Shown in pieces: positions 1 through 64,000 of a DNA stretch of 64,000 nucleotides (positions are counted from its first letter, which is position 1; every line of letters begins with the position of its first letter). The stretch is taken from assembly GCA_001899305.1 (NCBI GenBank), contig MKWL01000019.1, positions 1 through 64,000 of the forward strand, given 5' to 3'. The notes under the pieces are model-generated. The model had not been told where the DNA came from. It saw nothing but the letters and a program-made list of their open reading frames with translations, and did not search any database. This DNA is from Thiobacillus sp. 0-1251 (GTDB lineage: Bacteria > Pseudomonadota > Gammaproteobacteria > Burkholderiales > Thiobacillaceae). A program made the translations under genes and the position numbers.

Positions 1-83
1 TCCTCCTCTTTCGATTGATCGGAACGACTCCATTCAATCTGGCACATACGATGCCGTCGGGGGCGGGGGAGTCCATTTCATTC

Positions 84-90
84 GTTGGGC
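84..90 (+). other. attC right core site (R') of a preceding cassette
   Basis: GTTGGGC fits the GTTRRRY consensus and lies 27 bp before the first cassette gene. A short inverted repeat (GACTCC at 26-31, GGAGTC at 68-73) sits upstream, but I could not find a convincing left core within the window, so the left half may lie beyond position 1. Support is weaker than for the three sites downstream. Confidence 0.4.
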
Positions 91-117
91 GTCTAGATTG
101 CTCACAAGGGGAGAATA

Positions 118-537
118 ATGGTCAATCGTCTTGGCTTTGCCAGCCTAATCGCAATGTCTCTTTATGCCATCACTTCTCAGGCGTCCGAGTGGAAGAGCAT
201 TGGTACTGACGACACCGGAAATAACTGGTCCGTTGACAGAGCCTCCATCGTTGCCGAGGGGAAAATCGTTCGGTCGTGGACAAAGATTGACTTCAAAGAA
301 CAGCAGCCCTACCCACCAAATGGCGAGCTCATTAAACACGTACTCTCGGTCAACGTCGTGAATTGCGACAACCACCAAATTGGTGTCAAAGCCAGCCGAC
401 TGTTACGCGTCGACGGCTCCGTAATCACTGCACATGAGGACACCGATTCAAACATACAATGGCAAACGGTTGCACCAGACACGGTAGTTGAGAAAACCAT
501 GTCTTACGTTTGTGTAAATGCAAAAAAACAAAAATGA
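118..537 (+). CDS. Secreted surface-adhesin protein E-like cassette protein
   Basis: A 139-residue protein with an N-terminal signal peptide (hydrophobic run at residues 5-20, probable cleavage after SQA). The start has a good ribosome binding site (GGGGAG about 5 nt before ATG). The mature part reads W-x-x-IG-x-DD early, a central I-x-x-W-T-x-I-D-F-K segment and two cysteines near 81 and 132. This resembles the Surface-adhesin protein E-like domain of small periplasmic proteins; I know of no enzymatic role. It is the first complete gene of the cassette array and is followed by the attC site at 555-625. The family call is from pattern memory only. Such short exported proteins are common in chromosomal integron cassettes. 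Confidence 0.7.
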   Translation: MVNRLGFASLIAMSLYAITSQASEWKSIGTDDTGNNWSVDRASIVAEGKIVRSWTKIDFKEQQPYPPNGELIKHVLSVNVVNCDNHQIGVKASRLLRVDGSVITAHEDTDSNIQWQTVAPDTVVEKTMSYVCVNAKKQK

Positions 538-554
538 CAAAACCTTGGCCATCA

Positions 555-625
555 TGCCCAACAGGGCGTTCCAGCGGAACGCCAAAAGCTTCACTTTTGT
601 CGTCCGCTGAACTTCGACGTTCGGC
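555..625 (+). other. attC recombination site
   Basis: Left core GCCCAAC (555-561) and right core GTTCGGC (619-625) bracket a hairpin. AGCGGA-A-CGCCAAAAG on the left arm pairs with CTTTTGTCGTCCGCT on the right around a 5-nt loop, leaving one unpaired A on the left arm, as expected of the extrahelical base in attC. The next cassette gene starts 4 nt after the right core, which is typical of tightly packed cassettes. Confidence 0.75.
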
Positions 626-628
626 CTC

Positions 629-1204
629 ATGAATACCGCGCAACGATTCCGCAAGACGCAGGGGCGTGAGTTCTTCGCCCATCACATGCTTCTGCATGCC
701 GCAGAGCGCCAGATCGACGAAGCTAGAGCAAGCGAAGTTGGGCGCTTCAACAAGTGCCTTGCTGCGATGGTTCTTTCGGCGCTGGCGATCGAGGCTTTGG
801 CTAACGCGGTGGGAAGTCGCGTCGCTTCGGATTGGGCAGCATTTGAGAGCCTCAATCCGCTGGCGAAGTTGGACAGCTTGGCCAAAGCACTGTCCATCAC
901 ATATGACCCGACAAAAGAGCCGTGGTCCGCAATTACGCAGCTTGCGCGCTTCCGAAACGATATTGCTCATCCCAAACCGGAACTCATCTCCGAGGAAAAT
1001 TTTCTCCCCGAAGTCGCTCTCGAAAAGACACTCTTTGATTCGCCTCAGTCCCAGATCGAACGGCAGATAACACTTGGAAATGCCGAGCGGGCGCATAAGG
1101 CGGTTTACTCGCTTAAGGCCATCCTGACCGATAGCCTGCCCGACGACAAACGCTTCGGCATCTACGCTGACATGTGGTCAGGAAGCACAGGGCTGGCGAA
1201 ATGA
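629..1204 (+). CDS. HEPN-like domain protein in integron cassette
   Basis: A 191-residue, mostly alpha-helical protein. Residues 109-114 read R-N-D-I-A-H, the R-x4-6-H motif of HEPN ribonucleases, preceded by a helix rich in A and L (about 44-62) as in HEPN folds. HEPN proteins often act as toxin RNases or in nucleic-acid defence, which suits an integron cassette, but no antitoxin (MNT-type nucleotidyltransferase) gene lies beside it. It sits between attC sites at 555-625 and 1206-1274; its stop is 1 nt before the latter's left core. No strong ribosome binding site is visible, so translation may depend on an upstream cassette or array promoter. Fold call moderate; RNase activity is inference. 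Confidence 0.6.
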   Translation: MNTAQRFRKTQGREFFAHHMLLHAAERQIDEARASEVGRFNKCLAAMVLSALAIEALANAVGSRVASDWAAFESLNPLAKLDSLAKALSITYDPTKEPWSAITQLARFRNDIAHPKPELISEENFLPEVALEKTLFDSPQSQIERQITLGNAERAHKAVYSLKAILTDSLPDDKRFGIYADMWSGSTGLAK

Positions 1205-1205
1205 A

Positions 1206-1274
1206 GCCGAACCGATCATTCGAGCGGACCTCGCGCAAAAAGCCGCGCGAGGCCGCTCAATTCAGACGTTAGCC
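1206..1274 (+). other. attC recombination site
   Basis: Left core GCCGAAC (1206-1212) and right core GTTAGCC (1268-1274) enclose a strong stem: GAGCGG-A-CCTCGCGC pairs with GCGCGAGGCCGCTC, leaving one extrahelical A on the left arm. The TTCAGACGTTAG sequence at the right end is very like published attC sites. This is the clearest of the sites in the window. Confidence 0.85.
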
Positions 1275-1336
1275 GCTGCGAGCGACTTGTCGACAAGCGA
1301 CAATCCAGTGGGACGCCAAACTCTGAGTAAAATTTC

Positions 1337-1897
1337 ATGGGACTTCTAACCTTCAGCCTCAACGTAACCCTGGACGGCTGCGTCGACCACCAGGAGGGAA
1401 TCGCCGACGACGAGACACATGCTTTCTTCACCCGCCTCATGGACGAGAGTGGGGCGATGCTGTGGGGCCGCCTCACCTACGAGATGATGGAGGGCTACTG
1501 GCCGGCGGTCGCTCGCGGCGACGAGGAGGCGCCGCCGGCGATGCGCGAGTGGGCGGTTAAGCTGGAGGCCAAGCCGAAGTACGTGGTGTCGTCGACGCGA
1601 ACGGAATTCCCTTGGACCAACAGCCACCACATCGCTGGCGACCTACGCTCGGGCGTGCAAAAGCTCAAGGACGCGACCCCGGCCGGCGTACTCCTCGGTA
1701 GCGGCAAGCTCGCGACCGAATTGGACCGGCTGAATCTGATCGACGAGTACAAGTTTCTTGTTCACCCCGGGATCGCTGGCCACGGTCCGACCCTGTACCA
1801 GAGCGGGCTGGCCAGTACTCGACGGCTCGAGCTGGTCTCGGCGACGCCGCTCAGTAACGGCGCGGTCGCCATGCACTACCGGCGCGTGCGCGGTTAA
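1337..1897 (+). CDS. DHFR/RibD C-terminal-like reductase in integron cassette
   Basis: A 186-residue protein of the YyaP/YwjB type (RibD C-terminal, dihydrofolate-reductase-like fold). It opens with the typical L-x-x-S-L-D-G strand in variant form (FSLNVTLDGCV), has the G-R-x-T-Y motif (W-G-R-L-T-Y, about residues 42-47), a P-K-Y-V-V-S-S segment, the glycine-rich LLGSGKLA turn (about 118-125) and a terminal V-x-P-x-x-x-G-x-G-x-x-L. The fold binds NADPH in known members; the substrate is unknown. Such genes are frequent integron cassettes. A 62-bp leader follows the preceding attC, and the TAA stop lies inside the left core of the next one. Confidence 0.8.
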   Translation: MGLLTFSLNVTLDGCVDHQEGIADDETHAFFTRLMDESGAMLWGRLTYEMMEGYWPAVARGDEEAPPAMREWAVKLEAKPKYVVSSTRTEFPWTNSHHIAGDLRSGVQKLKDATPAGVLLGSGKLATELDRLNLIDEYKFLVHPGIAGHGPTLYQSGLASTRRLELVSATPLSNGAVAMHYRRVRG

Positions 1898-1955
1898 CAA
1901 TCGGTTGCAGCGGACGGTCCGCTGCGCGGCCCGCCGCTGAACCGGAGCGTTGACC
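1892..1955 (+). other. attC recombination site ending the array
   Basis: Left core GGTTAAC (1892-1898) and right core GTTGACC (1949-1955) pair over 6 of 7 positions. The inner arms CGGTTGCAGCGG and CCGCTGAACCG pair with one extra G on the left arm. The stop codon of the reductase gene (TAA, 1895-1897) is part of the left core. No other attC is visible to the right. Confidence 0.7.
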
Positions 1956-2422
1956 GGTAGTCACCGAACACCGGACCATGAAATAATCAGCCTGGGAGGC
2001 CGCTTTGACCGAACATGAGACAGGCATGCATTCAATCTGAACTTCGCTCGTGACCGACTCGAGACTGTAGAAACTGACCCAGGCCACCGGAAGTGGCAAT
2101 CAAGACCGATTCACCGTGTCTGCTCCAGCATGCCGGTACCCAGTTCGTTCCCTGAATCGAGCCCCTTGCTCCAAGTCGAGCAGCCCGATCAGGAACAAAA
2201 TCCGCCTTCCATGAGTCACCTGAACGCTTTCGGATTTCTGCGACGCTCTCGAACGCGGGACGGATAATCGCAAAAGTACGGCGTGGCCTCTTGAACAAGC
2301 GACCATGGTAATTACAAAACGCATCTCCGATTACAGTGCGCGTACCGGATTTGATCGGTGCTGGACAGCGTGTCCAGGCAGCGCGTGATGCTGAATGGGA
2401 GGCGCTACGGCTTGATTAAACG
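1956..2422. other. Intergenic region after the cassette array
   Basis: About 470 bp with no convincing gene on either strand. Short minus-strand frames here lack codon bias and recognisable motifs. A perfect 7-bp inverted repeat with a 3-nt loop (CTGGACA, GCG, TGTCCAG; 2361-2377) lies about 45 bp before the ctaG-like start and could be an operator. The rest may be decayed cassette or intergenic DNA. Confidence 0.5.
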
Positions 2423-3295
2423 GTGCACTCGCTGCTGCAATCCATCGCCCTCTTTCTGCTCCCTTGGGAATTCTCCCCAACGGTGCTGCTGCTGTGTGCC
2501 GGCAGCGTGCTGTTGTATGTGCGCGGGCTGCGCCATGCGGGTAGCGAGGCGACGTCGCCCGGATTCTGGCGTATCGCCGCTTTCTTCGTTGGCCTGACGT
2601 CCATCTATGCGTTTCTGCAGACGCATCTGGATTATCTGTCCCAACACATGTTCTGGATCCATCGCCTGCAGCATCTGGTGCTGCACCATGCGGGGCCGTT
2701 TCTCATTGCGTTGGCGGCGCCGTTGGAGATCATGGCTCTGGGGACGCCGCGTTGGCTGCGTCGGGGGCTCTTCGTGCCTGTGTTCAATAATCCGCTGACG
2801 CTGCGGCTCTATCGGCTCCTCCAGCATCCGGTCGTCGCCCCGCCGCTGTTCACGGGACTGATCGGGTTCTGGCTCATCCCGTCCATTCATTTCAAGGCCA
2901 TGCTCAGTCTTGCGCGTTACGACGTCATGAACTGGAGCATGCTGATCGACGGCTTGCTGTTCTGGTGGCTGATCGTGGGGCCGGAGCAACACACCGGCCT
3001 CAAGCCATTGGGCTATGGCACCCGCATCATCATGCTGTGGGCGATCATGCTGCCGCAGATCGCCATCGGCGCCTACATCGCCTTGAGCAGCACCATTCTT
3101 TACACCAGCTACAGCGTATGCGGCCGTGCGTGGCCGATTGCCCCGATGACCGATCAGGACATCGGCGGCTTGATCACCTGGATCCCGGCCGCCATGATGA
3201 GTGCGGTGGGCGCGCTGGTCGTATTGCGGCGGTGGCGCAACGATAGCCATTCCGAGCGGGCGAGGCCGCTCCGGCCTGGCGTCGAGATGCAGTGA
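2423..3295 (+). CDS. Cytochrome c oxidase assembly protein, caa3-type CtaG family
   Basis: A 290-residue polytopic membrane protein (about seven hydrophobic segments) with the histidine-rich helix signature of the caa3_CtaG family: H-M-F-W-I-H-x-L-Q-H-L-V-L-H-H near residues 74-88, followed by G-P-F-L. These proteins assist copper insertion into haem-copper oxidases in the inner membrane. It leads a short operon with a PCu(A)C copper chaperone and an SCO protein, which supports the role. The chosen start is GTG; no ATG in this frame precedes the first membrane segment and the ribosome site is weak, so the start is tentative. It is distinct from the Cox11 protein that is also called CtaG. Confidence 0.85.
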   Translation: MHSLLQSIALFLLPWEFSPTVLLLCAGSVLLYVRGLRHAGSEATSPGFWRIAAFFVGLTSIYAFLQTHLDYLSQHMFWIHRLQHLVLHHAGPFLIALAAPLEIMALGTPRWLRRGLFVPVFNNPLTLRLYRLLQHPVVAPPLFTGLIGFWLIPSIHFKAMLSLARYDVMNWSMLIDGLLFWWLIVGPEQHTGLKPLGYGTRIIMLWAIMLPQIAIGAYIALSSTILYTSYSVCGRAWPIAPMTDQDIGGLITWIPAAMMSAVGALVVLRRWRNDSHSERARPLRPGVEMQ

Positions 3296-3392
3296 CACCG
3301 TGTTCGGGCGAACGCCGCCGCCTGTCGGGTTGTCTGCCCGATGAACACGATCATCGGTCCGGATAAGCACGCACACGATCAATGGAGGCGAC

Positions 3393-3851
3393 ATGTTGCT
3401 GAAGGGTGTTTCGCGAAAACCGCTGCTGTGGCTTGCCGCAGCACTGTGTATGGCGTTTGCCGGCCTGGGGCATGCCGCGGGGAGCCCCGCGTCTGTCGAG
3501 CATGCGCGCATCCGCTGGCTGCCGGGCGATCTGCCGCTGGCCGGATACTTCGACCTGACCAACACGGGGCCGCGGCCGCTCACGCTCACGGGTGCATCCA
3601 GTACGGTATTCGGCGACGTGATGATGCACCGCACGGTTCATCGCGGCGGCGAAACGGGGATGGTGCCTGTCCATGACATGCAGGTGCGCCCCGGGCAGAC
3701 GCTGCATTTCACGCCGGACGGCTACCACCTGATGTTGATGGGCCGTACCCGGATGCTGGCCAAGGGCGACGCGGTGCCGATCCGGTTGACGTTTTCCGGA
3801 GGGCGCTCGATGGACGTGATGTTCGCGGTCAGAGGCGCCGACATGCAATGA
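3393..3851 (+). CDS. Periplasmic copper chaperone PCu(A)C
   Basis: A 152-residue exported protein with an N-terminal signal peptide (hydrophobic residues 10-26, AHAA-type site). It shows the family's copper-binding H-M-x10-M-x21-H-x-M layout: H-M in the V-M-M-H-R segment, M in T-G-M-V, and the late H-L-M-L-M. Family members carry Cu(I) in the periplasm to the CuA/CuB centres of cytochrome oxidase, often with SCO. GGAGG lies 7 nt before the ATG. The stop overlaps the start of the SCO gene by 4 nt, so the two are probably translationally coupled. Confidence 0.9.
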   Translation: MLLKGVSRKPLLWLAAALCMAFAGLGHAAGSPASVEHARIRWLPGDLPLAGYFDLTNTGPRPLTLTGASSTVFGDVMMHRTVHRGGETGMVPVHDMQVRPGQTLHFTPDGYHLMLMGRTRMLAKGDAVPIRLTFSGGRSMDVMFAVRGADMQ

Positions 3852-4459
3852 GCCTCCGGAATCCTGTTGCCCGTACCCGAATTTTCCTGGCTGCGGCATT
3901 CTGTTCGTGTGCGGCCCTGCTGAGCGGATGCGGCCAGGATAAAACCTGGGATCTGGACAACATTACCGGCATCGTGTCGCCGCTGGCGTTCTCGCTTACG
4001 GACGACGCGGGGCGGCATGTCACCGCGGAGACCTATCGCGGCAAGATCGTCATGCTGTACTTTGGCTACACGCACTGTCCCGACGTGTGCCCCACGACAC
4101 TGGCCACGCTGTCCCAGGCGTTGTCGAAACTTGGGGCCGCTGCCGACAAGGTGCGGATATTGTTCGTGACGGTCGATCCGCAACGCGATACGCCGCCACG
4201 GCTCAAGCGCTATGCCGAGGCATTCGGGCCTGAATTCATCGAACTTCGCACCGACGACCCGGCACTGCGCCAGCTGGCCAAGCGCTACCGCGTCACCTAC
4301 AGCCTCGGCAAACCGGATGCCCACGGCAACTACGAAGCCACCCACAGCAGCGCGGTCTTCATCTTCGACGACAAGGGCAAGGCGCGGCTGATGGCGGAAT
4401 CCTCCAGCAGCGCGGCGGCGATTGCCCACGACGTGCAGCAACTCATCGGCGGCGCGTGA
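3848..4459 (+). CDS. SCO1/SenC family copper metallochaperone / thiol protein
   Basis: A 203-residue lipoprotein-like protein: signal with lipobox (L-L-S-G-C, Cys about 27), then a thioredoxin-fold SCO domain. The C-P-D-V-C copper/redox motif lies about residues 77-81 after Y-F-G-Y-T-H, and the distal copper-ligand histidine is in the A-T-H-S-S segment (about 163). SCO proteins help build the CuA site of cytochrome oxidase. Overlaps the PCu(A)C gene by ATGA. No oxidase subunit gene is in the window. Confidence 0.9.
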   Translation: MSLRNPVARTRIFLAAAFCSCAALLSGCGQDKTWDLDNITGIVSPLAFSLTDDAGRHVTAETYRGKIVMLYFGYTHCPDVCPTTLATLSQALSKLGAAADKVRILFVTVDPQRDTPPRLKRYAEAFGPEFIELRTDDPALRQLAKRYRVTYSLGKPDAHGNYEATHSSAVFIFDDKGKARLMAESSSSAAAIAHDVQQLIGGA

Positions 4460-4520
4460 GCGCGCGGAGGGGCTTCCCTTGTCGGTCGGCCGTAAGACTT
4501 GGGGAACGCTGAACACGTCT

Positions 4521-4606
4521 TTCGACACGCTCAGGACGAACGGCAACCCGTTGATTTCGTTCGTGGCGAGCCCTTCGGTGCAGCTCAGGACAGGCTCGTC
4601 GAACCA
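4521..4606. repeat. Dispersed REP-like repeat pair
   Basis: Two related half-elements lie in the convergent gap after sco: TTCGACACGCTCAGGACGAAC (4521-) and a second copy containing CAGCTCAGGACAGG then TCGTCGAACCA (ending about 4606). The core is the common dispersed element of GC-rich proteobacteria, TTCGACAAGCTCAGGAC. A further copy lies inside gatB at 34704-34735. Confidence 0.65.
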
Positions 4607-4635
4607 CCCGGCAAACCCGCTTTTTCAGCGTTTCC

Positions 4636-5586
4636 TTAGCGGTTGAAGTCCGCGATGCAGTTCTTCAGCGCGTTGACGTTGTTTGTGCCGAGCGTGCAGT
4701 TGCCTGTCTTGAGCGGACGGCTTCTCGGTTCGTCGCGGGGGCTGCGGCTGGCCAGCAGGTCACGCCGGGCGCCGGGCGAGGTTTCGGCGACGTTGAGCGC
4801 GGCCAGCTGCTTTTCCGCCGCGTCGAGCTGCTTCTGTTTTTCGGCCATGGCCTTCGAGGACTCGGCGAGCTTTTCCTCTGCGGCGGTGCGCTTGGCCTGT
4901 TCTTCCGTCAGCGCTTTGTGCGTTTCCGCGCTGGACTGGGTCGAGTCGGCCAGGGCTGCCTGCAGGCGCCGGTTCTCCGCGACCTGCTCGCCGATCAGGC
5001 TTTCGAGCTGGCGATGGGCGTCGGAGGTGGCGGTCGAGTAGGCGGCGAGGGACGCCGCCAGCTTCTTCTCGGCGTCGGCGCGCTGGGTCTGCTCGTTGTC
5101 GAACGCCTTCTGGATGTCGGCGCTGGGTCGGGTTTTCTTCGCGCGCGCGGCTTCCTGACGCAGGCTGTCGTTGAGCACCTGGTCGAGCTGTTGCTGGAAC
5201 AGGGTGTAGGCGAGCGCGCCGCCGCCAGCGCCGCCGAGCAGGAGCACGCTGACATAAATCAGGAGCGCGCGCAGACGGCGTTTCGGCTTGGGGGTGTCGA
5301 CGGGCGTCTCGGCCGGGGCTGCCGATGCGCCGCGTCGCGCCTCCGCGCGGTCCGGCCGGGTGCCACGCCTGTCATCGGCGTCGTCGGCCTTCTCCGGCTC
5401 CCCGCCGGCTTTCGTGCGCAGACGTTGCAGGAAGGCGATGCCGGTGTCGAGCACGGCCGTGATCCGGGTACGCACCCGGGTGCGCAATGCACGCCTGGCG
5501 TGCGCAGCCAGGGTCTCTTCCGCAGCCGGCGCGTCAGTCGGCTCGCGGGAGCGTGGGCTCGCGGCAGGGGCGGGGGAAGCGTTCAA
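4636..5586 (-). CDS. Membrane-anchored coiled-coil protein of unknown function
   Basis: A 316-residue protein I do not recognise. It has an N-terminal cytosolic part rich in R, A and E (1-105), one transmembrane helix (about 108-130, with G-G-A-G-G-G), then a long coiled coil (about 133-265) dominated by A, E, K and Q heptads. A short C-terminal tail carries two cysteines 15 residues apart (T-G-N-C and K-N-C) that could form a disulfide if periplasmic. The frame opens with TTG at 5584-5586; I found no in-frame ATG upstream. It lies just downstream of the ABC exporter gene in the same direction, separated by 83 bp. Confidence 0.6.
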   Translation of the reverse strand: MNASPAPAASPRSREPTDAPAAEETLAAHARRALRTRVRTRITAVLDTGIAFLQRLRTKAGGEPEKADDADDRRGTRPDRAEARRGASAAPAETPVDTPKPKRRLRALLIYVSVLLLGGAGGGALAYTLFQQQLDQVLNDSLRQEAARAKKTRPSADIQKAFDNEQTQRADAEKKLAASLAAYSTATSDAHRQLESLIGEQVAENRRLQAALADSTQSSAETHKALTEEQAKRTAAEEKLAESSKAMAEKQKQLDAAEKQLAALNVAETSPGARRDLLASRSPRDEPRSRPLKTGNCTLGTNNVNALKNCIADFNR

Positions 5587-5669
5587 GCAGATCTCGCATC
5601 GGTGTCATTCTTAATAGGGGTATCGGCCCGTTCTGGAATAACTGAATGCAGCGGCCGGGATGCGGCCGG

Positions 5670-7472
5670 TCACTGGTTGAGTTGCAGTGCGGCCAGCCGC
5701 GCGTAGAGCCCGCCCTGCTTGCGCAGATCCTGCGGGGTGCCGGTTTCCACGATGCGGCCGCCGTCCATCACCACGATGCGGTCGACTTTCTGCACCGTGG
5801 CCAACCGGTGCGCGATGACCAGCGTGGTGCGCCCCTGCATGGCGGCGCCGAGGCCTTGCTGCACCAGGGCTTCCGATTCCGCGTCGAGCGCGCTGGTGGC
5901 TTCGTCGAGCAGCAGCAGCGGCGCGCCTTTCAGGATGGCGCGGGCGATCGCGATGCGCTGGCGCTGGCCGCCGGACAGGCGGGTGCCGCGCTCACCGAGG
6001 AAGGTCTGGAAGCCGTCGGGCAGGCGTTCGATGAATTCGTTCACCAGGGCGGCCCGGGCCGCGCGGAGGACCTCTTCGTCGCTGGCGGTGGCGCGGCCGT
6101 AACGGATGTTCTCCAGCGCATTGGCCGAAAAGATGACCGGGTCCTGCGGCACGATGGCGATGCCCTGGCGCAGGTCGTGCAGGCTCAGCTGGCGGATGTC
6201 CTGTCCGTTGAGCTGGATCGCCCCTGCGGATACCTCGTAATAGCGCAGCAGCAGCTGGAACAGCGTGGTCTTGCCGGCCCCGGAGGGACCGACCAGCGCG
6301 ACGCTTTCGCCCGGCGCGATGTCGAGGCGGATGTCGTGGAGCGCGTCGGTGTCCGGACGGGCAGGGTAGCGGAACTTGACGTGATCGAAGCGGATCGCCG
6401 CCCGGGCCGGCTGAGCCGGCGCTTGCGGGCTGAGGGCCTCGTGGATGGCCGATTCGGCGTGCAGCAGGTCGAGCAGCCGTTCCGTCGCCCCGGCGGCGCG
6501 CATCACGTCACCCCACACTTCCGACAGGGTGCCGACGCCGCCGGCCACCAGGGCCGCGTAGAGGACGAAGGAGGCCAGCTGGCCTCCGGTCAGGATGCCG
6601 TCGTGCACCTGGCGGGCGCCGATCCACAGGACGAAGATGATCGTCCCCATCACGGCGGTGATGATCAGCGCCGTGAGCGCGGCGCGCACGCGCGTGCGCC
6701 GGATCGCGGTGACGAAGCTGGCTTCGGTGCGCTCGGAAAACCTTCGGGCTTCCTGCTGTTCCTGCGTATAGGCCTGCACCGTCGGCATGGCGTTGAGAAT
6801 CTCGCCTGCCAGCGCTGAGGCATCGGCGATCTTGTCCTGCGATTCCCGCGAGAGTTTCTTGACCTTGCGGCCGATGGCGAGGATGGGCAGCGTCAGCAGC
6901 GCCATCAGGCCGAGGTTGAGAGAGAACAGATAGAGGCTGGTGACGGCCAGCATGATCATGCCGCCGATGAACTGGAACAGGCTGCGCAGGCCCATCGAAA
7001 TCGAACTGCCGACCACGGTCTGTACCAGCGTCGTGTCGCCGGTCAGCCGCGACAGCACTTCGCCGGTCTGCAGGGTCTCGAAGAATTGTGGCGATTGCGC
7101 CAGCACGCGCGCGTAGACGGCGCTGCGTAGATCCGCCGTCGCCCGCTCGCCGATCCAGGCCACGGTGTAGTAGCGCGCCGCCACGGCGAGCGCCCAGATG
7201 CACGCGAGGCCGAACAGGACGACGAAATGTCCGTTCAGGCTCAAGGCGCCAAGGAGGCCGCCGCTCGGTTGCGCCGGTTGGCCGAAGCCGAAGTCGATGA
7301 GATCGCGAAACGCCAGCGGCACCAGCAGGATGGTTCCGGAACCCAGGCACAGCAGTATGAAGGCCAGCGCAAGCCGGGCCCGGTAGGGCCGCAGGAAAGG
7401 CCACAGGCCGGCCAGCGCCGACAAGGGGCGGGGGCTGGCCGCGGAGGTGGGGGGAGCCGGGGTCATCCCCAA
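5670..7472 (-). CDS. ABC exporter half-transporter, MsbA-like (permease-ATPase fusion)
   Basis: A 600-residue type I ABC exporter subunit: six transmembrane helices (about residues 25-320) fused to a nucleotide-binding domain. Visible motifs are Walker A G-P-S-G-A-G-K-T-T, signature L-S-G-G-Q, Walker B L-L-L-L-D-E and the H-loop A-H-R. It should act as a homodimer exporting a lipid, drug or peptide; the substrate cannot be read from the sequence. Length and layout match the MsbA/LmrA class. A 41-bp gap separates it from the patatin gene upstream. Confidence 0.9.
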   Translation of the reverse strand: MGMTPAPPTSAASPRPLSALAGLWPFLRPYRARLALAFILLCLGSGTILLVPLAFRDLIDFGFGQPAQPSGGLLGALSLNGHFVVLFGLACIWALAVAARYYTVAWIGERATADLRSAVYARVLAQSPQFFETLQTGEVLSRLTGDTTLVQTVVGSSISMGLRSLFQFIGGMIMLAVTSLYLFSLNLGLMALLTLPILAIGRKVKKLSRESQDKIADASALAGEILNAMPTVQAYTQEQQEARRFSERTEASFVTAIRRTRVRAALTALIITAVMGTIIFVLWIGARQVHDGILTGGQLASFVLYAALVAGGVGTLSEVWGDVMRAAGATERLLDLLHAESAIHEALSPQAPAQPARAAIRFDHVKFRYPARPDTDALHDIRLDIAPGESVALVGPSGAGKTTLFQLLLRYYEVSAGAIQLNGQDIRQLSLHDLRQGIAIVPQDPVIFSANALENIRYGRATASDEEVLRAARAALVNEFIERLPDGFQTFLGERGTRLSGGQRQRIAIARAILKGAPLLLLDEATSALDAESEALVQQGLGAAMQGRTTLVIAHRLATVQKVDRIVVMDGGRIVETGTPQDLRKQGGLYARLAALQLNQ

Positions 7473-7513
7473 TTATTGTCCAACTCGTTCCCCGGCGTGC
7501 GGGAAACCCGTTT

Positions 7514-8386
7514 TCAGCGCTGCTGGGCCCGGGCGAGCTTGGCCTTGAGTTCGGGCATGACGGCGGCGGCGGCCTTCTCGCCTTCCAGGATGGCGAGATT
7601 GCGATCCGCGAAATCGGTGCTGCTCACGGTGGCGGTCTTCGGCCGGATGACGACGTCTGCGTCTTCCAGCTCGTGGCGGCTGATCGTATGGCCCATGATG
7701 GCGAAGGTCTGCAGCAGCACGTCCAGCGTACCGGCGAGCTTGTCGCGGCGGTTGACGTTGGAAATATCCACGGCGATGACGAAGTCCGCCCCCATGGCGC
7801 GCGCGGCCTGGGCCGGCACCGGCGAGGTGAGGCCGCCGTCCACGTAATCCCGGCCGTTGATCTCGACGGGCTGGAACAGGCCCGGCACGGCGCTGGAAGC
7901 GCGAACCGCCATGCCCGTGTTTCCCTGGCGGAAGAGCACCATCTCGCCGCTTTGCAGGTCGGTGGCCACCACGCCGAGGGGCTTAGGCAGCCGCTGGATG
8001 GGCAGGTTCTTCACCTGCTGGTTGATGAAGTCCTGCAGCGCCTCGCCCTTCAACACGCCCCGGTTGGGCATGACCCAGTCCGTCACCATGTTTTCCTGGA
8101 TGTCCAGGGCCTGTTTCTGCAGGTCGAATCCGCTCATGCCCGAGGCATAGAGTGCGCCCACCACCGATCCTGCGCTGGTGCCCACCACCATGCTGGGCAC
8201 GATGCCCTGGGCCTCCAGCGCCTTGATCACACCGATGTGGGCAAAGCCGCGCGCCGCGCCGCCGCCCAGGACCAGCGCGATCTTGAGCGGCGGTTTCGGC
8301 GTCGGGACGGATACTGTCGGCGCCGGTGGCGGCGCGGCGCAGGCGGTGAGCAGGGCAGTGAAGAGGAGCAGGGCGAGGCGGCGCAT
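7514..8386 (-). CDS. Patatin-like phospholipase, RssA/YchK type
   Basis: A 290-residue protein with a lipoprotein-type leader (T-A-C lipobox, Cys about 16) followed by a patatin domain. The oxyanion loop G-G-G-A-A-R-G, nucleophile motif G-T-S-A-G (about residues 68-72) and D-G-G catalytic aspartate motif (about 178) are all intact, so a Ser-Asp lipid hydrolase is expected, anchored at the envelope. Domain length agrees with RssA/YchK. The physiological lipid substrate is unknown. Confidence 0.88.
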   Translation of the reverse strand: MRRLALLLFTALLTACAAPPPAPTVSVPTPKPPLKIALVLGGGAARGFAHIGVIKALEAQGIVPSMVVGTSAGSVVGALYASGMSGFDLQKQALDIQENMVTDWVMPNRGVLKGEALQDFINQQVKNLPIQRLPKPLGVVATDLQSGEMVLFRQGNTGMAVRASSAVPGLFQPVEINGRDYVDGGLTSPVPAQAARAMGADFVIAVDISNVNRRDKLAGTLDVLLQTFAIMGHTISRHELEDADVVIRPKTATVSSTDFADRNLAILEGEKAAAAVMPELKAKLARAQQR

Positions 8387-8648
8387 GGAATTAACCAGAC
8401 TTTCAGGATGCCGGATTATGGAGGATGGCGGTCGAACCAGGTAGCCAGTCGCTAAGCATTTCGGGGAAGACGGAATCGGCTGTCGAAATGAATACGCCTT
8501 AATCTAATCAGATCCTGCGACAAGAGCCAGGATCCGGCGCGGGGCTTGCGTGGAGTATTTTTGCGATGACGATCGGCGCCAGCATTCACTTCGGCATATT
8601 GCCGCTACTTGGCCAATCTGCCGGAACAAAAACCGACCTTCCAGCGAT

Positions 8649-9218
8649 CTACGAGCGCCTGCCTGACTTTTTGTAATACCCCACCAACTCGCTCTGCGCC
8701 AGGATGTGGTCCTGCATCGCCTTTTCCAGCGTGGCCTTGGTCGCCGACCAGAAAACCGGCAGTCGGGTGTCGAGTGCGTATAGCTTGAAGACGTAGCGAT
8801 GGCGGCCGATGGGCGGGCAGGGGCCGCCATAGTCTGTGCGCTGCCAGTCGTTGAGACCTTCGCGCGTGCCGGCCGGCAGCCGCGTCGTGGTCATGCCGGC
8901 GGCGAGTCCGGGGGTGCTGGGCGGGAGGTTGTAGAGCACCCAGTGCACCCAGGTCGTTTTCGGCGCAGCCGGGTCGGGTGCATCGGGGTCGTCGACGATC
9001 AGCGCCAGGCTTCGGGTCTCGGCCGGTACGCCGGTCCACGCCAGCGGAGGCGACAGGTCGCTGCCCTCGCAGGTATGCAGGCTGGGAATATCGGTGTTCG
9101 GGGCGAATGCGCTTGAAGTCAGTTCCATAGTCGTGTGCCTTTCCGTGGCATATGCGATCCCGCCTGCCAGAGCGAGGGCGATAACCGCCCCCATCGATTT
9201 GCGTATCCAATCCGGCAT
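8649..9218 (-). CDS. YbhB/YbcL family (PEBP, Raf-kinase-inhibitor-like) protein, exported
   Basis: A 189-residue protein with a signal peptide (hydrophobic residues 9-24, ending AYA) and a PEBP fold: the D-x-S-P-P-L-x-W-x-G-V-P motif, D-P-D-A-P ligand-binding loop, H-W-V-L-Y-N segment and G-P-C-P-P-x-G-x-H-R-Y motif are present in order. Bacterial members are of unsettled function; the pocket binds anions or phospholipid headgroups. It is monocistronic by spacing; the 262 bp downstream hold no gene I can support. Confidence 0.9.
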   Translation of the reverse strand: MPDWIRKSMGAVIALALAGGIAYATERHTTMELTSSAFAPNTDIPSLHTCEGSDLSPPLAWTGVPAETRSLALIVDDPDAPDPAAPKTTWVHWVLYNLPPSTPGLAAGMTTTRLPAGTREGLNDWQRTDYGGPCPPIGRHRYVFKLYALDTRLPVFWSATKATLEKAMQDHILAQSELVGYYKKSGRRS

Positions 9219-9298
9219 GCATCATCCATTCGTTCAGTTTGAATGAAATATAGACAGTTCAGGCCGGCCGTGCGCGTGGGGCGCGCAATGCGCCCCTT

Positions 9299-10006
9299 TC
9301 AGGGCTGCACGCCGAGTTCCTCGCACAGTCTACCCACCAATTCTTTCAAGGCGTCGACTTCGGTTTCGAGTCGCGCCACATGCGCCTTGAGCGCGGCGAT
9401 TTCACCGATGCTGACGGTGTCGCCGGGTTCGAATGCAGCGGCAGGCGCTGCCGGAATTGCCTCGATATCCGGGGTGCCGCTGAGCAGATGCGCCCAGCGG
9501 TTTTCGCGCGAGCCGGGCTGGCGCGGCAGTTCGGTCACCAGGGCGCCATCGGGCCGTTCGGCCAGTTCCTGCAGAAAGGCTTCCACTGCCGAGATGTCGG
9601 CGAAGCGATGCAGGCGTTCGCTGTTGATGCGCAACTCGCCCGCGGTTTGCGGGCCGCGCAGCATCAGCACGGTGAGCAGGGCGACGGACTGGGCAGGCAG
9701 GCGCAGGACTTTTTCCGTGTTGTGGGCGTAGCGCGTCACGCGGCCGCCGCTGGACTCGATGACCAGGGCGGGCCCCTTTAGCGCGTCGATGGCGGCCTGC
9801 ACCTCGGCCTCGCTGGCCTCCATGATGGGATGGCGGCTGGTCTTCTGGTTGCAGCCGGCCACCAGGGCGTTGAGCGACAGCGGATAGGTGTCGGGTACGG
9901 TGTGCTGCTTTTCGCAGAGCACGCCGAGGACGCGGGTTTCGAGCAGGGACAGGACAGGCAGGCGCGGGAGGGTCATGATGGAGCCGGAAATATCGAGAGC
10001 AGTCAT
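9299..10006 (-). CDS. YceH family (DUF480) protein
   Basis: A 235-residue protein matching the YceH/DUF480 family: L-E-x-R-V-L-G-V-L-x-E-K near the start, Y-P-L-S-L-N-A-L-x-x-x-C-N-Q-K-x-S-R-x-P and L-R-G-x-Q-T-x-G-E-L-R. The region has two winged-helix-like repeats, followed by a short C-terminal coiled coil (about 200-230). Function is unknown; a DNA- or protein-binding role is inferred from the fold. An internal ATG at 9976 would give a start nearer to the usual family N-terminus. Confidence 0.88.
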
Positions 10007-10137
10007 TATGCCCCGAGGCGGCGGACATCTTGCCGGATAAGAACGCTCGTGGATGATCGGCGTGAAGCGTGCGCAGGCAGCCTGTTTTCTCGCGCGTCTA
10101 TACTGGGTGTACCCCTACAAGAATTGAAGGAATGGCA

Positions 10138-10629
10138 ATGAATGTACTCGGCGCAGTCATCCTGGTGGCCTTGTTTCTGTTGGCGGGCTTCACTTTGGCC
10201 AACTGGTCGGTGCTGACCGCCCCCACCCTGCTGTCGTTCGTGGCCTTCCACGTCGAAGGGCCGCTCGGGGTGATCCTGCTGGGCGTGACGCTGGTTCTGG
10301 TGGCGCTGTTTGTCCTCTATGCCCTGATGTTGCGCACGAACATGTTGATGGAGTCGCGTCGCCACAATCAGGAATTGCAGGCCCAGCGCAAACTTGCGGA
10401 AAGCGCCGAAGCTTCGCGCCTGAACGAATTGCGTGCTCAGGTCACGCATGAATTCGCGCAGTTGCGCGATGCGATCGGGCAGGCCGATGTCCATATGGAC
10501 AAGATGGAACAGTCGATGCGGCAATCCATGAACGAAGCCGCCAATGGCCTTGCCGCGCTAGTCGGCGAGATGGACGACAAGATCGACCGCGCGCTTGCGC
10601 GGAATGCAACCGAAACGAAAGGATCCTGA
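10138..10629 (+). CDS. LapA-like small inner-membrane protein with coiled coil
   Basis: A 163-residue protein with two N-terminal transmembrane helices (about 3-22 and 40-63) separated by a short F-V-A-F-H-x-x-G-P-L-G loop, as in LapA/DUF1049 proteins, then a coiled coil to the C-terminus. I chose the ATG at 10138, which has GAAGGA 7 nt upstream, rather than upstream starts lacking such a site. LapA proteins couple lipopolysaccharide synthesis control to the membrane in E. coli; whether this one does is not shown. It precedes a small coiled-coil gene by 1 nt, so the two look co-expressed. Confidence 0.7.
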   Translation: MNVLGAVILVALFLLAGFTLANWSVLTAPTLLSFVAFHVEGPLGVILLGVTLVLVALFVLYALMLRTNMLMESRRHNQELQAQRKLAESAEASRLNELRAQVTHEFAQLRDAIGQADVHMDKMEQSMRQSMNEAANGLAALVGEMDDKIDRALARNATETKGS

Positions 10630-10630
10630 C

Positions 10631-10921
10631 ATGAGTACCCGTGACGAATATGTGCGCAAGATGCATTCCCTGCTGGACAAGGGCAATGCCGAGATCGACG
10701 CGCTGGCAGCCAGGATGGAGCATGCCGAGGCGGGGGCGCGCGACGCGTATCAGAAGCAGATCGCTACGCTGCGCACCCGGCAGGACGAGGCGCGCGCCAG
10801 GCTGGAGTCGTTGCGCACTGCGAGCGAAGGCGCCTGGCAGGATATGAAAGCCGGCGTCGAACTGGCATGGGATGCCATCGGCGAGGCGATCGAATCCGCC
10901 CGGTCCCGCCTCGGTAAATAA
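10631..10921 (+). CDS. Small coiled-coil protein (Sll1863-like stress-response type)
   Basis: A 96-residue protein with no signal or membrane segment, almost wholly a charged coiled coil. It ends in the pattern W-Q-D-M-K-A-G-V-E-L-A-W-D-A-I-G-E-A-I-E-x-A, which recalls small coiled-coil proteins annotated as stress-response proteins. AAAGGA lies 7 nt before the ATG, which starts 1 nt after the stop of the LapA-like gene. Function unknown. Confidence 0.7.
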   Translation: MSTRDEYVRKMHSLLDKGNAEIDALAARMEHAEAGARDAYQKQIATLRTRQDEARARLESLRTASEGAWQDMKAGVELAWDAIGEAIESARSRLGK

Positions 10922-10957
10922 GCGGCCGCTCGGCGCGGCTCAGTTCAAATTGGCGCC

Positions 10958-11524
10958 TCAGAAACGAATGAGCTTGCAGAGTGCATCCAGCAGCCCGACC
11001 AGTTCCGTGCCGCCGTGCAGAACAGCCATGCCCCCGCGGATGCAATAACTGACGGCCACGGCGCCGAAGAGCGTCGGAATGCCCATGAGCAGCGCCAGCG
11101 TGGCCGTGTCCGGATCCTGTGCGTTGGCGTCCTTGCGGTGCCTGTATTTGAGAATCTGGACGATGGCCATGCACACGGTGGCGACCAGCGCCGTGATCGA
11201 GATCCACGCGAGCACGCCGCCCAGCATGCGGTAGACGACATCGCCGGTGTCGGCAGGCGGATCGGGAAAGGCGTTGAAAACCCCAGTGATGACCGCCAGG
11301 CAGAAGGCGATGAGGCCGGCCAGGAAATAGATGGTGGTGCGGTAGGGGTCGCCTTTTTTCTGGTCAGCGGCCTGTTGCGTGCCAAGCACGGCGGCTTTCA
11401 CCACTGCGGGCAGGGCGGTCTGGAGCGTCCCCTGGACAGCCTGTTGCATGTTTTCCGTCATGGCACGACGGACGTCCTGGTCTTCCAGCGCGGCAATCAC
11501 CGCGGTCTTGAGTGTGTCCGGCAT
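10958..11524 (-). CDS. Hypothetical membrane protein
   Basis: A 188-residue protein I do not recognise. It has a cytosolic N-terminus (1-60), three or four hydrophobic segments (about 62-84, 96-123, 142-162 and possibly 163-185) and no family motif I can name. AAAGGA lies about 5 nt before the ATG at 11524. It is convergent with the small coiled-coil gene and divergent from the ECF sigma unit. Confidence 0.65.
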   Translation of the reverse strand: MPDTLKTAVIAALEDQDVRRAMTENMQQAVQGTLQTALPAVVKAAVLGTQQAADQKKGDPYRTTIYFLAGLIAFCLAVITGVFNAFPDPPADTGDVVYRMLGGVLAWISITALVATVCMAIVQILKYRHRKDANAQDPDTATLALLMGIPTLFGAVAVSYCIRGGMAVLHGGTELVGLLDALCKLIRF

Positions 11525-11648
11525 GGTGTCCTTTCTGGGCAGTCCCACTTGGTATAGCCGAGAATCCGGGTTGGAAGCGCGTCCTGCCGCATCGCAGGAT
11601 AATGCGGTTGTCGATCGGGCTGGATAAATTTTCGTGGCGATGGAATAA

Positions 11649-11664
11649 ACCGGGACGTCCCGGT
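11649..11664. promoter_or_regulatory. 16-bp perfect palindrome upstream of ECF sigma unit
   Basis: ACCGGGACGTCCCGGT is a perfect palindrome 56 bp before the lipoprotein start. GGAATAAA lies immediately to its left (11642-11649) and CGTC at 11670-11673, which recall the -35 and -10 elements of ECF promoters, but their spacing is too long for a standard pair. Operator or autoregulated promoter is inference. Confidence 0.4.
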
Positions 11665-11719
11665 GTTTACGTCCATGCAGGCTGACTGCATCCCTCCATT
11701 TTCGAGAAAAGGACTTCCC

Positions 11720-12094
11720 ATGAAAACCGCATTCACTTCCTCCCTGGCGGGCCTGGCCCTGCTCGTTGCCTGTGCGACGCCGAACGCCGCGCCCGTGGCC
11801 ATGCAATCGGGCGTGCTGACCAATGCCGACGGCATGACGCTGTACGTGTTCGACAAGGATGCCGCCGGCTCCGGCAAGAGCGCCTGCAACGGTGATTGCG
11901 CGACGAACTGGCCGCCGCTGATGGCAACGGCCGGCGACAAGGCGAGCGGCGACTACAGCATCATTACCCGCGACGACGGCAGCCGCCAGTGGGCCTACAA
12001 GGGCAAGCCGCTGTATCGCTGGGTCAAGGACCAGAAGCCGGGCGATACCACGGGCGATGGCGTGAAGAACGTGTGGCATGCGGCTAAACCCTAA
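11720..12094 (+). CDS. COG4315-type lipoprotein with Yx(FWY)xxD repeats
   Basis: A 124-residue lipoprotein: the lipobox L-V-A-C places the acylated Cys at about residue 18. The mature part has two secreted repeats of the PF03640 type. The first includes L-Y-V-F-D-K-D with C-N-G-D-C-A-x-x-W-P-P, the second R-Q-W-A-Y-K-G-K-P-L-Y-R-W-V-K-D and a terminal N-V-W-H. Function unknown; commonly linked to ECF sigma/anti-sigma genes, as here, where it overlaps the sigma gene by 17 nt. AAAGGA precedes the chosen ATG. Confidence 0.85.
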   Translation: MKTAFTSSLAGLALLVACATPNAAPVAMQSGVLTNADGMTLYVFDKDAAGSGKSACNGDCATNWPPLMATAGDKASGDYSIITRDDGSRQWAYKGKPLYRWVKDQKPGDTTGDGVKNVWHAAKP

Positions 12095-12581
12095 GCCGGA
12101 CCTGATCGAGCACCTGCCCCGTCTGCGCCGCTACGCCCGGGCGCTGACGGGCGATGTCGTGCGTGCCGACGATCTGGTGCAGGACACGTTCGAACGCGCG
12201 CTGGCCAGGCTCGACCTGTGGCAGCCAGGCAGCGATCTGCGCGCCTGGCTGTTCACGCTGATGCACAATCTGTTCGTGAACCAGTTGCGGACCCGCCGCC
12301 CGCAGGACACGGCGCTCGACGAGGCCCTGGACATCCCGGTGAGCGGCGGACAGATGGAAGCGCTGACGGCGCGCGACATGCACGCGGCGCTGGTGCGCTT
12401 GCCCGATGAGCAGCGGGAAGTCATCCTGCTGGTCGGGCTGGAACAGTTTTCCTATGCCGAGGCCGCCCAGGTGCTGGGCGTGCCGATCGGCACGATCATG
12501 TCGCGTCTCGCCCGTGCGCGCGAGCGGATGCGACACATGCTGGCGGGGGCGCCCGCCGTACAGTTGAAGGTGGTGAAATGA
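12078..12581 (+). CDS. ECF-family RNA polymerase sigma factor
   Basis: A 167-residue sigma-70 family ECF factor. Region 2 spans about residues 8-75 (R-Y-A-R-A-L-T-G-x-x-x-x-A-D-D-L-V-Q-D-T-F-E-R-A-L), and region 4 about 103-155 (L-P-D-E-Q-R-E-V-I-L-L-V-x-L-E-x-F-S-Y-A-E-A-A-x-V-L-G-V-P-I-G-T-I-M-S-R-L-x-R-A-R). Both DNA-contacting helices look intact. It overlaps the lipoprotein gene upstream and shares an ATGA with the anti-sigma gene, so the three form a coupled unit. Confidence 0.93.
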   Translation: MRLNPKPDLIEHLPRLRRYARALTGDVVRADDLVQDTFERALARLDLWQPGSDLRAWLFTLMHNLFVNQLRTRRPQDTALDEALDIPVSGGQMEALTARDMHAALVRLPDEQREVILLVGLEQFSYAEAAQVLGVPIGTIMSRLARARERMRHMLAGAPAVQLKVVK

Positions 12582-13336
12582 CGGATCCTGTGCGCGAGGA
12601 CGATTTGCATGCCTATGTGGATGGCGCGCTGCCCGAGGCGCGGCGCCTGGACGTCGAGGCCTGGTTGGCTGCGCATCCGGAGGACGCCGCGCGGGTACAG
12701 GCATGGGCTGGACAGAACCAGGCGCTGCATGCCGCATTCGATGGCGTGCTCAACGAACCCTTGCCGATCGATCTGGTACGTGCGGCGCGCCGCCGGCCGG
12801 TCCGTGCGCCGTGGCGGGCGATGGCGGCGGCGCTTGCATTGGCTGCCAGCGGCCTGATCGGCTACGGCATCGGCCTCAGAGAGGATCAACCCCTCCCGGT
12901 ACCGCTGCATTTCGCCCGCGATGCAGCGATCGCGCATGCGGTGTTCAGCCCCGAGGCGCGACACCCGGTCGAGGTGGATGCGGCCCACGCCGCGCATCTG
13001 GTGAACTGGCTTTCCAAGCGCGTCGGCACGCAGCTCAAGGCGCCAGAATTCGGCGCGCTCGGTTTCGAACTGCTGGGCGGGCGCCTGCTGGCAGACGAAT
13101 CCGGTCCGGTGGCACAGTTCATGTATCAGGATGCGGGCGGGCACCGTGTCACGCTCTATGTGCGGCGCGCCGTGACGGGCAATCGCGAGACGGCGTTCCG
13201 CCACGTCACCGAAAACGGTGTCGAGGTGTTCTACTGGATCGACCGCGATTTCGGCTATGCCCTGTCCGGCCAGATCGCGCATCAGGACATGCAGAAACTG
13301 GCCGACGCGGCCTATCGTCAGATGATGGGCGGTTGA
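12578..13336 (+). CDS. Anti-sigma factor, membrane-anchored
   Basis: A 252-residue protein: N-terminal cytosolic anti-sigma-like domain (D-D-L-H-A-Y-V-D-G-A-L-P at 8-19, R-x-x-V-E-A-W-L-A), no zinc-binding HxxxCxxC motif, one transmembrane helix (about 80-97) and a periplasmic sensor-like domain (about 105-250) with a F-E-L-L-G-G-R-L-L segment. The L-H-A-Y-V-D-G-x-L motif is typical of transmembrane anti-sigma regulators next to ECF sigma genes. The signal sensed is unknown. Confidence 0.85.
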   Translation: MTDPVREDDLHAYVDGALPEARRLDVEAWLAAHPEDAARVQAWAGQNQALHAAFDGVLNEPLPIDLVRAARRRPVRAPWRAMAAALALAASGLIGYGIGLREDQPLPVPLHFARDAAIAHAVFSPEARHPVEVDAAHAAHLVNWLSKRVGTQLKAPEFGALGFELLGGRLLADESGPVAQFMYQDAGGHRVTLYVRRAVTGNRETAFRHVTENGVEVFYWIDRDFGYALSGQIAHQDMQKLADAAYRQMMGG

Positions 13337-13356
13337 TCGAAGCATTGCGGGGACCT

Positions 13357-13375
13357 GCGGACAGTTGTCGTCCGC
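13357..13375. terminator. Possible bidirectional terminator hairpin
   Basis: GCGGAC, 7-nt loop, GTCCGC, flanked by further partly pairing G/C runs, in the gap between two convergent genes. There is no T-run, so this would be a weak or factor-assisted terminator. Confidence 0.3.
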
Positions 13376-13406
13376 TCCCGCGCGCATCGGCGCTGGGCGG
13401 ACGCAC

Positions 13407-14276
13407 TCAGAGCGCAGCGCCGAGGCTCCAGTCCAGTATCCGCCAGCGCCGTTCGCGGCTGCTTTCGACGGCGATCTGGTACCCCAGGCGGCGGATGGCG
13501 CCGGGGCGGGTAAGGAAGGTCTCTTCGCGAAACGGCAGGGTGGAATGTTCGATACGCCAGGGATTCGGGCCCATGCGATAGCCGAAGCTGATTTCGACAT
13601 CCAGCCACTCGCGCCATTGCGCATGCGATGGCTGCATCCGCGCGATGAGGTGCGGCAGGTCGGGCGCATCGGGCAGCGGATAGGGGCGGCCTTGCACATA
13701 CATGAAGCAGGCCCCGGCGACGAGCAGCCAGGCCGGGCGGACGGGCTGTTCGCCCGCTTCCATCACGAGCTCGAGCGCGGCGGTGCCGCCGCGGCTGGGC
13801 GGCAGGCGTTCCCAGGTCTCCCGGTAGTCGGCCTCGAGGCCGGTTTCGATCAGGCGCTCGCCGTCGAAGACCGTGCGGCCGATGTCGCGGCTGCCGTTGG
13901 CAGGCTGAAAATCCATCTGGCGATGCCAGGTGCAGCGTTCGCCATCGATCTGGGTGACGCCGCAAAATCCCTGCTGGCGCGCCAGCCAGGCCAGCTGGGC
14001 GTCGCTGCATTCGGCGAGGCTGTGGACGCCGGAGAAATCCGGCCGCCCGGCGGGGAGGCGCAGGTCGGCGTGCCAGCGCGGCGTCTGCAGCCAGAAGACG
14101 TGGCTGTGCGTGTCGCACAGCCCGGCGGTTTCCAGCAGGCTGCGACGCCACACGCCGAGATAGGCGTTGGGAACCGGCGCGGGGCCGGCCGCCATGTCGG
14201 CCTGGGGAGCGAAGTAGCGTCGTGACAGATCGCGCAAGGCGCCGGCAAGGCCTAAGTCGTTACGGTTCATGGTCAT
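13407..14276 (-). CDS. Conserved hypothetical protein
   Basis: A 289-residue soluble protein I do not recognise with certainty. It is rich in W, R and aromatic residues, with Y-L-G-V-W-R-R-S-L-L-E-T near 39-50, an F-W-L-Q-T-x-R-W-H-A-D-L-R-L-P segment (about 61-75) and a final E-R-R-W-R-I-L-D-W-S-L-G, suggesting a beta-rich ligand-binding fold. There is no signal peptide or membrane segment. Its start codon lies inside the 3' end of the upstream PAS-GGDEF-EAL gene (17-nt overlap), so the two are probably co-expressed; a link to c-di-GMP signalling is inference only. Confidence 0.6.
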   Translation of the reverse strand: MTMNRNDLGLAGALRDLSRRYFAPQADMAAGPAPVPNAYLGVWRRSLLETAGLCDTHSHVFWLQTPRWHADLRLPAGRPDFSGVHSLAECSDAQLAWLARQQGFCGVTQIDGERCTWHRQMDFQPANGSRDIGRTVFDGERLIETGLEADYRETWERLPPSRGGTAALELVMEAGEQPVRPAWLLVAGACFMYVQGRPYPLPDAPDLPHLIARMQPSHAQWREWLDVEISFGYRMGPNPWRIEHSTLPFREETFLTRPGAIRRLGYQIAVESSRERRWRILDWSLGAAL

Positions 14277-16476
14277 CCGGGTGGTTCATGTCGGTTTGGC
14301 TGGCGTCGCCGGCGCACAGCAAGGCCTCCATTTCGAGCGCGGGGATCGGGCGGCTGAAGTAATAGCCTTGCAGTTCGTCGCAACCGTGCTGGCGCAGGAA
14401 TTCGAGGTGCGCAAGGGTTTCGACGCCCTCGGCCACCACCTTGAGCCCGAGCGCATGGCCGAGCGTGATGATGGCCCGCACGATGGCGGCATCGTCGGGG
14501 TCGCTGTCGATGTCGCGCACGAAGCTTTTGTCGACCTTGAGGCGGTCGACGGGAAAACGCTTGAGATAGCTGAGGCTGGAATAGCCGGTGCCGAAATCGT
14601 CCACCGCAATGTCGACGCCCAGCGTCTTCAGCGACTTCATGGCGACATTGATGCGCTCGGCATCGTGCATGACGAAGGACTCGGTCAGTTCCAGTTCCAG
14701 GAAGGCCGGGTCGAGCCCCGCCTGCGCCAGGGCGGAGGCCACCGACTGCACCAGCCCGGTATGGCGGAACTGGATGGGCGACAGGTTCACCGACACGTTG
14801 ATGGGCGGCAGCCCGGCGCGCTGCCAGGCGCTGTTCTGGCGGCAGGCCTCCTCCAGGATCCATTGTCCGATCGGAATGATCAGTCCGGTTTCCTCGGCGA
14901 TCGAGATGAAGCTGTCGGGCGGGATGATGCCCTTGCCCGGGCAGTCCCAGCGGATCAGGGCTTCGGCGCCGATGATGCGGCCGCTGGCGACGTCGATGCG
15001 GGGCTGGTAGTAGACGCGGAATTCCTCGCGCTCCAGTGCGTGACGCAGGCTGTTTTCCAGTTCGAGGCGTTCGCTGATCGCCTGGTTCAGTTCGGGCGTA
15101 TAGAAGTGATAGGTGCTGCGGCCGGATGCCTTGGCCTTGTACATGGCGGCATCGGCGCAGCGCAGGAGGGCGTCCGGATCGCCGCCGTCCTGCGGGTAGC
15201 AGCTGATGCCGACGCTGCAGCTGAGCCCGTATTCCTGCCCTTCGTCCATCCAGGGCTGCGAAATGATTTCCAGCAGGCGGCTGACGATGGCAAGGATTTC
15301 ATTGTCCTCGTGCAGCTCGGTGAGAACCAGGACGAACTCGTCGCCGCCCTGGCGCGCCACGCTGTCGTGGCCGCGGACGCAGGCCATGAGCCGGTCGGCG
15401 ACTTCCAGCAGCAGGCGGTCGCCGACATGGTGGCCGAGGCTGTCGTTGATCAGCTTGAAGTGATCGAGATCGACGAACACCACTGCCACCAGATGATGGT
15501 CGCGCTGCGCCTTGACGATGGCCTGTTCGATGCGGTCGCGCAGCAGCGAGCGGTTGGGCAGGCCGGTCAGGCTGTCGTGGCTGGCCTGGTGCTCGAGCAC
15601 GGCTTCGTGCTGCTTGCGCTCGGTGATGTCGACCACGGTACCTTCGAAGAACTGCACGCTGCCGTCGGCATCGCGCACCGCGCGCGCATTCTCGGAAATC
15701 CAGATGATGTGGCCGTCGCGTCGGTAGACCTGCGATTCGAAATTGCGCACCACGCCATGCGCCTGCATCAACCGCACGAATTCGGCGCGCCGTTCCGGCA
15801 GCACATAGAGCTGACGCTGGATGTCGTGCAGATGTGCAACCAGTTCGTCCGGCGAGGCGTGACCGTAGATGTGCGCAAGCGCCGGGTTGGCATTGAGGTA
15901 GCGGCCTTCCGGCGTGGTCTGGAAGATCCCCTCAGTGGCGTGCTCGAAAATGCTGCGATAGCGCCGCACCGCTTCGTGCAGCGCCTCGTTGGCGGCCATG
16001 CGCTCGGAGATGTCCTGGATGAATCCCTCGATCCAGGCCAGGTGGCCGTGCGGGTCGACCAGCCCGACACCGCGCTCCAGAACCCAGCGCACCTTTCCGT
16101 CGGCACGGCGGATGCGGTATTCCACATCGAAGGCCTCGTTGGCCGCGAGGGCGGCGCGGATCGTGCGGCTGACGTGCTCGCGATCCTCGGGCAGGGTCAT
16201 CTGGTCATAGGACACGCGGTTGTTGAATACCAGTTCGTCGGGGCGATAACCGGTGAGCTTGTGGCAGCCTTCGCTGACGTATTCCATCGTCCAGATGGCA
16301 TCGATGCGGCAGCGGTAGATCATCCCGACCAGATTGTCGGTGATGGTGGTGAGCAGACGCGTGACGTCGAGCGGCGCCGCCGGGTCCGTCATGTCCGGCT
16401 CGATGGGCTGCAGGTTTTCGAACCTATTCATGGAATGCAGGGCAGCGTCGCAGCGTTCGTCAGATGGCGTGGCCAT
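14260..16476 (-). CDS. PAS-PAS-GGDEF-EAL c-di-GMP signalling protein
   Basis: A 738-residue cytosolic multidomain protein: PAS with PAC segment (about 35-155), second PAS-PAC (about 165-290), GGDEF (about 295-460) and EAL (about 475-725). The GGDEF active motif is intact (Q-G-G-D-E-F), and the EAL domain has E-A-L-I-R-W, L-E-L-E-L-T-E and D-D-F-G-T-G-Y-S-S, so both diguanylate cyclase and phosphodiesterase activity look possible. No transmembrane segment is seen. The first ATG is at 16476; a second at 16431 shares an ATGA with a small upstream reading frame and may be the real start. Confidence 0.92.
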   Translation of the reverse strand: MATPSDERCDAALHSMNRFENLQPIEPDMTDPAAPLDVTRLLTTITDNLVGMIYRCRIDAIWTMEYVSEGCHKLTGYRPDELVFNNRVSYDQMTLPEDREHVSRTIRAALAANEAFDVEYRIRRADGKVRWVLERGVGLVDPHGHLAWIEGFIQDISERMAANEALHEAVRRYRSIFEHATEGIFQTTPEGRYLNANPALAHIYGHASPDELVAHLHDIQRQLYVLPERRAEFVRLMQAHGVVRNFESQVYRRDGHIIWISENARAVRDADGSVQFFEGTVVDITERKQHEAVLEHQASHDSLTGLPNRSLLRDRIEQAIVKAQRDHHLVAVVFVDLDHFKLINDSLGHHVGDRLLLEVADRLMACVRGHDSVARQGGDEFVLVLTELHEDNEILAIVSRLLEIISQPWMDEGQEYGLSCSVGISCYPQDGGDPDALLRCADAAMYKAKASGRSTYHFYTPELNQAISERLELENSLRHALEREEFRVYYQPRIDVASGRIIGAEALIRWDCPGKGIIPPDSFISIAEETGLIIPIGQWILEEACRQNSAWQRAGLPPINVSVNLSPIQFRHTGLVQSVASALAQAGLDPAFLELELTESFVMHDAERINVAMKSLKTLGVDIAVDDFGTGYSSLSYLKRFPVDRLKVDKSFVRDIDSDPDDAAIVRAIITLGHALGLKVVAEGVETLAHLEFLRQHGCDELQGYYFSRPIPALEMEALLCAGDASQTDMNHPDDHEP

Positions 16477-16538
16477 TCGCCGGCAGGGATGTCGGTTGCG
16501 GTGGTGAGCAATCGCTTCGGCAGGCGGTTCTGACGCAT
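16428..16538 (-). CDS. Possible 36-residue upstream reading frame coupled to the c-di-GMP gene
   Basis: A short minus-strand frame starts at the ATG at 16538 with CGGAG about 7 nt upstream, and begins M-R-Q-N-R-L-P-K-R. Its TGA overlaps the ATG at 16431 of the PAS-GGDEF-EAL frame as ATGA. The peptide is basic with no known motif. It might be a leader peptide or a chance frame; support rests only on the ribosome site and the coupled stop/start. Confidence 0.35.
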   Translation of the reverse strand: MRQNRLPKRLLTTATDIPAGEWPRHLTNAATLPCIP

Positions 16539-17067
16539 GGTGTACTCCGTGGAGATATCGGGTTTACAGGTCCCGGGAGCACAGGGGGCGTGTACTTCCG
16601 GGTGTTTGTTCCGCCGTGGCCCCTGCCTGTCGACGGAATCGGAACACCCTGGTCTCCCGCGGGCGATGCTGACGACAAGGCGCCGCTATTCCCGTTGAAC
16701 ATCTGAGAGCAATAGATATGCCATCGGAGTCCGAGATGCGAGAGGGGCGCCCCCGCCGTGTATTGGCGTGGCAGGCGCAGGGCGCATGCACCGTGGTGGT
16801 GGAGGACGACGGCGGACCATGGCCTGAATTGGTGCGGCCGCTGGCGCGCATGCACCACGATGGACTGCCGAGGAAGGCTGTCCGGGGGAAGGTTCGATAT
16901 ACGCAGATGCGATGCAGCATCCGGCAGGTACGGAATTTCACGGGGACGACTAGGGTGTTTGCTTAGTGCGCTTCAGCCGTCACATGCGCCACCGATAACA
17001 CTGTCAAGCGCAGGCAAGCTCCACGTCTGCCCGCCACTCAACTTGATAGAAGAACTGGGGTACTGCT
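16539..17067. other. Intergenic region between divergent c-di-GMP and chemoreceptor genes
   Basis: About 530 bp with no gene I can support. A plus-strand 82-codon frame (16718-16966) and overlapping minus frames have no motif, signal peptide or ribosome site worth trusting. ACCGATAA at 16991-16998, 70 nt before the chemoreceptor start, matches the FliA (sigma-28) -10 consensus GCCGATAA in 7 of 8 positions. The matching -35 (TAAA) is poor (TTCA), so a flagellar-class promoter is only suggested. Confidence 0.4.
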
Positions 17068-18228
17068 GTGGAATGGATTCGTGAGGTCAGTTTGGTGCGC
17101 CGGGTCATGATCGGATTCTGGGTCATGGCCACGGTGGTCGGCGTGTTGGGGGCAAGCGCGATATGGTCACTGCAAAACAGGGCTGCTGCGCTGCAGCATG
17201 CAGCCATGGGCAGTGCGGCGGGAACCACCCCCGGATCGGAAGCGGAATGGGTGATCGGCTTGATTACCCTGGCAGGCGTCGGATTTGCGCTGCTGGCAGG
17301 TTGGGCGATTCGCAGAAGCATCAAGGATTCGGTCGAATCCACGGTGCAATGCGTGGCGCAGGTTGCGGGTGGTGATCTCGAGACCGCGATCAGCTCCCCC
17401 GGCAAGGACGAGATTTCCTGGCTGCGGAGCGAGCTCAATTCGATGCGGAAGAAGTTGCGCGCCATGGTGCTCGAGGTGCGCCAGACCGTGGAGAACGTCA
17501 ACAGCGCGTCCGAGGAGATCGCCAGCGGGAATACCGATCTGTCTTCCCGTACCGAGAGCCAGGCGAGCGCACTGCAGCAGACCTCGAGCTCGATGCAGCT
17601 GCTCGCCGGGATGGTGCGCAGCAATTCGCAAAGCACGCAGGAAGCCCGCGATGTGGTCGCGCAGTCGAGCAAGGTGGCCTTGCTCGGCTCGCAGACGATG
17701 CAGGGCGTGGTGGTGCAAATGACCGAGATTCATGACGGGGCCGCCCGCATCGGCGAGATTGTCGGCGTGATCGACAGCATCGCATTCCAGACCAATATTC
17801 TTGCGTTGAATGCGGCGGTCGAGGCGGCCCGTGCGGGCGACAGCGGGCGCGGCTTCGCCGTGGTCGCGTCCGAAGTGCGCGCGCTGGCCCAAAGCAGTTC
17901 AAGCGCGGCGCGCGAGATCAAGACACTGATCGACGCCTCGACCGCACGGGTCGAAACCGGGTCGAAGCTGGTACATGACGCCAAGCGCACGATGCAGGAG
18001 ATTTTCGAGAGCGTGGAGCGCATGGCGGAACTGATCGTCAGCATCGCCGATGCCGGGCAATCGCAGAACAATGACATCGGCCAGATGAACCAGGCCATTT
18101 CGCAACTCGATACGATGACGCAGCAAAACGCCGCACTGGTCGTTCAGCTCAGTGCGGCGGCCCAGTCGTTGAAGGCGCAGTCGGGGCAGCTCAGCAGTTC
18201 AATGGCGGCGTTCCGCGTCGCGGCCTGA
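17068..18228 (+). CDS. Methyl-accepting chemotaxis protein with minimal periplasmic loop
   Basis: A 386-residue chemoreceptor: transmembrane helices at about 11-33 and 56-76 enclose only about 22 periplasmic residues, too few for a ligand domain. A HAMP-like linker (about 77-130) leads to the cytosolic signalling hairpin, whose tip reads I-A-F-Q-T-N-I-L-A-L-N-A-A-V-E-A-A-R-A-G and G-R-G-F-A-V-V-A-S-E-V-R-A-L-A. There is no C-terminal CheR/CheB pentapeptide. GTG start with GGGG upstream. It may sense through the membrane or partner with another sensor; no che genes are nearby. Confidence 0.93.
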   Translation: MEWIREVSLVRRVMIGFWVMATVVGVLGASAIWSLQNRAAALQHAAMGSAAGTTPGSEAEWVIGLITLAGVGFALLAGWAIRRSIKDSVESTVQCVAQVAGGDLETAISSPGKDEISWLRSELNSMRKKLRAMVLEVRQTVENVNSASEEIASGNTDLSSRTESQASALQQTSSSMQLLAGMVRSNSQSTQEARDVVAQSSKVALLGSQTMQGVVVQMTEIHDGAARIGEIVGVIDSIAFQTNILALNAAVEAARAGDSGRGFAVVASEVRALAQSSSSAAREIKTLIDASTARVETGSKLVHDAKRTMQEIFESVERMAELIVSIADAGQSQNNDIGQMNQAISQLDTMTQQNAALVVQLSAAAQSLKAQSGQLSSSMAAFRVAA

Positions 18229-18248
18229 TGGTCGTCATGGAAGGGTAA

Positions 18249-18289
18249 GGGCGTCGGGATGCCGCCCGGCATCCCGACGCCCTTTTTTA
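18249..18289 (+). terminator. Rho-independent terminator
   Basis: A perfect 15-bp stem (GGGCGTCGGGATGCC pairing with GGCATCCCGACGCCC) with a GCCC loop, followed by six Ts, 20 nt after the chemoreceptor stop. Confidence 0.92.
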
Positions 18290-18339
18290 TTGGGTGGCTT
18301 TTCGGTAGGCTTCGCGCTAGCCTCAAGAAAACCGACCCC

Positions 18340-19191
18340 ATGCACTTTACACCTGAAGCCTTCCGCGCCTGGCCGACCAAGCGCATTACCCTGCTCGGCA
18401 TGTCCGGCGTCGGCAAGACGCACATCTCCTCCATGCTGCGTGGTCACGACTGGTTCCATTTTTCCGGCGACTACCGCATCGGCACGCGCTACCTCGATGA
18501 ACCGATTCTGGATCTCATCAAGCAGCAGGCGATGAGCGTGCCGTTTTTGCGTGAGCTGCTGCGCAACGACTGGATCGACATCAAGAACAACATCAAGATC
18601 CACGACCTTGGCCCGGTGCTGACCTTCGTCGGCAAGCTCGGGGGGCCGGAATGGGGCGGGCTCCCGCTCGACGAGTTCTCGCGCCGCCAGGCGGCCTACC
18701 GCGACGGCGAAATCGCCGCCATGCGCGACGTGCCGGCGTTTATCCGCAAAGGCCAGGAAATCTACGGCTATCATCACTTCGTCAACGACGTCGGGGGCAG
18801 CCTGTGCGAGTTGGACGAGCCCGGCGTGGTCGAATTGCTTGCCGAGCATACGCTGATCCTCTATATCCAGACCACGACCCGCGAAGAGGAGGACACGTTG
18901 ATCAAGCGCGCGCAGTCCGATCCCAAACCGCTGTATTTCCGCCCGGCCTTCCTCGCCGAACAGCTGCCGGTCTATCTGAAGGAAAAGGGCATCGAGTTCG
19001 TGGCGCAGATCGAGCCCGACGACTTCGCCCGCTGGGTGTTTCCGCGCCTGTTCCATTCGCGCATTCCCCGCTACGAGGCGATCGCCAGGCCGCACGGCTA
19101 TACGGTGACCTCGCAGGAGGTGGCCCAGGTGCGCGACGAGCGCGATTTCCTCGCACTGGTCGAGTCAGCCGTTGCGCGCAAGAAGGACTGA
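18340..19191 (+). CDS. P-loop NTPase of unknown function upstream of metA
   Basis: A 283-residue protein. A Walker A motif G-M-S-G-V-G-K-T lies near residues 20-27 after a short beta strand (R-I-T-L-L), and it is soluble with no signal. The segments F-S-G-D-Y-R-I-G-T-R and Y-G-Y-H-H-F-V-N-D-V-G-G-S follow, and the latter could contribute to nucleotide or substrate binding, as in small-molecule kinases; this is inference. It ends 2 nt before metA and is probably co-transcribed. The ATG at 18340 is the first plausible start after the chemoreceptor terminator; upstream frame extension would run into that hairpin. Confidence 0.7.
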   Translation: MHFTPEAFRAWPTKRITLLGMSGVGKTHISSMLRGHDWFHFSGDYRIGTRYLDEPILDLIKQQAMSVPFLRELLRNDWIDIKNNIKIHDLGPVLTFVGKLGGPEWGGLPLDEFSRRQAAYRDGEIAAMRDVPAFIRKGQEIYGYHHFVNDVGGSLCELDEPGVVELLAEHTLILYIQTTTREEEDTLIKRAQSDPKPLYFRPAFLAEQLPVYLKEKGIEFVAQIEPDDFARWVFPRLFHSRIPRYEAIARPHGYTVTSQEVAQVRDERDFLALVESAVARKKD

Positions 19192-19193
19192 CG

Positions 19194-20246
19194 ATGCCGC
19201 TGGTCGCGCATAACACCCTGCCCACCTTCGAGCGTCTGCGCCGCGACGGCATCACGGTGCTGTCGACCGAGCGCGCGGCCAACCAGGAAATCCGCGAGCT
19301 TCATGTCGGCCTGCTGAACATGATGCCGGACGCGGCGCTGGAAGCGACCGAACGCCAGTTCTACCGGCTGGTCGGCGAATCGAACCCGATCGCGCAGTTC
19401 TACATGCATCCCTTCACGCTGCCGACGCTACCGCGCGGCGAGGCGGCGCGGTCGCATATCGCGCAGTATTACGAAAGCTTCGACGCGATTCGTGAGAAAG
19501 GGCTGGATGCGCTCATCATCACCGGTGCCAACGTCACCCATTCCGACCTTGCCGACGAGCCGTTCTGGCAACCGCTGATCGAAGTGATCGACTGGGCCTG
19601 GGACAATGTCACCTCGGCGCTGTGTTCGTGCCTGGCCACGCATGCGGTGATGCAGTTCCGCCATGGCCAGGCGCGCATCATGCAGCCGCGGAAGATCTGG
19701 GGGGTATTCGAGCATCGCGTGACCGATGGCCGCCACCCGCTGGTGGCCGACGTGAATACGCGTTTCGACGTGCCGCATTCGCGCTGGAACGACATCTCGC
19801 GTGCGCAGTTCGAGGCGGCGGGGGTCAAGGTTCTGGTCGAGAGCGAGGACGCTGGCGTCCACATGGCGGTAAGCGGGGACGGCCTGCGTACCGTATTCTT
19901 CCAGGGACATCCCGAATACGACACCGTCTCGCTGCTGAAGGAATACAAACGCGACCTGATGCTTGCGGCGGCGGGCAAGCTGCCTGCATTCCCCCCGTTT
20001 CCCGAACGCTATTTCAGCCGCCAGGCGCAGGCGCTGCTGGCCGAGTTCGGCAGCCGCACCCAGGCGGGCGAGATACTGACCTTCCCCGAGGCGCAGGTGC
20101 TGCCGCTGCTCGACAATACCTGGCACGACACGGCCGAAGGCGTGGTCGGCAACTGGATCGGCTGCGTCTACCAGGTCACCCACCGCGAGCGCGGCCTGCC
20201 TTTCATGCCGGGTATCGATCCCAACAATCCTTTAGGGCTGGCGTGA
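19194..20246 (+). CDS. metA: Homoserine O-succinyltransferase (MetA/MetAS type)
   Basis: A 350-residue enzyme of the MetA family, transferring a succinyl (or acetyl) group to homoserine at the first committed step of methionine synthesis in the cytosol. Visible landmarks: L-H-V-G-L-L-N-M-M-P-D near 32-42, a catalytic cysteine segment S-A-L-C-S-C-L-A-T-H (nucleophile Cys about 143), the catalytic His in F-F-Q-G-H-P-E-Y-D (about 240) and a downstream E in E-Y-K-R-D. GGACTG lies just before the ATG. Acyl-CoA preference cannot be read with certainty. Confidence 0.92.
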   Translation: MPLVAHNTLPTFERLRRDGITVLSTERAANQEIRELHVGLLNMMPDAALEATERQFYRLVGESNPIAQFYMHPFTLPTLPRGEAARSHIAQYYESFDAIREKGLDALIITGANVTHSDLADEPFWQPLIEVIDWAWDNVTSALCSCLATHAVMQFRHGQARIMQPRKIWGVFEHRVTDGRHPLVADVNTRFDVPHSRWNDISRAQFEAAGVKVLVESEDAGVHMAVSGDGLRTVFFQGHPEYDTVSLLKEYKRDLMLAAAGKLPAFPPFPERYFSRQAQALLAEFGSRTQAGEILTFPEAQVLPLLDNTWHDTAEGVVGNWIGCVYQVTHRERGLPFMPGIDPNNPLGLA

Positions 20247-21337
20247 CGGAAGCACGCGCGGACTTCGACGAGGCCCGGGCTACGCTGGTCGTCAGCGGTG
20301 CCTGGCATGCCGGAGCCGCATCAGTCTTGCCGGCACTTGGTGGCAAGACCATACGGGCCATAGATGGCGCCGGCGTCACCCAGCTCGATACCAATGGCGC
20401 GTGGTTGCTGCTGTCCGCTGCCCGCCCGCAGGCGAACGACCCGATGCCCGAGTTGCAGGCTTTCCAGCCACAGCACCTGGCGATACTGGAATTGGTCAAT
20501 CGCCACAGCGCAGCCTCGGCCGCGCAGCCCGAGCACCGGCGCGAAAGTGTGCTGGCGATGACCGGCCGCGGCGCACAGGTGATGGCGGAGCATGCGCTCG
20601 GCCTGCTCGATTTCGTTGGCCGGCTGTCCATCGAACTGTGGGTATTACTAGGCAAGCCCGGCGGCTGGCGGTGGCGCGAATTTGCGGCCCAGGTGCGTTC
20701 GGTGTTCGTCGGTGCGATTCCCATCGTGTCCGCCATGCTGTTCCTGCTGGGCGTGGTATTCGCCTATCTGCTGGGGGATCAGGCGCAACAGTACGGCGCC
20801 AATATCTTTGTGGTCGACGGCCTGTTGCTGGCGATCATGCGCGAGATTTCGCCGGTCATCGTCGCCGTTCTCGTGGCCGGGCGCACGGGCGCCGCCATCA
20901 CCGCGCAGCTCGGCACCATGAAAGTCACCGAGGAGATCGATGCCATCACCACGCTCGGCCTGTCGCCGCTGGCTGTCCTGGTGATTCCGCGCATGCTGGC
21001 GCTGCTGATCGCCATGCCGCTGCTGGTATTCATCGGCGATATCGCCGGGATCGCCGGCGGCATGCTGGTGGCGCAGCAACAGCTGGATATCTCGTATTCC
21101 ATGTTCATGGACCGGATGGCCGATGTGATCCTGCTGAAAACCCTGGTGGTGGGACTCGGCAAGGCGCCGGTGTTCGCCATGTTCATCGCGCTGATCGCCT
21201 GCCGCATGGGCCTGTCGGTGACCCGCGACGCGCGCAGCGTCGGCGCCAATACGACCTCCACCGTGGTGCAGAGCCTGATCGCCATCATCATTCTCAACGC
21301 CATTTTTGCCGTGACGTTCGTGCGGTTGGATATCTGA
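20243..21337 (+). CDS. mlaE: MlaE-family ABC permease with N-terminal STAS-like domain
   Basis: A 364-residue protein: N-terminal STAS-like region (about 1-90, V-S-G-A-W-x-A-x-A then I-D-G-A-G-V-T-x-L-D-T-N-G-A-W-L-L), then a permease with five to six membrane helices and the family segments E-I-S-P-V-I-V-A-V-L-V-A-G-R-T-G-A-A-I-T-A-Q-L-G and M-K-V-T-E-E-I-D-A. In E. coli the STAS part is the separate MlaB; here it is fused. GTG start overlaps the metA stop by 4 nt. It works with the ATPase and MCE protein downstream in phospholipid traffic between membranes. Confidence 0.9.
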   Translation: MTEARADFDEARATLVVSGAWHAGAASVLPALGGKTIRAIDGAGVTQLDTNGAWLLLSAARPQANDPMPELQAFQPQHLAILELVNRHSAASAAQPEHRRESVLAMTGRGAQVMAEHALGLLDFVGRLSIELWVLLGKPGGWRWREFAAQVRSVFVGAIPIVSAMLFLLGVVFAYLLGDQAQQYGANIFVVDGLLLAIMREISPVIVAVLVAGRTGAAITAQLGTMKVTEEIDAITTLGLSPLAVLVIPRMLALLIAMPLLVFIGDIAGIAGGMLVAQQQLDISYSMFMDRMADVILLKTLVVGLGKAPVFAMFIALIACRMGLSVTRDARSVGANTTSTVVQSLIAIIILNAIFAVTFVRLDI

Positions 21338-22104
21338 TGGCCGAGTCCGTGATCGAGGTTCGCGACGTGTCGACCACACTGGGCGGGCACAGCATTCATC
21401 GCGACCTCAGTCTGTCCGTCGCGCGTGGCGAGGTTGTCGCGTTGATCGGCGGCAGCGGCACCGGGAAATCGGTGCTGCTGCGCGAGATCATCGGCTTGTT
21501 GAGGCCGCAAGCGGGGCATATCGAAGTATTCGGGCAATCGGTTCTGGACAGCACGACCGAGCAAATGAACGTGCTGCGGCGGCGCTTTGGCGTGCTGTTC
21601 CAGGATGGCGCCTTGTTTTCCTCGCTCACGGTAGAGGATAACGTCGCCACGCCGCTGTTCGAACATACCGACCTGCCGCACGTCACATGCCGCCGGCTGG
21701 CCCGGCTGAAACTCGCGCTGGCCGGCCTGCCGCCGGATGCCGCTGACAAGCGGCCGAGCGAGCTCTCGGGCGGCATGCGCAAGCGGGTGGCGCTGGCGCG
21801 CGCGCTGGCGCTCGACCCGGAATTGCTGTTCCTCGACGAGCCGACTTCCGGCCTCGACCCGATTTCCGCCCGCGCGTTTGACACGCTGATCCGGCTGCTG
21901 GCCGACAGCCTGGGCCTTACCATATTCCTCGTCACCCACGACTTGGATACACTGTTTTCGATTATCGATCGCGTCATCGTGCTGTCGAACGGCCGCGTAC
22001 TCGGCAGCGGCACGGTGGCCGAACTGAAGCACATCGACGACCCGTGGCTCAACGACTACTTTGCAGCGCGGGCCACGGAGGGAGAAACCCAGCATGGAAA
22101 CTGA
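21337..22104 (+). CDS. mlaF: MlaF-type ABC transporter ATP-binding protein
   Basis: A 255-residue ATPase: Walker A G-G-S-G-T-G-K-S (about 37-44), Q-loop L-F-Q-D-G-A-L-F-S-S, signature L-S-G-G-M-R-K-R-V-A-L-A-R-A, Walker B L-L-F-L-D-E-P-T-S-G-L-D-P and H-loop V-T-H-D. The L-F-S-S-L and G-G-M-x-K-R segments are typical of the Mla/Ttg2 family. Start ATG overlaps the permease stop by 1 nt. Confidence 0.93.
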   Translation: MAESVIEVRDVSTTLGGHSIHRDLSLSVARGEVVALIGGSGTGKSVLLREIIGLLRPQAGHIEVFGQSVLDSTTEQMNVLRRRFGVLFQDGALFSSLTVEDNVATPLFEHTDLPHVTCRRLARLKLALAGLPPDAADKRPSELSGGMRKRVALARALALDPELLFLDEPTSGLDPISARAFDTLIRLLADSLGLTIFLVTHDLDTLFSIIDRVIVLSNGRVLGSGTVAELKHIDDPWLNDYFAARATEGETQHGN

Positions 22105-23041
22105 AGGTCGCTACACCCTGGTCGGCGCGGTAGTCCTGGCCGTGGTTGGTCTGCTGACCCTGGCTATCGTGTGGCTGACGGGCGCGGCCGACACCATCGC
22201 CTATCAGACGTATACGATTTATTTCAAGGAGCAGTCGCTCGACGGCCTGGCGGTCGGCAGCCCGGTGAAAATGCGCGGCATCAAGGTGGGGGTGGTCGAC
22301 GGCTACCGTTTCTCCAACAAGCAGGAAGAAGCGGTCGCGGTCACCGCACGCATCGATGAAGGAGTGCCGGTTCATAGCGGTGCTACGGCCTTCATCAAGC
22401 GCAACCTGGTGACCGGCATTGCAGCCGTTGAAATCACCAACGGCCCGACCGAAGGCCCGCTGCTCAGCAAGGCGCCCGATGGCGAGCGCTATCCGGTCAT
22501 CGCCGAGGGCAGTTCCGATATCGACAAGGTCGCGACCGCCCTTTCGCGACTGGCGGTGAATGGCGCGCAGGTGCTGGAAAAAATGAATACGCTGTTGTCG
22601 GACGAGAACCAGCATGCCATCAGCCAGACGCTGGCCAACCTCGATGAACTGTCGCGACACCTGGCGGCCAACAAGCAAGACCTCACCGCGGCCGTGCGGA
22701 GTATCCGTGACGCTTCCGATGAATTCCGCCTGGCCGGCGCCAGCATCGGCCAGGCCGCCACCCGCGCCGAAGTCAACATTGCCAGCGTAGGGCAGAACGC
22801 CAACGTTGCGCTGAAGGAAGCCACGGTCGCGATGGTGAAACTGCAACGCGACGCCAACCTGATTTCCCAGCAGGTTCAGCAGCTCAGCGAATCCGGCACG
22901 CTGGAATTGAACAGCGTCAGCCGCGACGTGCGTACCAGCGCCGATGTGCTCAACACGGCCGGGCAGCGCCTGTCGAATCCGCGTGCCATCCTGTTCGGCC
23001 CCGACAAGAAGCAGCTCGGCCCCGGAGAGAAACTTCCATGA
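22094..23041 (+). CDS. mlaD: MCE-family (MlaD-like) substrate-binding protein
   Basis: A 315-residue protein with an N-terminal transmembrane helix (about 8-28) anchoring a periplasmic MCE domain (about 38-115, with G-L-A-V-G-S-P-V-K-M-R-G-I-K-V-G-x-V) and a long alpha-helical/coiled-coil tail (about 140-300). It is longer than E. coli MlaD (183 residues), nearer the extended MCE/PqiB-like type. Overlaps the ATPase gene by 11 nt. Confidence 0.9.
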   Translation: METEGRYTLVGAVVLAVVGLLTLAIVWLTGAADTIAYQTYTIYFKEQSLDGLAVGSPVKMRGIKVGVVDGYRFSNKQEEAVAVTARIDEGVPVHSGATAFIKRNLVTGIAAVEITNGPTEGPLLSKAPDGERYPVIAEGSSDIDKVATALSRLAVNGAQVLEKMNTLLSDENQHAISQTLANLDELSRHLAANKQDLTAAVRSIRDASDEFRLAGASIGQAATRAEVNIASVGQNANVALKEATVAMVKLQRDANLISQQVQQLSESGTLELNSVSRDVRTSADVLNTAGQRLSNPRAILFGPDKKQLGPGEKLP

Positions 23042-23640
23042 AAACAGGTCTTTCCCTGATCGCCCTCGTTCTCGCACTGAGCGGCTGCGTCAATTTCGGC
23101 CAGAGCGCCAACGCGCCCGGCGTGGTGTATTACGTGCTGAACGACGCCGAGCCCGCCGCCGCACCGACGCCTGTGCCTGCCGACGCCCCTACGCTACGGG
23201 TGCTCGATACCACCACCGGCGGTTTTTACGATAGCGACCAGCTCGTCTTCAGCCGCAGTGCCGACACCCGCGGCCAGTACCAGTTTGCCCGCTGGACCGA
23301 GCGGCCCGGCAGGCGCTTCGCCGAACTGCTGCGCGCCCGGCTCGACCGGCTTGGCCGCTACCGGGTCGCACCCGCCGGCGGGGTCGTGCACAGCGACCTG
23401 ATGCTGGATACCCGGCTGGTCGAGTTCTATCACGACGCCACCCGCGAGCCGGGGCAGGTGCGGCTGGAACTGCGTGCCGAACTGGTGGACTTGAAGCAAC
23501 GCAGATTGCTGGGCCGCCATACGTTTGAACAGAAGGTGCCGTTGACGACCTACGATGCCGCCGGCGCCGCCCAGGCGTCCAACCTGGCGGTCAGCCGCGT
23601 GCTCGACGACGTGAGCGCCTGGCTCGCCACCTTCAAATAA
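23038..23640 (+). CDS. ABC-type transport auxiliary lipoprotein (PqiC-like)
   Basis: A 200-residue lipoprotein, lipobox L-S-G-C (Cys about 17), of the PqiC/ABC-transport-auxiliary family: Y-Y-V-L-N-D near the N-terminus, F-Y-D-S-D-Q-L-V-F-S-R, and R-F-A-E-L-L-R-A-R-L in the middle. Outer-membrane-anchored partner for the MCE protein; overlaps it by ATGA. Confidence 0.88.
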   Translation: MKTGLSLIALVLALSGCVNFGQSANAPGVVYYVLNDAEPAAAPTPVPADAPTLRVLDTTTGGFYDSDQLVFSRSADTRGQYQFARWTERPGRRFAELLRARLDRLGRYRVAPAGGVVHSDLMLDTRLVEFYHDATREPGQVRLELRAELVDLKQRRLLGRHTFEQKVPLTTYDAAGAAQASNLAVSRVLDDVSAWLATFK

Positions 23641-23687
23641 GCGCCTAGAATGCTAAAAGCAGACCCCACAACAAAAGGAGAGACACC

Positions 23688-24116
23688 ATGAAGCGCCTGC
23701 TTGCCGCCCTGTGCCTGTGTTCCGTCGCTGCCCTTGCCCACGCCGAAATCATGCAGAAATTCGGCCAATTCGAAATCCATTACAACGCCTTGACCACCGA
23801 CGAGCTACAGCCTGAAGTCGCGCGCACCTACAAGATCGAGCGCAGCAAGACGCGTGGTCTGCTGACGATGTCGGTGCTGAAGAAGAACAAGGTCGGCGTG
23901 CTCAGCCCGGTACCGGCCAAGCTGACCGTCTACGCCACCAATCTCACCCGCCAGCTGGCCGACGTGAGCATGCGCGAAATCAAGGAAGGCACCGCGATCT
24001 ATTACCTGGGCGAATTCCGCGTCGCGCCGCCGGATACGCTGACCTTCACGGCGACCGTGGAAGTGCCGGGAGAGCTCAAGCAGGAAATGACCTTCGACCA
24101 GAAGTTCTTCAAGTAA
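23688..24116 (+). CDS. DUF4426 family periplasmic protein
   Basis: A 142-residue exported protein (signal 1-19, A-H-A) matching DUF4426: F-G-x-F-E-I-H-Y-N-A-L-x-T-D-x-L-x-P-x-V-A-x-x-Y-x-I-x-R-S-K, then the E-I-K-E-G-T-A-I-Y-Y-L-G-E-F segment. GGAGAGAC precedes the ATG. Function unknown; a beta-sandwich fold is likely. Confidence 0.88.
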   Translation: MKRLLAALCLCSVAALAHAEIMQKFGQFEIHYNALTTDELQPEVARTYKIERSKTRGLLTMSVLKKNKVGVLSPVPAKLTVYATNLTRQLADVSMREIKEGTAIYYLGEFRVAPPDTLTFTATVEVPGELKQEMTFDQKFFK

Positions 24117-24118
24117 AC

Positions 24119-24134
24119 CCACGCGGAAGCGTGG
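24119..24134. terminator. Hairpin between convergent genes
   Basis: CCACGC, GGAA loop, GCGTGG in the 19-bp gap between the DUF4426 gene and the TauE/SafE-like gene. There is no clear T-run; a short stable tetraloop hairpin likely to slow or end transcription from either side. Confidence 0.4.
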
Positions 24135-24135
24135 T

Positions 24136-24816
24136 TCAGGCGTGGGACAGCGCGGCATACCCCAGCGTCATCAGTCCCCACACGCCGAATCCCGCCACCG
24201 TCAGGCCGGCTACACGCCGCACCCACAGCTGCTGCATGAAAGGCTGGATCTGTCGGGCGAACAGCCCCATGCCCAGCAGGTTGGGCAGCGTCCCGAGTCC
24301 GAATGCCAGCATCAGTGCCGCGCCCGAGGTGGCGCTACCAGCCGCCAGTGCCGACACCAGCACCGAATACACCAGCCCGCACGGCAGCCAGCCCCAGGCC
24401 ATGCCGGCCAGCACTGCCTGGGGCAGCGACTTTACCGGCAGCAGTTTCTGAAACAGCGGTTTGACCCGTCGCCACACCGATCCGCCGGCCCGTTCGAATA
24501 CCAGCACCCATTGATTGAAGCCTGCCAGGTACAGGCCGAGCAGGATCATCACGACCTGCGCCAGTATATACAGCACGGTCTGCACCGGCATGAATTCCGC
24601 CAGCTTGAGCGAAGCGCCCAATGCGCCGGCCAGCGCGCCGAACAGCACATACGATGACACCCGCCCCAGGTTGTAGGCCAGGTGCAGGCGGAACGGCGGC
24701 GTACTGCCGTCGGCACGGAAGGAGAACGCCGCGACGATGCCGCCGCACATGCCGACGCAGTGCACCCCGCCGAGGAGGCCGGCGAGCAGGGCAGTGAGGA
24801 GGGAAAACTCGATCAT
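24136..24816 (-). CDS. Sulfite exporter TauE/SafE (DsbD_2-like) family membrane protein
   Basis: A 226-residue protein with six predicted membrane helices. The N-terminal G-G-V-H-C-V-G-M-C-G-G motif is typical of the DsbD_2-like membrane family linked to cytochrome oxidase and copper or thiol traffic; a second motif, G-M-A-W-G-W-L-P-C-G-L, lies in the middle. Its transport substrate is not settled. The start overlaps the AmpG stop by 4 nt. Confidence 0.88.
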   Translation of the reverse strand: MIEFSLLTALLAGLLGGVHCVGMCGGIVAAFSFRADGSTPPFRLHLAYNLGRVSSYVLFGALAGALGASLKLAEFMPVQTVLYILAQVVMILLGLYLAGFNQWVLVFERAGGSVWRRVKPLFQKLLPVKSLPQAVLAGMAWGWLPCGLVYSVLVSALAAGSATSGAALMLAFGLGTLPNLLGMGLFARQIQPFMQQLWVRRVAGLTVAGFGVWGLMTLGYAALSHA

Positions 24817-26171
24817 GGCTGTTTATGATTCCTCGACACCAGCCATACCAGCACCAGCACCGGCACGCCGATCAGCGCCGTGCCGGTGAAGAAGGTCGCC
24901 CAGCCATAAGCGTCGACGAATTCCCCGGAAAAGCCGGCGATGAACTTGGGCAGGAGCAGCATCACCGAGGTGAACAGCGCGTACTGTGTGGCCGAATACG
25001 CCTGGTTCACCAGGCCGGACAGATAGGCGACGAAGGCGCTGGATGCGATGCCGGCGGAGAGGTTGTCGGCCGACACCGTGAACACCAGTGCGCCCATGTC
25101 GTGCCCGCGCCCGGCCAGCCAGACGAACAGCAGGTTGGTCGCCGCCGACAGCAGCGCACCGAGAAACAGCGTGCGCATCACGCCGAGACGCATCGTCAGC
25201 AGGCCGCCGAGCCCGGCGCCGGCGATGGTCATGATCACGCCGAACACCTTGGACACGGTGGCGACTTCGTCCTTGGTGAACCCCATTTCCTGATAGAAGG
25301 GGTTGCTCATCACCCCCATCACCACGTCGGAAATCCGATACAGCGCGATCAGTGCCAGCATCAACAGCGCCTGCCATTTGTAACGCTGGATGAAGTCGAT
25401 GAAAGGCGACAGCACCGCGTCGTAGAACCATGCGGCGGCGTTGAGCAGCCCGTCCGACAGCCCAAGCGAGGCGAACTTCGCGCGTGCATGCAACTCGCGT
25501 TCGCTTGTGGTGCGTGGAATTTTCTTCTCGGGTTCGCGGATGGTCAGCGTGGTGAGGATACCAACCGCCATCAGGGCCGCCATGACCGTGTACGCCACCT
25601 GCCAGGGGTGGAAGTCGTAGGCGGCCGTGGTCGTGTCGACGCTCGCCGCGATCCACAGCGCGCCGGCACCGGCCGTGATCATCGCGATGCGATAGCCCGC
25701 CTGGTAGGTGGCCGCCATCGCCCCCTGCTTCTCGGTTTCCACCGCCTCGATACGGTAGGCGTCGAGCGCGATATCCTGCGTCGCCGAGGCGAAGGCCACT
25801 GCCAGCGCGAAGAACACCGTATGCGTCAGGTTCAGCACTGGGTCGGTGTTCGCCATGCCCAGCAGCGCCGCGGCGATGCAGATCTGCGAGAGCAGCAGCC
25901 AGGCCCGCCGCCGGCCCAGCATGCGCGTCAGCAACGGCAGCGGTAGCCGGTCCACCAGCGGCGACCACAGGAACTTGAAGCCGTACGCCAGCCCCACCCA
26001 GGAAAGATGCCCGATCGTCGCGCGCGCGATGCCTGCTTCGGACAGCCAGAACGAAAGCGTGCCCAGCACCAGCAGCAGCGGCAGCCCGGCCGAAAAGCCG
26101 AGGAATAGCATGCCGACGACGCGGGGGTGGGCGTAGATCTTGAGGGCGGCAAGCCAGGGATGGTTGGTCAT
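24813..26171 (-). CDS. ampG: AmpG-type muropeptide permease (MFS)
   Basis: A 452-residue MFS transporter with about 12-14 membrane helices. N-terminal L-F-L-G-F-S-A-G-L-P-L-L-L-V, the L-S-W-V-G-L-A-Y-G-F-K-F-L-W-S-P-L-V-D-R motif, and A-S-A-T-Q-D-I-A-L-D-A-Y-R match AmpG, which imports GlcNAc-anhMurNAc peptides for peptidoglycan recycling. I used the ATG at 26171; an upstream in-frame start would add 31 residues without hydrophobic or family features and overlap the AAA gene. Confidence 0.92.
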   Translation of the reverse strand: MTNHPWLAALKIYAHPRVVGMLFLGFSAGLPLLLVLGTLSFWLSEAGIARATIGHLSWVGLAYGFKFLWSPLVDRLPLPLLTRMLGRRRAWLLLSQICIAAALLGMANTDPVLNLTHTVFFALAVAFASATQDIALDAYRIEAVETEKQGAMAATYQAGYRIAMITAGAGALWIAASVDTTTAAYDFHPWQVAYTVMAALMAVGILTTLTIREPEKKIPRTTSERELHARAKFASLGLSDGLLNAAAWFYDAVLSPFIDFIQRYKWQALLMLALIALYRISDVVMGVMSNPFYQEMGFTKDEVATVSKVFGVIMTIAGAGLGGLLTMRLGVMRTLFLGALLSAATNLLFVWLAGRGHDMGALVFTVSADNLSAGIASSAFVAYLSGLVNQAYSATQYALFTSVMLLLPKFIAGFSGEFVDAYGWATFFTGTALIGVPVLVLVWLVSRNHKQP

Positions 26172-26196
26172 GGCGTGAATGTTTTGTATTGGCGGG

Positions 26197-27648
26197 TCAG
26201 GCTGTCGCTCGCAGCAGATTACGCGAGATCGTGTAGCAGTGCAGGCTGGTTGGCATGAATTCAAGCTCCGTCGTGCCGTCGTTGCCCATACCGCTCACGC
26301 TCAAGGTGGTCACCAGCGGACGGCGAGCCAATTCGTGTTTCGCCGCGAACTCTCGCAGGCCACGCAATTCACCCCAATCCGTATAGGCCGCGTCGGACCA
26401 TTTGATCTCTACCGCAAAACGCGGCTTCAGCGTGCGGTTGTCGATCGACACCAGATCTACCTCCAGATCGGACCGACCCTGCTTCCAGCGTGCGTAATGC
26501 AGCGACTGGATCGTGCTGGTGTCGTGCAGCCACTGGCTCCACACGGCTGTTTCCGCCAGCGCACCCATGGCCGGATCGCTGGCTGCCGCGTAACCGAACA
26601 GCGCGGCGCGGATCGACGGGTTGGTCAGGTACACCTTGAACGTCCGCGCGCGCTGCATGCGGCGCGCCGTGTCATCGACCCGGTGCACCCGCTTGATGAG
26701 GTAAGCTGCTTCCAGGTACTCTAGGTAATCGAGCAGTTTCTGCTTGGCGATACCCGTATCCTTGGACAGCTTTTCCGGACTTAGCTCATCGCCGGTGTTG
26801 TAGGCCAATACATTGAAGAAGCGGTTCAGCTCCTGGGTGTCGCCGATGCCGTACAGGCTGGGCAAATCCTTCAGCAACACCTTGTCCACGATGTCCTGAC
26901 GCAGAAATCGGGTCGGATTCTCGCGCACGGCCGGATTCATCACCGCCTCCGGGAAACCACCGTAATTCAGGTAGTTCACGAACTCGGCATTCAGCGCCTC
27001 GATGCTGGGCGCGCGATAGGCTGGCGCGCGGCCGGCCGCGACCGGTTCCTCGGCGATCAGCGCCGCTTCCCGCCCCGCGAAGGCTAGGTACTCCGAGAAG
27101 GTCAGCGGCGGCAGCACGAAATCGGTGAAACGACCCGCGCCCGATTCACGGCTCTTCATGCGCAGCGCCGCCGCCGCCGAACCGCTGGCGACGAAGCGGA
27201 CGGCCCGGAAGGTATCTACCAGCGATTTGAGATGCACCTCCCAATCCTTCAAGTACTGGATTTCGTCGAAGAACACCCACAACCGTTGCCCGTCGCCGTG
27301 CCTGTGCAGTTCCATGAACGTCCGTACCAGGCTTTCCAGCGAGCGGCCCGAATACAGTGGCGTATCCAGCGACACATACAGGATGGTGCTGCCGGTCGTG
27401 CCCTTGTCCAACAGCGCCTGCACGGCATGCGCCAGCATCACCGTCTTGCCGACCCGGCGCGGGCCGATCAACACCACCGCGCGCGGCACCTCGACGGCCT
27501 CGACCAGTTGTATGAAGGGTGCGAAATACGCCCGGCGCGGCCAGTCCCGGCGCTCGGTGTCGATGCCGCCGCCCGCCATCCACCACGGGTTGTCGAACGC
27601 CAGCCGCTTTTGAACGTCCGCCAGGGGAATCTCGAAGGGCTTCGCCAT
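26197..27648 (-). CDS. ATP-binding protein, AAA_14/DUF4143 type
   Basis: A 483-residue P-loop ATPase: Walker A G-P-R-R-V-G-K-T (about residues 63-70), Walker B-like L-W-V-F-F-D-E-I-Q-Y-L, sensor-like V-A-S-G-S, then a DUF4143 region (about 270-430) with F-A-V-E-I-K-W-S-D, a D/E-x-K-like pattern that may be a degenerate nuclease fold. Proteins of this kind are widespread and of unknown role; many are linked to mobile or defence regions. Here it lies downstream of the broken MmeI-like gene and DinD, in the same direction. The leader of about 90 bp is AT-rich, unlike flanking genes. Confidence 0.85.
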   Translation of the reverse strand: MAKPFEIPLADVQKRLAFDNPWWMAGGGIDTERRDWPRRAYFAPFIQLVEAVEVPRAVVLIGPRRVGKTVMLAHAVQALLDKGTTGSTILYVSLDTPLYSGRSLESLVRTFMELHRHGDGQRLWVFFDEIQYLKDWEVHLKSLVDTFRAVRFVASGSAAAALRMKSRESGAGRFTDFVLPPLTFSEYLAFAGREAALIAEEPVAAGRAPAYRAPSIEALNAEFVNYLNYGGFPEAVMNPAVRENPTRFLRQDIVDKVLLKDLPSLYGIGDTQELNRFFNVLAYNTGDELSPEKLSKDTGIAKQKLLDYLEYLEAAYLIKRVHRVDDTARRMQRARTFKVYLTNPSIRAALFGYAAASDPAMGALAETAVWSQWLHDTSTIQSLHYARWKQGRSDLEVDLVSIDNRTLKPRFAVEIKWSDAAYTDWGELRGLREFAAKHELARRPLVTTLSVSGMGNDGTTELEFMPTSLHCYTISRNLLRATA

Positions 27649-27740
27649 AAGAAAATGGAAATCAGTCTAATGTGTCAAAGTAAGCATAATTAACAATGCC
27701 TATTTGTGCAATTCGTGATTTCCAATGAATAAACAGTGCG

Positions 27741-30545
27741 TTACACCGTCGCCTTAGTCGATTTTCCGCGCCGTTTGGCGGGCTTCTCGGTCGGCAGCAA
27801 CGACGTCAGCGCCTGGTAGCGCTGGAACAGGAAGGCCACCCGCTCGGCGTCGGACTTGAAGCCGGTCTTGCCGTAAGCCTTGTCCACAGCGGCGTCGAGC
27901 TTCTGGTGCGCTTTCAGCAGCACGGGCGGCATCGTCAGCGGGTCGTAGAGGTCGGCGAGCGAGGCGCCGGGGAATTGCGCGCGGGCGTCGAGCACGGCCT
28001 GGGTGGCGGTTTCGATGGCCTGCCGGGTCTTGTCGGCGGGTGCGTCGGTTCCACTTGCGGTGCAAGAAGAACATGAAGGCCAGGGAAAGGTGTTGTAAAC
28101 CATTGTCCCGGAGTATTGGTAACGACTCTCCAAACGCCCAGCAACTGCTCGAATCCACGCCATATGCATCGCCGATTGCAATATGCCGAGTAGATAGCGG
28201 CTATCGCTTTGCACCAAATACAGCTTGTTACTCGCAATGACATTGGGCGGAAGCAAACCTAGTGGCACGTACATCCGCCGTTCCGATGAGACTTCAGGGA
28301 TGGCGATATATTCGGTCGTTGGTTGTGACTGAAAAAAGAAGCGGGTTGGCGTTGCGGCTGCTCGACGCGTTGGTTCGGCGGAACTCGCCTGCCGGAATTT
28401 TTTGACGCCTTCAATTCGTTCCATCACCAGCGGCAGGCGACGCAACATCTCGGGTTTTACGTCAGCGAGCCACAGACACCAACGAGGATTGCCGTTAATA
28501 AATTCTTCAGAGCCGACATAAGGAAGCAGGAATGGTTTGGCCAAGGGTTCTGCGGAGACAAGCTCGTCATACTCTTCCTGCTTGAGGATGAGATGACCTC
28601 CGTCACTCGGCTTGCTGCCGCAAGTCATCCTTGGTACTTGCACGAGCGGGCGTTGGCGCTTTTCGATTACGACATCAGGCGCAAATGTCAGGTATGGGCT
28701 GATATTGCCATCTACGACAGCATGCGGCTCCGACTTTGGATGCTCGTACTCAAAAATCGTCTTTTGCTCAATATCGAACGAACCAAAACCAATGATGACG
28801 CAATGTACTGCTGCTAAGCCGCGCGCCTCATTACTCCATTGGAAGGTGCGGTGTGCAAAGTGAATCTTGATTCCATATTGTCCCAATAGTAGCGACCAGA
28901 GCAGAGGGACTTGCTCGCCTTGGGTAATTGAATTTGTTGAAACAAAAGCGCAGCGAATAGCCGAGCCTGCGATAAACCTCGCCGTCTTGATGTACCAGGC
29001 GGCTACAAAGTCGAGATCGGAAGCGGCTTTCATCCCGTGGAAAGCCGCAACAAGATCCGCTTTCTGCTCCTTCGATTGGTAATGCTTTCCAACAAACGGC
29101 GGGTTGCCCATGATGTAGCTCGCCCGCTCTGCGGGCAGCACCTCGTTCCAGTCGAGCGTGAGCGCGTTGCCGTGGACGATCTTCGGGCTGGTCTTCAGCG
29201 GAATGCGGGCGAAATACATGCCGAATTCCTCGCTGACCTTGAGGTTCATCTGGTGGTCGACCAGCCACAGCGCGACCTGGGCGATCTGGGCGGGGAACTC
29301 CTCGATCTCGATGCCGTGGAACTGGTCGACGTCGATGGAGAGCAGCTGGAAGATGTCGATCAGCGACTACTTGAACTCGCGCTCCAGTGCGAGCGAGGCG
29401 CGCAGGATGTCCAGTTCCAGCAGGCGCAGTTCGCGGTAGGCGATGACGAGGAAATTGCCGCAGCCGCAGGCGGGGTCGAGGAAGGTGAGCCCGCGCAGCT
29501 TCTTGTGGAACTCGAACAGTTTGTTGCGGTTCTTCTTCACCTTGTCGAATTCGGCCCACAGCGCGTCGAGGAACAGCGGCTTGATGAGCTTGAGGATGTT
29601 TTCCTCGCTGGTGTAGTGCGCACCGAGGTTGCGCCGCGCCTGCCGGTCCATGATGCTCTGGAACAGCGCGCCGAAGATGGCCGGCGAGATCGCGCTCCAG
29701 TCGAGCGCGCAGGCGTCGAGCAGCGCCTCGCGCATGGCCGAGTCGAAATCGGCGATGGGGATGGCTTCCTCGAACAGGCGGCCGTTGACGTAGGGGAAGG
29801 CGGCGAGCTGGTCGTCCAGCGCCTTGCCGCGTTTGGCGTCCGGCGTATTCAGCACCTGGAACAGCTGGGCCAGCAGGGGACCGAGGTCGGAGCCGTCTTC
29901 GCGGGTACGTTCCTCGATGTAGGTGCGCAAGGCCTGCGCCGGCTGGAAGATGCCGGTGTCGTCGGCGAACAGGCAGAACAGCAGGCGCACCAGCAGCACT
30001 TCGAGCGCATGGCCATCGAAACCGCTGGCCTTGAGCGCGTCGTGCAGCCGCCCCATGCGCTCGGCAGCCTGGATGTTGACCGGGTTTTGCGGCTTGATCT
30101 CCTGCGTTTCGTAGCCGGCGACGAAGCCGAAGTGGCGGATGTGCTTGTGCAGGTCCTTCAGCGCGAATTCGCGGGTGTCGCCGGTTTCCAGGTCGTAGAG
30201 GCGGAAGCGGGCGAAGTCGCACACGACGATGTGGCGCGGCAGGTCGCGTTCCTTGATGCCGGGAAAGTAGTCCAGCGCCTGATTAAAGGCGCGATCGAGG
30301 TTCCTGCCCCGCGACTTCTGCTCCACCAGCAGCACGCCGGGCCAGAACAGGTCGACGTAGCCCTGGCCGCCGCCGAATTTCTTGACTGCGTGCTCGAAAG
30401 TGGCGACGCGCTTGTTGGTGATGCCGAAGATTTCGAAAAAAGCGATCCAGAACGGCTTGGCCTCGCTGGCCTCATCGGCAGCGTCGGCCCATTCGCGCGA
30501 GAACGATAATGCGCGGGATTTGATCTCGTTCCAGGAAAGCGGCAT
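27741..30545 (-). pseudogene. MmeI-like restriction-modification enzyme, interrupted by an amber codon
   Basis: One reading frame spans 935 codons with a single TAG at 29367-29369 (codon 393). The N-terminal half has a PD-(D/E)XK-like nuclease pattern D65, E75-x-K77 in a V-D-L-F-W-P-G-V-L-L-V-E-Q-K segment, then an alpha-helical spacer and SAM motif I, D-P-A-C-G-C-G-N-F (about 357-365). The downstream half resumes in the same frame with F-H-G-I-E-I-E-E-F-P-A-Q-I-A, motif IV N-P-P-F, a target-recognition region and a C-terminal tail. This order matches the MmeI family of fused type IIG/IIL enzymes. The TAG splits the methylase domain, so neither part should work. One CAG-to-TAG change would restore a typical residue. 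Sequencing error cannot be excluded. Confidence 0.85.
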
Positions 30546-30550
30546 GACTG

Positions 30551-31441
30551 CTATTTGCCCGTTCCCTTGTTGTTTGCCTTGTCTCCCAACAAACCACCCG
30601 CGTCGCGCTCGTCCAGTTTCAGCTTAGGCGTGGCGGCCCTGAGGCGTTTTTCCACTTCCTTGATGTGTTCGGCGACAGGGATGTTCTCTGGGCGTTCGCC
30701 GCCAATGCGTTCAATCGCGGCGCGGACTTCCTTCCCGACCTGTTCGTGGGTACGAATGGCCTGCTGCTGATCGCGGATGCCTTCTCGTGCCAGTTTGTCC
30801 CGGGTTTGGGTCATGCGGAACTGGTTGGCGGCAAGTTCAGTGGCGTTCATCCGATCCATCAGTTGCTCTTTGGCTGGGACACCCTTTCTGGTCTTGATTT
30901 GTTCATTACCCAGGCCTCCGTAAAGGCCTTTGTAGCCGGCGTCGTGAAAAATACCGAACATGCGGTTTTGCACGCCGGCCTGTCGGGCGGCGCCGGATAG
31001 CGCCTTGAATTCTTCTGAAGTCTGTTTGCGCAGTTCCAGACGTTCCATATCCGAGGCGAGCTGCTCGGACAGTTCCTGGCGCCGGGTCTGGATGGCGAAG
31101 TATTTCTGGGCTTGGGCGATTTCCGGCTTGCGCGGGTCGCCGTTCTGGGCGATGAGGTAACAGGCGAAGCGGGAAAGCTGGTAGTCCTGTACGACTTGGA
31201 CGGCACCCTTGCCACCCGTTATCGGTTTGCCGGCGCCGGCAAAGTGATGCTCGGGATTGTTTCCTGATTGCTCACAAGAGGTTATGGCTCGATTGATGGC
31301 GTCTTCAAATCGTCGCCACTGGCTGTAGCCTAGTAGAGGCTGCAGATCGCGAGCGCTCCAGTACTCGGCGCCGTGGTCGTTGACCTGTTTGAGGTTTTCG
31401 AAGGATTGCCCGCCAATGCTTGGCAGTTCTTTTTTTGCCAT
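30551..31441 (-). CDS. dinD: DinD-family DNA-damage-inducible-type protein
   Basis: A 296-residue protein matching Din[14 protein letters not shown]-x-x-W-R-x-F near the N-terminus (a Bro-N/KilA-like domain), [20 protein letters not shown]-x-x-I-A-x-A-Q-x-Y-F-A-I-Q-T-R, and G-I-F-x-D-A-G-Y-x-G-L-Y-G. In E. coli, DinD inhibits RecA filament activity and is SOS-induced. A strong ribosome site (GAGGAGGAGG) precedes the ATG. No LexA box is visible in the 56-bp gap to xth. It is followed after 5 nt by the MmeI-like gene. Confidence 0.9.
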
Positions 31442-31497
31442 GTTGTTCCTCCTCCTCTTCCCCTTTGGGTTGTCTCGATTGTTTTCGGCGTAAGGGG

Positions 31498-32277
31498 TTA
31501 CGGTGCGTAATCGTAATCGACAATCAGCGGCGCATGGTCGGAAAAGCGCTGGTCCTTGTAGACGCTGGCGGAGGTGGCTTTGGCGGCGATGCCGGGAGTG
31601 GCGATCTGGTAGTCGATGCGCCAGCCGACGTTCTTGGCCCAGGCCTGGCCGCGGTTGCTCCACCAGGTGTAGGCCTCGCCGGTATGCTCGGGGTAGAGGT
31701 TGCGGTAGACGTCGACCCAGCCGAGCTCGTCGAACAGGCGCGTCATCCAGGCACGCTCCTCGGGCAGGAAGCCGGAGTTCTTCTGGTTGGATTTCCAGTT
31801 CTTGAGGTCGATTTCCTTGTGGGCAATGTTCCAGTCGCCGCAGATGATGATTTCGCGGCCGGACTGGATCAGCGCCTGGAGGCGCGGGAAGAAGACGTCG
31901 AGAAAACGGAACTTGGCCTGCTGGCGTTCGTCGCTGCTGGAGCCGGAAGGCTGGTAGAGCGAGATGACGGCGAGATGGCCGTAGTCGGCCTCGATGTAGC
32001 GGCCTTCGGCATCGAATTCCGGGATGCCGAGGCCCTCGATGATGCGCTGTGGCGGCTGGCGGGTGTAGACGCCGACGCCGCTGTAGCCCTTCTTCTCGGC
32101 GTAGTGGAAGGCGCCGCTGAGGCCGCCGCAGGCTACGAATTCCGGCCTGAGGTCGGCGGCCTGCGCCTTGAGTTCCTGCACGCAGACGACGTCGGCATGT
32201 TGCGTGGGGAGCCAATCGAAAAAGCCCTTGGTGGCGGCGGAGCGGATACCGTTGAGGTTGGCCGATATAATTCGCAT
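31498..32277 (-). CDS. xth: Exodeoxyribonuclease III
   Basis: A 259-residue AP endonuclease/3'-5' exonuclease of the exonuclease III family. N-terminal [11 protein letters not shown], catalytic metal-binding E in Q-E-L-K (Q-E-x-K), [16 protein letters not shown] and terminal S-D-H-A-P-L motifs are intact. Used in base-excision repair. ATG at 32277; a TTG immediately upstream is ignored. Confidence 0.95.
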
Positions 32278-32304
32278 CAAGATCGATTCAAGAAGTTAAG
32301 GAAA

Positions 32305-32943
32305 ATGTCCGATTACAAAGCCGAGTTTGTGGAATTCGCCATCGCTTCGAACGTGTTGTGTTTCGGCGAGTTCAAAACCAAGGCGGGGCGCATGAGCCCC
32401 TACTTTTTTAATGCGGGTCTGTTCAACGACGGCGACAAGCTGAAACGGCTGGGCGAATTTTACGCGAAAGCCATCGTCGACTCGGGGATCGTATTCGACG
32501 TGCTGTTCGGTCCGGCCTACAAGGGCATTCCGCTGGCGGCGAGCATCGCGATCGCGCTGGCAGGCATGGGCAGGAACGTGCCGTTCGCCTTCAATCGCAA
32601 GGAGGCGAAGGATCACGGCGAAGGCGGGTCGGTGGTCGGTGCGGCGCTCGCGGGGCGCGTGCTGATCGTCGACGACGTGATCTCGGCGGGCACCTCGGTG
32701 CGCGAGTCGGTGGATCTGATCCGGCACGCGGGTGCGGAACCGGCCGGGGTGGTGATCGCGCTGGACCGGATGGAACGCGGAACGGGCGAGACGTCCGCCG
32801 TGCAGGAAGTGCGGGAACAATATGGCATTCCAGTGGTGGCTGTGGTCACGCTGGACAATTTGGTGGAGTTTCTGGAGCGTGATGCAAACCGACAAGCTGA
32901 ATTGCAAGCCGTGGCCGCGTACCGTTCAACGTATGGCGTATAG
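32305..32943 (+). CDS. pyrE: Orotate phosphoribosyltransferase
   Basis: A 212-residue type I phosphoribosyltransferase making OMP from orotate and PRPP in pyrimidine synthesis. It has F-K-T-K-A-G-R-x-S-P-Y-F-F-N-A-G near the N-terminus, [12 protein letters not shown] flexible loop and the PRPP motif [20 protein letters not shown] precedes the ATG. Divergent from xth with a short shared promoter gap. Confidence 0.95.
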
Positions 32944-33535
32944 CCTGCTGGCGGCGGTTGCGGCCGTTTCGCTGCTGGCAGCGAGCCCGGCCGTGGCGGG
33001 CATGTACCGCTGGGTGGATGGCAATGGCCGTGTGCATTATGGCGACACGCTGCCGCCAACCTACCAGCAAAGCGGCGCGGCCGAGATGAGCAAGCAGGGC
33101 AACATCATCAAGCGCACGCAATCCGAAGCCGAGCGCCGCGCCCAGGCCGAGCGCGAGGCCGAGCAGAAACGCATCCAGGACGAGCAACAGAAGCAGGCGC
33201 AGCTCGACCGTGCACTGACCCAGACCTATACCACCGAAGCGGAAATCGACTTGGCGCGCGACCGGGCATTGGAGAACTACAAGCTGATGATCCGGGGCGC
33301 CGAAATCCGGGCTGGTGCGGTCGATGCCAATCTGGCCGATCTGCGCACCCGCATCGCCAACGTACAAAAGGCAGGCCGCAAGGTCGGGCCCGGGCTGCAG
33401 GAACAGCTGGACCAGGCCGTTCGCGAAAGCGAGGAGCTGAAACGCACCATCCAGAAAAATCAGAACGCCATGGTGCAGGTGCGCGAGAAATACGAGGCGG
33501 ACAAGCTGCGCTTCCGCGAACTGACCGGCAAGTAG
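32882..33535 (+). CDS. DUF4124-domain periplasmic protein with coiled coil
   Basis: A 217-residue exported protein. The mature N-terminus reads M-Y-R-W-V-D[13 protein letters not shown], the DUF4124 signature, followed by a long charged coiled coil (about 90-215). I chose the ATG at 32882 because it has GGAG 5 nt upstream; it overlaps the end of pyrE by 62 nt. A later ATG at 32933 would also leave a signal-like sequence but has no ribosome site. Function unknown. Confidence 0.85.
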
Positions 33536-33552
33536 CCGGCCGCATTGTCGTG

Positions 33553-33586
33553 AAAAGGGGCGCCCAAACGGCGCCCTTTTGTTTTT
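33553..33586. terminator. Bidirectional rho-independent terminator
   Basis: An A-run, then GGGGCGCC, a CAAAC loop, GGCGCCC and a T-rich run (TTTTGTTTTT) between the DUF4124 gene and gatB, which point at each other. The A-run on the left serves as the T-tail for the minus strand. Confidence 0.85.
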
Positions 33587-35057
33587 ACTGCAGCTTGCCC
33601 TTCAGCAGCTCGTTGACCTGCGCCGGGTTGGCCTTGCCCCGGCTGGCCTTCATTACCTGGCCGACCAGCGCGTTGAACGCCTTGTCCTTGCCGGCGCGGA
33701 ATTCCTCGACCGACTTCGGGTTGGCGGCGAGCACGTCGTCGATGATCTTTTCCAGTTCGCCGGAGTCGGACATCTGCTTGAGACCGCGCGCCTCGATGAT
33801 GGCATCGACTTCGCCGGCGCCTTCCCACAGACCTTCGAATACCTGCTTGGCAAGTTTGCCCGAGAGCGTGCCGTCCTGGATGCGGGTGATCAGCGTACCG
33901 AGCTGGGCGGCGGAGACCGGGCTTTGTGCGATGTCGAGCTCGGCCTTGTTGAGCGCGGCGGCAAGTTCACCCATGACCCAGTTGGCGGCGAGCTTCGCTT
34001 GCTCCCCACTCCCTCCGGGAGAGGGGCTGGGGGAGAGGGAAGCCAGTACCGCTTCGAAATATTCCGCCGTGGCGCGCGATGAGGTCAGCGCCGTCGCGTC
34101 ATAAACCGATAGGCCATCCATGCGGTACTTGGCGAGTTTGACCTGCGGCAGCTCCGGCATCTCGGCGCGCACCTGCTCGATCCACTCGTCGGTCAGCCTC
34201 ACCGGCAACAAATCGGGGTCGGGGAAGTAGCGGTAGTCGTGCGCGTCTTCCTTGCTGCGCATCATGCGTGTTTCGCCGGTATCGGGGTCGAACAGCACGG
34301 TGGCTTGCTCGATGCGGCCGCCGTCCTCCAGCGTCTCGATCTGCCAGCGGACTTCATAGTCGATCGCCTGCTGCAGGAAGCGGAAGGAGTTGAGGTTCTT
34401 GATCTCGCGGCGGGTGCCGAATTCGGTCTGCCCGACCGGGCGCACCGAGACGTTGGCGTCGACGCGGAAGCTGCCTTCCTGCATGTTGCCGTCGCAGATG
34501 CCGATCCAGGTCACCAGCGTGTGCAGCGCGCGGGCATAGGCCACGGCTTCGGCGCTGGAGCGCATCTCCGGCTCGGAGACGATTTCCAGCAGTGGCGTGC
34601 CGGCGCGGTTCAGATCGATTCCGGTCATGCCGTGGAAGTCCTCGTGCAGCGACTTGCCGGCGTCTTCCTCCATGTGGGCGCGGGTGAGGTGGATGACGCG
34701 CTCTTCCGACTGTCCTGAGCTTGTCGAAGGGACCACGATGGTGAGCGCGCCGCCCTCGACGATGGGTTTCGCCAGCTGGCTGATCTGGTAACCCTTGGGC
34801 AGGTCGGGGTAGAAGTAGTTCTTGCGGTCGAACACGTTGACGCGGTTGAGCGTGGCGCCGATCGCGAGCCCGAACTTGATCGCGCATTCCACTGCGCCCT
34901 TGTTCAGGACCGGCAGCACGCCGGGCAGCGCGATGTCGACCGCGTTCGCCTGTGTATTGGGCGCGGCGCCGAAGGCGGTGCTGCTGCCCGAGAAAATCTT
35001 GGATTTCGTGGCGAGCTGGGTGTGGACTTCCAGCCCGATGACGGTTTCCCATTTCAT
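33585..35057 (-). CDS. gatB: Aspartyl/glutamyl-tRNA(Asn/Gln) amidotransferase subunit B
   Basis: A 490-residue Gat[14 protein letters not shown] near the N-terminus, L-P-G-x-L-P-V-L-N, [15 protein letters not shown], the kinase/amidotransferase core and the C-terminal YqeY-like tail domain. It activates misacylated Glu-tRNA(Gln) or Asp-tRNA(Asn) in the GatCAB complex. It is slightly longer than usual because of two short inserts, P-S-T-S-S-G-Q-S-E (DNA 34704-34730) and [13 protein letters not shown] (DNA about 34000-34043), both encoded by dispersed repeats and both in frame. Start overlaps the gatA stop by 1 nt. Confidence 0.93.
34000..34043. repeat. Dispersed palindromic repeat inserted in gatB
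   Basis: CTCCCTCCGGGAG followed by AGGGGCTGGGGGAGAGGG is a widespread intergenic repeat type of GC-rich proteobacteria. Here it is read in frame as [11 protein letters not shown] between the catalytic core and the tail domain of GatB, where homologues have a short A-x-G-D-A-type linker. Confidence 0.7.
34704..34735. repeat. REP-like repeat inserted in gatB
   Basis: The minus strand reads CCCTTCGACAAGCTCAGGAC, the same core as the intergenic repeats at 4521-4606. It is translated in frame as P-S-T-S-S-G-Q, just before [16 protein letters not shown], a place where homologues have a short beta-hairpin turn. Confidence 0.8.
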
Positions 35058-36514
35058 TATTTCAAACCCTCCGGCGCGCGCGCATGCCAGTCGGTGGTGC
35101 GCTGGTATTGATGGGCGACGTTGAGCATCTTCGCTTCGCTGAAATAGTTGCCGACCAGCTGCAGTCCGATCGGCAGGCCCCGGGTATCGAAGCCGCACGG
35201 CAGGCTCATGCCCGGCAGGCCTGCCAGGTTGGCGGGAATGGTGTAGAGGTCGTTCAGGTACATCTCGACCGGGTCGTCGGATTTCTCGCCGAGCTTGAAC
35301 GCAGTACCGGGCGCGGTGGGGCCGAGGATGACGTCGCAGGCCTTGAACGCTTCGTTGAAGTCGTCGGCGATCAGGCGGCGGATTTTCTGCGCCTGCAGGT
35401 AATAGGCGTCGTAGTAGCCGTGCGAGAGCACATAGGCGCCGATCAGGATGCGCCGCTTGACCTCGGCGCCGAAGCCTTGCGCACGGGTCTTGCAATACAT
35501 GTCGTCGAGGCTTGCGTAGTCCGGCGCGCGGTAGCCGTAGCGCACGCCGTCGAAGCGCGACAGGTTGCTCGACGCCTCGGCAGGTGCGAGCACGTAGTAC
35601 ACGGGGATGGCGAGCTTCGAGTTGGCCAGCGAGATCTCGACCGTCGTGGCGCCGAGATTCTTCAGTTCCTCGACGGCAGCGTCAACCGCCGCCGCGACTT
35701 CGTTGTTCAGGCCTTCGGCGAAGAATTCCCGTGGCAGGCCGACGCGCAGGCCGGTCAGCGGCTTGCCGAGGTCGCGCGTGTAGTCTTCCTTGTCGCGCTC
35801 GAGGCTGGTCGAGTCGTTGGGATCGAAACCGGTCATCACGTTCAAGAGCAGCGCGCAGTCCTCGGCCGAGGGCGCCATCGGCCCGGCCTGGTCGAGACTG
35901 GAGGCGAACGCGATCATGCCGTAGCGCGACACCAGGCCGTAGGTGGGCTTGAGGCCTGTGATGCCGCACAGCGCGGCCGGCTGGCGGATCGAGCCGCCGG
36001 TGTCGGTGCCGGTGGCGGCGGGCGCCATGCGCGCTGCCACGCAGGCCGCTGCGCCGCCCGAGGAGCCGCCGGGCACGTAGGCCGGGTTCCAGGGGTTCTT
36101 CACGGGACCGAAGTGGGAGGTTTCGTTGGACGAGCCCATGGCGAACTCATCCATGTTGGTCTTGCCCAGGCTCGGCATGCCGGCGGCCTTGAAGCGCTGG
36201 ATCACGTGGGCATCGTAGGGGGCGACGAAGTTGTGCAGCATCTTCGAGCCGCAGGTGGTGAGCCAGCCGTCGGTGCAGAAGATGTCCTTGTGCGCGATCG
36301 GCACGCCGGTCAGCGGACCGGCCTGGCCGGCGGCGATCAGGGCGTCGGCGGCGGCGGCCTCAAGCAGGGTCTTCTCGGGATCGACCGTGATGAATGCATT
36401 GATCGACGGATTCAGCGCGGCGATGCGGTCGAGATAGGTCTGCGCCAGCTCGCGGCTGGAGACCTGCTTCGCAGCGAGCTGCGCGGCAAGCGTGGAAAGA
36501 GACGTGTCGGACAT
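35057..36514 (-). CDS. gatA: Aspartyl/glutamyl-tRNA amidotransferase subunit A
   Basis: A 485-residue amidase-signature enzyme that releases ammonia from glutamine for GatB. Catalytic triad elements are visible: K in I-A-H-K-D, S in G-G-S-S-G-G-A-A-A, and S in [11 protein letters not shown]. Length matches the family. It lies between gatC (3 nt upstream) and gatB (1-nt overlap). Confidence 0.95.
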
Positions 36515-36517
36515 GGC

Positions 36518-37950
<1,433 letters not shown>

Positions 37951-37978
37951 ACGCAGTCGCAGCTGACCGGAACCCCTG

Positions 37979-38824
37979 ATGGCCATGCCGGGCCAGCTCA
38001 TGTTCGCCCGCCGGCTGGGGCCGACGGCACGCCTGATGATCTGGCTCCTGATCGGCTTGTCCTGCGTGGTGGTCGATGTCCGTTATCACGCGCTCGACGG
38101 CCTGCGCAGCGGGTTTTCACTGCTGCTGCAACCGGTGCGTGAAGTCATGCGGGTTCCCACCAGTGTTGCCTCCGAACTGACAGGTTTTTTCACCCGCCAC
38201 CGTCTCCTGCAAAAAGAGCGCGACGCCCTGCTGGCTGAACGGGCGCAGCTACAGCTCGGGGTGAATCGCGCGGCCGAACTGGCCCGGGAGAACGCCGAAT
38301 TGCGCGCCCTGCTTCAATTACAGGTCCGTCCGGGCCAGAAAGTGGTGCACGCGGCGCTCTTGTATCAAGGGCATGACTGGTTTGCCCAGCGCCTCACGCT
38401 GGACCAGGGAAGTGGGGCCGGGCTACGCACCGGTTTGCCGGTGGTCGATGCGGACGGTCTGGTGGGGCAGCTGACGCGGGTATATCCCGGATCAAGCGAA
38501 GTCACGCTGGTCAGCAGCACCGATCAGCTGACGCCGGTGTTTGTCGAGCGCACCGGCCAGCGCGGGCTGGCTGCCGGGAGCGGGCACGGCCAGATGGAGT
38601 TGCGTTACATGCCGTCGCAGACCGACCTCCGAGCGGGCGATCGCCTGCTGACTTCGGGCATCGACCGGGTATATCCGGCGGGTATCCCCGTGGCAACCAT
38701 CAATCGGGTGTCCCGCTCGCAGTCCAGCCCCTACCTGCGGGTGGACTGTCTGCCGCTGGCAGGCCTGGATCGTTCCCGCGGCGTGCTGGTATTGATTGCC
38801 GAACCACAGGTGACGGCACGATGA
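37979..38824 (+). CDS. mreC: Rod shape-determining protein MreC
   Basis: A 281-residue bitopic protein: one transmembrane helix (about 18-36), periplasmic coiled coil (about 70-112, E-R-D-A-L-L-A-E-R-A-Q-L) and the double beta-barrel MreC domain (about 120-275, with V-V-D-A-D-G-L-V-G-Q-L and G-D-R-L-L-T-S-G-x-D-x-V-Y-P-A-G-I-P-V). Links MreB to PBP2. Overlaps mreD by 4 nt. Confidence 0.94.
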   Translation: MAMPGQLMFARRLGPTARLMIWLLIGLSCVVVDVRYHALDGLRSGFSLLLQPVREVMRVPTSVASELTGFFTRHRLLQKERDALLAERAQLQLGVNRAAELARENAELRALLQLQVRPGQKVVHAALLYQGHDWFAQRLTLDQGSGAGLRTGLPVVDADGLVGQLTRVYPGSSEVTLVSSTDQLTPVFVERTGQRGLAAGSGHGQMELRYMPSQTDLRAGDRLLTSGIDRVYPAGIPVATINRVSRSQSSPYLRVDCLPLAGLDRSRGVLVLIAEPQVTAR

Positions 38825-39321
38825 ACGTGTCGACCCAGTCCGGCAGCAGCTGGCGTCGCATTCTCGGCAGCCTGGTTCTGGCGGTCTTGCTGGAGCAGTT
38901 GCCGTGGTCCGGCTGGGCGCTGATCGTGCGGCCGGATTTCGTGCTGGTCGCCGTGCTCTTCTGGGCCTTGCACCAGCCTGAGCGCATCGGTTTCGGCGTG
39001 GCGTTCTTTTTCGGCCTGCTGGCCGATTTCCAGGATGGCGCAGTGTTCGGCCAGCATGCCATCGCCTATGCGATCGGAGTGTACGTGGTGTTGTACCTGC
39101 GTCTGCGCCTGTTGCAGTTCGACCCCTCCCGGCAGGCCGCGCAAATGTTTCCGATCCTGCTGGGCGTGCAGTTGATGGTGTTGCTGGTCGGTTGGCTTGC
39201 GGTCAATCCGCCGGCTGGATTGAGCATCCTCATTCCGGTGCTGGGCAGTACCGTGCTGTGGTATCTGATCGCGCTGTTCGTGCGCCTGTGGCATGGCAAG
39301 GGTGCCCAGGACCGGGCATGA
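38821..39321 (+). CDS. mreD: Rod shape-determining protein MreD
   Basis: A 166-residue integral membrane protein with about five helices. P-D-F-V-L-V-A-V-L-F-W-A-L-H-x-P-E-R-I-G-F-G-V-A-F-F-F-G-L-L-A-D-x-Q-D-G-A-V-F-G-Q-H-A-x-A-Y is the diagnostic stretch. Coupled by ATGA to mreC and followed closely by mrdA. Confidence 0.94.
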   Translation: MNVSTQSGSSWRRILGSLVLAVLLEQLPWSGWALIVRPDFVLVAVLFWALHQPERIGFGVAFFFGLLADFQDGAVFGQHAIAYAIGVYVVLYLRLRLLQFDPSRQAAQMFPILLGVQLMVLLVGWLAVNPPAGLSILIPVLGSTVLWYLIALFVRLWHGKGAQDRA

Positions 39322-39328
39322 GCCAGAC

Positions 39329-41224
39329 ATGCCGCTAGCCACGCCGCTCAAAAACCTGGATCGTGAACTGGCCCGTTTTCACGGGCGGCTGAAAGCGGGC
39401 GGAATCTTCGTCGTGCTGCTCGCGGCTGCGCTGCTGGGGCGCACCTTCTATCTGCAGATCACGCAACATGACTACTATATCCAGCGCGCGGAAAACAACC
39501 GTATTTCGCTGGTACCCGTGGCGCCCAACCGCGGATTGATCCTGGATCGGAAAGGCCGCATCCTGGCGGAGAACTACTCGGCGTATACGCTCGAACTGGC
39601 GCGGGCGCAGCCCCACGATCTGGAAGCCACCCTGACCGAAGTGGCCAAGCTGATCGAGATCACGCCGGGCGAGTTGCGGCGTTTTCGGCGCCTTCTCGCT
39701 GAATCGCACGAGTTCGAAACGGTGCCCCTGAAAAGCAAGCTGACCGACGAAGAGGTCGCGATCCTGGCGGCCAACCGCTACCGCCTGCCGGGGGCGGAAG
39801 TGAAGGCGCGGCTGTTCCGCAACTATCAGGCCGGACCCGGCATGGCGCACGTGGTCGGCTTCATTGGCCGGATCAATGATCGCGATCTCAAGAGCCTGCG
39901 GGAATCGGGGCGGGAGCAGAACTATCGGGGCACGGTCCATATCGGCAAGACCGGGCTGGAGCAGAGTTACGAAACCCTGCTGCATGGCCGCACCGGATTC
40001 GACCAGATGGAGACCGACGCCAGCGGCCGCGCCGTACGCGCCTTGTCGCGGATTCCGCCGGTGCCGGGCAAGGATTTGCGCTTGTACCTGGACGAAGGGC
40101 TGCAGGCGGTGGCCGAACATGCGTTTGGCGACTACATGGGCGGGCTGGTGGCGCTCGATCCCAATACCGGCGGCGTGCTGGCGCTGGTGAGCAAGCCGGG
40201 ATTCGACCCCAATCTCTTTATCGACGGCATCGACCCGGAAACCTGGAAGACACTCAACGAATCGCCTGAGCGGCCGATGGTGAACCGCGTGCTGCGCGGC
40301 ATCTATCCACCGGGCTCGACGATCAAGCCGTTCATGGGACTGGCCGGACTGGAACTGGGCGTACGCAAGCCCGAGGACACCATCGTCGACCCCGGTTATT
40401 TCAGCTTGCCCAACAGTAGCCACCAGTACCGCGACTGGAAACGCGGCGGCCATGGAATCGTCGATCTGCGCCGGGCCATCGCGCAATCGTGCGACACCTA
40501 TTTCTACAAACTGGCGGTCGATATGGGGATCGACCGCATGCACGACTATCTGCAGAAATTCAGTTTCGGCGAGAAAACCGGCATCGATCTGGATGGCGAA
40601 TCCGCCGGCCTGCTGCCTTCGCGCGAATGGAAGCAGCGCCGCTGGAAGAAAGTCTGGTATCCCGGCGAGACGGTGATCGCGGGCATTGGCCAGGGCTACC
40701 ATCTCACCACACCGCTGCAACTGGCGACCGCGACCGCCATGATCGCCAACGGCGGCAAGCGGATCGAACCGCGCCTGGTGCAGGCGGTACGCGACCCGCT
40801 TACCCACGTCTGGCAGCCGCAGCCGGTAGTGGTGCACGAACAACTGCCGCTCAAACCGGAGGATCTGGCCGTGGTGCGGCAGGGCATGTTGGACGCGATG
40901 CGGCCGGGCGGTACGGCCGCGGCCGCAGCTGCCGGCGCACCCTACACCATTGCCGGCAAGACCGGCACCGCGCAGGTGGTCGGCATCAAGCAGGGCGCCC
41001 GCTATGACGCTGGCAGCCTGTCCCGGAAAAATCGGGACCATGCGCTGTTCATTGCCTATGCGCCGGCCGAGAACCCCACCATCGTGGTGGCGGTCATGGT
41101 CGAGAACGGCGGCCATGGCGGCTCCACGGCGGCGCCGATTGCGCGTGCGGTCTTCGATTACTACCTGACCGGGAAACGCCCCGGTAACATGAAACTGGAG
41201 GGAGGAAGCGATGCCTCGGACTAG
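39329..41224 (+). CDS. mrdA: Penicillin-binding protein 2 (peptidoglycan DD-transpeptidase MrdA)
   Basis: A 631-residue class B PBP: N-terminal membrane anchor (about 24-42), pedestal domain with P-V-A-P-N-R-G-L-I-L-D-R-K-G, and a transpeptidase domain. The active-site S330-T-I-K333 (G-S-T-I-K-P-F), S387-C-D389 (the S-x-N position carrying D, as in PBP2) and K-T-G-T-A are all present. It is the elongation-specific transpeptidase working with RodA. The ATG at 39329 is used; an upstream in-frame start would overlap mreD. Confidence 0.95.
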   Translation: MPLATPLKNLDRELARFHGRLKAGGIFVVLLAAALLGRTFYLQITQHDYYIQRAENNRISLVPVAPNRGLILDRKGRILAENYSAYTLELARAQPHDLEATLTEVAKLIEITPGELRRFRRLLAESHEFETVPLKSKLTDEEVAILAANRYRLPGAEVKARLFRNYQAGPGMAHVVGFIGRINDRDLKSLRESGREQNYRGTVHIGKTGLEQSYETLLHGRTGFDQMETDASGRAVRALSRIPPVPGKDLRLYLDEGLQAVAEHAFGDYMGGLVALDPNTGGVLALVSKPGFDPNLFIDGIDPETWKTLNESPERPMVNRVLRGIYPPGSTIKPFMGLAGLELGVRKPEDTIVDPGYFSLPNSSHQYRDWKRGGHGIVDLRRAIAQSCDTYFYKLAVDMGIDRMHDYLQKFSFGEKTGIDLDGESAGLLPSREWKQRRWKKVWYPGETVIAGIGQGYHLTTPLQLATATAMIANGGKRIEPRLVQAVRDPLTHVWQPQPVVVHEQLPLKPEDLAVVRQGMLDAMRPGGTAAAAAAGAPYTIAGKTGTAQVVGIKQGARYDAGSLSRKNRDHALFIAYAPAENPTIVVAVMVENGGHGGSTAAPIARAVFDYYLTGKRPGNMKLEGGSDASD

Positions 41225-42311
41225 CCATTGGCTCCTGCGCGGCCTGCACCATGTCGACGGCATCCTGCTGACGCTGGCGCTGCTGGTGCTGGGCATCAGC
41301 CTGGCGGTGGTGACGAGCGCCTCGGGGCAGAGTCCGGTACGCATCAGCGGCCACCTGGTCAACATCGGGCTGGCGCTGGCGGTGATGGTGTTGATGGCCA
41401 ACGTGCCGCCGCACCTGCTGTCAAAAGTCGGGCCGCCCCTGTATGCGGCGGGCGTGGTGCTGCTGGTCGGCGTGGCGCTGTTCGGCGAGATCCGCAACGG
41501 TGCGCGCCGCTGGCTGGATCTGGGATTCATCGCGTTTCAGCCGTCCGAGCTGTTGAAGCTGGCCTTGCCGCTGATGCTGGCCTGGTATTTCCAGCGCAAC
41601 GAAGCGGTGCTGCGCGCCAAGCATTTCATGGTCGGCGGCATCCTGCTGCTGGTGCCCTTCCTGCTAATCCTGCGACAGCCTGATCTGGGGACGGCGCTGA
41701 TGCTCGGCGCATCGGGGTTTTATCTGCTGTTCTTTGCCGGTCTGCCTTGGAAGGTGATTCTGGGAGGCGCCACGCTGGGCGCGGCGAGTCTGCCCGTAGT
41801 GTGGGGGCTGATGCATGACTATCAGCAGCGCCGCGTGCTGATGCTGCTCGATCCTGCGTCCGATCCGCTGGGCGCGGGCTATCACATCATTCAGTCGACC
41901 ATCGCCATCGGCTCCGGCGGACTGTTCGGCAAGGGGTGGATGCAGGGTACGCAGAACCAGCTCGATTTCATTCCCGAGCGCACCACCGATTTCATCTTCG
42001 CCGTGTTCGGCGAGGAATTCGGCTACGCCGGCGCGATTCTGCTGGTGTGCCTCTATCTGGCCATCGTCGCGCGCGGCCTGGTCATCGCCGCGCGGGCGCC
42101 GACGCTGTTCGGCCGGTTGATGGCGGCCACCCTGAGCCTCAATCTGTTCACCTATGTGTTCGTCAACATGGGCATGGTGTCGGGCATCCTGCCGGTGGTC
42201 GGTGTGCCTTTGCCGCTGATGAGTTACGGCGGAACGGCGCTCGTCACGCTGCTGCTGGGGATGGGTATCCTGATGAGCGTAGCGACGCATCGCCAACTCA
42301 ATAAATCATGA
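41211..42311 (+). CDS. rodA: Rod shape-determining glycosyltransferase RodA
   Basis: A 366-residue SEDS-family protein with about ten membrane helices, the peptidoglycan polymerase of the elongasome. Motifs include A-R-R-W-L-D-L-G-F-I-A-F-Q-P-S-E-L-L-K, R-Q-P-D-L-G-T-A-L-M, P-E-R-T-T-D-F-I-F-A-V-F-G-E-E-F-G and G-x-P-L-P-L-M-S-Y-G-G-T. The catalytic Asp in P-E-x-T-x-D-F is present. Overlaps mrdA by 14 nt. Confidence 0.95.
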   Translation: MPRTSHWLLRGLHHVDGILLTLALLVLGISLAVVTSASGQSPVRISGHLVNIGLALAVMVLMANVPPHLLSKVGPPLYAAGVVLLVGVALFGEIRNGARRWLDLGFIAFQPSELLKLALPLMLAWYFQRNEAVLRAKHFMVGGILLLVPFLLILRQPDLGTALMLGASGFYLLFFAGLPWKVILGGATLGAASLPVVWGLMHDYQQRRVLMLLDPASDPLGAGYHIIQSTIAIGSGGLFGKGWMQGTQNQLDFIPERTTDFIFAVFGEEFGYAGAILLVCLYLAIVARGLVIAARAPTLFGRLMAATLSLNLFTYVFVNMGMVSGILPVVGVPLPLMSYGGTALVTLLLGMGILMSVATHRQLNKS

Positions 42312-42329
42312 CGCGATAAAATAAGTGCC

Positions 42330-43148
42330 ATGAAAACTAAATCGCTCCTGGGGATGATTGTCCTCGCCCTGACCCTCGGCGGATGTGCCAGCACGCCGCC
42401 CGCAAAACAGGCCTCCACTGCCCCCAAAGGCGGGGGCTATTACCTCGACGATGGCCCGGAGGCCAATCCGCCGGCAAATCTGGATGCCGTTCCCGACGCT
42501 GTGCCGCGCAAGGAACCCTTGCATCCCTTTGCCAACCGCACCTATGTCGCGCTGGGGACGACGTATACGCCGCAGACCACGCGCCAGCCCTACAGCGAGG
42601 AAGGGCTGGCCTCGTGGTATGGCCGCCGTTTCCAAGGCAAGAAAACTTCCTCGGGCGAGCCCTACGACATGTACGCCATGACGGCTGCGCATCCGACCCT
42701 GCCGATTCCGAGCTACGCGCGGGTCACGTCGCTCGACACCGGCAAATCGGTGGTGGTACGCATCAACGATCGCGGGCCGTTTCACAGCAAGCGCATCATC
42801 GACCTGTCGTATACCGCGGCCTACAAGCTGGGGTACCTGGGACGCGGTAGCGCCCGGGTGCGGGTGGAAAGCATCGACCCCGACACTTACGATACGCAGG
42901 GCAAGGCGTTACAGGATGGTATCTACCTCCAGGTGGGCGCTTTCTCGCGTGCCGACAATGCGCAACAGTTGCTCGACCGCCTGAAACGCCAGCTCGACAT
43001 CGACGCCAGCCAGACGCGCGTGGTGCTGGATGGCGGGTTGCATCGCGTGCAGCTCGGCCCGTATGCCAATGACGATGCAGCACAGTCGGATCGTGCGCGC
43101 GTGCGGGAACGCCTCGACCTGAATGCAGTCCTGGTCAAACGCGATTGA
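42330..43148 (+). CDS. rlpA: RlpA septal-ring lytic transglycosylase-type lipoprotein with SPOR domain
   Basis: A 272-residue lipoprotein: lipobox L-G-G-C (Cys about 19), a double-psi beta-barrel RlpA domain (about 88-180, with G-L-A-S-W-Y-G-R-R-F-Q-G-K-K-T-S-S-G-E-x-Y and N-D-R-G-P-F), and a C-terminal SPOR domain (about 193-268, Y-L-Q-V-G-A-F). The catalytic-type E and D positions (S-G-E, N-D-R-G) are kept. It should bind denuded glycan strands at the septum. Its stop touches the first ATG of the next gene. Confidence 0.93.
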   Translation: MKTKSLLGMIVLALTLGGCASTPPAKQASTAPKGGGYYLDDGPEANPPANLDAVPDAVPRKEPLHPFANRTYVALGTTYTPQTTRQPYSEEGLASWYGRRFQGKKTSSGEPYDMYAMTAAHPTLPIPSYARVTSLDTGKSVVVRINDRGPFHSKRIIDLSYTAAYKLGYLGRGSARVRVESIDPDTYDTQGKALQDGIYLQVGAFSRADNAQQLLDRLKRQLDIDASQTRVVLDGGLHRVQLGPYANDDAAQSDRARVRERLDLNAVLVKRD

Positions 43149-43162
43149 TGAAAAGGCTGAAC

Positions 43163-44278
43163 ATGAAATTCTTCTGGCTGGGGCTGGCACTCTTGTTTAC
43201 AGCAACGACATGGGCCGCTCCGCCCAATGTCTCGTCGCGTGCCTGGGTCGTGATCGACCAGGCAAGCGGGCGCGAGTTGGCGGCCAGCCAGGCCGACCTG
43301 CCGTTGGCCCCGGCTTCGCTGACCCAGCTGATGACAGCCTATGTTCTGCTGGGCGATATCCGTAAGAACAAGCTGAGCCTGGGCGAGATGGTGACCGTGC
43401 CGGCGGCGGCCACCCAGATGGATGGTGCGCGCGTCTTCCTCAAGGCGGGCGACCAGGTGAGCGTCGATACGCTGCTGCAGGCGATGCTGGTGGAATCGGC
43501 CAGCGATGCCACGATTGCGCTGGTGACGGCAGCGGATGGCAGCGAAGCCGCGTTCGTCGCGCGCATGAACCGCGAGGCCAAGCGACTGGGCATGAGCAAG
43601 ACTCGCTTCATGAATGCGACCGGTCTGAATGCGCCAGGCCATGAATCGAGCGCACGCGACCTCGCCTTGCTCGGTCGCGCACTGGCGCGCGATTTCCCGG
43701 AGCGGCTGCCCTTCTTCAGCCAGAAGGAGCTGCCTTACAAGGGCGTCACGTACTACAACGGCAACCGACTGTTGTGGCGCGACAGCACCGTGACCGGCCT
43801 GAAGGTCGGGCGTACGCCGCAGGCCGGCTATTGCATGGCGGCTTCGGCGCAGCGCGGTGACCAGCGCCGCATCGCGGTGGTACTGGATGCACGCTCGGAT
43901 GCGCAGCGTACGCAGGATGCGTTGAAGCTGCTGAATTACGGTTTCGAGAATTTCGACAGTGTGCCGCTTTATCGGGCTCGCCAGGCCGTCAAGGTCATCA
44001 ATATCTACCGGGGCGAGCGCCCGTCGGTGAGTATGGGGTTCGAGCAGGATTTCCATCTGCTGGTCCCGCGAGGCAGCGCCGCACGCGTCAAGGCGGAAGT
44101 CATCACCCGGCAACCCATTGTGGCACCGATCAACAGGGGGCAGCGCCTGGGTACCCTGCGGCTGACGCTCGACGGCAAGTCGATCGGCGACTATCCGCTG
44201 GTCGCCCTGGAGGATGTCGGCGTGGCCGGCCTGTTCGGCCGCGGCTGGGATTCGATCCGGCTGCTGTTCGCAAAATGA
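43163..44278 (+). CDS. DacC/PBP5-family protein lacking the catalytic motifs (probable pseudoenzyme)
   Basis: A 371-residue exported protein (signal 1-18) with the fold landmarks of S11 D-Ala-D-Ala carboxypeptidases, including the C-terminal PBP5-like domain and amphipathic tail (about 350-371). All three active-site motifs are altered: S-x-x-K is S52-L-T-Q55 (TCG CTG ACC CAG, 43316-43327), S-x-N is S112-A-S114, and K-T-G is K214-V-G216. The nucleophile Ser stays but its general-base Lys is gone, so carboxypeptidase activity is not expected. It occupies the usual dacC slot between rlpA and dat. The ATG at 43163 has AAGG 6 nt upstream; the ATG at 43148 (overlapping the rlpA stop) is also possible. 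Confidence 0.85.
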   Translation: MKFFWLGLALLFTATTWAAPPNVSSRAWVVIDQASGRELAASQADLPLAPASLTQLMTAYVLLGDIRKNKLSLGEMVTVPAAATQMDGARVFLKAGDQVSVDTLLQAMLVESASDATIALVTAADGSEAAFVARMNREAKRLGMSKTRFMNATGLNAPGHESSARDLALLGRALARDFPERLPFFSQKELPYKGVTYYNGNRLLWRDSTVTGLKVGRTPQAGYCMAASAQRGDQRRIAVVLDARSDAQRTQDALKLLNYGFENFDSVPLYRARQAVKVINIYRGERPSVSMGFEQDFHLLVPRGSAARVKAEVITRQPIVAPINRGQRLGTLRLTLDGKSIGDYPLVALEDVGVAGLFGRGWDSIRLLFAK

Positions 44279-45138
44279 GCGTCTACCTGAACGGACAGTT
44301 CCTGCCGCTCGCCGAAGCGAAGGTGTCGGTGCTCGACCGTGGCTTTGTCTTTGGTGACGGCGTCTACGAACTGGTCCCGGTGTATTCGGGGAAACCCTTC
44401 CGGCTCGACGCGCACCTGCGTCGCCTGCAGTTCAGCCTCGACGGCATCCGCCTGGCCAACCCGCACAGCGTGGGCGAGTGGCGTGAGCGCATCCTGCAGT
44501 TGATCGCGCAGCAGGATTTTGCCGACCAGTCAGTCTACATTCAGGTGACGCGCGGCACGCCTGCCGAAGGACAGCCTCTGCGCGACCATGCCTTTCCATC
44601 CAATGTGTCGCCGACCGTGTTCATGTTTGCACAGCCGCTGGTGACCGCCACGTCGGCGCAGAAGGCTGCCGGCGTCTGTGCCGTCAGCGCGGTCGACAAC
44701 CGCTGGCTGCGCTGCAACATCAAGGCCATTTCGCTGCTGGCCAATCTCCTGCTGCGCCAGCAGGCGGTGGACGCGGATTGCGCCGAAACCGTGATGCTGC
44801 GCGACGGCTTCCTGACCGAGGGTGCGGCGAGCAATATCTTTGTGGTCAAGGACGACGTGCTGCGTGCGCCGCCGCCGTCCAGCCTGATGCTAACCGGCAT
44901 TACCTACGACGTGGTGCTGGAACTCGCCGCTGCCCACGACATACCGCACGAGGTGCGGGCGATTACCGAAGCCGAGGTGCGTGGCGCCGACGAACTCTGG
45001 ATGACCTCGTCCACCAAGGAGATCATGGCGATCGTGGCACTGGACGGCGTGCCGGTCGGCGCCGGCGTACCGGGGCCGCTGGCCAGGCGGATGGATGCGC
45101 TGTACCAGACCTTCAAACAACAGGTGATGCGGTCATGA
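44275..45138 (+). CDS. dat: D-amino-acid aminotransferase, PLP class IV
   Basis: A 287-residue fold-type IV transaminase. V-Y-L-N-G-Q-F, V-S-V-L-D-R-G-F-x-F-G-D-G-V-Y-E, the PLP-binding Lys in R-C-N-I-K-A-I-S-L-L, and T-E-G-A-A-S-N-I-F are typical. It should interconvert D-Ala and other D-amino acids with alpha-keto acids, feeding peptidoglycan. A branched-chain or aminodeoxychorismate lyase role is less likely given the R-x-H-x-x-R-L segment. Overlaps the dacC-like gene by 4 nt. Confidence 0.88.
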   Translation: MSVYLNGQFLPLAEAKVSVLDRGFVFGDGVYELVPVYSGKPFRLDAHLRRLQFSLDGIRLANPHSVGEWRERILQLIAQQDFADQSVYIQVTRGTPAEGQPLRDHAFPSNVSPTVFMFAQPLVTATSAQKAAGVCAVSAVDNRWLRCNIKAISLLANLLLRQQAVDADCAETVMLRDGFLTEGAASNIFVVKDDVLRAPPPSSLMLTGITYDVVLELAAAHDIPHEVRAITEAEVRGADELWMTSSTKEIMAIVALDGVPVGAGVPGPLARRMDALYQTFKQQVMRS

Positions 45139-45401
45139 GTGAACAGGAAACCCTGCTGCAATTCCCCACCGACTTTCCCATCAAGATCATGGGTGAACGC
45201 CGCGACGATTTTGCGCAGACCATGGTCGAGCTGGTGCTGAGGCATGCGCCTGATTTCAAGGCCGAGACCGTCGAGATGCGCGTATCCAGCAGCGGCAACT
45301 ACCTGTCGGTGACCTGCGTGGTGCGCGCCACCTCGAAAGCCCAGCTCGATGCGCTGTATCGAGAAATCACCGCCCATCCGTGGGTGAAGATGGCGCTTTG
45401 A
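45135..45401 (+). CDS. ybeD: YbeD/DUF493 family protein
   Basis: An 88-residue ACT-like protein: [11 protein letters not shown] near the start, the V-x-x-S-S-x-G-N-Y-L-S-V-T segment in the middle and H-P-W-V-K-M-A-L at the end. Usually found next to lipB; suspected allosteric role, not proven. Overlaps dat by 4 nt and lipB by 1 nt. Confidence 0.92.
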
Positions 45402-46039
45402 TGGCGAGCGGTGAGCAGCAAGCGGTGAGCGGCGAGGCGATCATTCGGCTACTGGGCCAGGTCGACTATATTTCGACCTGGCGGGCGATGCAGATTTTCA
45501 CCGCACGGCGTGCACCCGATGCCGCGGACGAAATCTGGCTGCTTGAACATTTGCCTGTCTACACGCAGGGTCAGGCCGGCAAGCCGGAGCACCTGATCGC
45601 CGCGACCGACATTCCCGTCGTGCCAATCGACCGCGGCGGGCAGATTACCTATCACGGCCCGGGACAAGTCGTGGTCTACGTGCTGATCGACCTGCGGCGG
45701 CGTGGCTACGGCATCCGCGAGCTGGTGACACGCCTGGAACAGGCCGTGATCAATCTCCTGGCGGAGCAGGGCGTGGCATCCGCACGCCTGGGAGGCGCGC
45801 CAGGCGTGTATGTCGATGGCGCGAAAATAGCCGCACTCGGCCTGCGCGTCAGACACGGCTGCACGTATCATGGCCTGGCGTTCAACGTCGACATGGATAT
45901 GCGTCCGTTCGCCGCCATCAACCCGTGTGGCTACGCGGGGATGCGGGTGACGCAATGTCGCGATCTCGGCCTGAAATGGTCTCCAGCCGAAGCCGGACAG
46001 GCGCTTGTCCGCTGCCTGCAGGACACGATCTATTCTTGA
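45401..46039 (+). CDS. lipB: Octanoyl-[acyl-carrier-protein]:protein octanoyltransferase
   Basis: A 212-residue LipB, moving octanoyl groups from ACP to lipoyl domains. [12 protein letters not shown] (about residues 74-85), the catalytic Lys in G-A-K-I-A-A-L-G-L, and the catalytic Cys in N-P-C-G-Y are present. ATG at 45401 overlaps the ybeD stop (TGATG), which sets the start despite no strong ribosome site. lipA lies 1.6 kb downstream, past two other genes. Confidence 0.94.
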
Positions 46040-46051
46040 CTGATTTACTTG

Positions 46052-46071
46052 GTTATAAGTATTCTTATAAC
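46052..46071. promoter_or_regulatory. 20-bp perfect inverted repeat upstream of trpD2-like gene
   Basis: GTTATAAGTATTCTTATAAC: two 8-bp arms around TATT, in an AT-rich gap 17 bp before the next start. It lacks a T-run expected of a terminator, so an operator for an unidentified regulator is more likely. It is close to, but does not fit, the Zur-type GTTATA(N)TATAAC spacing. Confidence 0.45.
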
Positions 46072-46088
46072 TTCTAATGGAGTTATTC

Positions 46089-47204
46089 ATGAGCACCGAC
46101 ACGCTGCCGTCCGACCCTAAACTCCTGATGCGCTCGATCATCCAGCGCATCGCCACCGGTCCGGACCTGTCCAAGAACATCAGCCGCACCGAGGCGCATC
46201 TGGGCACCAAGGCCATCATCGACAACGTGATCGACCCGATTCAGGTCGGCATCTATTTCATCGCCCTGCGCATGAAACGCGAGACGATGGACGAAAACCG
46301 CGGCGTGCTCGACGCCGTGCTCGAAACCACCCGCCGCGTCACGGCGGAGGTCGACGAAGTGGTCGACATCGGCGATCCCTATGACGGCTACAACCGCTGC
46401 CTGCCTGCCGCGCCTTTCCTGGGCCCCTTGCTGGCCGAATTCGGCGTGCACGTCGTCAGTCATGGCCTCGACAAGGTCGGGCCCAAGTACGGCGTGACGG
46501 CGCGCCATGTGCTGGAAGCCGCGGGCGTGCCGGTGAACCTGACGCCGGCGGAGGCCGCCTCGCGGCTGGCCGATCCCACCCTCGGCTGGACCTACATCGA
46601 CCAGGCGCAATCCAATCCCGGTCTGCACAACCTCACCACGCTCCGTGCGCAGATGATCAAGCGCCAGGTACTGACGACGGTGGAAGTGCTATCCAAGCCC
46701 ATAGAGGGCCGCAAGCTGACCCATTTCGTCACAGGCTACGTACACAAGCCTTATCCGCCGGTGTATGCCGATCTCGCGCGTGAGGCCGGCTTCGACACGG
46801 CCTGTATCGTGCGCGGCGTCGAAGGCGGCGTGATCCCGTCGCTGCGCCAGGCTGGCAAGTATTTCCACTATCACGATCGGGGTGCCGAAATCGAAGCAAC
46901 GGTCGATCCGGTGGCGCTCGGCATCGCTCAGCCGGTACGCGCGGTGCCACTGCCCGGCGCGGTCGCCACCGAAGCGGGCGAGGACGAGATCGTCGCCGCG
47001 ATCGACATCAAGGCCACCGCGCACGCTGCTGCCGAAGCGGGCATCCTGGCGCTCAAGGGCGACAAGGGTGCGACCTATGATTCGCTGGTGCTGGCCGGTT
47101 CGATTGTCCTGCATCACGTCGGCAAGGCCGCCAGCGTGGCCGACGCGGCCGCGCAGATTCGTGCTGTGCTGGATTCCGGCAAGGCCGTCGTACGGGTCAA
47201 GTGA
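46089..47204 (+). CDS. TrpD2-like (anthranilate phosphoribosyltransferase-fold) protein
   Basis: A 371-residue protein with the glycosyltransferase family 3 fold: N-terminal helical domain and a central G-D-P-Y-D-G-Y-N-R region followed by H-G-L-D-K-V-G-P-K-Y-G-V-T-A. In true TrpD the anthranilate/PRPP loops read K-H-G-N-x-x; here the loop is S-H-G-L-D-K, as in TrpD2 (YbiB) proteins, which bind nucleic acid and are not tryptophan enzymes. Its position between lipB and a Rieske gene is unusual. ATGGAG lies 8 nt upstream. Stop overlaps the next start by 1 nt. Confidence 0.8.
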   Translation: MSTDTLPSDPKLLMRSIIQRIATGPDLSKNISRTEAHLGTKAIIDNVIDPIQVGIYFIALRMKRETMDENRGVLDAVLETTRRVTAEVDEVVDIGDPYDGYNRCLPAAPFLGPLLAEFGVHVVSHGLDKVGPKYGVTARHVLEAAGVPVNLTPAEAASRLADPTLGWTYIDQAQSNPGLHNLTTLRAQMIKRQVLTTVEVLSKPIEGRKLTHFVTGYVHKPYPPVYADLAREAGFDTACIVRGVEGGVIPSLRQAGKYFHYHDRGAEIEATVDPVALGIAQPVRAVPLPGAVATEAGEDEIVAAIDIKATAHAAAEAGILALKGDKGATYDSLVLAGSIVLHHVGKAASVADAAAQIRAVLDSGKAVVRVK

Positions 47205-47512
47205 TGGGCGAATACATTGCCATCGCCGCTGCCGACGAGCTCAAACCCGCCGAGATGAAGCGCGTCCTTGTCGACGGCAAGCGGCTGCTGCTATGCAATG
47301 CCGGCGGCGCCCATTACGTCGTCGACGAAATGTGCAGCCACGAGGATTACTCGCTGTACCTGGGTTGTATCAAGGATGGCAAGATCAAGTGCTCGCTGCA
47401 CGGCAGTTATTTCGACCTCACCACCGGTCAGCCCACCTGCGACCCCGCAGACGAGCCGATCCAGACCTATCCGGTGAAAATAGAAGCCGGCCAGGTCTGG
47501 GTGGAAGTCTAG
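47204..47512 (+). CDS. Rieske [2Fe-2S] ferredoxin-type protein
   Basis: A 102-residue soluble Rieske protein: cluster ligands C-S-H and C-S-L-H with 16 residues between them, followed by G-S-Y-F-D-L-T-T-G. Such single-domain proteins pass electrons to oxygenases or reductases. No partner oxygenase is nearby. ATG at 47204 overlaps the TrpD2-like stop; the upstream GTG is ignored. Confidence 0.88.
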   Translation: MGEYIAIAAADELKPAEMKRVLVDGKRLLLCNAGGAHYVVDEMCSHEDYSLYLGCIKDGKIKCSLHGSYFDLTTGQPTCDPADEPIQTYPVKIEAGQVWVEV

Positions 47513-47587
47513 ACTTCCGATCGAGTCGGGCGTAGTGCACACCATACAGCCGGCAGGGTCGGGGTTGTTGGGCGCATAGGCTAGAAT

Positions 47588-47607
47588 CCGGGAATTGCAT
47601 TTCCCGG
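47588..47607. promoter_or_regulatory. Hairpin in lipA leader
   Basis: CCGGGAA, TTGCAT loop, TTCCCGG, 13 nt before the lipA ATG, right after TAGAAT (47582-47587), a plausible -10 box. No matching -35 is obvious. It could be a 5' leader hairpin or an operator. Confidence 0.35.
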
Positions 47608-47619
47608 TATGGTCAGACC

Positions 47620-48546
47620 ATGGCAGACCCTCTCCAGCACAAAGGCGCAGCCAAGACCGCGCGAATCCCGATCAAGATCGTGCCGCAACCCAGGATGCGG
47701 CTGCCGTCCTGGATCCGCGCCAAGTCGCCCAACGTGCCCAACGTGGCCCGGCTGAAGGGCATCCTGCGCGAAGCGAAGCTGCACACGGTGTGCGAGGAGG
47801 CCTCGTGCCCCAACCTGGGCGAATGCTTCGGCCATGGCACCGCCACCTTCATGATCCTTGGCGACCTGTGCACGCGGCGCTGCCCTTTCTGCGACGTCGG
47901 CCATGGCACGCCACTGCCGCCAGACGTTGAAGAACCGCGCCATCTGGCCGATACGATTGCGCTGATGGCATTGAAATACGTAGTGATCACCAGTGTCGAC
48001 CGCGACGATTTGCGCGATGGCGGCGCCGAACATTTTGCGCAGTGCATCGCTGCCGTGCGTGAGTCTTCGCCGTCGACGCGGATCGAAATCCTGACCCCCG
48101 ATTTCCGCGGACGGCTCGACAAGGCGCTCGACATGCTCGCCACCGCCCCGCCCGACGTGATGAACCACAATCTGGAAACCGTGCCGCGCCTGTACAAGGC
48201 GGCGCGTCCCGGTGCGGATTATGCGCACTCGCTGAAACTGCTCCAGGATTTCAAGGCGCGCCATCCGGACATCCCGACCAAATCCGGCCTCATGCTGGGG
48301 CTGGGAGAGGACGACGACGAGATCCTGCAGGTGATGCGCGATCTGCGTGCACACGATGTGGACATGCTGACGCTGGGCCAATATCTGCAGCCTTCGCAGC
48401 ATCATCTGCCCGTGCTGCGCTTCGTCACCCCCGAACGCTTCGCCCAGTTCGAGCAGGAAGCACTGGCAATGGGCTTCAAGCACGCCGCCTGTGGGCCGAT
48501 GGTGCGCTCGAGTTACCACGCCGACCAGCAGGCGGCAGGCGTCTAG
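47620..48546 (+). CDS. lipA: Lipoyl synthase (radical SAM)
   Basis: A 308-residue radical-SAM enzyme inserting two sulfurs into octanoyl-protein. The auxiliary-cluster motif C-x4-C-x5-C ([12 protein letters not shown]) and the radical SAM motif C-x3-C-x2-C (C-T-R-R-C-P-F-C) are intact, as is the C-terminal R-S-S-Y-H-A. It completes the LipB-LipA pathway. Confidence 0.96.
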
Positions 48547-48560
48547 AACCCGGCTGTCCC

Positions 48561-49403
48561 CTACGGCATCGTCCGACGGCGCCCCATCCAGAGCAGGGCG
48601 GCGATACCGAGCGCCATCAATCCCATCATCGACGGTTCCGGTACGGCATGAGGCTGAGTGGCTGCTTGCTGGCCTGACGGCGGGCCGAGGGGGGTGTCCG
48701 TCTGGGGCGGCGTCCACGAACCGGGGCCGGCTGCGGGGAACGGGTTCGGCGGCATGTTGCCGCCCGGTGCTTCGTCGGGCGATGTCGGCGCCCAGGGTGC
48801 ACCGGGTCCTCCGGTCGGGCCCTTATGCTCGGGTGAGTGCGGGCCGTCTGGAGGTGGGGTGGAGGGGCCGTTTGCCTGGGGCGGGATGGCGGGGCTGCCT
48901 TGCGGCTTCCCTGCAGGAAGGAAAGATCCGTCGCCGGGCGGGATGCCGGCGGGCTCGCCCGATGGTGGATGCGACGGCGCCAAAGGACGCGCTCTGTCAG
49001 GTTTGCCGCCCGGCGCGCGGTCCGGGCCCCGCATGCCGTGTTCCATACGGTCAGGCGCCGCCTCGTTGCCGGCAGGATTGCCGGGTGACGGCCCGGTGAG
49101 GATGAATGGGTCCAGGTTGCCGCCGTCTGCAAAATCGCTCTCGGCCATGACAAGCGAGAGGGTTTCCCCCTTGTGTTCGATGGCGAGCGGATGCAGGCGC
49201 TGCTTCGCGACAAAGTGAGGTGTGACGACGGCAGGCGACGTGGGCCTGGCGTGGTCCAGATGGAGTGCCAGCCCCCCGACCAGGGCAGCGGCGGTGACCG
49301 TGCCTATCAGAATGCCGGCCGGCGTGAGTGCCGTGGCGAGCAGCAGACCAAGCAGTCCGATACGACGGGTGCGGGCGCGTGAAGCGGAGGGTTTGCGGGA
49401 CAT
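48561..49403 (-). CDS. Proline/glycine-rich PEP-CTERM surface protein
   Basis: A 280-residue protein. Basic N-terminus and hydrophobic region (about 14-48) form a long signal or anchor, the middle (about 85-250) is low-complexity and rich in P, G, S and D, and the C-terminus is a PEP-CTERM sorting tag: V-P-E-P, a transmembrane run (M-M-G-L-M-A-L-G-I-A-A-L-L-W-M) and G-R-R-R. The tag is the substrate signal for exosortase A, encoded at 62921. I use the ATG at 49403 because the TTG at 49442 would lie upstream of a sigma-54-like promoter. No ribosome site is evident. Confidence 0.85.
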   Translation of the reverse strand: MSRKPSASRARTRRIGLLGLLLATALTPAGILIGTVTAAALVGGLALHLDHARPTSPAVVTPHFVAKQRLHPLAIEHKGETLSLVMAESDFADGGNLDPFILTGPSPGNPAGNEAAPDRMEHGMRGPDRAPGGKPDRARPLAPSHPPSGEPAGIPPGDGSFLPAGKPQGSPAIPPQANGPSTPPPDGPHSPEHKGPTGGPGAPWAPTSPDEAPGGNMPPNPFPAAGPGSWTPPQTDTPLGPPSGQQAATQPHAVPEPSMMGLMALGIAALLWMGRRRTMP

Positions 49404-49422
49404 GGCGAAGATCTGGAGGAGA

Positions 49423-49454
49423 AATTGCGAATGACTTCGCAATTCCCGTACCCG
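49423..49454 (-). promoter_or_regulatory. Sigma-54-like -24/-12 promoter with overlapping inverted repeat
   Basis: Read on the minus strand from 49453, GGGTACGGGAATTGCG has the -24 GG and -12 GC of sigma-54 promoters exactly 10 bp apart, with ACG and TTGC matching consensus TGGCACG-N4-TTGC. A perfect 9-bp inverted repeat (AATTGCGAA, 4 nt, TTCGCAATT; 49423-49444) covers the -12 element. Predicted start near 49427 leaves a 24-nt leader to the PEP-CTERM ATG. Confidence 0.5.
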
Positions 49455-49557
49455 TGGTCAAATGGACCGTAACCCGCGTCAAGCCGGGCGGCATGCCGTT
49501 TTCCAGTTGCCTGTTGCGTCCATGGGTCGACGCGGTCGTCGGCGCTTCGACACCCGC

Positions 49558-50343
49558 TTATTTCAGGAGCCGTCTGCGGGTGAGTGCCAGCGCGACGATG
49601 TAGCCGAGGCTGCCGTAAACCAGCAGCGCGATCACGTGCAGCGCGATGTTGTCTGGCACGGTGCCGACGACCAGCGGTCGAGCGAGGTCGATGGCGTGGG
49701 TGAGCGGCAGCCAGGCGGACACGCCTTGCACGGCCGCAGGCAGCTGCGACACAGGGAAGAACACCCCGCACAGCAGTACCATCGGCGTGATCACCAGCGT
49801 GAAATAGTAGAGAAAGAAATCGTAGCTGGGCGAGACCGCGTTCATCACCAAGCCCATGCCGCCGAAGCAGAAGCCGACCAGGGCGACGACGGGGATGATC
49901 CACAGCGTCATCCAGAAATTTCCGTAGAGCCCCAGTCCCCAGATCACCGCCAGGATCGCCACGCCGGAGAGCAGGCTTTTGGACGCAGCCCAGGTCAGTT
50001 CGCCCAGCATCACGTCGTCGAGCGTCATCGGCGCGTTGAGGATCGCATCCCAGGTGCGCTGTACGTGCATGCGCGAGAAGCTCGAATACAGCACCTCGAA
50101 GGTGGCCGCGTTCATCGTGCTGTAGGCCACGGTACCGGCAGCGAGGAAGGTCAAGTAGGGCATGCCGCCGACGTCAGGCAGCAGGCTGCCGAGGCCGTAG
50201 CCCAATCCGAGCATGTACAGCATGGGGTCGGCCAGGTTGCCGAGGATGGACGGGATGGCGAGCTTCTTCCACACGAGGTAGTTGCGCTGCCATACCGGAA
50301 TGAAGCGTGCCGACAGACGGGGAAGGCGGAATAAAGGATTCAT
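49558..50343 (-). CDS. ABC-2 type transporter permease (NodJ-like)
   Basis: A 261-residue permease with six membrane helices of the ABC-2/NodJ family: R-N-Y-L-V-W-K-K near the N-terminus and the P-x-x-Y-D-F-F-L-Y-Y-F-T-L-V-I-T-P-M-x-L-L-C-G-V-F-F-P-V motif before the last helices. Partner of the ATPase 4 bp upstream; the pair would export a glycan or other hydrophobic substrate that cannot be named from sequence. Confidence 0.9.
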   Translation of the reverse strand: MNPLFRLPRLSARFIPVWQRNYLVWKKLAIPSILGNLADPMLYMLGLGYGLGSLLPDVGGMPYLTFLAAGTVAYSTMNAATFEVLYSSFSRMHVQRTWDAILNAPMTLDDVMLGELTWAASKSLLSGVAILAVIWGLGLYGNFWMTLWIIPVVALVGFCFGGMGLVMNAVSPSYDFFLYYFTLVITPMVLLCGVFFPVSQLPAAVQGVSAWLPLTHAIDLARPLVVGTVPDNIALHVIALLVYGSLGYIVALALTRRRLLK

Positions 50344-50347
50344 GCGC

Positions 50348-51246
<899 letters not shown>

Positions 51247-51253
<7 letters not shown>

Positions 51254-51849
51254 GGACAGGCCTCCAGAAACGCCTGCTTCAGTTCCTTCAGCTTGCCGTG
51301 GAAGAAATGCCCGGCGCCGGGGATGGCTTTCACCGCAAGCTGCTGCTGCTCGGCCCACAGCCGGATCGCGGTGGGCGGGATGAGTTCGTCGGCATCGCCA
51401 AAAATCACAATCGTGTCGGGTGGAACCGGATCGAATTCGTACATGGTGACCGCCGGGGCGACCAGGATCAGGCGTTTTGCATGGAGTTCCTGGCGCAGCC
51501 GATGCTGCACGAAGGCGCCGAACGAGAAACCGGCCAGTGCCCACGGCAGGCCGGGGTAGCTGGCCTCGACGAAGCGGGCGACCGCGAGCAGGTCCTCGGT
51601 TTCGCCGACGCCGGCGTCGAATTCGCCGTCGCTCATGCCGACGCCGCGGAAATTCGGGCGCACGCTGATCCAGCCGGCCTCGTTGGCCGCCTTGGCCAGG
51701 GTCGTCACCACCTTGTTGTCGAGACTGCCGCCATGCAAGGGGTGCGGATGGGCGACCAGCAGCAGGCCGCGGCGTTCGGTCTCGGGGTCGTCGATCACGG
51801 TTTCCAGCTTGCCTACGGATACCGGGATGCGTAGCTTGTAACGCTTCAT
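51247..51849 (-). CDS. Alpha/beta hydrolase (short, dienelactone-hydrolase-like)
   Basis: A 200-residue alpha/beta hydrolase of the compact COG2945 type: [13 protein letters not shown] near the N-terminus, R-x-N-F-R-G-V-G-x-S, nucleophile G-F-S-F-G (about residues 106-110), an acid in F-G-D-A-D, and the catalytic His in G-A-G-H-F. No signal peptide; substrate unknown. Confidence 0.9.
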
Positions 51850-51871
51850 GTGGCCGTTCCGCTCGGCCGCG

Positions 51872-52189
51872 TCACTTCAATTGCAAGCGCTCGACAATAC
51901 GCCCCTGCTTGAGGTGGACCTCGAATATTTCGTCGATATCGGCTTCGTCCACATAGGTATACCAGACGCCTTCGGGGTACACGACCAGCAGCGGGCCCTC
52001 GTCACAGCGGTCGAGGCAGCCGGCACTGTTGATACGGCACTTGCCTTCGCCGTTGAGATGAACGTGCTTGACCTTTTTCTTCAGGTAATCGCGCATCTGC
52101 TGGCCGCCGGACGCGCCGCAGCATTTGGCGCCGTCGTCACGCTGGTTGGTGCAGAAAAAAACATGGTGCTTGTAGTACTGGTTGGTCAT
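51872..52189 (-). CDS. (2Fe-2S) ferredoxin, thioredoxin-like type
   Basis: A 105-residue protein of the thioredoxin-like 2Fe-2S ferredoxin family: H-V-F-F-C-T-N-Q-R with a C-C pair (A-K-C-C-G), then K-C-R-I-N-S-A-G-C-L-D-R-C-D-E-G-P-L-L-V-V-Y-P-E-G-V-W-Y. ATG at 52189 overlaps the MazG-like stop by 4 nt. Electron partner unknown. Confidence 0.92.
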   Translation of the reverse strand: MTNQYYKHHVFFCTNQRDDGAKCCGASGGQQMRDYLKKKVKHVHLNGEGKCRINSAGCLDRCDEGPLLVVYPEGVWYTYVDEADIDEIFEVHLKQGRIVERLQLK

Positions 52190-52572
52190 TCTGGGCTGTC
52201 TTGATCGGGTTGGAAGGCTGAGTATTTGAGCGCGTTGCCGTGCGCCTTGTCGACCGGGTATTTGCGTGCATTGATCGCCAGCTTGTCGGCGGCGGCGTCG
52301 AGCAGGTCGATATCGAGCAGGTCGGCCAGCCGGGTCAGGTAGATCAATACGTCGGCGATTTCCTGGCGTACCGCTTCGTGTTGTTCCGGACTCAACTGCC
52401 CGCTCTGTTCTGCCGTTAGCCACTGGAAAGGCTCGAGCAATTCCGCCGCTTCCACGGAAAGCGCCATGGCCAGATTCTTGGGGGTATGGTAACGCTCCCA
52501 TGCGCGTGCCAGCGCGAAATCGCGAATATGCTGGCGCAGGGTGTCTAGGCTGTCGATTTCAGGCGTGCTCAT
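52186..52572 (-). CDS. MazG-like nucleotide pyrophosphohydrolase
   Basis: A 128-residue protein of the short MazG-like (NTP-PPase) superfamily: F-A-L-A-R-A-W-E-R-Y-H-T-P-K-N-L-A-M-A-L-S-V-E-A-A-E-L-L-E-P-F-Q-W, and E-I-A-D-V-L-I-Y-L-T-R-L-A-D-L-L, giving the E-x2-E...E-x2-D metal site. Likely cleans aberrant (d)NTPs. ATG at 52572 is used; the longer frame upstream lacks family sequence. First gene of the minus-strand set. Confidence 0.9.
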   Translation of the reverse strand: MSTPEIDSLDTLRQHIRDFALARAWERYHTPKNLAMALSVEAAELLEPFQWLTAEQSGQLSPEQHEAVRQEIADVLIYLTRLADLLDIDLLDAAADKLAINARKYPVDKAHGNALKYSAFQPDQDSPE

Positions 52573-52747
52573 GGTTGGCATAATAGCGCGGCAGGCGACA
52601 GACTTACGACATCGCTGTCGAGCGGCCGACGCTCCAGCCATGGCGGGGGACGCGTAAATCGCGGCGTGGCGGGGATTTCGAGAAAATTCCGATTTGGCCT
52701 GCGGCTTGCTAGCAGTCTTTGCGTTGACACCAGTTTTCTAGTTCGCT

Positions 52748-52763
52748 CTGGCATAATGCCAGC
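52748..52763 (+). promoter_or_regulatory. Palindrome / weak sigma-54-like element before the exosortase operon
   Basis: CTGGCATAATGCCAG is a near-perfect palindrome 30 bp before the first operon gene. The same bases contain TGGCA and GG-N10-GC spacing (GG 52750-52751, GC 52762-52763), as in sigma-54 promoters, but the -12 reads CAGC rather than TTGC. The TTGACA at 52724-52729 is 22 bp from CATAAT, too far for a standard sigma-70 pair. Confidence 0.35.
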
Positions 52764-52792
52764 GGATTAACGGCATATAAGGGAGGATGGAT

Positions 52793-53416
52793 ATGTTTAC
52801 GATCAAGAAGCATCTTGCACGTGCTGGCGTCATGCTGGCCGTCGCTGCCATGGCAGGCTGCTCCAGCACGCCGACCTATCCGCCCGCCCCTGCGCAGACG
52901 GGAAGCTACAACTGGAATTACCTCATCGGCCCGGGCGATTCGGTCCAGGTCTTCGTCTGGCGCAACCCCGAAGTCTCCGGAACCTTCCCGGTCCGCCCTG
53001 ACGGCAAGATGACCATGAATCTGGTCGAGGATATCCAGGCCTCCGGCAAGACCCCCACCCAGCTGGCGCGCGATATCGAGAAGGCGCTCGGCAAATACAT
53101 CCAGGAACCCATCGTCACCGTCATCGTCTCGGGCGGCATCGGTCCGTTTGATCAGCAGATCCGTGTCGTGGGCGAGGCGGCCAAACCGCAGGCGCTGAAC
53201 TACCGCGAGCATATGAGCCTGATCGACCTGATGATTTCGGTGGGCGGACTGACCGATTTCGCGGCGGGCAACAAGGCCTACATCCTGCGTACTGTGGACG
53301 GCAAGCAGGAACGTCTCGGCGTGCGACTTGACGACCTGCTGCGCGGCGGCGATACGTCGGCCAACGTCGACATGCGGCCGGGTGACGTGCTGGTCGTGCC
53401 GGAAAGCCTGTTCTAA
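52793..53416 (+). CDS. XrtA-system polysaccharide export lipoprotein (Wza/EpsD-like)
   Basis: A 207-residue lipoprotein: lipobox M-A-G-C (Cys about 23), then Poly_export domain with Y-x-I-G-P-G-D-x-V-Q-V-F-V-W-R-x-P-E-V-S-G and R-P-D-G-K-M-x-M-x-L-V-x-D, followed by SLBB-like repeats. Expected to form the outer-membrane outlet for the exopolysaccharide. GGGAGG sits 6 nt before the ATG at 52793. First gene of the locus. Confidence 0.9.
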   Translation: MFTIKKHLARAGVMLAVAAMAGCSSTPTYPPAPAQTGSYNWNYLIGPGDSVQVFVWRNPEVSGTFPVRPDGKMTMNLVEDIQASGKTPTQLARDIEKALGKYIQEPIVTVIVSGGIGPFDQQIRVVGEAAKPQALNYREHMSLIDLMISVGGLTDFAAGNKAYILRTVDGKQERLGVRLDDLLRGGDTSANVDMRPGDVLVVPESLF

Positions 53417-53467
53417 AACGTGTCTGCGCCGCCGTTGGGCGGCGCTTCTTGATGGCGGAACGTCCAC

Positions 53468-55003
53468 ATGGATCAATTGTTGCAGCAACTTTTTGGCTAT
53501 GCCAAAGCTGCCTGGTATCGTCGCTGGTGGGGTGTGGCGATAGCCTGGCTGGTATGCGTCGTCGGCTGGACCTGGGTGATGATGATCCCGGACCGCTATC
53601 AGGCGTCAGCGCGCGTCTATGTGGATACGCAAACCCTGTTGAAGCCGTTGCTGTCAGGGCTGGCGGCGGAGCCTAACGTCGAGCAGCAGATCAAACTGAT
53701 GACGCGCCAGCTGGTGAGCCGGCCGACGCTGGAAAAAGTTGCGCGCATGACCGATCTGGACGTCAAGGCGAAAACGTCCGAACAGACCGAACGGATGTTG
53801 AACGACCTGGCGAGCAAGATTTCCATCGCCGATGCGGGGCGCGAGAATCTTTATACCATCAGCTACCAGGATGCCAACGGCGAACTGGCCAAGAAGGTCG
53901 TGCAGTCGTTGCTGACCATTTTCGTGGAATCCAGTCTCGGCAAGACGCGTCAGGATATTTCCAGTTCGCAGCGCTTCATCGAAGAGCAGTTGCAGCAGTA
54001 TCAGCAGAAGCTGACCGATGCCGAAAACGCGCTCAAGGAATTCAAGCAGAAGCATATCGGCATGATGCCGGGGCAGGGGGGCGACTATTACGCGAAGCTG
54101 GCCGAGGTGAGCACCCAGTTGCGGCAGGCCCAGCTGGACCAGCAGGAAGCGATCAACCGTCGCGACCAGCTGAAGCGCCAGTTGTCGGACGAGGAACCTG
54201 AGTTGACCGCTGCGGCAGCGGCGGGTGCGACCAACAGCGAAATCGATGACCGCATCCAGGCTTTGCAAAAGCAGATGGATCAAATGCGCCTGCAATACAC
54301 CGACCTGCATCCCGATGTCCAGGCGACCAAGCGCCTGATCGAAAAACTGGAAGCGGAGAAGAAAGCCGATCTGGCGAAGCACAAGGCCGACCCGTCGGGC
54401 TCCAAGATTCAGAATCCGGTCTATCAGCAGCTCACGCTTTCCATCGCCGAAGCGGATGCCAATGTGTCCTCCCTGCGCGCGCGCGTGGCGGAATATCAAC
54501 GCCGTTATGCCGAGTTGCGCAATGCATCCAACATGATTCCGCAGGTGGAGCAGGAATATACGCAGCTGATGCGCGACTATGACGTGTATCGGCAGAACTA
54601 CGATGCCCTGCTCAAGCGCCGCGAGTCGGTCACCATGTCGGGCGAGGTTGAGAGCAAGACCGACACCGTCGATTTCCGCGTGATCGATCCACCCTTCGTG
54701 CCGAGCCAACCGGCGTGGCCGAACCGCCCATTGCTGCTTTCGCTGGTGACGCTGGGCGGACTCGGTGCCGGCATTGCGGTGGCCTTCCTGTTGAGCCAAC
54801 TGCGCCGTACCGTGACCGATCGCCGCGTCCTGCGCGAACTGACCGGTTTGCCGCTGCTGGGCGCCGTGTCCCGGGTGGAAACCGACGAAACCCGTCGCCG
54901 CAAACGCAAAGGCCTGCTGACGTATCTGGCAGCACTGGGTAGCCTGATTGCCGCCTATGGCGCGGTGATGGTCCTGCAACTGCTCGTGTCGCGCGCCGGC
55001 TAG
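53468..55003 (+). CDS. XrtA-system polysaccharide chain-length determinant (Wzz/GumC-like)
   Basis: A 511-residue inner-membrane co-polymerase: transmembrane helices at about 22-40 and 420-440, with a long periplasmic coiled coil (about 150-395) and the P-x-x-P-S-x-P-x-x-P-N motif (about 408-416, P-P-F-V-P-S-Q-P-A-W-P-N) before the second helix. A third helix lies at the C-terminus. No Walker kinase domain: the kinase is the separate next gene. Confidence 0.92.
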   Translation: MDQLLQQLFGYAKAAWYRRWWGVAIAWLVCVVGWTWVMMIPDRYQASARVYVDTQTLLKPLLSGLAAEPNVEQQIKLMTRQLVSRPTLEKVARMTDLDVKAKTSEQTERMLNDLASKISIADAGRENLYTISYQDANGELAKKVVQSLLTIFVESSLGKTRQDISSSQRFIEEQLQQYQQKLTDAENALKEFKQKHIGMMPGQGGDYYAKLAEVSTQLRQAQLDQQEAINRRDQLKRQLSDEEPELTAAAAAGATNSEIDDRIQALQKQMDQMRLQYTDLHPDVQATKRLIEKLEAEKKADLAKHKADPSGSKIQNPVYQQLTLSIAEADANVSSLRARVAEYQRRYAELRNASNMIPQVEQEYTQLMRDYDVYRQNYDALLKRRESVTMSGEVESKTDTVDFRVIDPPFVPSQPAWPNRPLLLSLVTLGGLGAGIAVAFLLSQLRRTVTDRRVLRELTGLPLLGAVSRVETDETRRRKRKGLLTYLAALGSLIAAYGAVMVLQLLVSRAG

Positions 55004-55011
55004 GAGAAACC

Positions 55012-55944
55012 ATGAGCATTATTGAAAAAGCAGCAGGCAAGATTGGCACGGGCGCGCCGCATCCCGCTCCCCAGAGCGATCCCGGCCACGACGCCAGCCT
55101 GATCGAAAATGCGCTCAACAAGCAACGCAGCAGCCATGCGGCGCCTTTTGTGGCAACACCGGTCGAGCCGATATTCAATGCGCCGGATACCCTCGCGATG
55201 GAAGGCGGAAGCCAGGTACAGTCGATCAACCTGGCGCGCCTGCATCGCATGGGCGTGGTCGCACCCGACGCGGAAAAGAGCCAGATCGCCGAAGAGTTTC
55301 GTATCATCAAGCGGCCGCTCATCGCCAATGCATTTGGCCAGGGTACGGCACGCGTCAAGAACGGTAATCTCATCATGGTCACCAGTTCGTTGCCGGGCGA
55401 AGGCAAGAGCTTCTGTGCCATCAACCTGGCGATCTCGATGGCGATGGAAATGGATCGCACCGTGCTGCTGATCGACGCCGACGTCGCCAAACCGCGCGTA
55501 CCCGAATACCTCGGTATCCATGCGGACAAAGGCCTGCTCGACGTGCTGCAGGACAAGGACCTCAAATTGTCCGACGTGCTGATCAAGACCGATATCGCCA
55601 AGCTGACCGTGCTGCCTGCCGGCCGCACCTACAAGCGCGCGACCGAGTTGCTGGCGAGTGCCGCCATGACGCGTCTTATCGAGGACATCGGCAACCGGTA
55701 CCCCGACCGTATCATCCTGTTCGATTCGCCGCCGCTGCTGGCGACCAGCGAGTCGAGCGTACTCGCCACGCACATGGGCCAGATCGTCATGGTGGTGGAA
55801 GCCGAAAAAACCTCGCAGGAGGCGGTACGCGAAGCCTTGAGCCATATCCAATCGTGCGAAGTCGTCGGCATGCTGCTGAACAAGACCACGCCGACCCCGG
55901 GCGCAGACTACTACTATGGCTACTATGGCAGTTACGGCAAGTAA
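55012..55944 (+). CDS. XrtA-associated tyrosine autokinase (BY-kinase)
   Basis: A 310-residue cytosolic BY-kinase: Walker A S-S-L-P-G-E-G-K-S (about 116-124), Walker A' V-L-L-I-D-A-D (about 142-148), Walker B I-I-L-F-D-S-P-P-L-L, and a C-terminal Tyr cluster (D-Y-Y-Y-G-Y-Y-G-S-Y-G-K) for autophosphorylation. It should control the chain-length protein encoded just upstream. The Tyr-cluster codons also contain the start codons of the next gene. Confidence 0.93.
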   Translation: MSIIEKAAGKIGTGAPHPAPQSDPGHDASLIENALNKQRSSHAAPFVATPVEPIFNAPDTLAMEGGSQVQSINLARLHRMGVVAPDAEKSQIAEEFRIIKRPLIANAFGQGTARVKNGNLIMVTSSLPGEGKSFCAINLAISMAMEMDRTVLLIDADVAKPRVPEYLGIHADKGLLDVLQDKDLKLSDVLIKTDIAKLTVLPAGRTYKRATELLASAAMTRLIEDIGNRYPDRIILFDSPPLLATSESSVLATHMGQIVMVVEAEKTSQEAVREALSHIQSCEVVGMLLNKTTPTPGADYYYGYYGSYGK

Positions 55945-57547
55945 GCGCCGCCCCGGCGCGCCGGCGGCACGGAACAAGGCGATTCGCCGTGCCGGTGCGT
56001 GTGGTGTCCTCATGGCGCTGGCCGTCGCGCCGACCGCCCACGCCATCGACTGGCGCTTCGAACCCACCCTGAATGCGTCGTCCACCTACACCGACAACGT
56101 CAAACAGAGCTCGAGCAATACGCAGGACGCCTTGATCCTCACCGCGACGCCCGGTTTCACATTGCGCTCGGAAGGATCGCGTAGGGTGCAGGCCAGTCTG
56201 CAATACGGCCTGACGGGCGTGAAGCGTTTCGGCGGCGACCAGAGCGACAACTTCTATCACAACCTGAACGCGGTCGGGAAAGCCGAACTGGTCCAGGATT
56301 TCCTGTTCATCGATGGCAATGCCCACATCTCGCAGCAACTGATCTCGCTGCTGGGGTCGCCTGCCGATGCCACGGTCAACAACAGCAACCGGACCACCGT
56401 CGGCACCTATTCGATCAGCCCCTACATCCAGCAGCGGCTGGGAACCTTCGCCTTCGCGCAGGCACGTTACACAGCCAGCGGGGCGATTTTTCAGAATAAC
56501 GTCGCGCCCAATGCCAATTCGAATTCGTTTGCGGCCAGCCTGAAAAGCGGCACCCGCTTTACCGATCTCAGTTGGGGACTCAATTACTCCCTCCGCAAAC
56601 TGCAGAACAGCAATGCCATCAATAGCGTCAACAATACGGACGCCACTTTCGAGAGCGCCAGTGCAACGGCTGGCTATGCCTTGACCCGCCAATTCAGGGT
56701 GTTCGGCACGGTCGGTCATGATTCGAACGATTACCTGAGCCGGAGCGGAACGAGCGGTTCCTTCTACAGCGCCGGCTTCGGCTGGTCGCCCACGCGCCGT
56801 ACGAGCGTCGAAGCCTCGGCCGGCGAGCGCTATTTTGGTCGCACGTTCAGCCTGGCCGCCAACCACCGCACGCGGCTCACGCAATGGCGGATGAGCTATT
56901 CCGAGGATGTGAGTGATATCAGTCAGCAATTGCTATTGCAGAGTGGCCGTACTTACTGGAAGTGCCCACTTGGAGGAGGACGTAATCAATATATATTGGT
57001 GACTGATCCCAATCAGCGGCCTATGTCGACTTGCGACGGACCTTACGAACCATTCGAATTACTTAATCTGGCGACGACTCAACAGGAATTGTTGGATTTG
57101 TACGCAAATCTGGGGTTGAGGGGGGATCTTGGGATTGGGACGGCCAATGGTATTTTCATCATCAAGAGCCTCACAGCTGGAGTGTCATGGGATATCGGGA
57201 AACTGGGATTCGGTCTCTCGGCGCAAGACACGAAACGACTGTACCAGCAATTGAGCAATGCCCAGGATCATATTCAAAGTGTGGTGGGGACGGTAAGCTA
57301 TCGTCTGTCTGCTGCAACGACAGCCAACAGTAGCCTGTCACTGACCCGTACCAACTTGGATAGTTTGGTGGCCGGTGGCGTGGCCAGGCAGGACGACCTC
57401 CTCAGTCTCAGTCTCGGCCTCAACCGCCGCTTTGCCGACAAGCTCTACGGTGCGTTGACTTTCCGCCATACCCAACGGAGTTCGAACGTGGCGAACGCCG
57501 ACTACGACGAAAACAGCCTTACGGCGTCGGTCAACATGCGCTTCTGA
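55925..57547 (+). CDS. PEP-CTERM system outer-membrane beta-barrel-like protein (TIGR03016 type)
   Basis: A protein of about 540 residues with a signal peptide (about 20-42, ending A-H-A) followed by repeated amphipathic beta strands and a terminal aromatic residue (N-M-R-F), typical of outer-membrane barrels. It matches the PEP-CTERM associated family that accompanies exosortase loci. Two in-frame ATGs (55916 and 55925) both lie inside the kinase gene; neither has a ribosome site, so coupling to the kinase is likely. Residues encoded by about 56930-57350, including a two-cysteine loop, come from visibly AT-richer DNA than the rest. Confidence 0.85.
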   Translation: MAVTASKRRPGAPAARNKAIRRAGACGVLMALAVAPTAHAIDWRFEPTLNASSTYTDNVKQSSSNTQDALILTATPGFTLRSEGSRRVQASLQYGLTGVKRFGGDQSDNFYHNLNAVGKAELVQDFLFIDGNAHISQQLISLLGSPADATVNNSNRTTVGTYSISPYIQQRLGTFAFAQARYTASGAIFQNNVAPNANSNSFAASLKSGTRFTDLSWGLNYSLRKLQNSNAINSVNNTDATFESASATAGYALTRQFRVFGTVGHDSNDYLSRSGTSGSFYSAGFGWSPTRRTSVEASAGERYFGRTFSLAANHRTRLTQWRMSYSEDVSDISQQLLLQSGRTYWKCPLGGGRNQYILVTDPNQRPMSTCDGPYEPFELLNLATTQQELLDLYANLGLRGDLGIGTANGIFIIKSLTAGVSWDIGKLGFGLSAQDTKRLYQQLSNAQDHIQSVVGTVSYRLSAATTANSSLSLTRTNLDSLVAGGVARQDDLLSLSLGLNRRFADKLYGALTFRHTQRSSNVANADYDENSLTASVNMRF

Positions 57548-57619
57548 CCGATCCGCCGGCATGGCACAGCGGTTGCTTTATCCCGTGCGCCGTGCCTCCA
57601 CTCAGACAACGGATTGTCC

Positions 57620-58654
57620 ATGTACGAAGACTATTACCGCTTTAGCGCCAAACCGTTCCAGCTCAATCCCGATCCGCGATTTTTCTTCGGCTCCAAGGGC
57701 CACAAGCGGGCGATGGCCTACCTGGATTACGGCCTGTCGCTGGGCGAGGGATTCATCGTCATCACCGGCGAGGTCGGTGCCGGCAAGACCACGCTGGTAC
57801 GTAACCTGTTCCGTCAGCTCGAGTCCCACAATCTGGTAGCGGCGCAGCTGGTGTCGACCCAGCTGGATGCGGAGGACACCTTGCGTAGCGTGGCCGCATC
57901 GTTCGGCCTGGAGCACGAAGGCCTGACCAAATCCGCACTGCTGAAGAATCTGGAGGATTTTCTGGCCGCGGCTGCGCGCCAGGGCAAGCGCGCGCTGCTG
58001 GTGGTGGACGAGGCGCAGAACCTGACACCGCGCGCCGTGGAAGAGCTGCGCATGCTGTCCAATTTCCAGACCAGCGAACGTTCGCTGATCCAGACCTTCC
58101 TGCTGGGACAGCCCGAATTCCGTGGCATTCTGCAAAGCCCGGACATGCAGCAGCTGCGCCAGCGCGTGGTGGCCTCCTACCATCTGGGACCGCTCGATGC
58201 CGACGAAACGCGCGGCTATATCGAGCACCGCCTGCGTACGGTCGGCTGGCATGGCACGCCGGGATTCGATGACGAGGCCTTCGCCGAATTGCACCGCTTT
58301 ACAGGCGGCATTCCGCGACGCCTCAATACCACCTGCGACCGCCTGTTGCTGTTCGGCTTTCTCGAAGAGAAAAATCATTTCGGCGAAGCCGAGGTGGCCG
58401 AGGTGATCGCCGATCTGAAGAACGAGGTCGCGCACCAGGATTTCAATGGCACAACGGGTGTGAACAACCATGCGCAGGCAGTCGGGGTGCTGAATAACGA
58501 AGATAGCGCCCGTCTGGCGCAACGCATCGATCAGGTGGAACGTTCGGTCAACCGCATCTTGCCCATCGTGCGCAAAATCCTGTACACGGTGAGCGAACGC
58601 CACGCGGCGGCAGACGGCGATGCCTCGCCGGACAGCCCCGATACCACGCACTGA
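57620..58654 (+). CDS. XrtA-associated ATPase (ExeA/MSHA-like AAA)
   Basis: A 344-residue protein beginning Y-E-x-Y-Y-x-F-x-x-K-P-F-x-L-x-P-D-P-x-F-F-F, with Walker A G-E-V-G-A-G-K-T-T (about 50-58), Walker B L-L-V-V-D-E-A-Q-N-L, and the F-T-G-G-I-P-R-R-L-N box. This is the AAA family seen in exosortase A loci and in ExeA-type secretion. ATG at 57620 is used; a TTG 6 nt earlier is ignored. Confidence 0.92.
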   Translation: MYEDYYRFSAKPFQLNPDPRFFFGSKGHKRAMAYLDYGLSLGEGFIVITGEVGAGKTTLVRNLFRQLESHNLVAAQLVSTQLDAEDTLRSVAASFGLEHEGLTKSALLKNLEDFLAAAARQGKRALLVVDEAQNLTPRAVEELRMLSNFQTSERSLIQTFLLGQPEFRGILQSPDMQQLRQRVVASYHLGPLDADETRGYIEHRLRTVGWHGTPGFDDEAFAELHRFTGGIPRRLNTTCDRLLLFGFLEEKNHFGEAEVAEVIADLKNEVAHQDFNGTTGVNNHAQAVGVLNNEDSARLAQRIDQVERSVNRILPIVRKILYTVSERHAAADGDASPDSPDTTH

Positions 58655-58664
58655 CGATCCAGCC

Positions 58665-59786
58665 ATGACTCAGGTTTTATGCGTCGCAGGTGCGCGCCCC
58701 AATTTCATGAAAATCGCCCCGGTGATGGCCGCCCTGGCCGAGACCGGCATTGCCGCGCAGCTGCTGCATACCGGCCAGCATTACGACACGGCGATGAGTG
58801 ACAGTTTTTTCGCCGACCTGGGCATTCCGCGGCCCGACCATCATCTGGAAGTGGGTTCGGGCAGCCATGCGGTGCAGACGGCTGAAGTGATGAAACGCTT
58901 CGAACCCGTGCTCGAAAGCGTGCGGCCGCAGGCCGTGCTCGTGGTGGGCGACGTCAATTCCACCATCGCGTGTGCGCTGGTGGCCGCCAAGCGCGGCGTG
59001 CGCGTGATCCATGTCGAGGCCGGCCTGCGCAGCTACGACCGCAGCATGCCGGAAGAAATCAACCGCGTATTGACCGACCAGATTTCTGATCTGTTGTTCA
59101 CCACCGAGCGTAGCGCACTGGCCAACCTGCAGCGCGAGGGGATCGATCCCGCGCGCGTCGAGTTCGTCGGCAACGTGATGATCGACACCCTGCATCGCAA
59201 CCTCGAACAGGCCGTGCCGAGCGCCCGGACCCTGGGCGCCACGCTGTCGCAGTACGCGGTGTTGACGCTGCACCGGCCGTCCAATGTGGACGATGCGCCG
59301 ACGCTCGCCGCGCTGCTGGATGTGGTCGGCGAAATCAACCGTACTTTGCCGGTGGTGATGCCGCTGCATCCACGCACGCGCGGCAACATCGAGAAATTCG
59401 GCTTCACCGCCAAGCTCGACGGCCTGCACATCCTGCCGCCCGTGGGTTACCTGGAAATGCTCGGCCTGATGCGCGATGCCAAGCTGGTGCTGACCGACTC
59501 CGGCGGCATCCAGGAGGAAACCACGGCGCTGGGTGTGCCGTGCCTCACGTTGCGTGAGAACACCGAGCGACCGATCACGCTCGACGAAGGAACCAACACG
59601 CTGGTCGGCCCACATCCCGAGGCCATCCGCCGCGCGTTCGCCGAGGTGATGGCGGGCGGCGGCAAGGCCGGCCGCATCCCCGAATACTGGGATGGCCGCG
59701 CGGCGATGCGCATTGCGTACAAGCTGAAGGACTGGCTGCCCATGCCGAAAGGGGTTCATACCCTGTCGGGGACGAGGATTGCGTAA
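58665..59786 (+). CDS. wecB: UDP-N-acetylglucosamine 2-epimerase (non-hydrolysing)
   Basis: A 373-residue GT-B-fold epimerase making UDP-ManNAc from UDP-GlcNAc for the exopolysaccharide. G-A-R-P-N-F-M-K-I-A-P near the N-terminus, H-T-G-Q-H-Y-D, H-V-E-A-G-L-R-S, P-E-E-x-N-R, D-S-G-G-I-Q-E-E and L-R-x-N-T-E-R-P motifs are all kept. Its stop overlaps the deacetylase start by 1 nt. Confidence 0.94.
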   Translation: MTQVLCVAGARPNFMKIAPVMAALAETGIAAQLLHTGQHYDTAMSDSFFADLGIPRPDHHLEVGSGSHAVQTAEVMKRFEPVLESVRPQAVLVVGDVNSTIACALVAAKRGVRVIHVEAGLRSYDRSMPEEINRVLTDQISDLLFTTERSALANLQREGIDPARVEFVGNVMIDTLHRNLEQAVPSARTLGATLSQYAVLTLHRPSNVDDAPTLAALLDVVGEINRTLPVVMPLHPRTRGNIEKFGFTAKLDGLHILPPVGYLEMLGLMRDAKLVLTDSGGIQEETTALGVPCLTLRENTERPITLDEGTNTLVGPHPEAIRRAFAEVMAGGGKAGRIPEYWDGRAAMRIAYKLKDWLPMPKGVHTLSGTRIA

Positions 59787-60631
59787 TGGCCGAACGCATC
59801 AAAAACGCGATGTCGATCGATGTCGAGGATTATTTCCAGGTGTCGGCATTCGCCCCGCATATCCGGCGCGAAGACTGGGACACGCTGCCATGTCGGGTCG
59901 AGCGTAATGTCGACCTGATCCTCGGCCTGCTCGACGAGACGAATGCCAAGGCGACTTTCTTCACGCTCGGCTGGATCGCCGAGCGCTACCCGCAGGTGGT
60001 GCGCCGTATCGTCGACAACGGCCACGAACTCGCCAGTCACGGCTACGGCCACCAGCGCGCGAGCGACCTGACCCCTGAGCAATTTCGCGCCGACATCACC
60101 CGGGCCAAGCATATTCTCGAAGACCTCGGTAGCGTCGCCATCCGCGGTTACCGTGCGCCGAGTTTCTCCATCAACCGGAAGAACTGGTGGGCGGTCGAGG
60201 AACTTGAAAATGCAGGATACGTATACAGCTCGAGCATCTATCCGGTACGCCACGACCATTACGGCATGCCCGATGCGCCACGTTTCCCGCATCGTCCCAA
60301 TGGGGAAGCCGGCATCCTCGAACTGCCGCCTACCACGGTGCCGCTGATGGGGCGCAACTGGCCTGCAGCCGGTGGCGGCTGGTTCCGCCTGTTGCCGTAT
60401 TCGATGTCGCGCTGGATGCTGAATCGCGTCAACACGGAGGATCGCGCGCCCTGCATGTTCTATTTCCACCCGTGGGAGATCGACGCCGGACAGCCACGGC
60501 AGTCCGGCCTGTCGGCCAGGACGCGCTTCCGCCATTACGTCAATCTGCAACGCATGCCGGGTAGGCTGCGCCAGTTGCTCACCGATTTCGAATGGGACCG
60601 CGTCGACCGCGTGTTCCTGCCAAAACATTGA
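59786..60631 (+). CDS. XrtA-system polysaccharide deacetylase (carbohydrate esterase 4)
   Basis: A 281-residue NodB-fold protein: catalytic base region S-I-D-V-E-D-Y-F (Asp), metal-binding S-H-G-x-x-H (about 86-91), Y-R-A-P-S-F-S and terminal F-Y-x-H-P-W-E. Expected to remove N-acetyl groups from the exopolysaccharide. No signal peptide. Confidence 0.93.
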   Translation: MAERIKNAMSIDVEDYFQVSAFAPHIRREDWDTLPCRVERNVDLILGLLDETNAKATFFTLGWIAERYPQVVRRIVDNGHELASHGYGHQRASDLTPEQFRADITRAKHILEDLGSVAIRGYRAPSFSINRKNWWAVEELENAGYVYSSSIYPVRHDHYGMPDAPRFPHRPNGEAGILELPPTTVPLMGRNWPAAGGGWFRLLPYSMSRWMLNRVNTEDRAPCMFYFHPWEIDAGQPRQSGLSARTRFRHYVNLQRMPGRLRQLLTDFEWDRVDRVFLPKH

Positions 60632-60633
60632 AC

Positions 60634-61698
60634 ATGCAATCCGAGCCCCTTCTGGTTGAAACGATGGCGACCGATGTCACGGTGCGCGCGCTGGAGGCAC
60701 GCGATCTCGCGCAGTGGGATGCCTACGTGAATGCGCATCCGGATGCGACGTTCTTTCATCGTGCCGGCTGGAAACGCGTGATCGAAGCCGCTTTCGGGCA
60801 CCGCACGCATTTCATGCTCGCCGAACGCGGCGGCGAGATCGTGGGCGTCCTGCCCTTGGCCGAAATCCGTAGCCACCTGTTCGGCCACAGCCTGGGCTCG
60901 CTGCCGTTCTGCGCCTATGGCGGCATCCTCGCCGACCATGACGCCGCCTGGCGCGCGCTCGACGAGGCGGCACAGGCCCTGGCCATGCGCCTCAAGGTCG
61001 GCGCGCTCGAATACCGCAACCAGGTGGCCCAGCATGCCCATTGGCCGACCAAGGATCTGTACGTCACCTTCAAGAAAGCCATCGAACCCGACGTCGAGGC
61101 CAATATGAATGCCATCCCGCGCAAGCAGCGCGCGATGGTGCGTAAAGGCATCAAGGCCGGTCTGGTGGGCGAAATCGACAGCGACACCACGCGATTCTTC
61201 CAGGCGTATTCGGCGAGCGTGCACCGCCTGGGCACACCGGTGTTTTCGCGCAAATTCTTCCGCTTGTTGAAGGAGGAGTTCGGCGACGATTGCGAGGTGC
61301 TCACCATCACGCTGGAAGGGCAGGTCATCGCCAGCGTGATGTCGTTCTATTTCCGCGACGAGGTGTTGCCGTATTACGGCGGGGGCGTGGACGCCGCGCG
61401 CGCGGTGGCCGGCAACGATTTCATGTACTGGGAATTGATGCGCCGTGCCTGCGAGCGCGACCTCAAGGTGTTCGACTTCGGCCGTAGCAAGCGCGGCACC
61501 GGTTCGTTCGACTTCAAGAAGAACTGGGGCTTCGAGCCGACGCCGCTGTATTACGAGTACTTCCTGGTAACCGACAGCGACGTTCCCGAGATCAATCCGC
61601 TCAATCCCAAATACCGCCTCTTCATCCAGGCCTGGAAGAAAATGCCGCTGGCGCTCGCCAATGTCATCGGGCCGCACATCGTCAAGAATCTGGGGTGA
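60634..61698 (+). CDS. FemAB-like XrtA/PEP-CTERM-associated acyl/aminoacyl transferase
   Basis: A 354-residue GNAT-like (FemAB) protein of the exosortase-associated family: F-F-H-R-A-G-W-K-R-V-I-E near the N-terminus, the central R-K-x-x-R-A-M-V-R-K-G, and W-E-L-M-R-R-A-C-E-R-D-L-K-V-F-D-F-G-R-S-K-x-G-T-G-S-F-D-F-K-K-N-W-G-F. Probably adds an amino acid or acyl group to the polysaccharide or its protein partner; substrate unknown. ATG at 60634 lies 2 nt after the deacetylase stop. Confidence 0.92.
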   Translation: MQSEPLLVETMATDVTVRALEARDLAQWDAYVNAHPDATFFHRAGWKRVIEAAFGHRTHFMLAERGGEIVGVLPLAEIRSHLFGHSLGSLPFCAYGGILADHDAAWRALDEAAQALAMRLKVGALEYRNQVAQHAHWPTKDLYVTFKKAIEPDVEANMNAIPRKQRAMVRKGIKAGLVGEIDSDTTRFFQAYSASVHRLGTPVFSRKFFRLLKEEFGDDCEVLTITLEGQVIASVMSFYFRDEVLPYYGGGVDAARAVAGNDFMYWELMRRACERDLKVFDFGRSKRGTGSFDFKKNWGFEPTPLYYEYFLVTDSDVPEINPLNPKYRLFIQAWKKMPLALANVIGPHIVKNLG

Positions 61699-62924
61699 GC
61701 GTGAAAGAAGGGCTGCTGTTTCTTGCACATCGCATCCCGTTCCCGCCCAACAAAGGCGACAAGATCCGCTCGTTCCATCTGTTGCGGCATCTGGGCACGC
61801 GTTACGCTGTCCACCTCGGCGCCTTCATCGACGACCCCGACGACTGGCAGTATGCCGATGCATTGAAGCCCTATTGCGCCTCGGTCAAGCTGTTGCCGCT
61901 GAAACCACGCCGCGCCAAGTTGGCGAGCCTGACCGGACTGTTGACCGGCCAGGCGCTGACGTTGCCTTACTATCGCAGCCGCGAACTCGGGCACTGGGCC
62001 GCCGATCTGGCGGACTCCGGAAAGGTGACGCGTGGACTCGCGTTTTCCTCGGCGATGGCGCAGTTCATGCCGACTAAGCTGTCCCGCCGCGTGCTTGACA
62101 TGGTCGACGTCGACTCCGACAAGTGGAGCCAATACGCCCCGACGCAGCGCTGGCCCATGTCCTGGCTCTACGCACGCGAAGGCCGCAGGCTGGCGGCATG
62201 GGAGGCGCAGGTGGCGCAGGATTTCGATGCCACGCTGCTGGTGTCGTGCGACGAGGCGGCACTGCTCCAGCGCCGGGTTCCGCAAGCGCGCCACAAGATC
62301 GGCGCGTTCGAGAACGGTGTCGATGCCGATTACTTCTCGCCGGCGCGTGACTATCCGAACCCCTATCCGTCCGACGTGCTGGGTGTCGTCTTTACCGGTG
62401 CGATGGATTACTGGCCGAACGTCGACGCCGTGAGCTGGTTTGCCGAACGGGTGTTTCCCGCCATCCGCGAGACGGTCCCGGCCGCTCAGTTCACCATCGT
62501 CGGCAGCCGGCCGACGGACGCCGTTCTGGCGCTGGCGCGTCAGCCAGGCGTCGTCGTCACCGGCAGCGTACCCGATGTGCGCCCCTATCTGGCGCACGCG
62601 GCGTGCGCCGTGGCGCCCTTGCGGATTGCGCGCGGTATCCAGAACAAGGTGCTGGAGGCAATGGCGATGGCACGTCCGGTGGTGGTCACCGCGCAGGCGG
62701 CGGAAGGCATCCGTGCCGAGGCAGGACGCGACTTCCTGCTGGCACAGGACGAAGCCGGCCTGGCGGGTGCCGTCATTGCGCAATTGCAGGCGCGAACCAC
62801 CAGCGCCGCGGCGCGCGCCTGCATCCTGTCCCATTACGACTGGACGCGCAATCTGTCGATGATCGATGCCCTGTTCGATGCGGTGCCCGCCGCATCCTCT
62901 GCCCTGGAGACGTGCCCCGCATGA
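61695..62924 (+). CDS. XrtA/PEP-CTERM-system glycosyltransferase (TIGR03087 type)
   Basis: A 409-residue GT-B glycosyltransferase: H-R-I-P-F-P-P-N-K-G-D-K-I-R-S-F near the N-terminus is diagnostic, then the donor-binding domain with G-A-M-D-Y-W-P-N-V-D-A, V-T-G-x-V-P-D-V-R-P-Y and A-R-G-I-Q-N-K-V-L-E-A-M-A-M. GTG start overlaps the previous stop by 4 nt; a second GTG lies 6 nt on. Confidence 0.92.
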   Translation: MSVKEGLLFLAHRIPFPPNKGDKIRSFHLLRHLGTRYAVHLGAFIDDPDDWQYADALKPYCASVKLLPLKPRRAKLASLTGLLTGQALTLPYYRSRELGHWAADLADSGKVTRGLAFSSAMAQFMPTKLSRRVLDMVDVDSDKWSQYAPTQRWPMSWLYAREGRRLAAWEAQVAQDFDATLLVSCDEAALLQRRVPQARHKIGAFENGVDADYFSPARDYPNPYPSDVLGVVFTGAMDYWPNVDAVSWFAERVFPAIRETVPAAQFTIVGSRPTDAVLALARQPGVVVTGSVPDVRPYLAHAACAVAPLRIARGIQNKVLEAMAMARPVVVTAQAAEGIRAEAGRDFLLAQDEAGLAGAVIAQLQARTTSAAARACILSHYDWTRNLSMIDALFDAVPAASSALETCPA

Positions 62925-64000
62925 GTGCCCTGCCTGAGACCCTTCCCGTGACCACGCCGCGAGGCTGGTGGCTGCCCGCTGGTGTGACGATAGGCGTCCT
63001 GCTGCTCCTGACCGCCATCTTCTGGCCGACGTTCCTCTCAATGGAAGAAGTGTGGGCGCGTTCGGAGACCTTTGCCCACGGCTATCTGATCGTTCCCATC
63101 AGCATCTGGCTCATCTGGCGCAAGCGCGACGAACTGGCGCGAATCAGGCCGCGCGCCGACCTGCGCGGCCTGTATCTGCTGGCGGCCGCCGGCGTCGGCT
63201 GGCTGCTGGCCGACGCCGGCAGTGTCAATGTCGTCGCGCAACTCGCATTCATCGCCATGTTGATCGCCGCGGTATGGACCCTGCTCGGCGCTGCATTCGT
63301 GCGGGCGGCATTTTTCCCGCTGATGTTCCTTTTCTTCGCGGTCCCGATGGGCGAGTTCCTGATCCAGCCCTTGATGGGCGTGACCGCCGATTTCACTGTC
63401 TCGATGCTGCAGGCCACCGGCATCCCGGTGTACCGTGAGGGCACGTTTTTCAGTATCCCCAGCGGCGACTGGTCGGTGGTGGAAGGTTGCTCCGGTTTGC
63501 GCTACCTGATCGCCTCGGTGACGCTCGGTGTGCTGTACGCCTACCTCACCTACCGCTCGTGGAAGCGACGCCTGCTGTTCTCCATAGCGGCGATGATCGT
63601 TCCGGTCTTCGCCAACAGCGGGCGGGCCTTCATGATCGTGATGATCGCCCACCTGTCCGACATGAAGCTGGCGCTCGGCGTCGACCACTACATCTACGGT
63701 TGGGTGTTCTTCGGCATCGTCATGATGCTGCTGTTCTGGATCGGCAGTTTCTGGCGCGAAGACGACCAGGTGGAGCCTGTTTCGCCGCAGCCTGTCGTGC
63801 TGGCGGAGACAAGAGGAACAGGCATGGCGTCGCGGTCGATCCTGCCGGCGGCTCTCCTCGCGCTGGGGGTGGCCGGCCTGTGGCCGATGTATGCACATTG
63901 GATCGAGTCACGTCCGTTGCCCGACATGCCGGCATTACAGGTCGAGGCGGCCGGCGACTGGCAACCCGGCGAGGCCTTCACGACCTGGGTGCCGCACTGG
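62921..64000 (+). CDS. xrtA: Exosortase A, probably fused to EpsI domain (3' end cut by the window)
   Basis: The frame is open to the window end (360 codons seen). About eight membrane helices carry the exosortase catalytic residues C190 (V-V-E-G-C-S-G-L-R), R235 (N-S-G-R-A) and H256 (V-D-H-Y-I-Y-G-W). After the last exosortase helix the frame continues through a new hydrophobic segment (about 307-325) into P-A-L-Q-V-E-A-A-G-D-W-Q, the start of an EpsI/DUF3485-like domain, so this looks like the XrtA-EpsI fusion known in betaproteobacteria. It should cleave PEP-CTERM tags and attach the proteins to the surface polysaccharide. Confidence 0.93.
   Translation, partial: MSALPETLPVTTPRGWWLPAGVTIGVLLLLTAIFWPTFLSMEEVWARSETFAHGYLIVPISIWLIWRKRDELARIRPRADLRGLYLLAAAGVGWLLADAGSVNVVAQLAFIAMLIAAVWTLLGAAFVRAAFFPLMFLFFAVPMGEFLIQPLMGVTADFTVSMLQATGIPVYREGTFFSIPSGDWSVVEGCSGLRYLIASVTLGVLYAYLTYRSWKRRLLFSIAAMIVPVFANSGRAFMIVMIAHLSDMKLALGVDHYIYGWVFFGIVMMLLFWIGSFWREDDQVEPVSPQPVVLAETRGTGMASRSILPAALLALGVAGLWPMYAHWIESRPLPDMPALQVEAAGDWQPGEAFTTWVPHW

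Follow-up and report, generated by a model that had tools for sequence, protein, structure and literature searches.

Within the 64,000-nucleotide stretch of Thiobacillus sp. 0-1251 DNA that was analysed (the window), a forward-strand open frame at positions 43163-44278 encodes a 371-residue protein that domain and homology matches identify as a probable DacC (PBP5-type) pseudoenzyme of native lineage. The nearest named records to the window come from a metagenome-assembled genome (MAG) labelled T. denitrificans (99%) and from T. thioparus DSM 505 (95%). On the same strand lie genes that look to encode a PBP2 (MrdA)-like protein (39293-41224, matched in a homologue search) and a RodA-like protein (41211-42311) upstream, an RlpA-like protein directly upstream of dacC (42330-43148) and, downstream, a Dat (D-amino-acid transaminase-like) protein (44275-45138), whose gene shares 4 bases with the end of the dacC frame, and a LipB-like protein (45380-46039). 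This is the standard rlpA-dacC-dat-lipB slot that the initial annotation had recognized, and a homologue search found the RlpA-DacC-Dat order of the rodA-rlpA-dacC-dat slot at 53 of the 54 pseudoenzyme loci; the one remaining locus has another gene order, and exactly one Dat match was found at every one of the 54.

The protein begins with a signal peptide, assigned by eye, at residues 1-18 (MKFFWLGLALLFTATTWA; 43163-43216), followed by the penicillin-binding fold of domain I (residues 19-262; 43217-43948), which matches the Pfam family Peptidase_S11 (PF00768) over residues 17-244 with an E value of 6.5e-64, by the beta-rich PBP5_C stalk of domain II (residues 264-352; 43952-44218), which matches PF07943 over those same residues (E 1.8e-19), and by a C-terminal segment (residues 353-371; 44219-44275) that resembles a membrane anchor, a role suggested by that of PBP5. 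R360, W362, D363 and L367 of this segment are present in active copies too. The earlier observation that the fold, the signal peptide and the C-terminal domain are well kept is borne out by the two Pfam matches and, for the signal peptide, by inspection. Type-5 low-molecular-weight PBPs, among them E. coli PBP5 (DacA) and PBP6 (DacC) and P. aeruginosa PBP5, are MEROPS S11 members, and like them the window protein has two domains, a signal-like N-terminus and a C-terminal anchor-like end. In a phmmer comparison, the solved chain 4k91_A, which is P. aeruginosa PBP5 (PMC9320039), matched residues 18-354 with 262 bits. By its S11 fold, seen with Pfam and with phmmer to solved PBP5-type chains, and by its PBP5_C domain, the protein is of the DacC/PBP5 type, yet it matches none of S-x-x-K, S-x-N and K-T-G, and it scores below the NCBIfam equivalog cut-offs for PRK10001 (DacC; 269 bits against 765), DacD (266 against 610) and DacA (252 against 694). 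By descent it falls in the native Thiobacillaceae DacC lineage, being nested in the family tree and occupying the same operon slot. An AlphaFold model built from seven alignment rows reached a pLDDT of 44.6.

What sets the window protein apart from type-5 PBPs is its active site, which was read directly from the intact, full-length frame. S-x-x-K has become S52-L-T-Q55 (43316-43327; PASLTQLM, residues 50-57), S-x-N has become S112-A-S114 (43496-43504; VESASDAT, residues 110-117) and K-T-G-H has become K214-V-G-R217 (43802-43813; GLKVGRTP, residues 212-219), and alignment with active copies places Y-Y-N-G at residues 197-200 (43751-43762) where those carry Q-x-N-R. The S-L-T-Q, S-A-S and K-V-G of the initial annotation are therefore confirmed, while its description of all three motifs as lost is accurate for one key residue in each (K to Q, N to S and T to V) and too strong for Ser52, Ser112, Lys214 and Gly216, which are kept.

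An open native-locus dacC could be read in 53 of the 56 Thiobacillus genomes, and the key Lys, Asn and Thr are absent from all 53 copies. A check on whether relatives share the Q, S and V substitutions thus found genus-wide absence of the key residues, with some variation in what replaces them: position 55 is Gln in 52 copies and His in one; position 114 is Ser in 36, Gly in 11, Val in three, Thr in two and Ala in one; position 215 is Val in 45 and Ala in eight; and position 217 is Arg in 51 and His in two. Other positions conserved in active copies are gone as well, namely R200, E122 and Y182 in all 53, Q197 in 52, H217 in 51 and D211 in 45, further likely ligand positions among them. R200, T215 and H217 correspond by alignment to Arg198, Thr214 and His216 of E. 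coli PBP5, which are its substrate-carboxylate ligands. S52, S112, D166, K214, G216 and R249 are invariant throughout, and so, over the whole protein, are 94 of the 371 columns; the codons for S112 (TCG in 45 copies, TCC in five, TCT in two and TCA in one) and for K214 (AAG in 37 and AAA in 16) show synonymous turnover.

All 56 Thiobacillus genomes match the window protein, and 55 hold the native copy when split and partial ones are counted. The motif counts leave out G036, which has only a C-terminal piece of native dacC, and G034, an 81% complete genome in which native dacC was not found. The copy of G019 (L062, on G019:C126), in a MAG-like assembly that is 70% complete, is the one case found in the genus of a gene broken across two frames and was left out of the column, tree and dN/dS sets; the break may reflect either an error or real decay. 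The 53 rows were first picked by Gln or His at position 55 and then recounted by locus, and they comprise all native-locus copies extracted, none having been lost by that choice. Six public records (L033-L038) were excluded from the column counts, as they share contig positions with genus genomes already counted. One of these, L034 (JAIBEL010000032.1), is a MAG labelled 'Rhizobium sp.' that carries a Thiobacillus pseudo-DacC with 94% identity at contig positions 5048-6160, the same as in genus genome G030, and the 'Rhizobium' label looks wrong. Because the motif losses are common to all 53 open copies, they are real rather than the product of chance or error. An assembly or sequencing artefact was rejected, its probability being negligible: identical losses recur in 53 independent genomes, that of the culture-collection strain T. 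thioparus DSM 505 (L035) among them, and no points in favour of an artefact were found.

In other genera of the family, native DacC has SxxK and SxN in all 57 copies read (from 57 of 61 genomes), the third motif being KTG in 56 of them and KSG in the other; the remaining four of the 61, which gave low-scoring matches (G058, G064, G099 and G115), lie outside this count. As placed by these alignments, the loss of catalytic residues is ancient and fixed, sits on the genus stem and, as far as could be seen, would be confined to Thiobacillus. The proposal of a recent loss does not survive this comparison, since every open genus copy shares it and no intermediates were found among the 53 genus copies or the 57 from other genera. 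A DNA-pattern screen for SLTQ in 399 genomes of the order, a partial screen that misses many codings and the SLTH variant, returned six matches, of which four were Thiobacillus and two (L149 and L154) lay in unrelated sequence, and convergent SLTQ elsewhere in the order was set aside for that reason.

A genome search for an active paralogue, suggested at the outset, found a motif-intact second DacC (P0002) in 55 of the 56 genus genomes, the exception being G027, which is 75% complete. SLTK, SGN and KTG are present in all 56 second-copy genes read, which cover all 55 genomes with a match. One genome, G054 (79% complete, 6% contaminated), holds two intact second DacC genes with full motifs (L213 on G054:C124 and L103 on G054:C99) and could be a mixed bin. 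The second copy occupies the rlpA-dacC-dat slot at none of 21 loci and at 18 of them adjoins a pyrD-like gene. The window genome also encodes a protein that we take to be PbpG-like (SITK/SDN/KTG) and a Peptidase_S13 protein, and with these and the intact DacC its DD-peptidase capacity remains.

The two DacC proteins have different histories. Compared with 4k91, the second copy reaches 541 bits. All 31 genomes in the genus of G633 have a gene that is 64-68% identical to it, whereas its identity to the native copy of the same genome is 41%; the label 'Pseudomonas-type' given to it rests on 4k91 being P. aeruginosa PBP5. A 61-row tree built without the nine lost columns, which included nine of the 53 pseudoenzymes, 12 of 36 family copies and six of 22 second copies, placed the pseudoenzyme clade inside the native family DacC, with genus g12 as its neighbour (99/94). 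The second copy joined G633 of family f180 in that tree (100/100). In AU tests, forcing native and second copies together cost 81 log units (p 0.00012), and forcing the second copy into the family cost 123 (p 4e-5). An earlier quick tree, in which every sequence came from within the order and the intact copy accordingly fell there too, is superseded by the wider tree and these tests. On this phylogeny the intact second DacC is very probably a xenologue of foreign origin, read as a single horizontal acquisition before the genus diversified. Duplication of one gene within Thiobacillus, followed by divergence, would agree with the co-occurrence of the copies, each of which is found in 55 of the 56 genomes (split and partial native ones included), but the AU test against pseudoenzyme and second copy as one clade rules it out, and the second copy is far closer to Pseudomonas-type DacC than to the native copy beside it; a duplication of this kind is given next to no chance. 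Thus the idea that the loss is covered by a paralogue is right in that an intact second DacC is present, and wrong in that the gene is a xenologue of Pseudomonas type rather than a duplicate.

The dN/dS comparison that had been suggested gave about 0.09 for the pseudoenzyme, near the active orthologues. Under a GY codon model, the maximum-likelihood omega (best score) was 0.087 for domain I and 0.091 for domain II, while the 20 native active orthologues gave 0.076 and 0.087, and the second copy gave 0.055 and 0.112; with seven rows each, the values were 0.100 and 0.102 for the pseudoenzyme and 0.089 and 0.091 for the sister genus g12. The pairwise dN/dS and domain sets drew on 20 of the 53 pseudoenzyme genomes, and the native set consisted of 20 of the 36 family copies, hand-chosen without g12, which was added as the seven rows. 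Nei-Gojobori (NG86) estimates over 190 pairs from 20 genomes gave a median pairwise omega of 0.23 for the pseudoenzyme against 0.27 for the second copies of those genomes, with values of 0.07-0.19 in the eight closest pseudoenzyme pairs. The ratio of domain II to domain I distances is 1.24 (1.12-1.38) in the pseudoenzyme and 1.28 (1.21-1.39) in native active copies, so the dead domain is held as tightly relative to the stalk as the live one. The pseudoenzyme omega is marginally above that of active orthologues in every codon-model comparison, and constraint on pseudo-DacC is slightly weaker than on live orthologues, yet close to it. A division of function had at one point been read from domain II, whose distance ratio is 2.02 in the intact copy against 1.24 in the pseudoenzyme; it was dropped because the controls (3.95 in Pseudomonas-type and 1.28 in native active copies) mark a fast domain II as a habit of the lineage. 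In the Pseudomonas-type DacC of 30 genomes (L155 and L176-L204), the mean distance is 0.24 in domain II and 0.06 in domain I, a roughly fourfold difference in rate; in native Thiobacillaceae DacC the factor is 1.28.

These values bear on whether the gene is a slowly decaying relic, one made redundant by the incoming foreign copy and preserved solely by its place in an essential operon. Drift in several active-site columns, the split copy of G019 and an omega slightly above that of active orthologues are what a relic would display, but an intact frame in 53 of 56 genomes, an omega of about 0.09 where active native orthologues have 0.076-0.091, and 94 invariant columns make it very unlikely. As the term is defined in PMC10211241, a pseudoenzyme is without conserved catalytic motifs and homologous to active enzymes, and the window protein would answer to that description; purifying selection, a criterion added by this analysis, is also seen.

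The reading that we favour, with moderate confidence, is one in which an ancient, fixed pseudoenzyme coexists with a foreign active DacC and the native protein has been kept as a non-catalytic partner. Its parts differ in strength. Native origin combined with loss of the canonical chemistry appears very likely from the sequences, some retained function of pseudo-DacC is likely, if slightly less firmly so, and the choice of an adaptor or scaffold over some other function is evenly balanced. In the course of events that the sequences support, a Pseudomonas-type dacC with all motifs intact entered the genome elsewhere before Thiobacillus diversified; the native elongation-operon dacC was stripped of the key residue in each motif (the lysine of SxxK, the asparagine of SxN and the threonine of KTG) and of several positions that probably bind substrate, and it has been kept under about the same overall constraint as active orthologues. 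That gain preceded loss is what we infer, since both events fall on the same stem. The protein would be exported, and its C-terminal helix would tether it to the inner membrane on the periplasmic side, with domain II holding it clear of the membrane. From family chemistry, canonical acylation should fail without the SxxK lysine, so pseudo-DacC would be expected neither to trim pentapeptides nor to react with beta-lactams, and the foreign DacC is predicted to do the carboxypeptidase work. Most likely, pseudo-DacC would contribute without catalysis, serving either the PBP2-RodA-RlpA machinery or the foreign DacC as a scaffold or regulator, and other proteins of the elongation complex would require its tethered fold and stalk; the case for such an adaptor comes from the constraint on the gene, its operon setting and precedent elsewhere. 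The initial annotation had proposed a pseudoenzyme with a binding or structural role. Genus-wide loss, an intact frame and dN/dS near 0.09 support a retained role as far as sequence can, whereas the additional loss of the carboxylate ligands of E. coli PBP5 casts doubt on binding at the usual D-Ala-D-Ala site. Several observations sit less comfortably with an adaptor: none of the 53 copies has given up Ser52, Ser112 or Lys214, residues that an adaptor could do without, the pseudoenzyme omega lies a little above that of active orthologues in each comparison, and one genome (G019) has a split copy.

The kept residues leave room for two readings in which the pocket itself still works. Pseudo-DacC might be a substrate decoy that binds pentapeptide stems uncut and shields some from the active DacC, tuning the pentapeptides that reach PBP2, and the invariance of S112, K214, G216, D166 and R249 in 53 copies would suit such a role; the D-Ala carboxylate ligands of PBP5 (Arg198, Thr214 and His216), however, are replaced in 53, 53 and 51 of the 53, and the SxN Asn position is free to vary (S/G/V/T/A). 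Dead PBP5 and PBP6b are described as strongly affecting cell shape in E. coli, and dead PBP6a(S66A) as being without such an effect (PMC4916385). Weakened by the lost ligands, the decoy is possible, though unlikely. Alternatively, Ser52, Ser112 and Lys214 may constitute a Ser-Ser-Lys hydrolase acting on another substrate, with Gln55 helping to position the nucleophile. No S11 enzyme is known to work without the SxxK lysine, helix capping and packing may be what retains the Ser and Lys residues, and the variation at positions 114, 200, 211 and 215 resembles that of a relaxed pocket; what makes a rewired enzyme possible is that Ser52, Ser112 and Lys214 are unchanged in all 53 copies despite synonymous codon turnover, with Gln55 in 52. 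Pseudoenzymes with migrated catalysis do exist (PMC10211241). We regard such rewiring as rather unlikely, and as distinctly unlikely in the specific form of a repurposed serine hydrolase that gave up the SxxK lysine and would use a Gln55-held Ser52-Ser112-Lys214 on a new, beta-lactam-blind substrate of the elongation machinery.

For the favoured non-catalytic partner, work on E. coli is cautionary, as a dead DacC is not automatically useful there. PMC4916385 describes inactive PBP5(S44G) and PBP6b(S63A) that did not restore shape and made it worse, and a PBP6a(S66A) without effect, and PBP5(S44G) is described as losing its midcell localisation, for which PBP5 depends on its anchor as well as on an unimpaired active site (PMC2909392); this makes it less likely that a dead DacC would be localised by the same means. 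E. coli PBP6a is itself portrayed as a DD-CPase that seems to lack activity and might protect pentapeptides (PMC4916385). The window protein resembles it in being a DacC-type protein beside active ones, PBP6a showing little or no trimming in that account, but solved PBP6 (3it9) keeps SLTK, SGN and KTG, whereas in the window protein the chemistry is lost at the sequence level. Closer in logic, if not in fold, are DipM and the LytM regulators, described as dead peptidoglycan peptidases that dock to and activate autolysins, with the degenerate site within the docking groove (PMC10336132). Both cases involve a catalytically dead peptidoglycan peptidase that has been kept, its regulator role being known in LytM and proposed here; unlike the window protein, whose domains are S11 and PBP5_C, LytM proteins have an unrelated (degenerate) M23 metallopeptidase fold, known partners and a role in division. 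Helicobacter pylori Csd2, which is described as pairing with Csd1 and as having an incomplete set of metal ligands (PMC5053510), is likewise a degenerate homologue beside an active one in a cell-shape context, and differs in its M23 fold and in forming a heterodimer with its active partner.

Dead peptidoglycan peptidases turned regulators are known for M23 (LytM) proteins, and no report of a dead DacC/PBP5-family regulator was found among the papers listed from the open-access literature searched, subscription papers lying mostly outside its scope; the papers listed likewise yielded no expression or phenotype data and nothing on this Thiobacillus gene. The route suggested here is one in which, with the arrival of a foreign active copy, the gene already present in a shape operon loses its chemistry while selection on it continues. 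Since catalysis and any other role appear to lie on separate genes in Thiobacillus, roles of type-5 PBPs beyond trimming become directly testable there.

Elsewhere in the window, two adjoining reverse-strand frames at 27741-30545 resemble the halves of one large gene that we take to be of DNA methyltransferase-type restriction, and nearby lie a frame that is presumably AAA ATPase-like (26197-27648) and a presumably DinD-like stretch within a frame at 30551-32215; the region may be a small defence island in which one gene is broken. Downstream of the operon, a reverse-strand gene at 48561-49442 encodes what we take to be a PEP-CTERM-like protein, with the end VPEPS...ALLWMGRRR, and near it, at about 53-64 kb, lies a gene cluster that looks to be of exopolysaccharide type.
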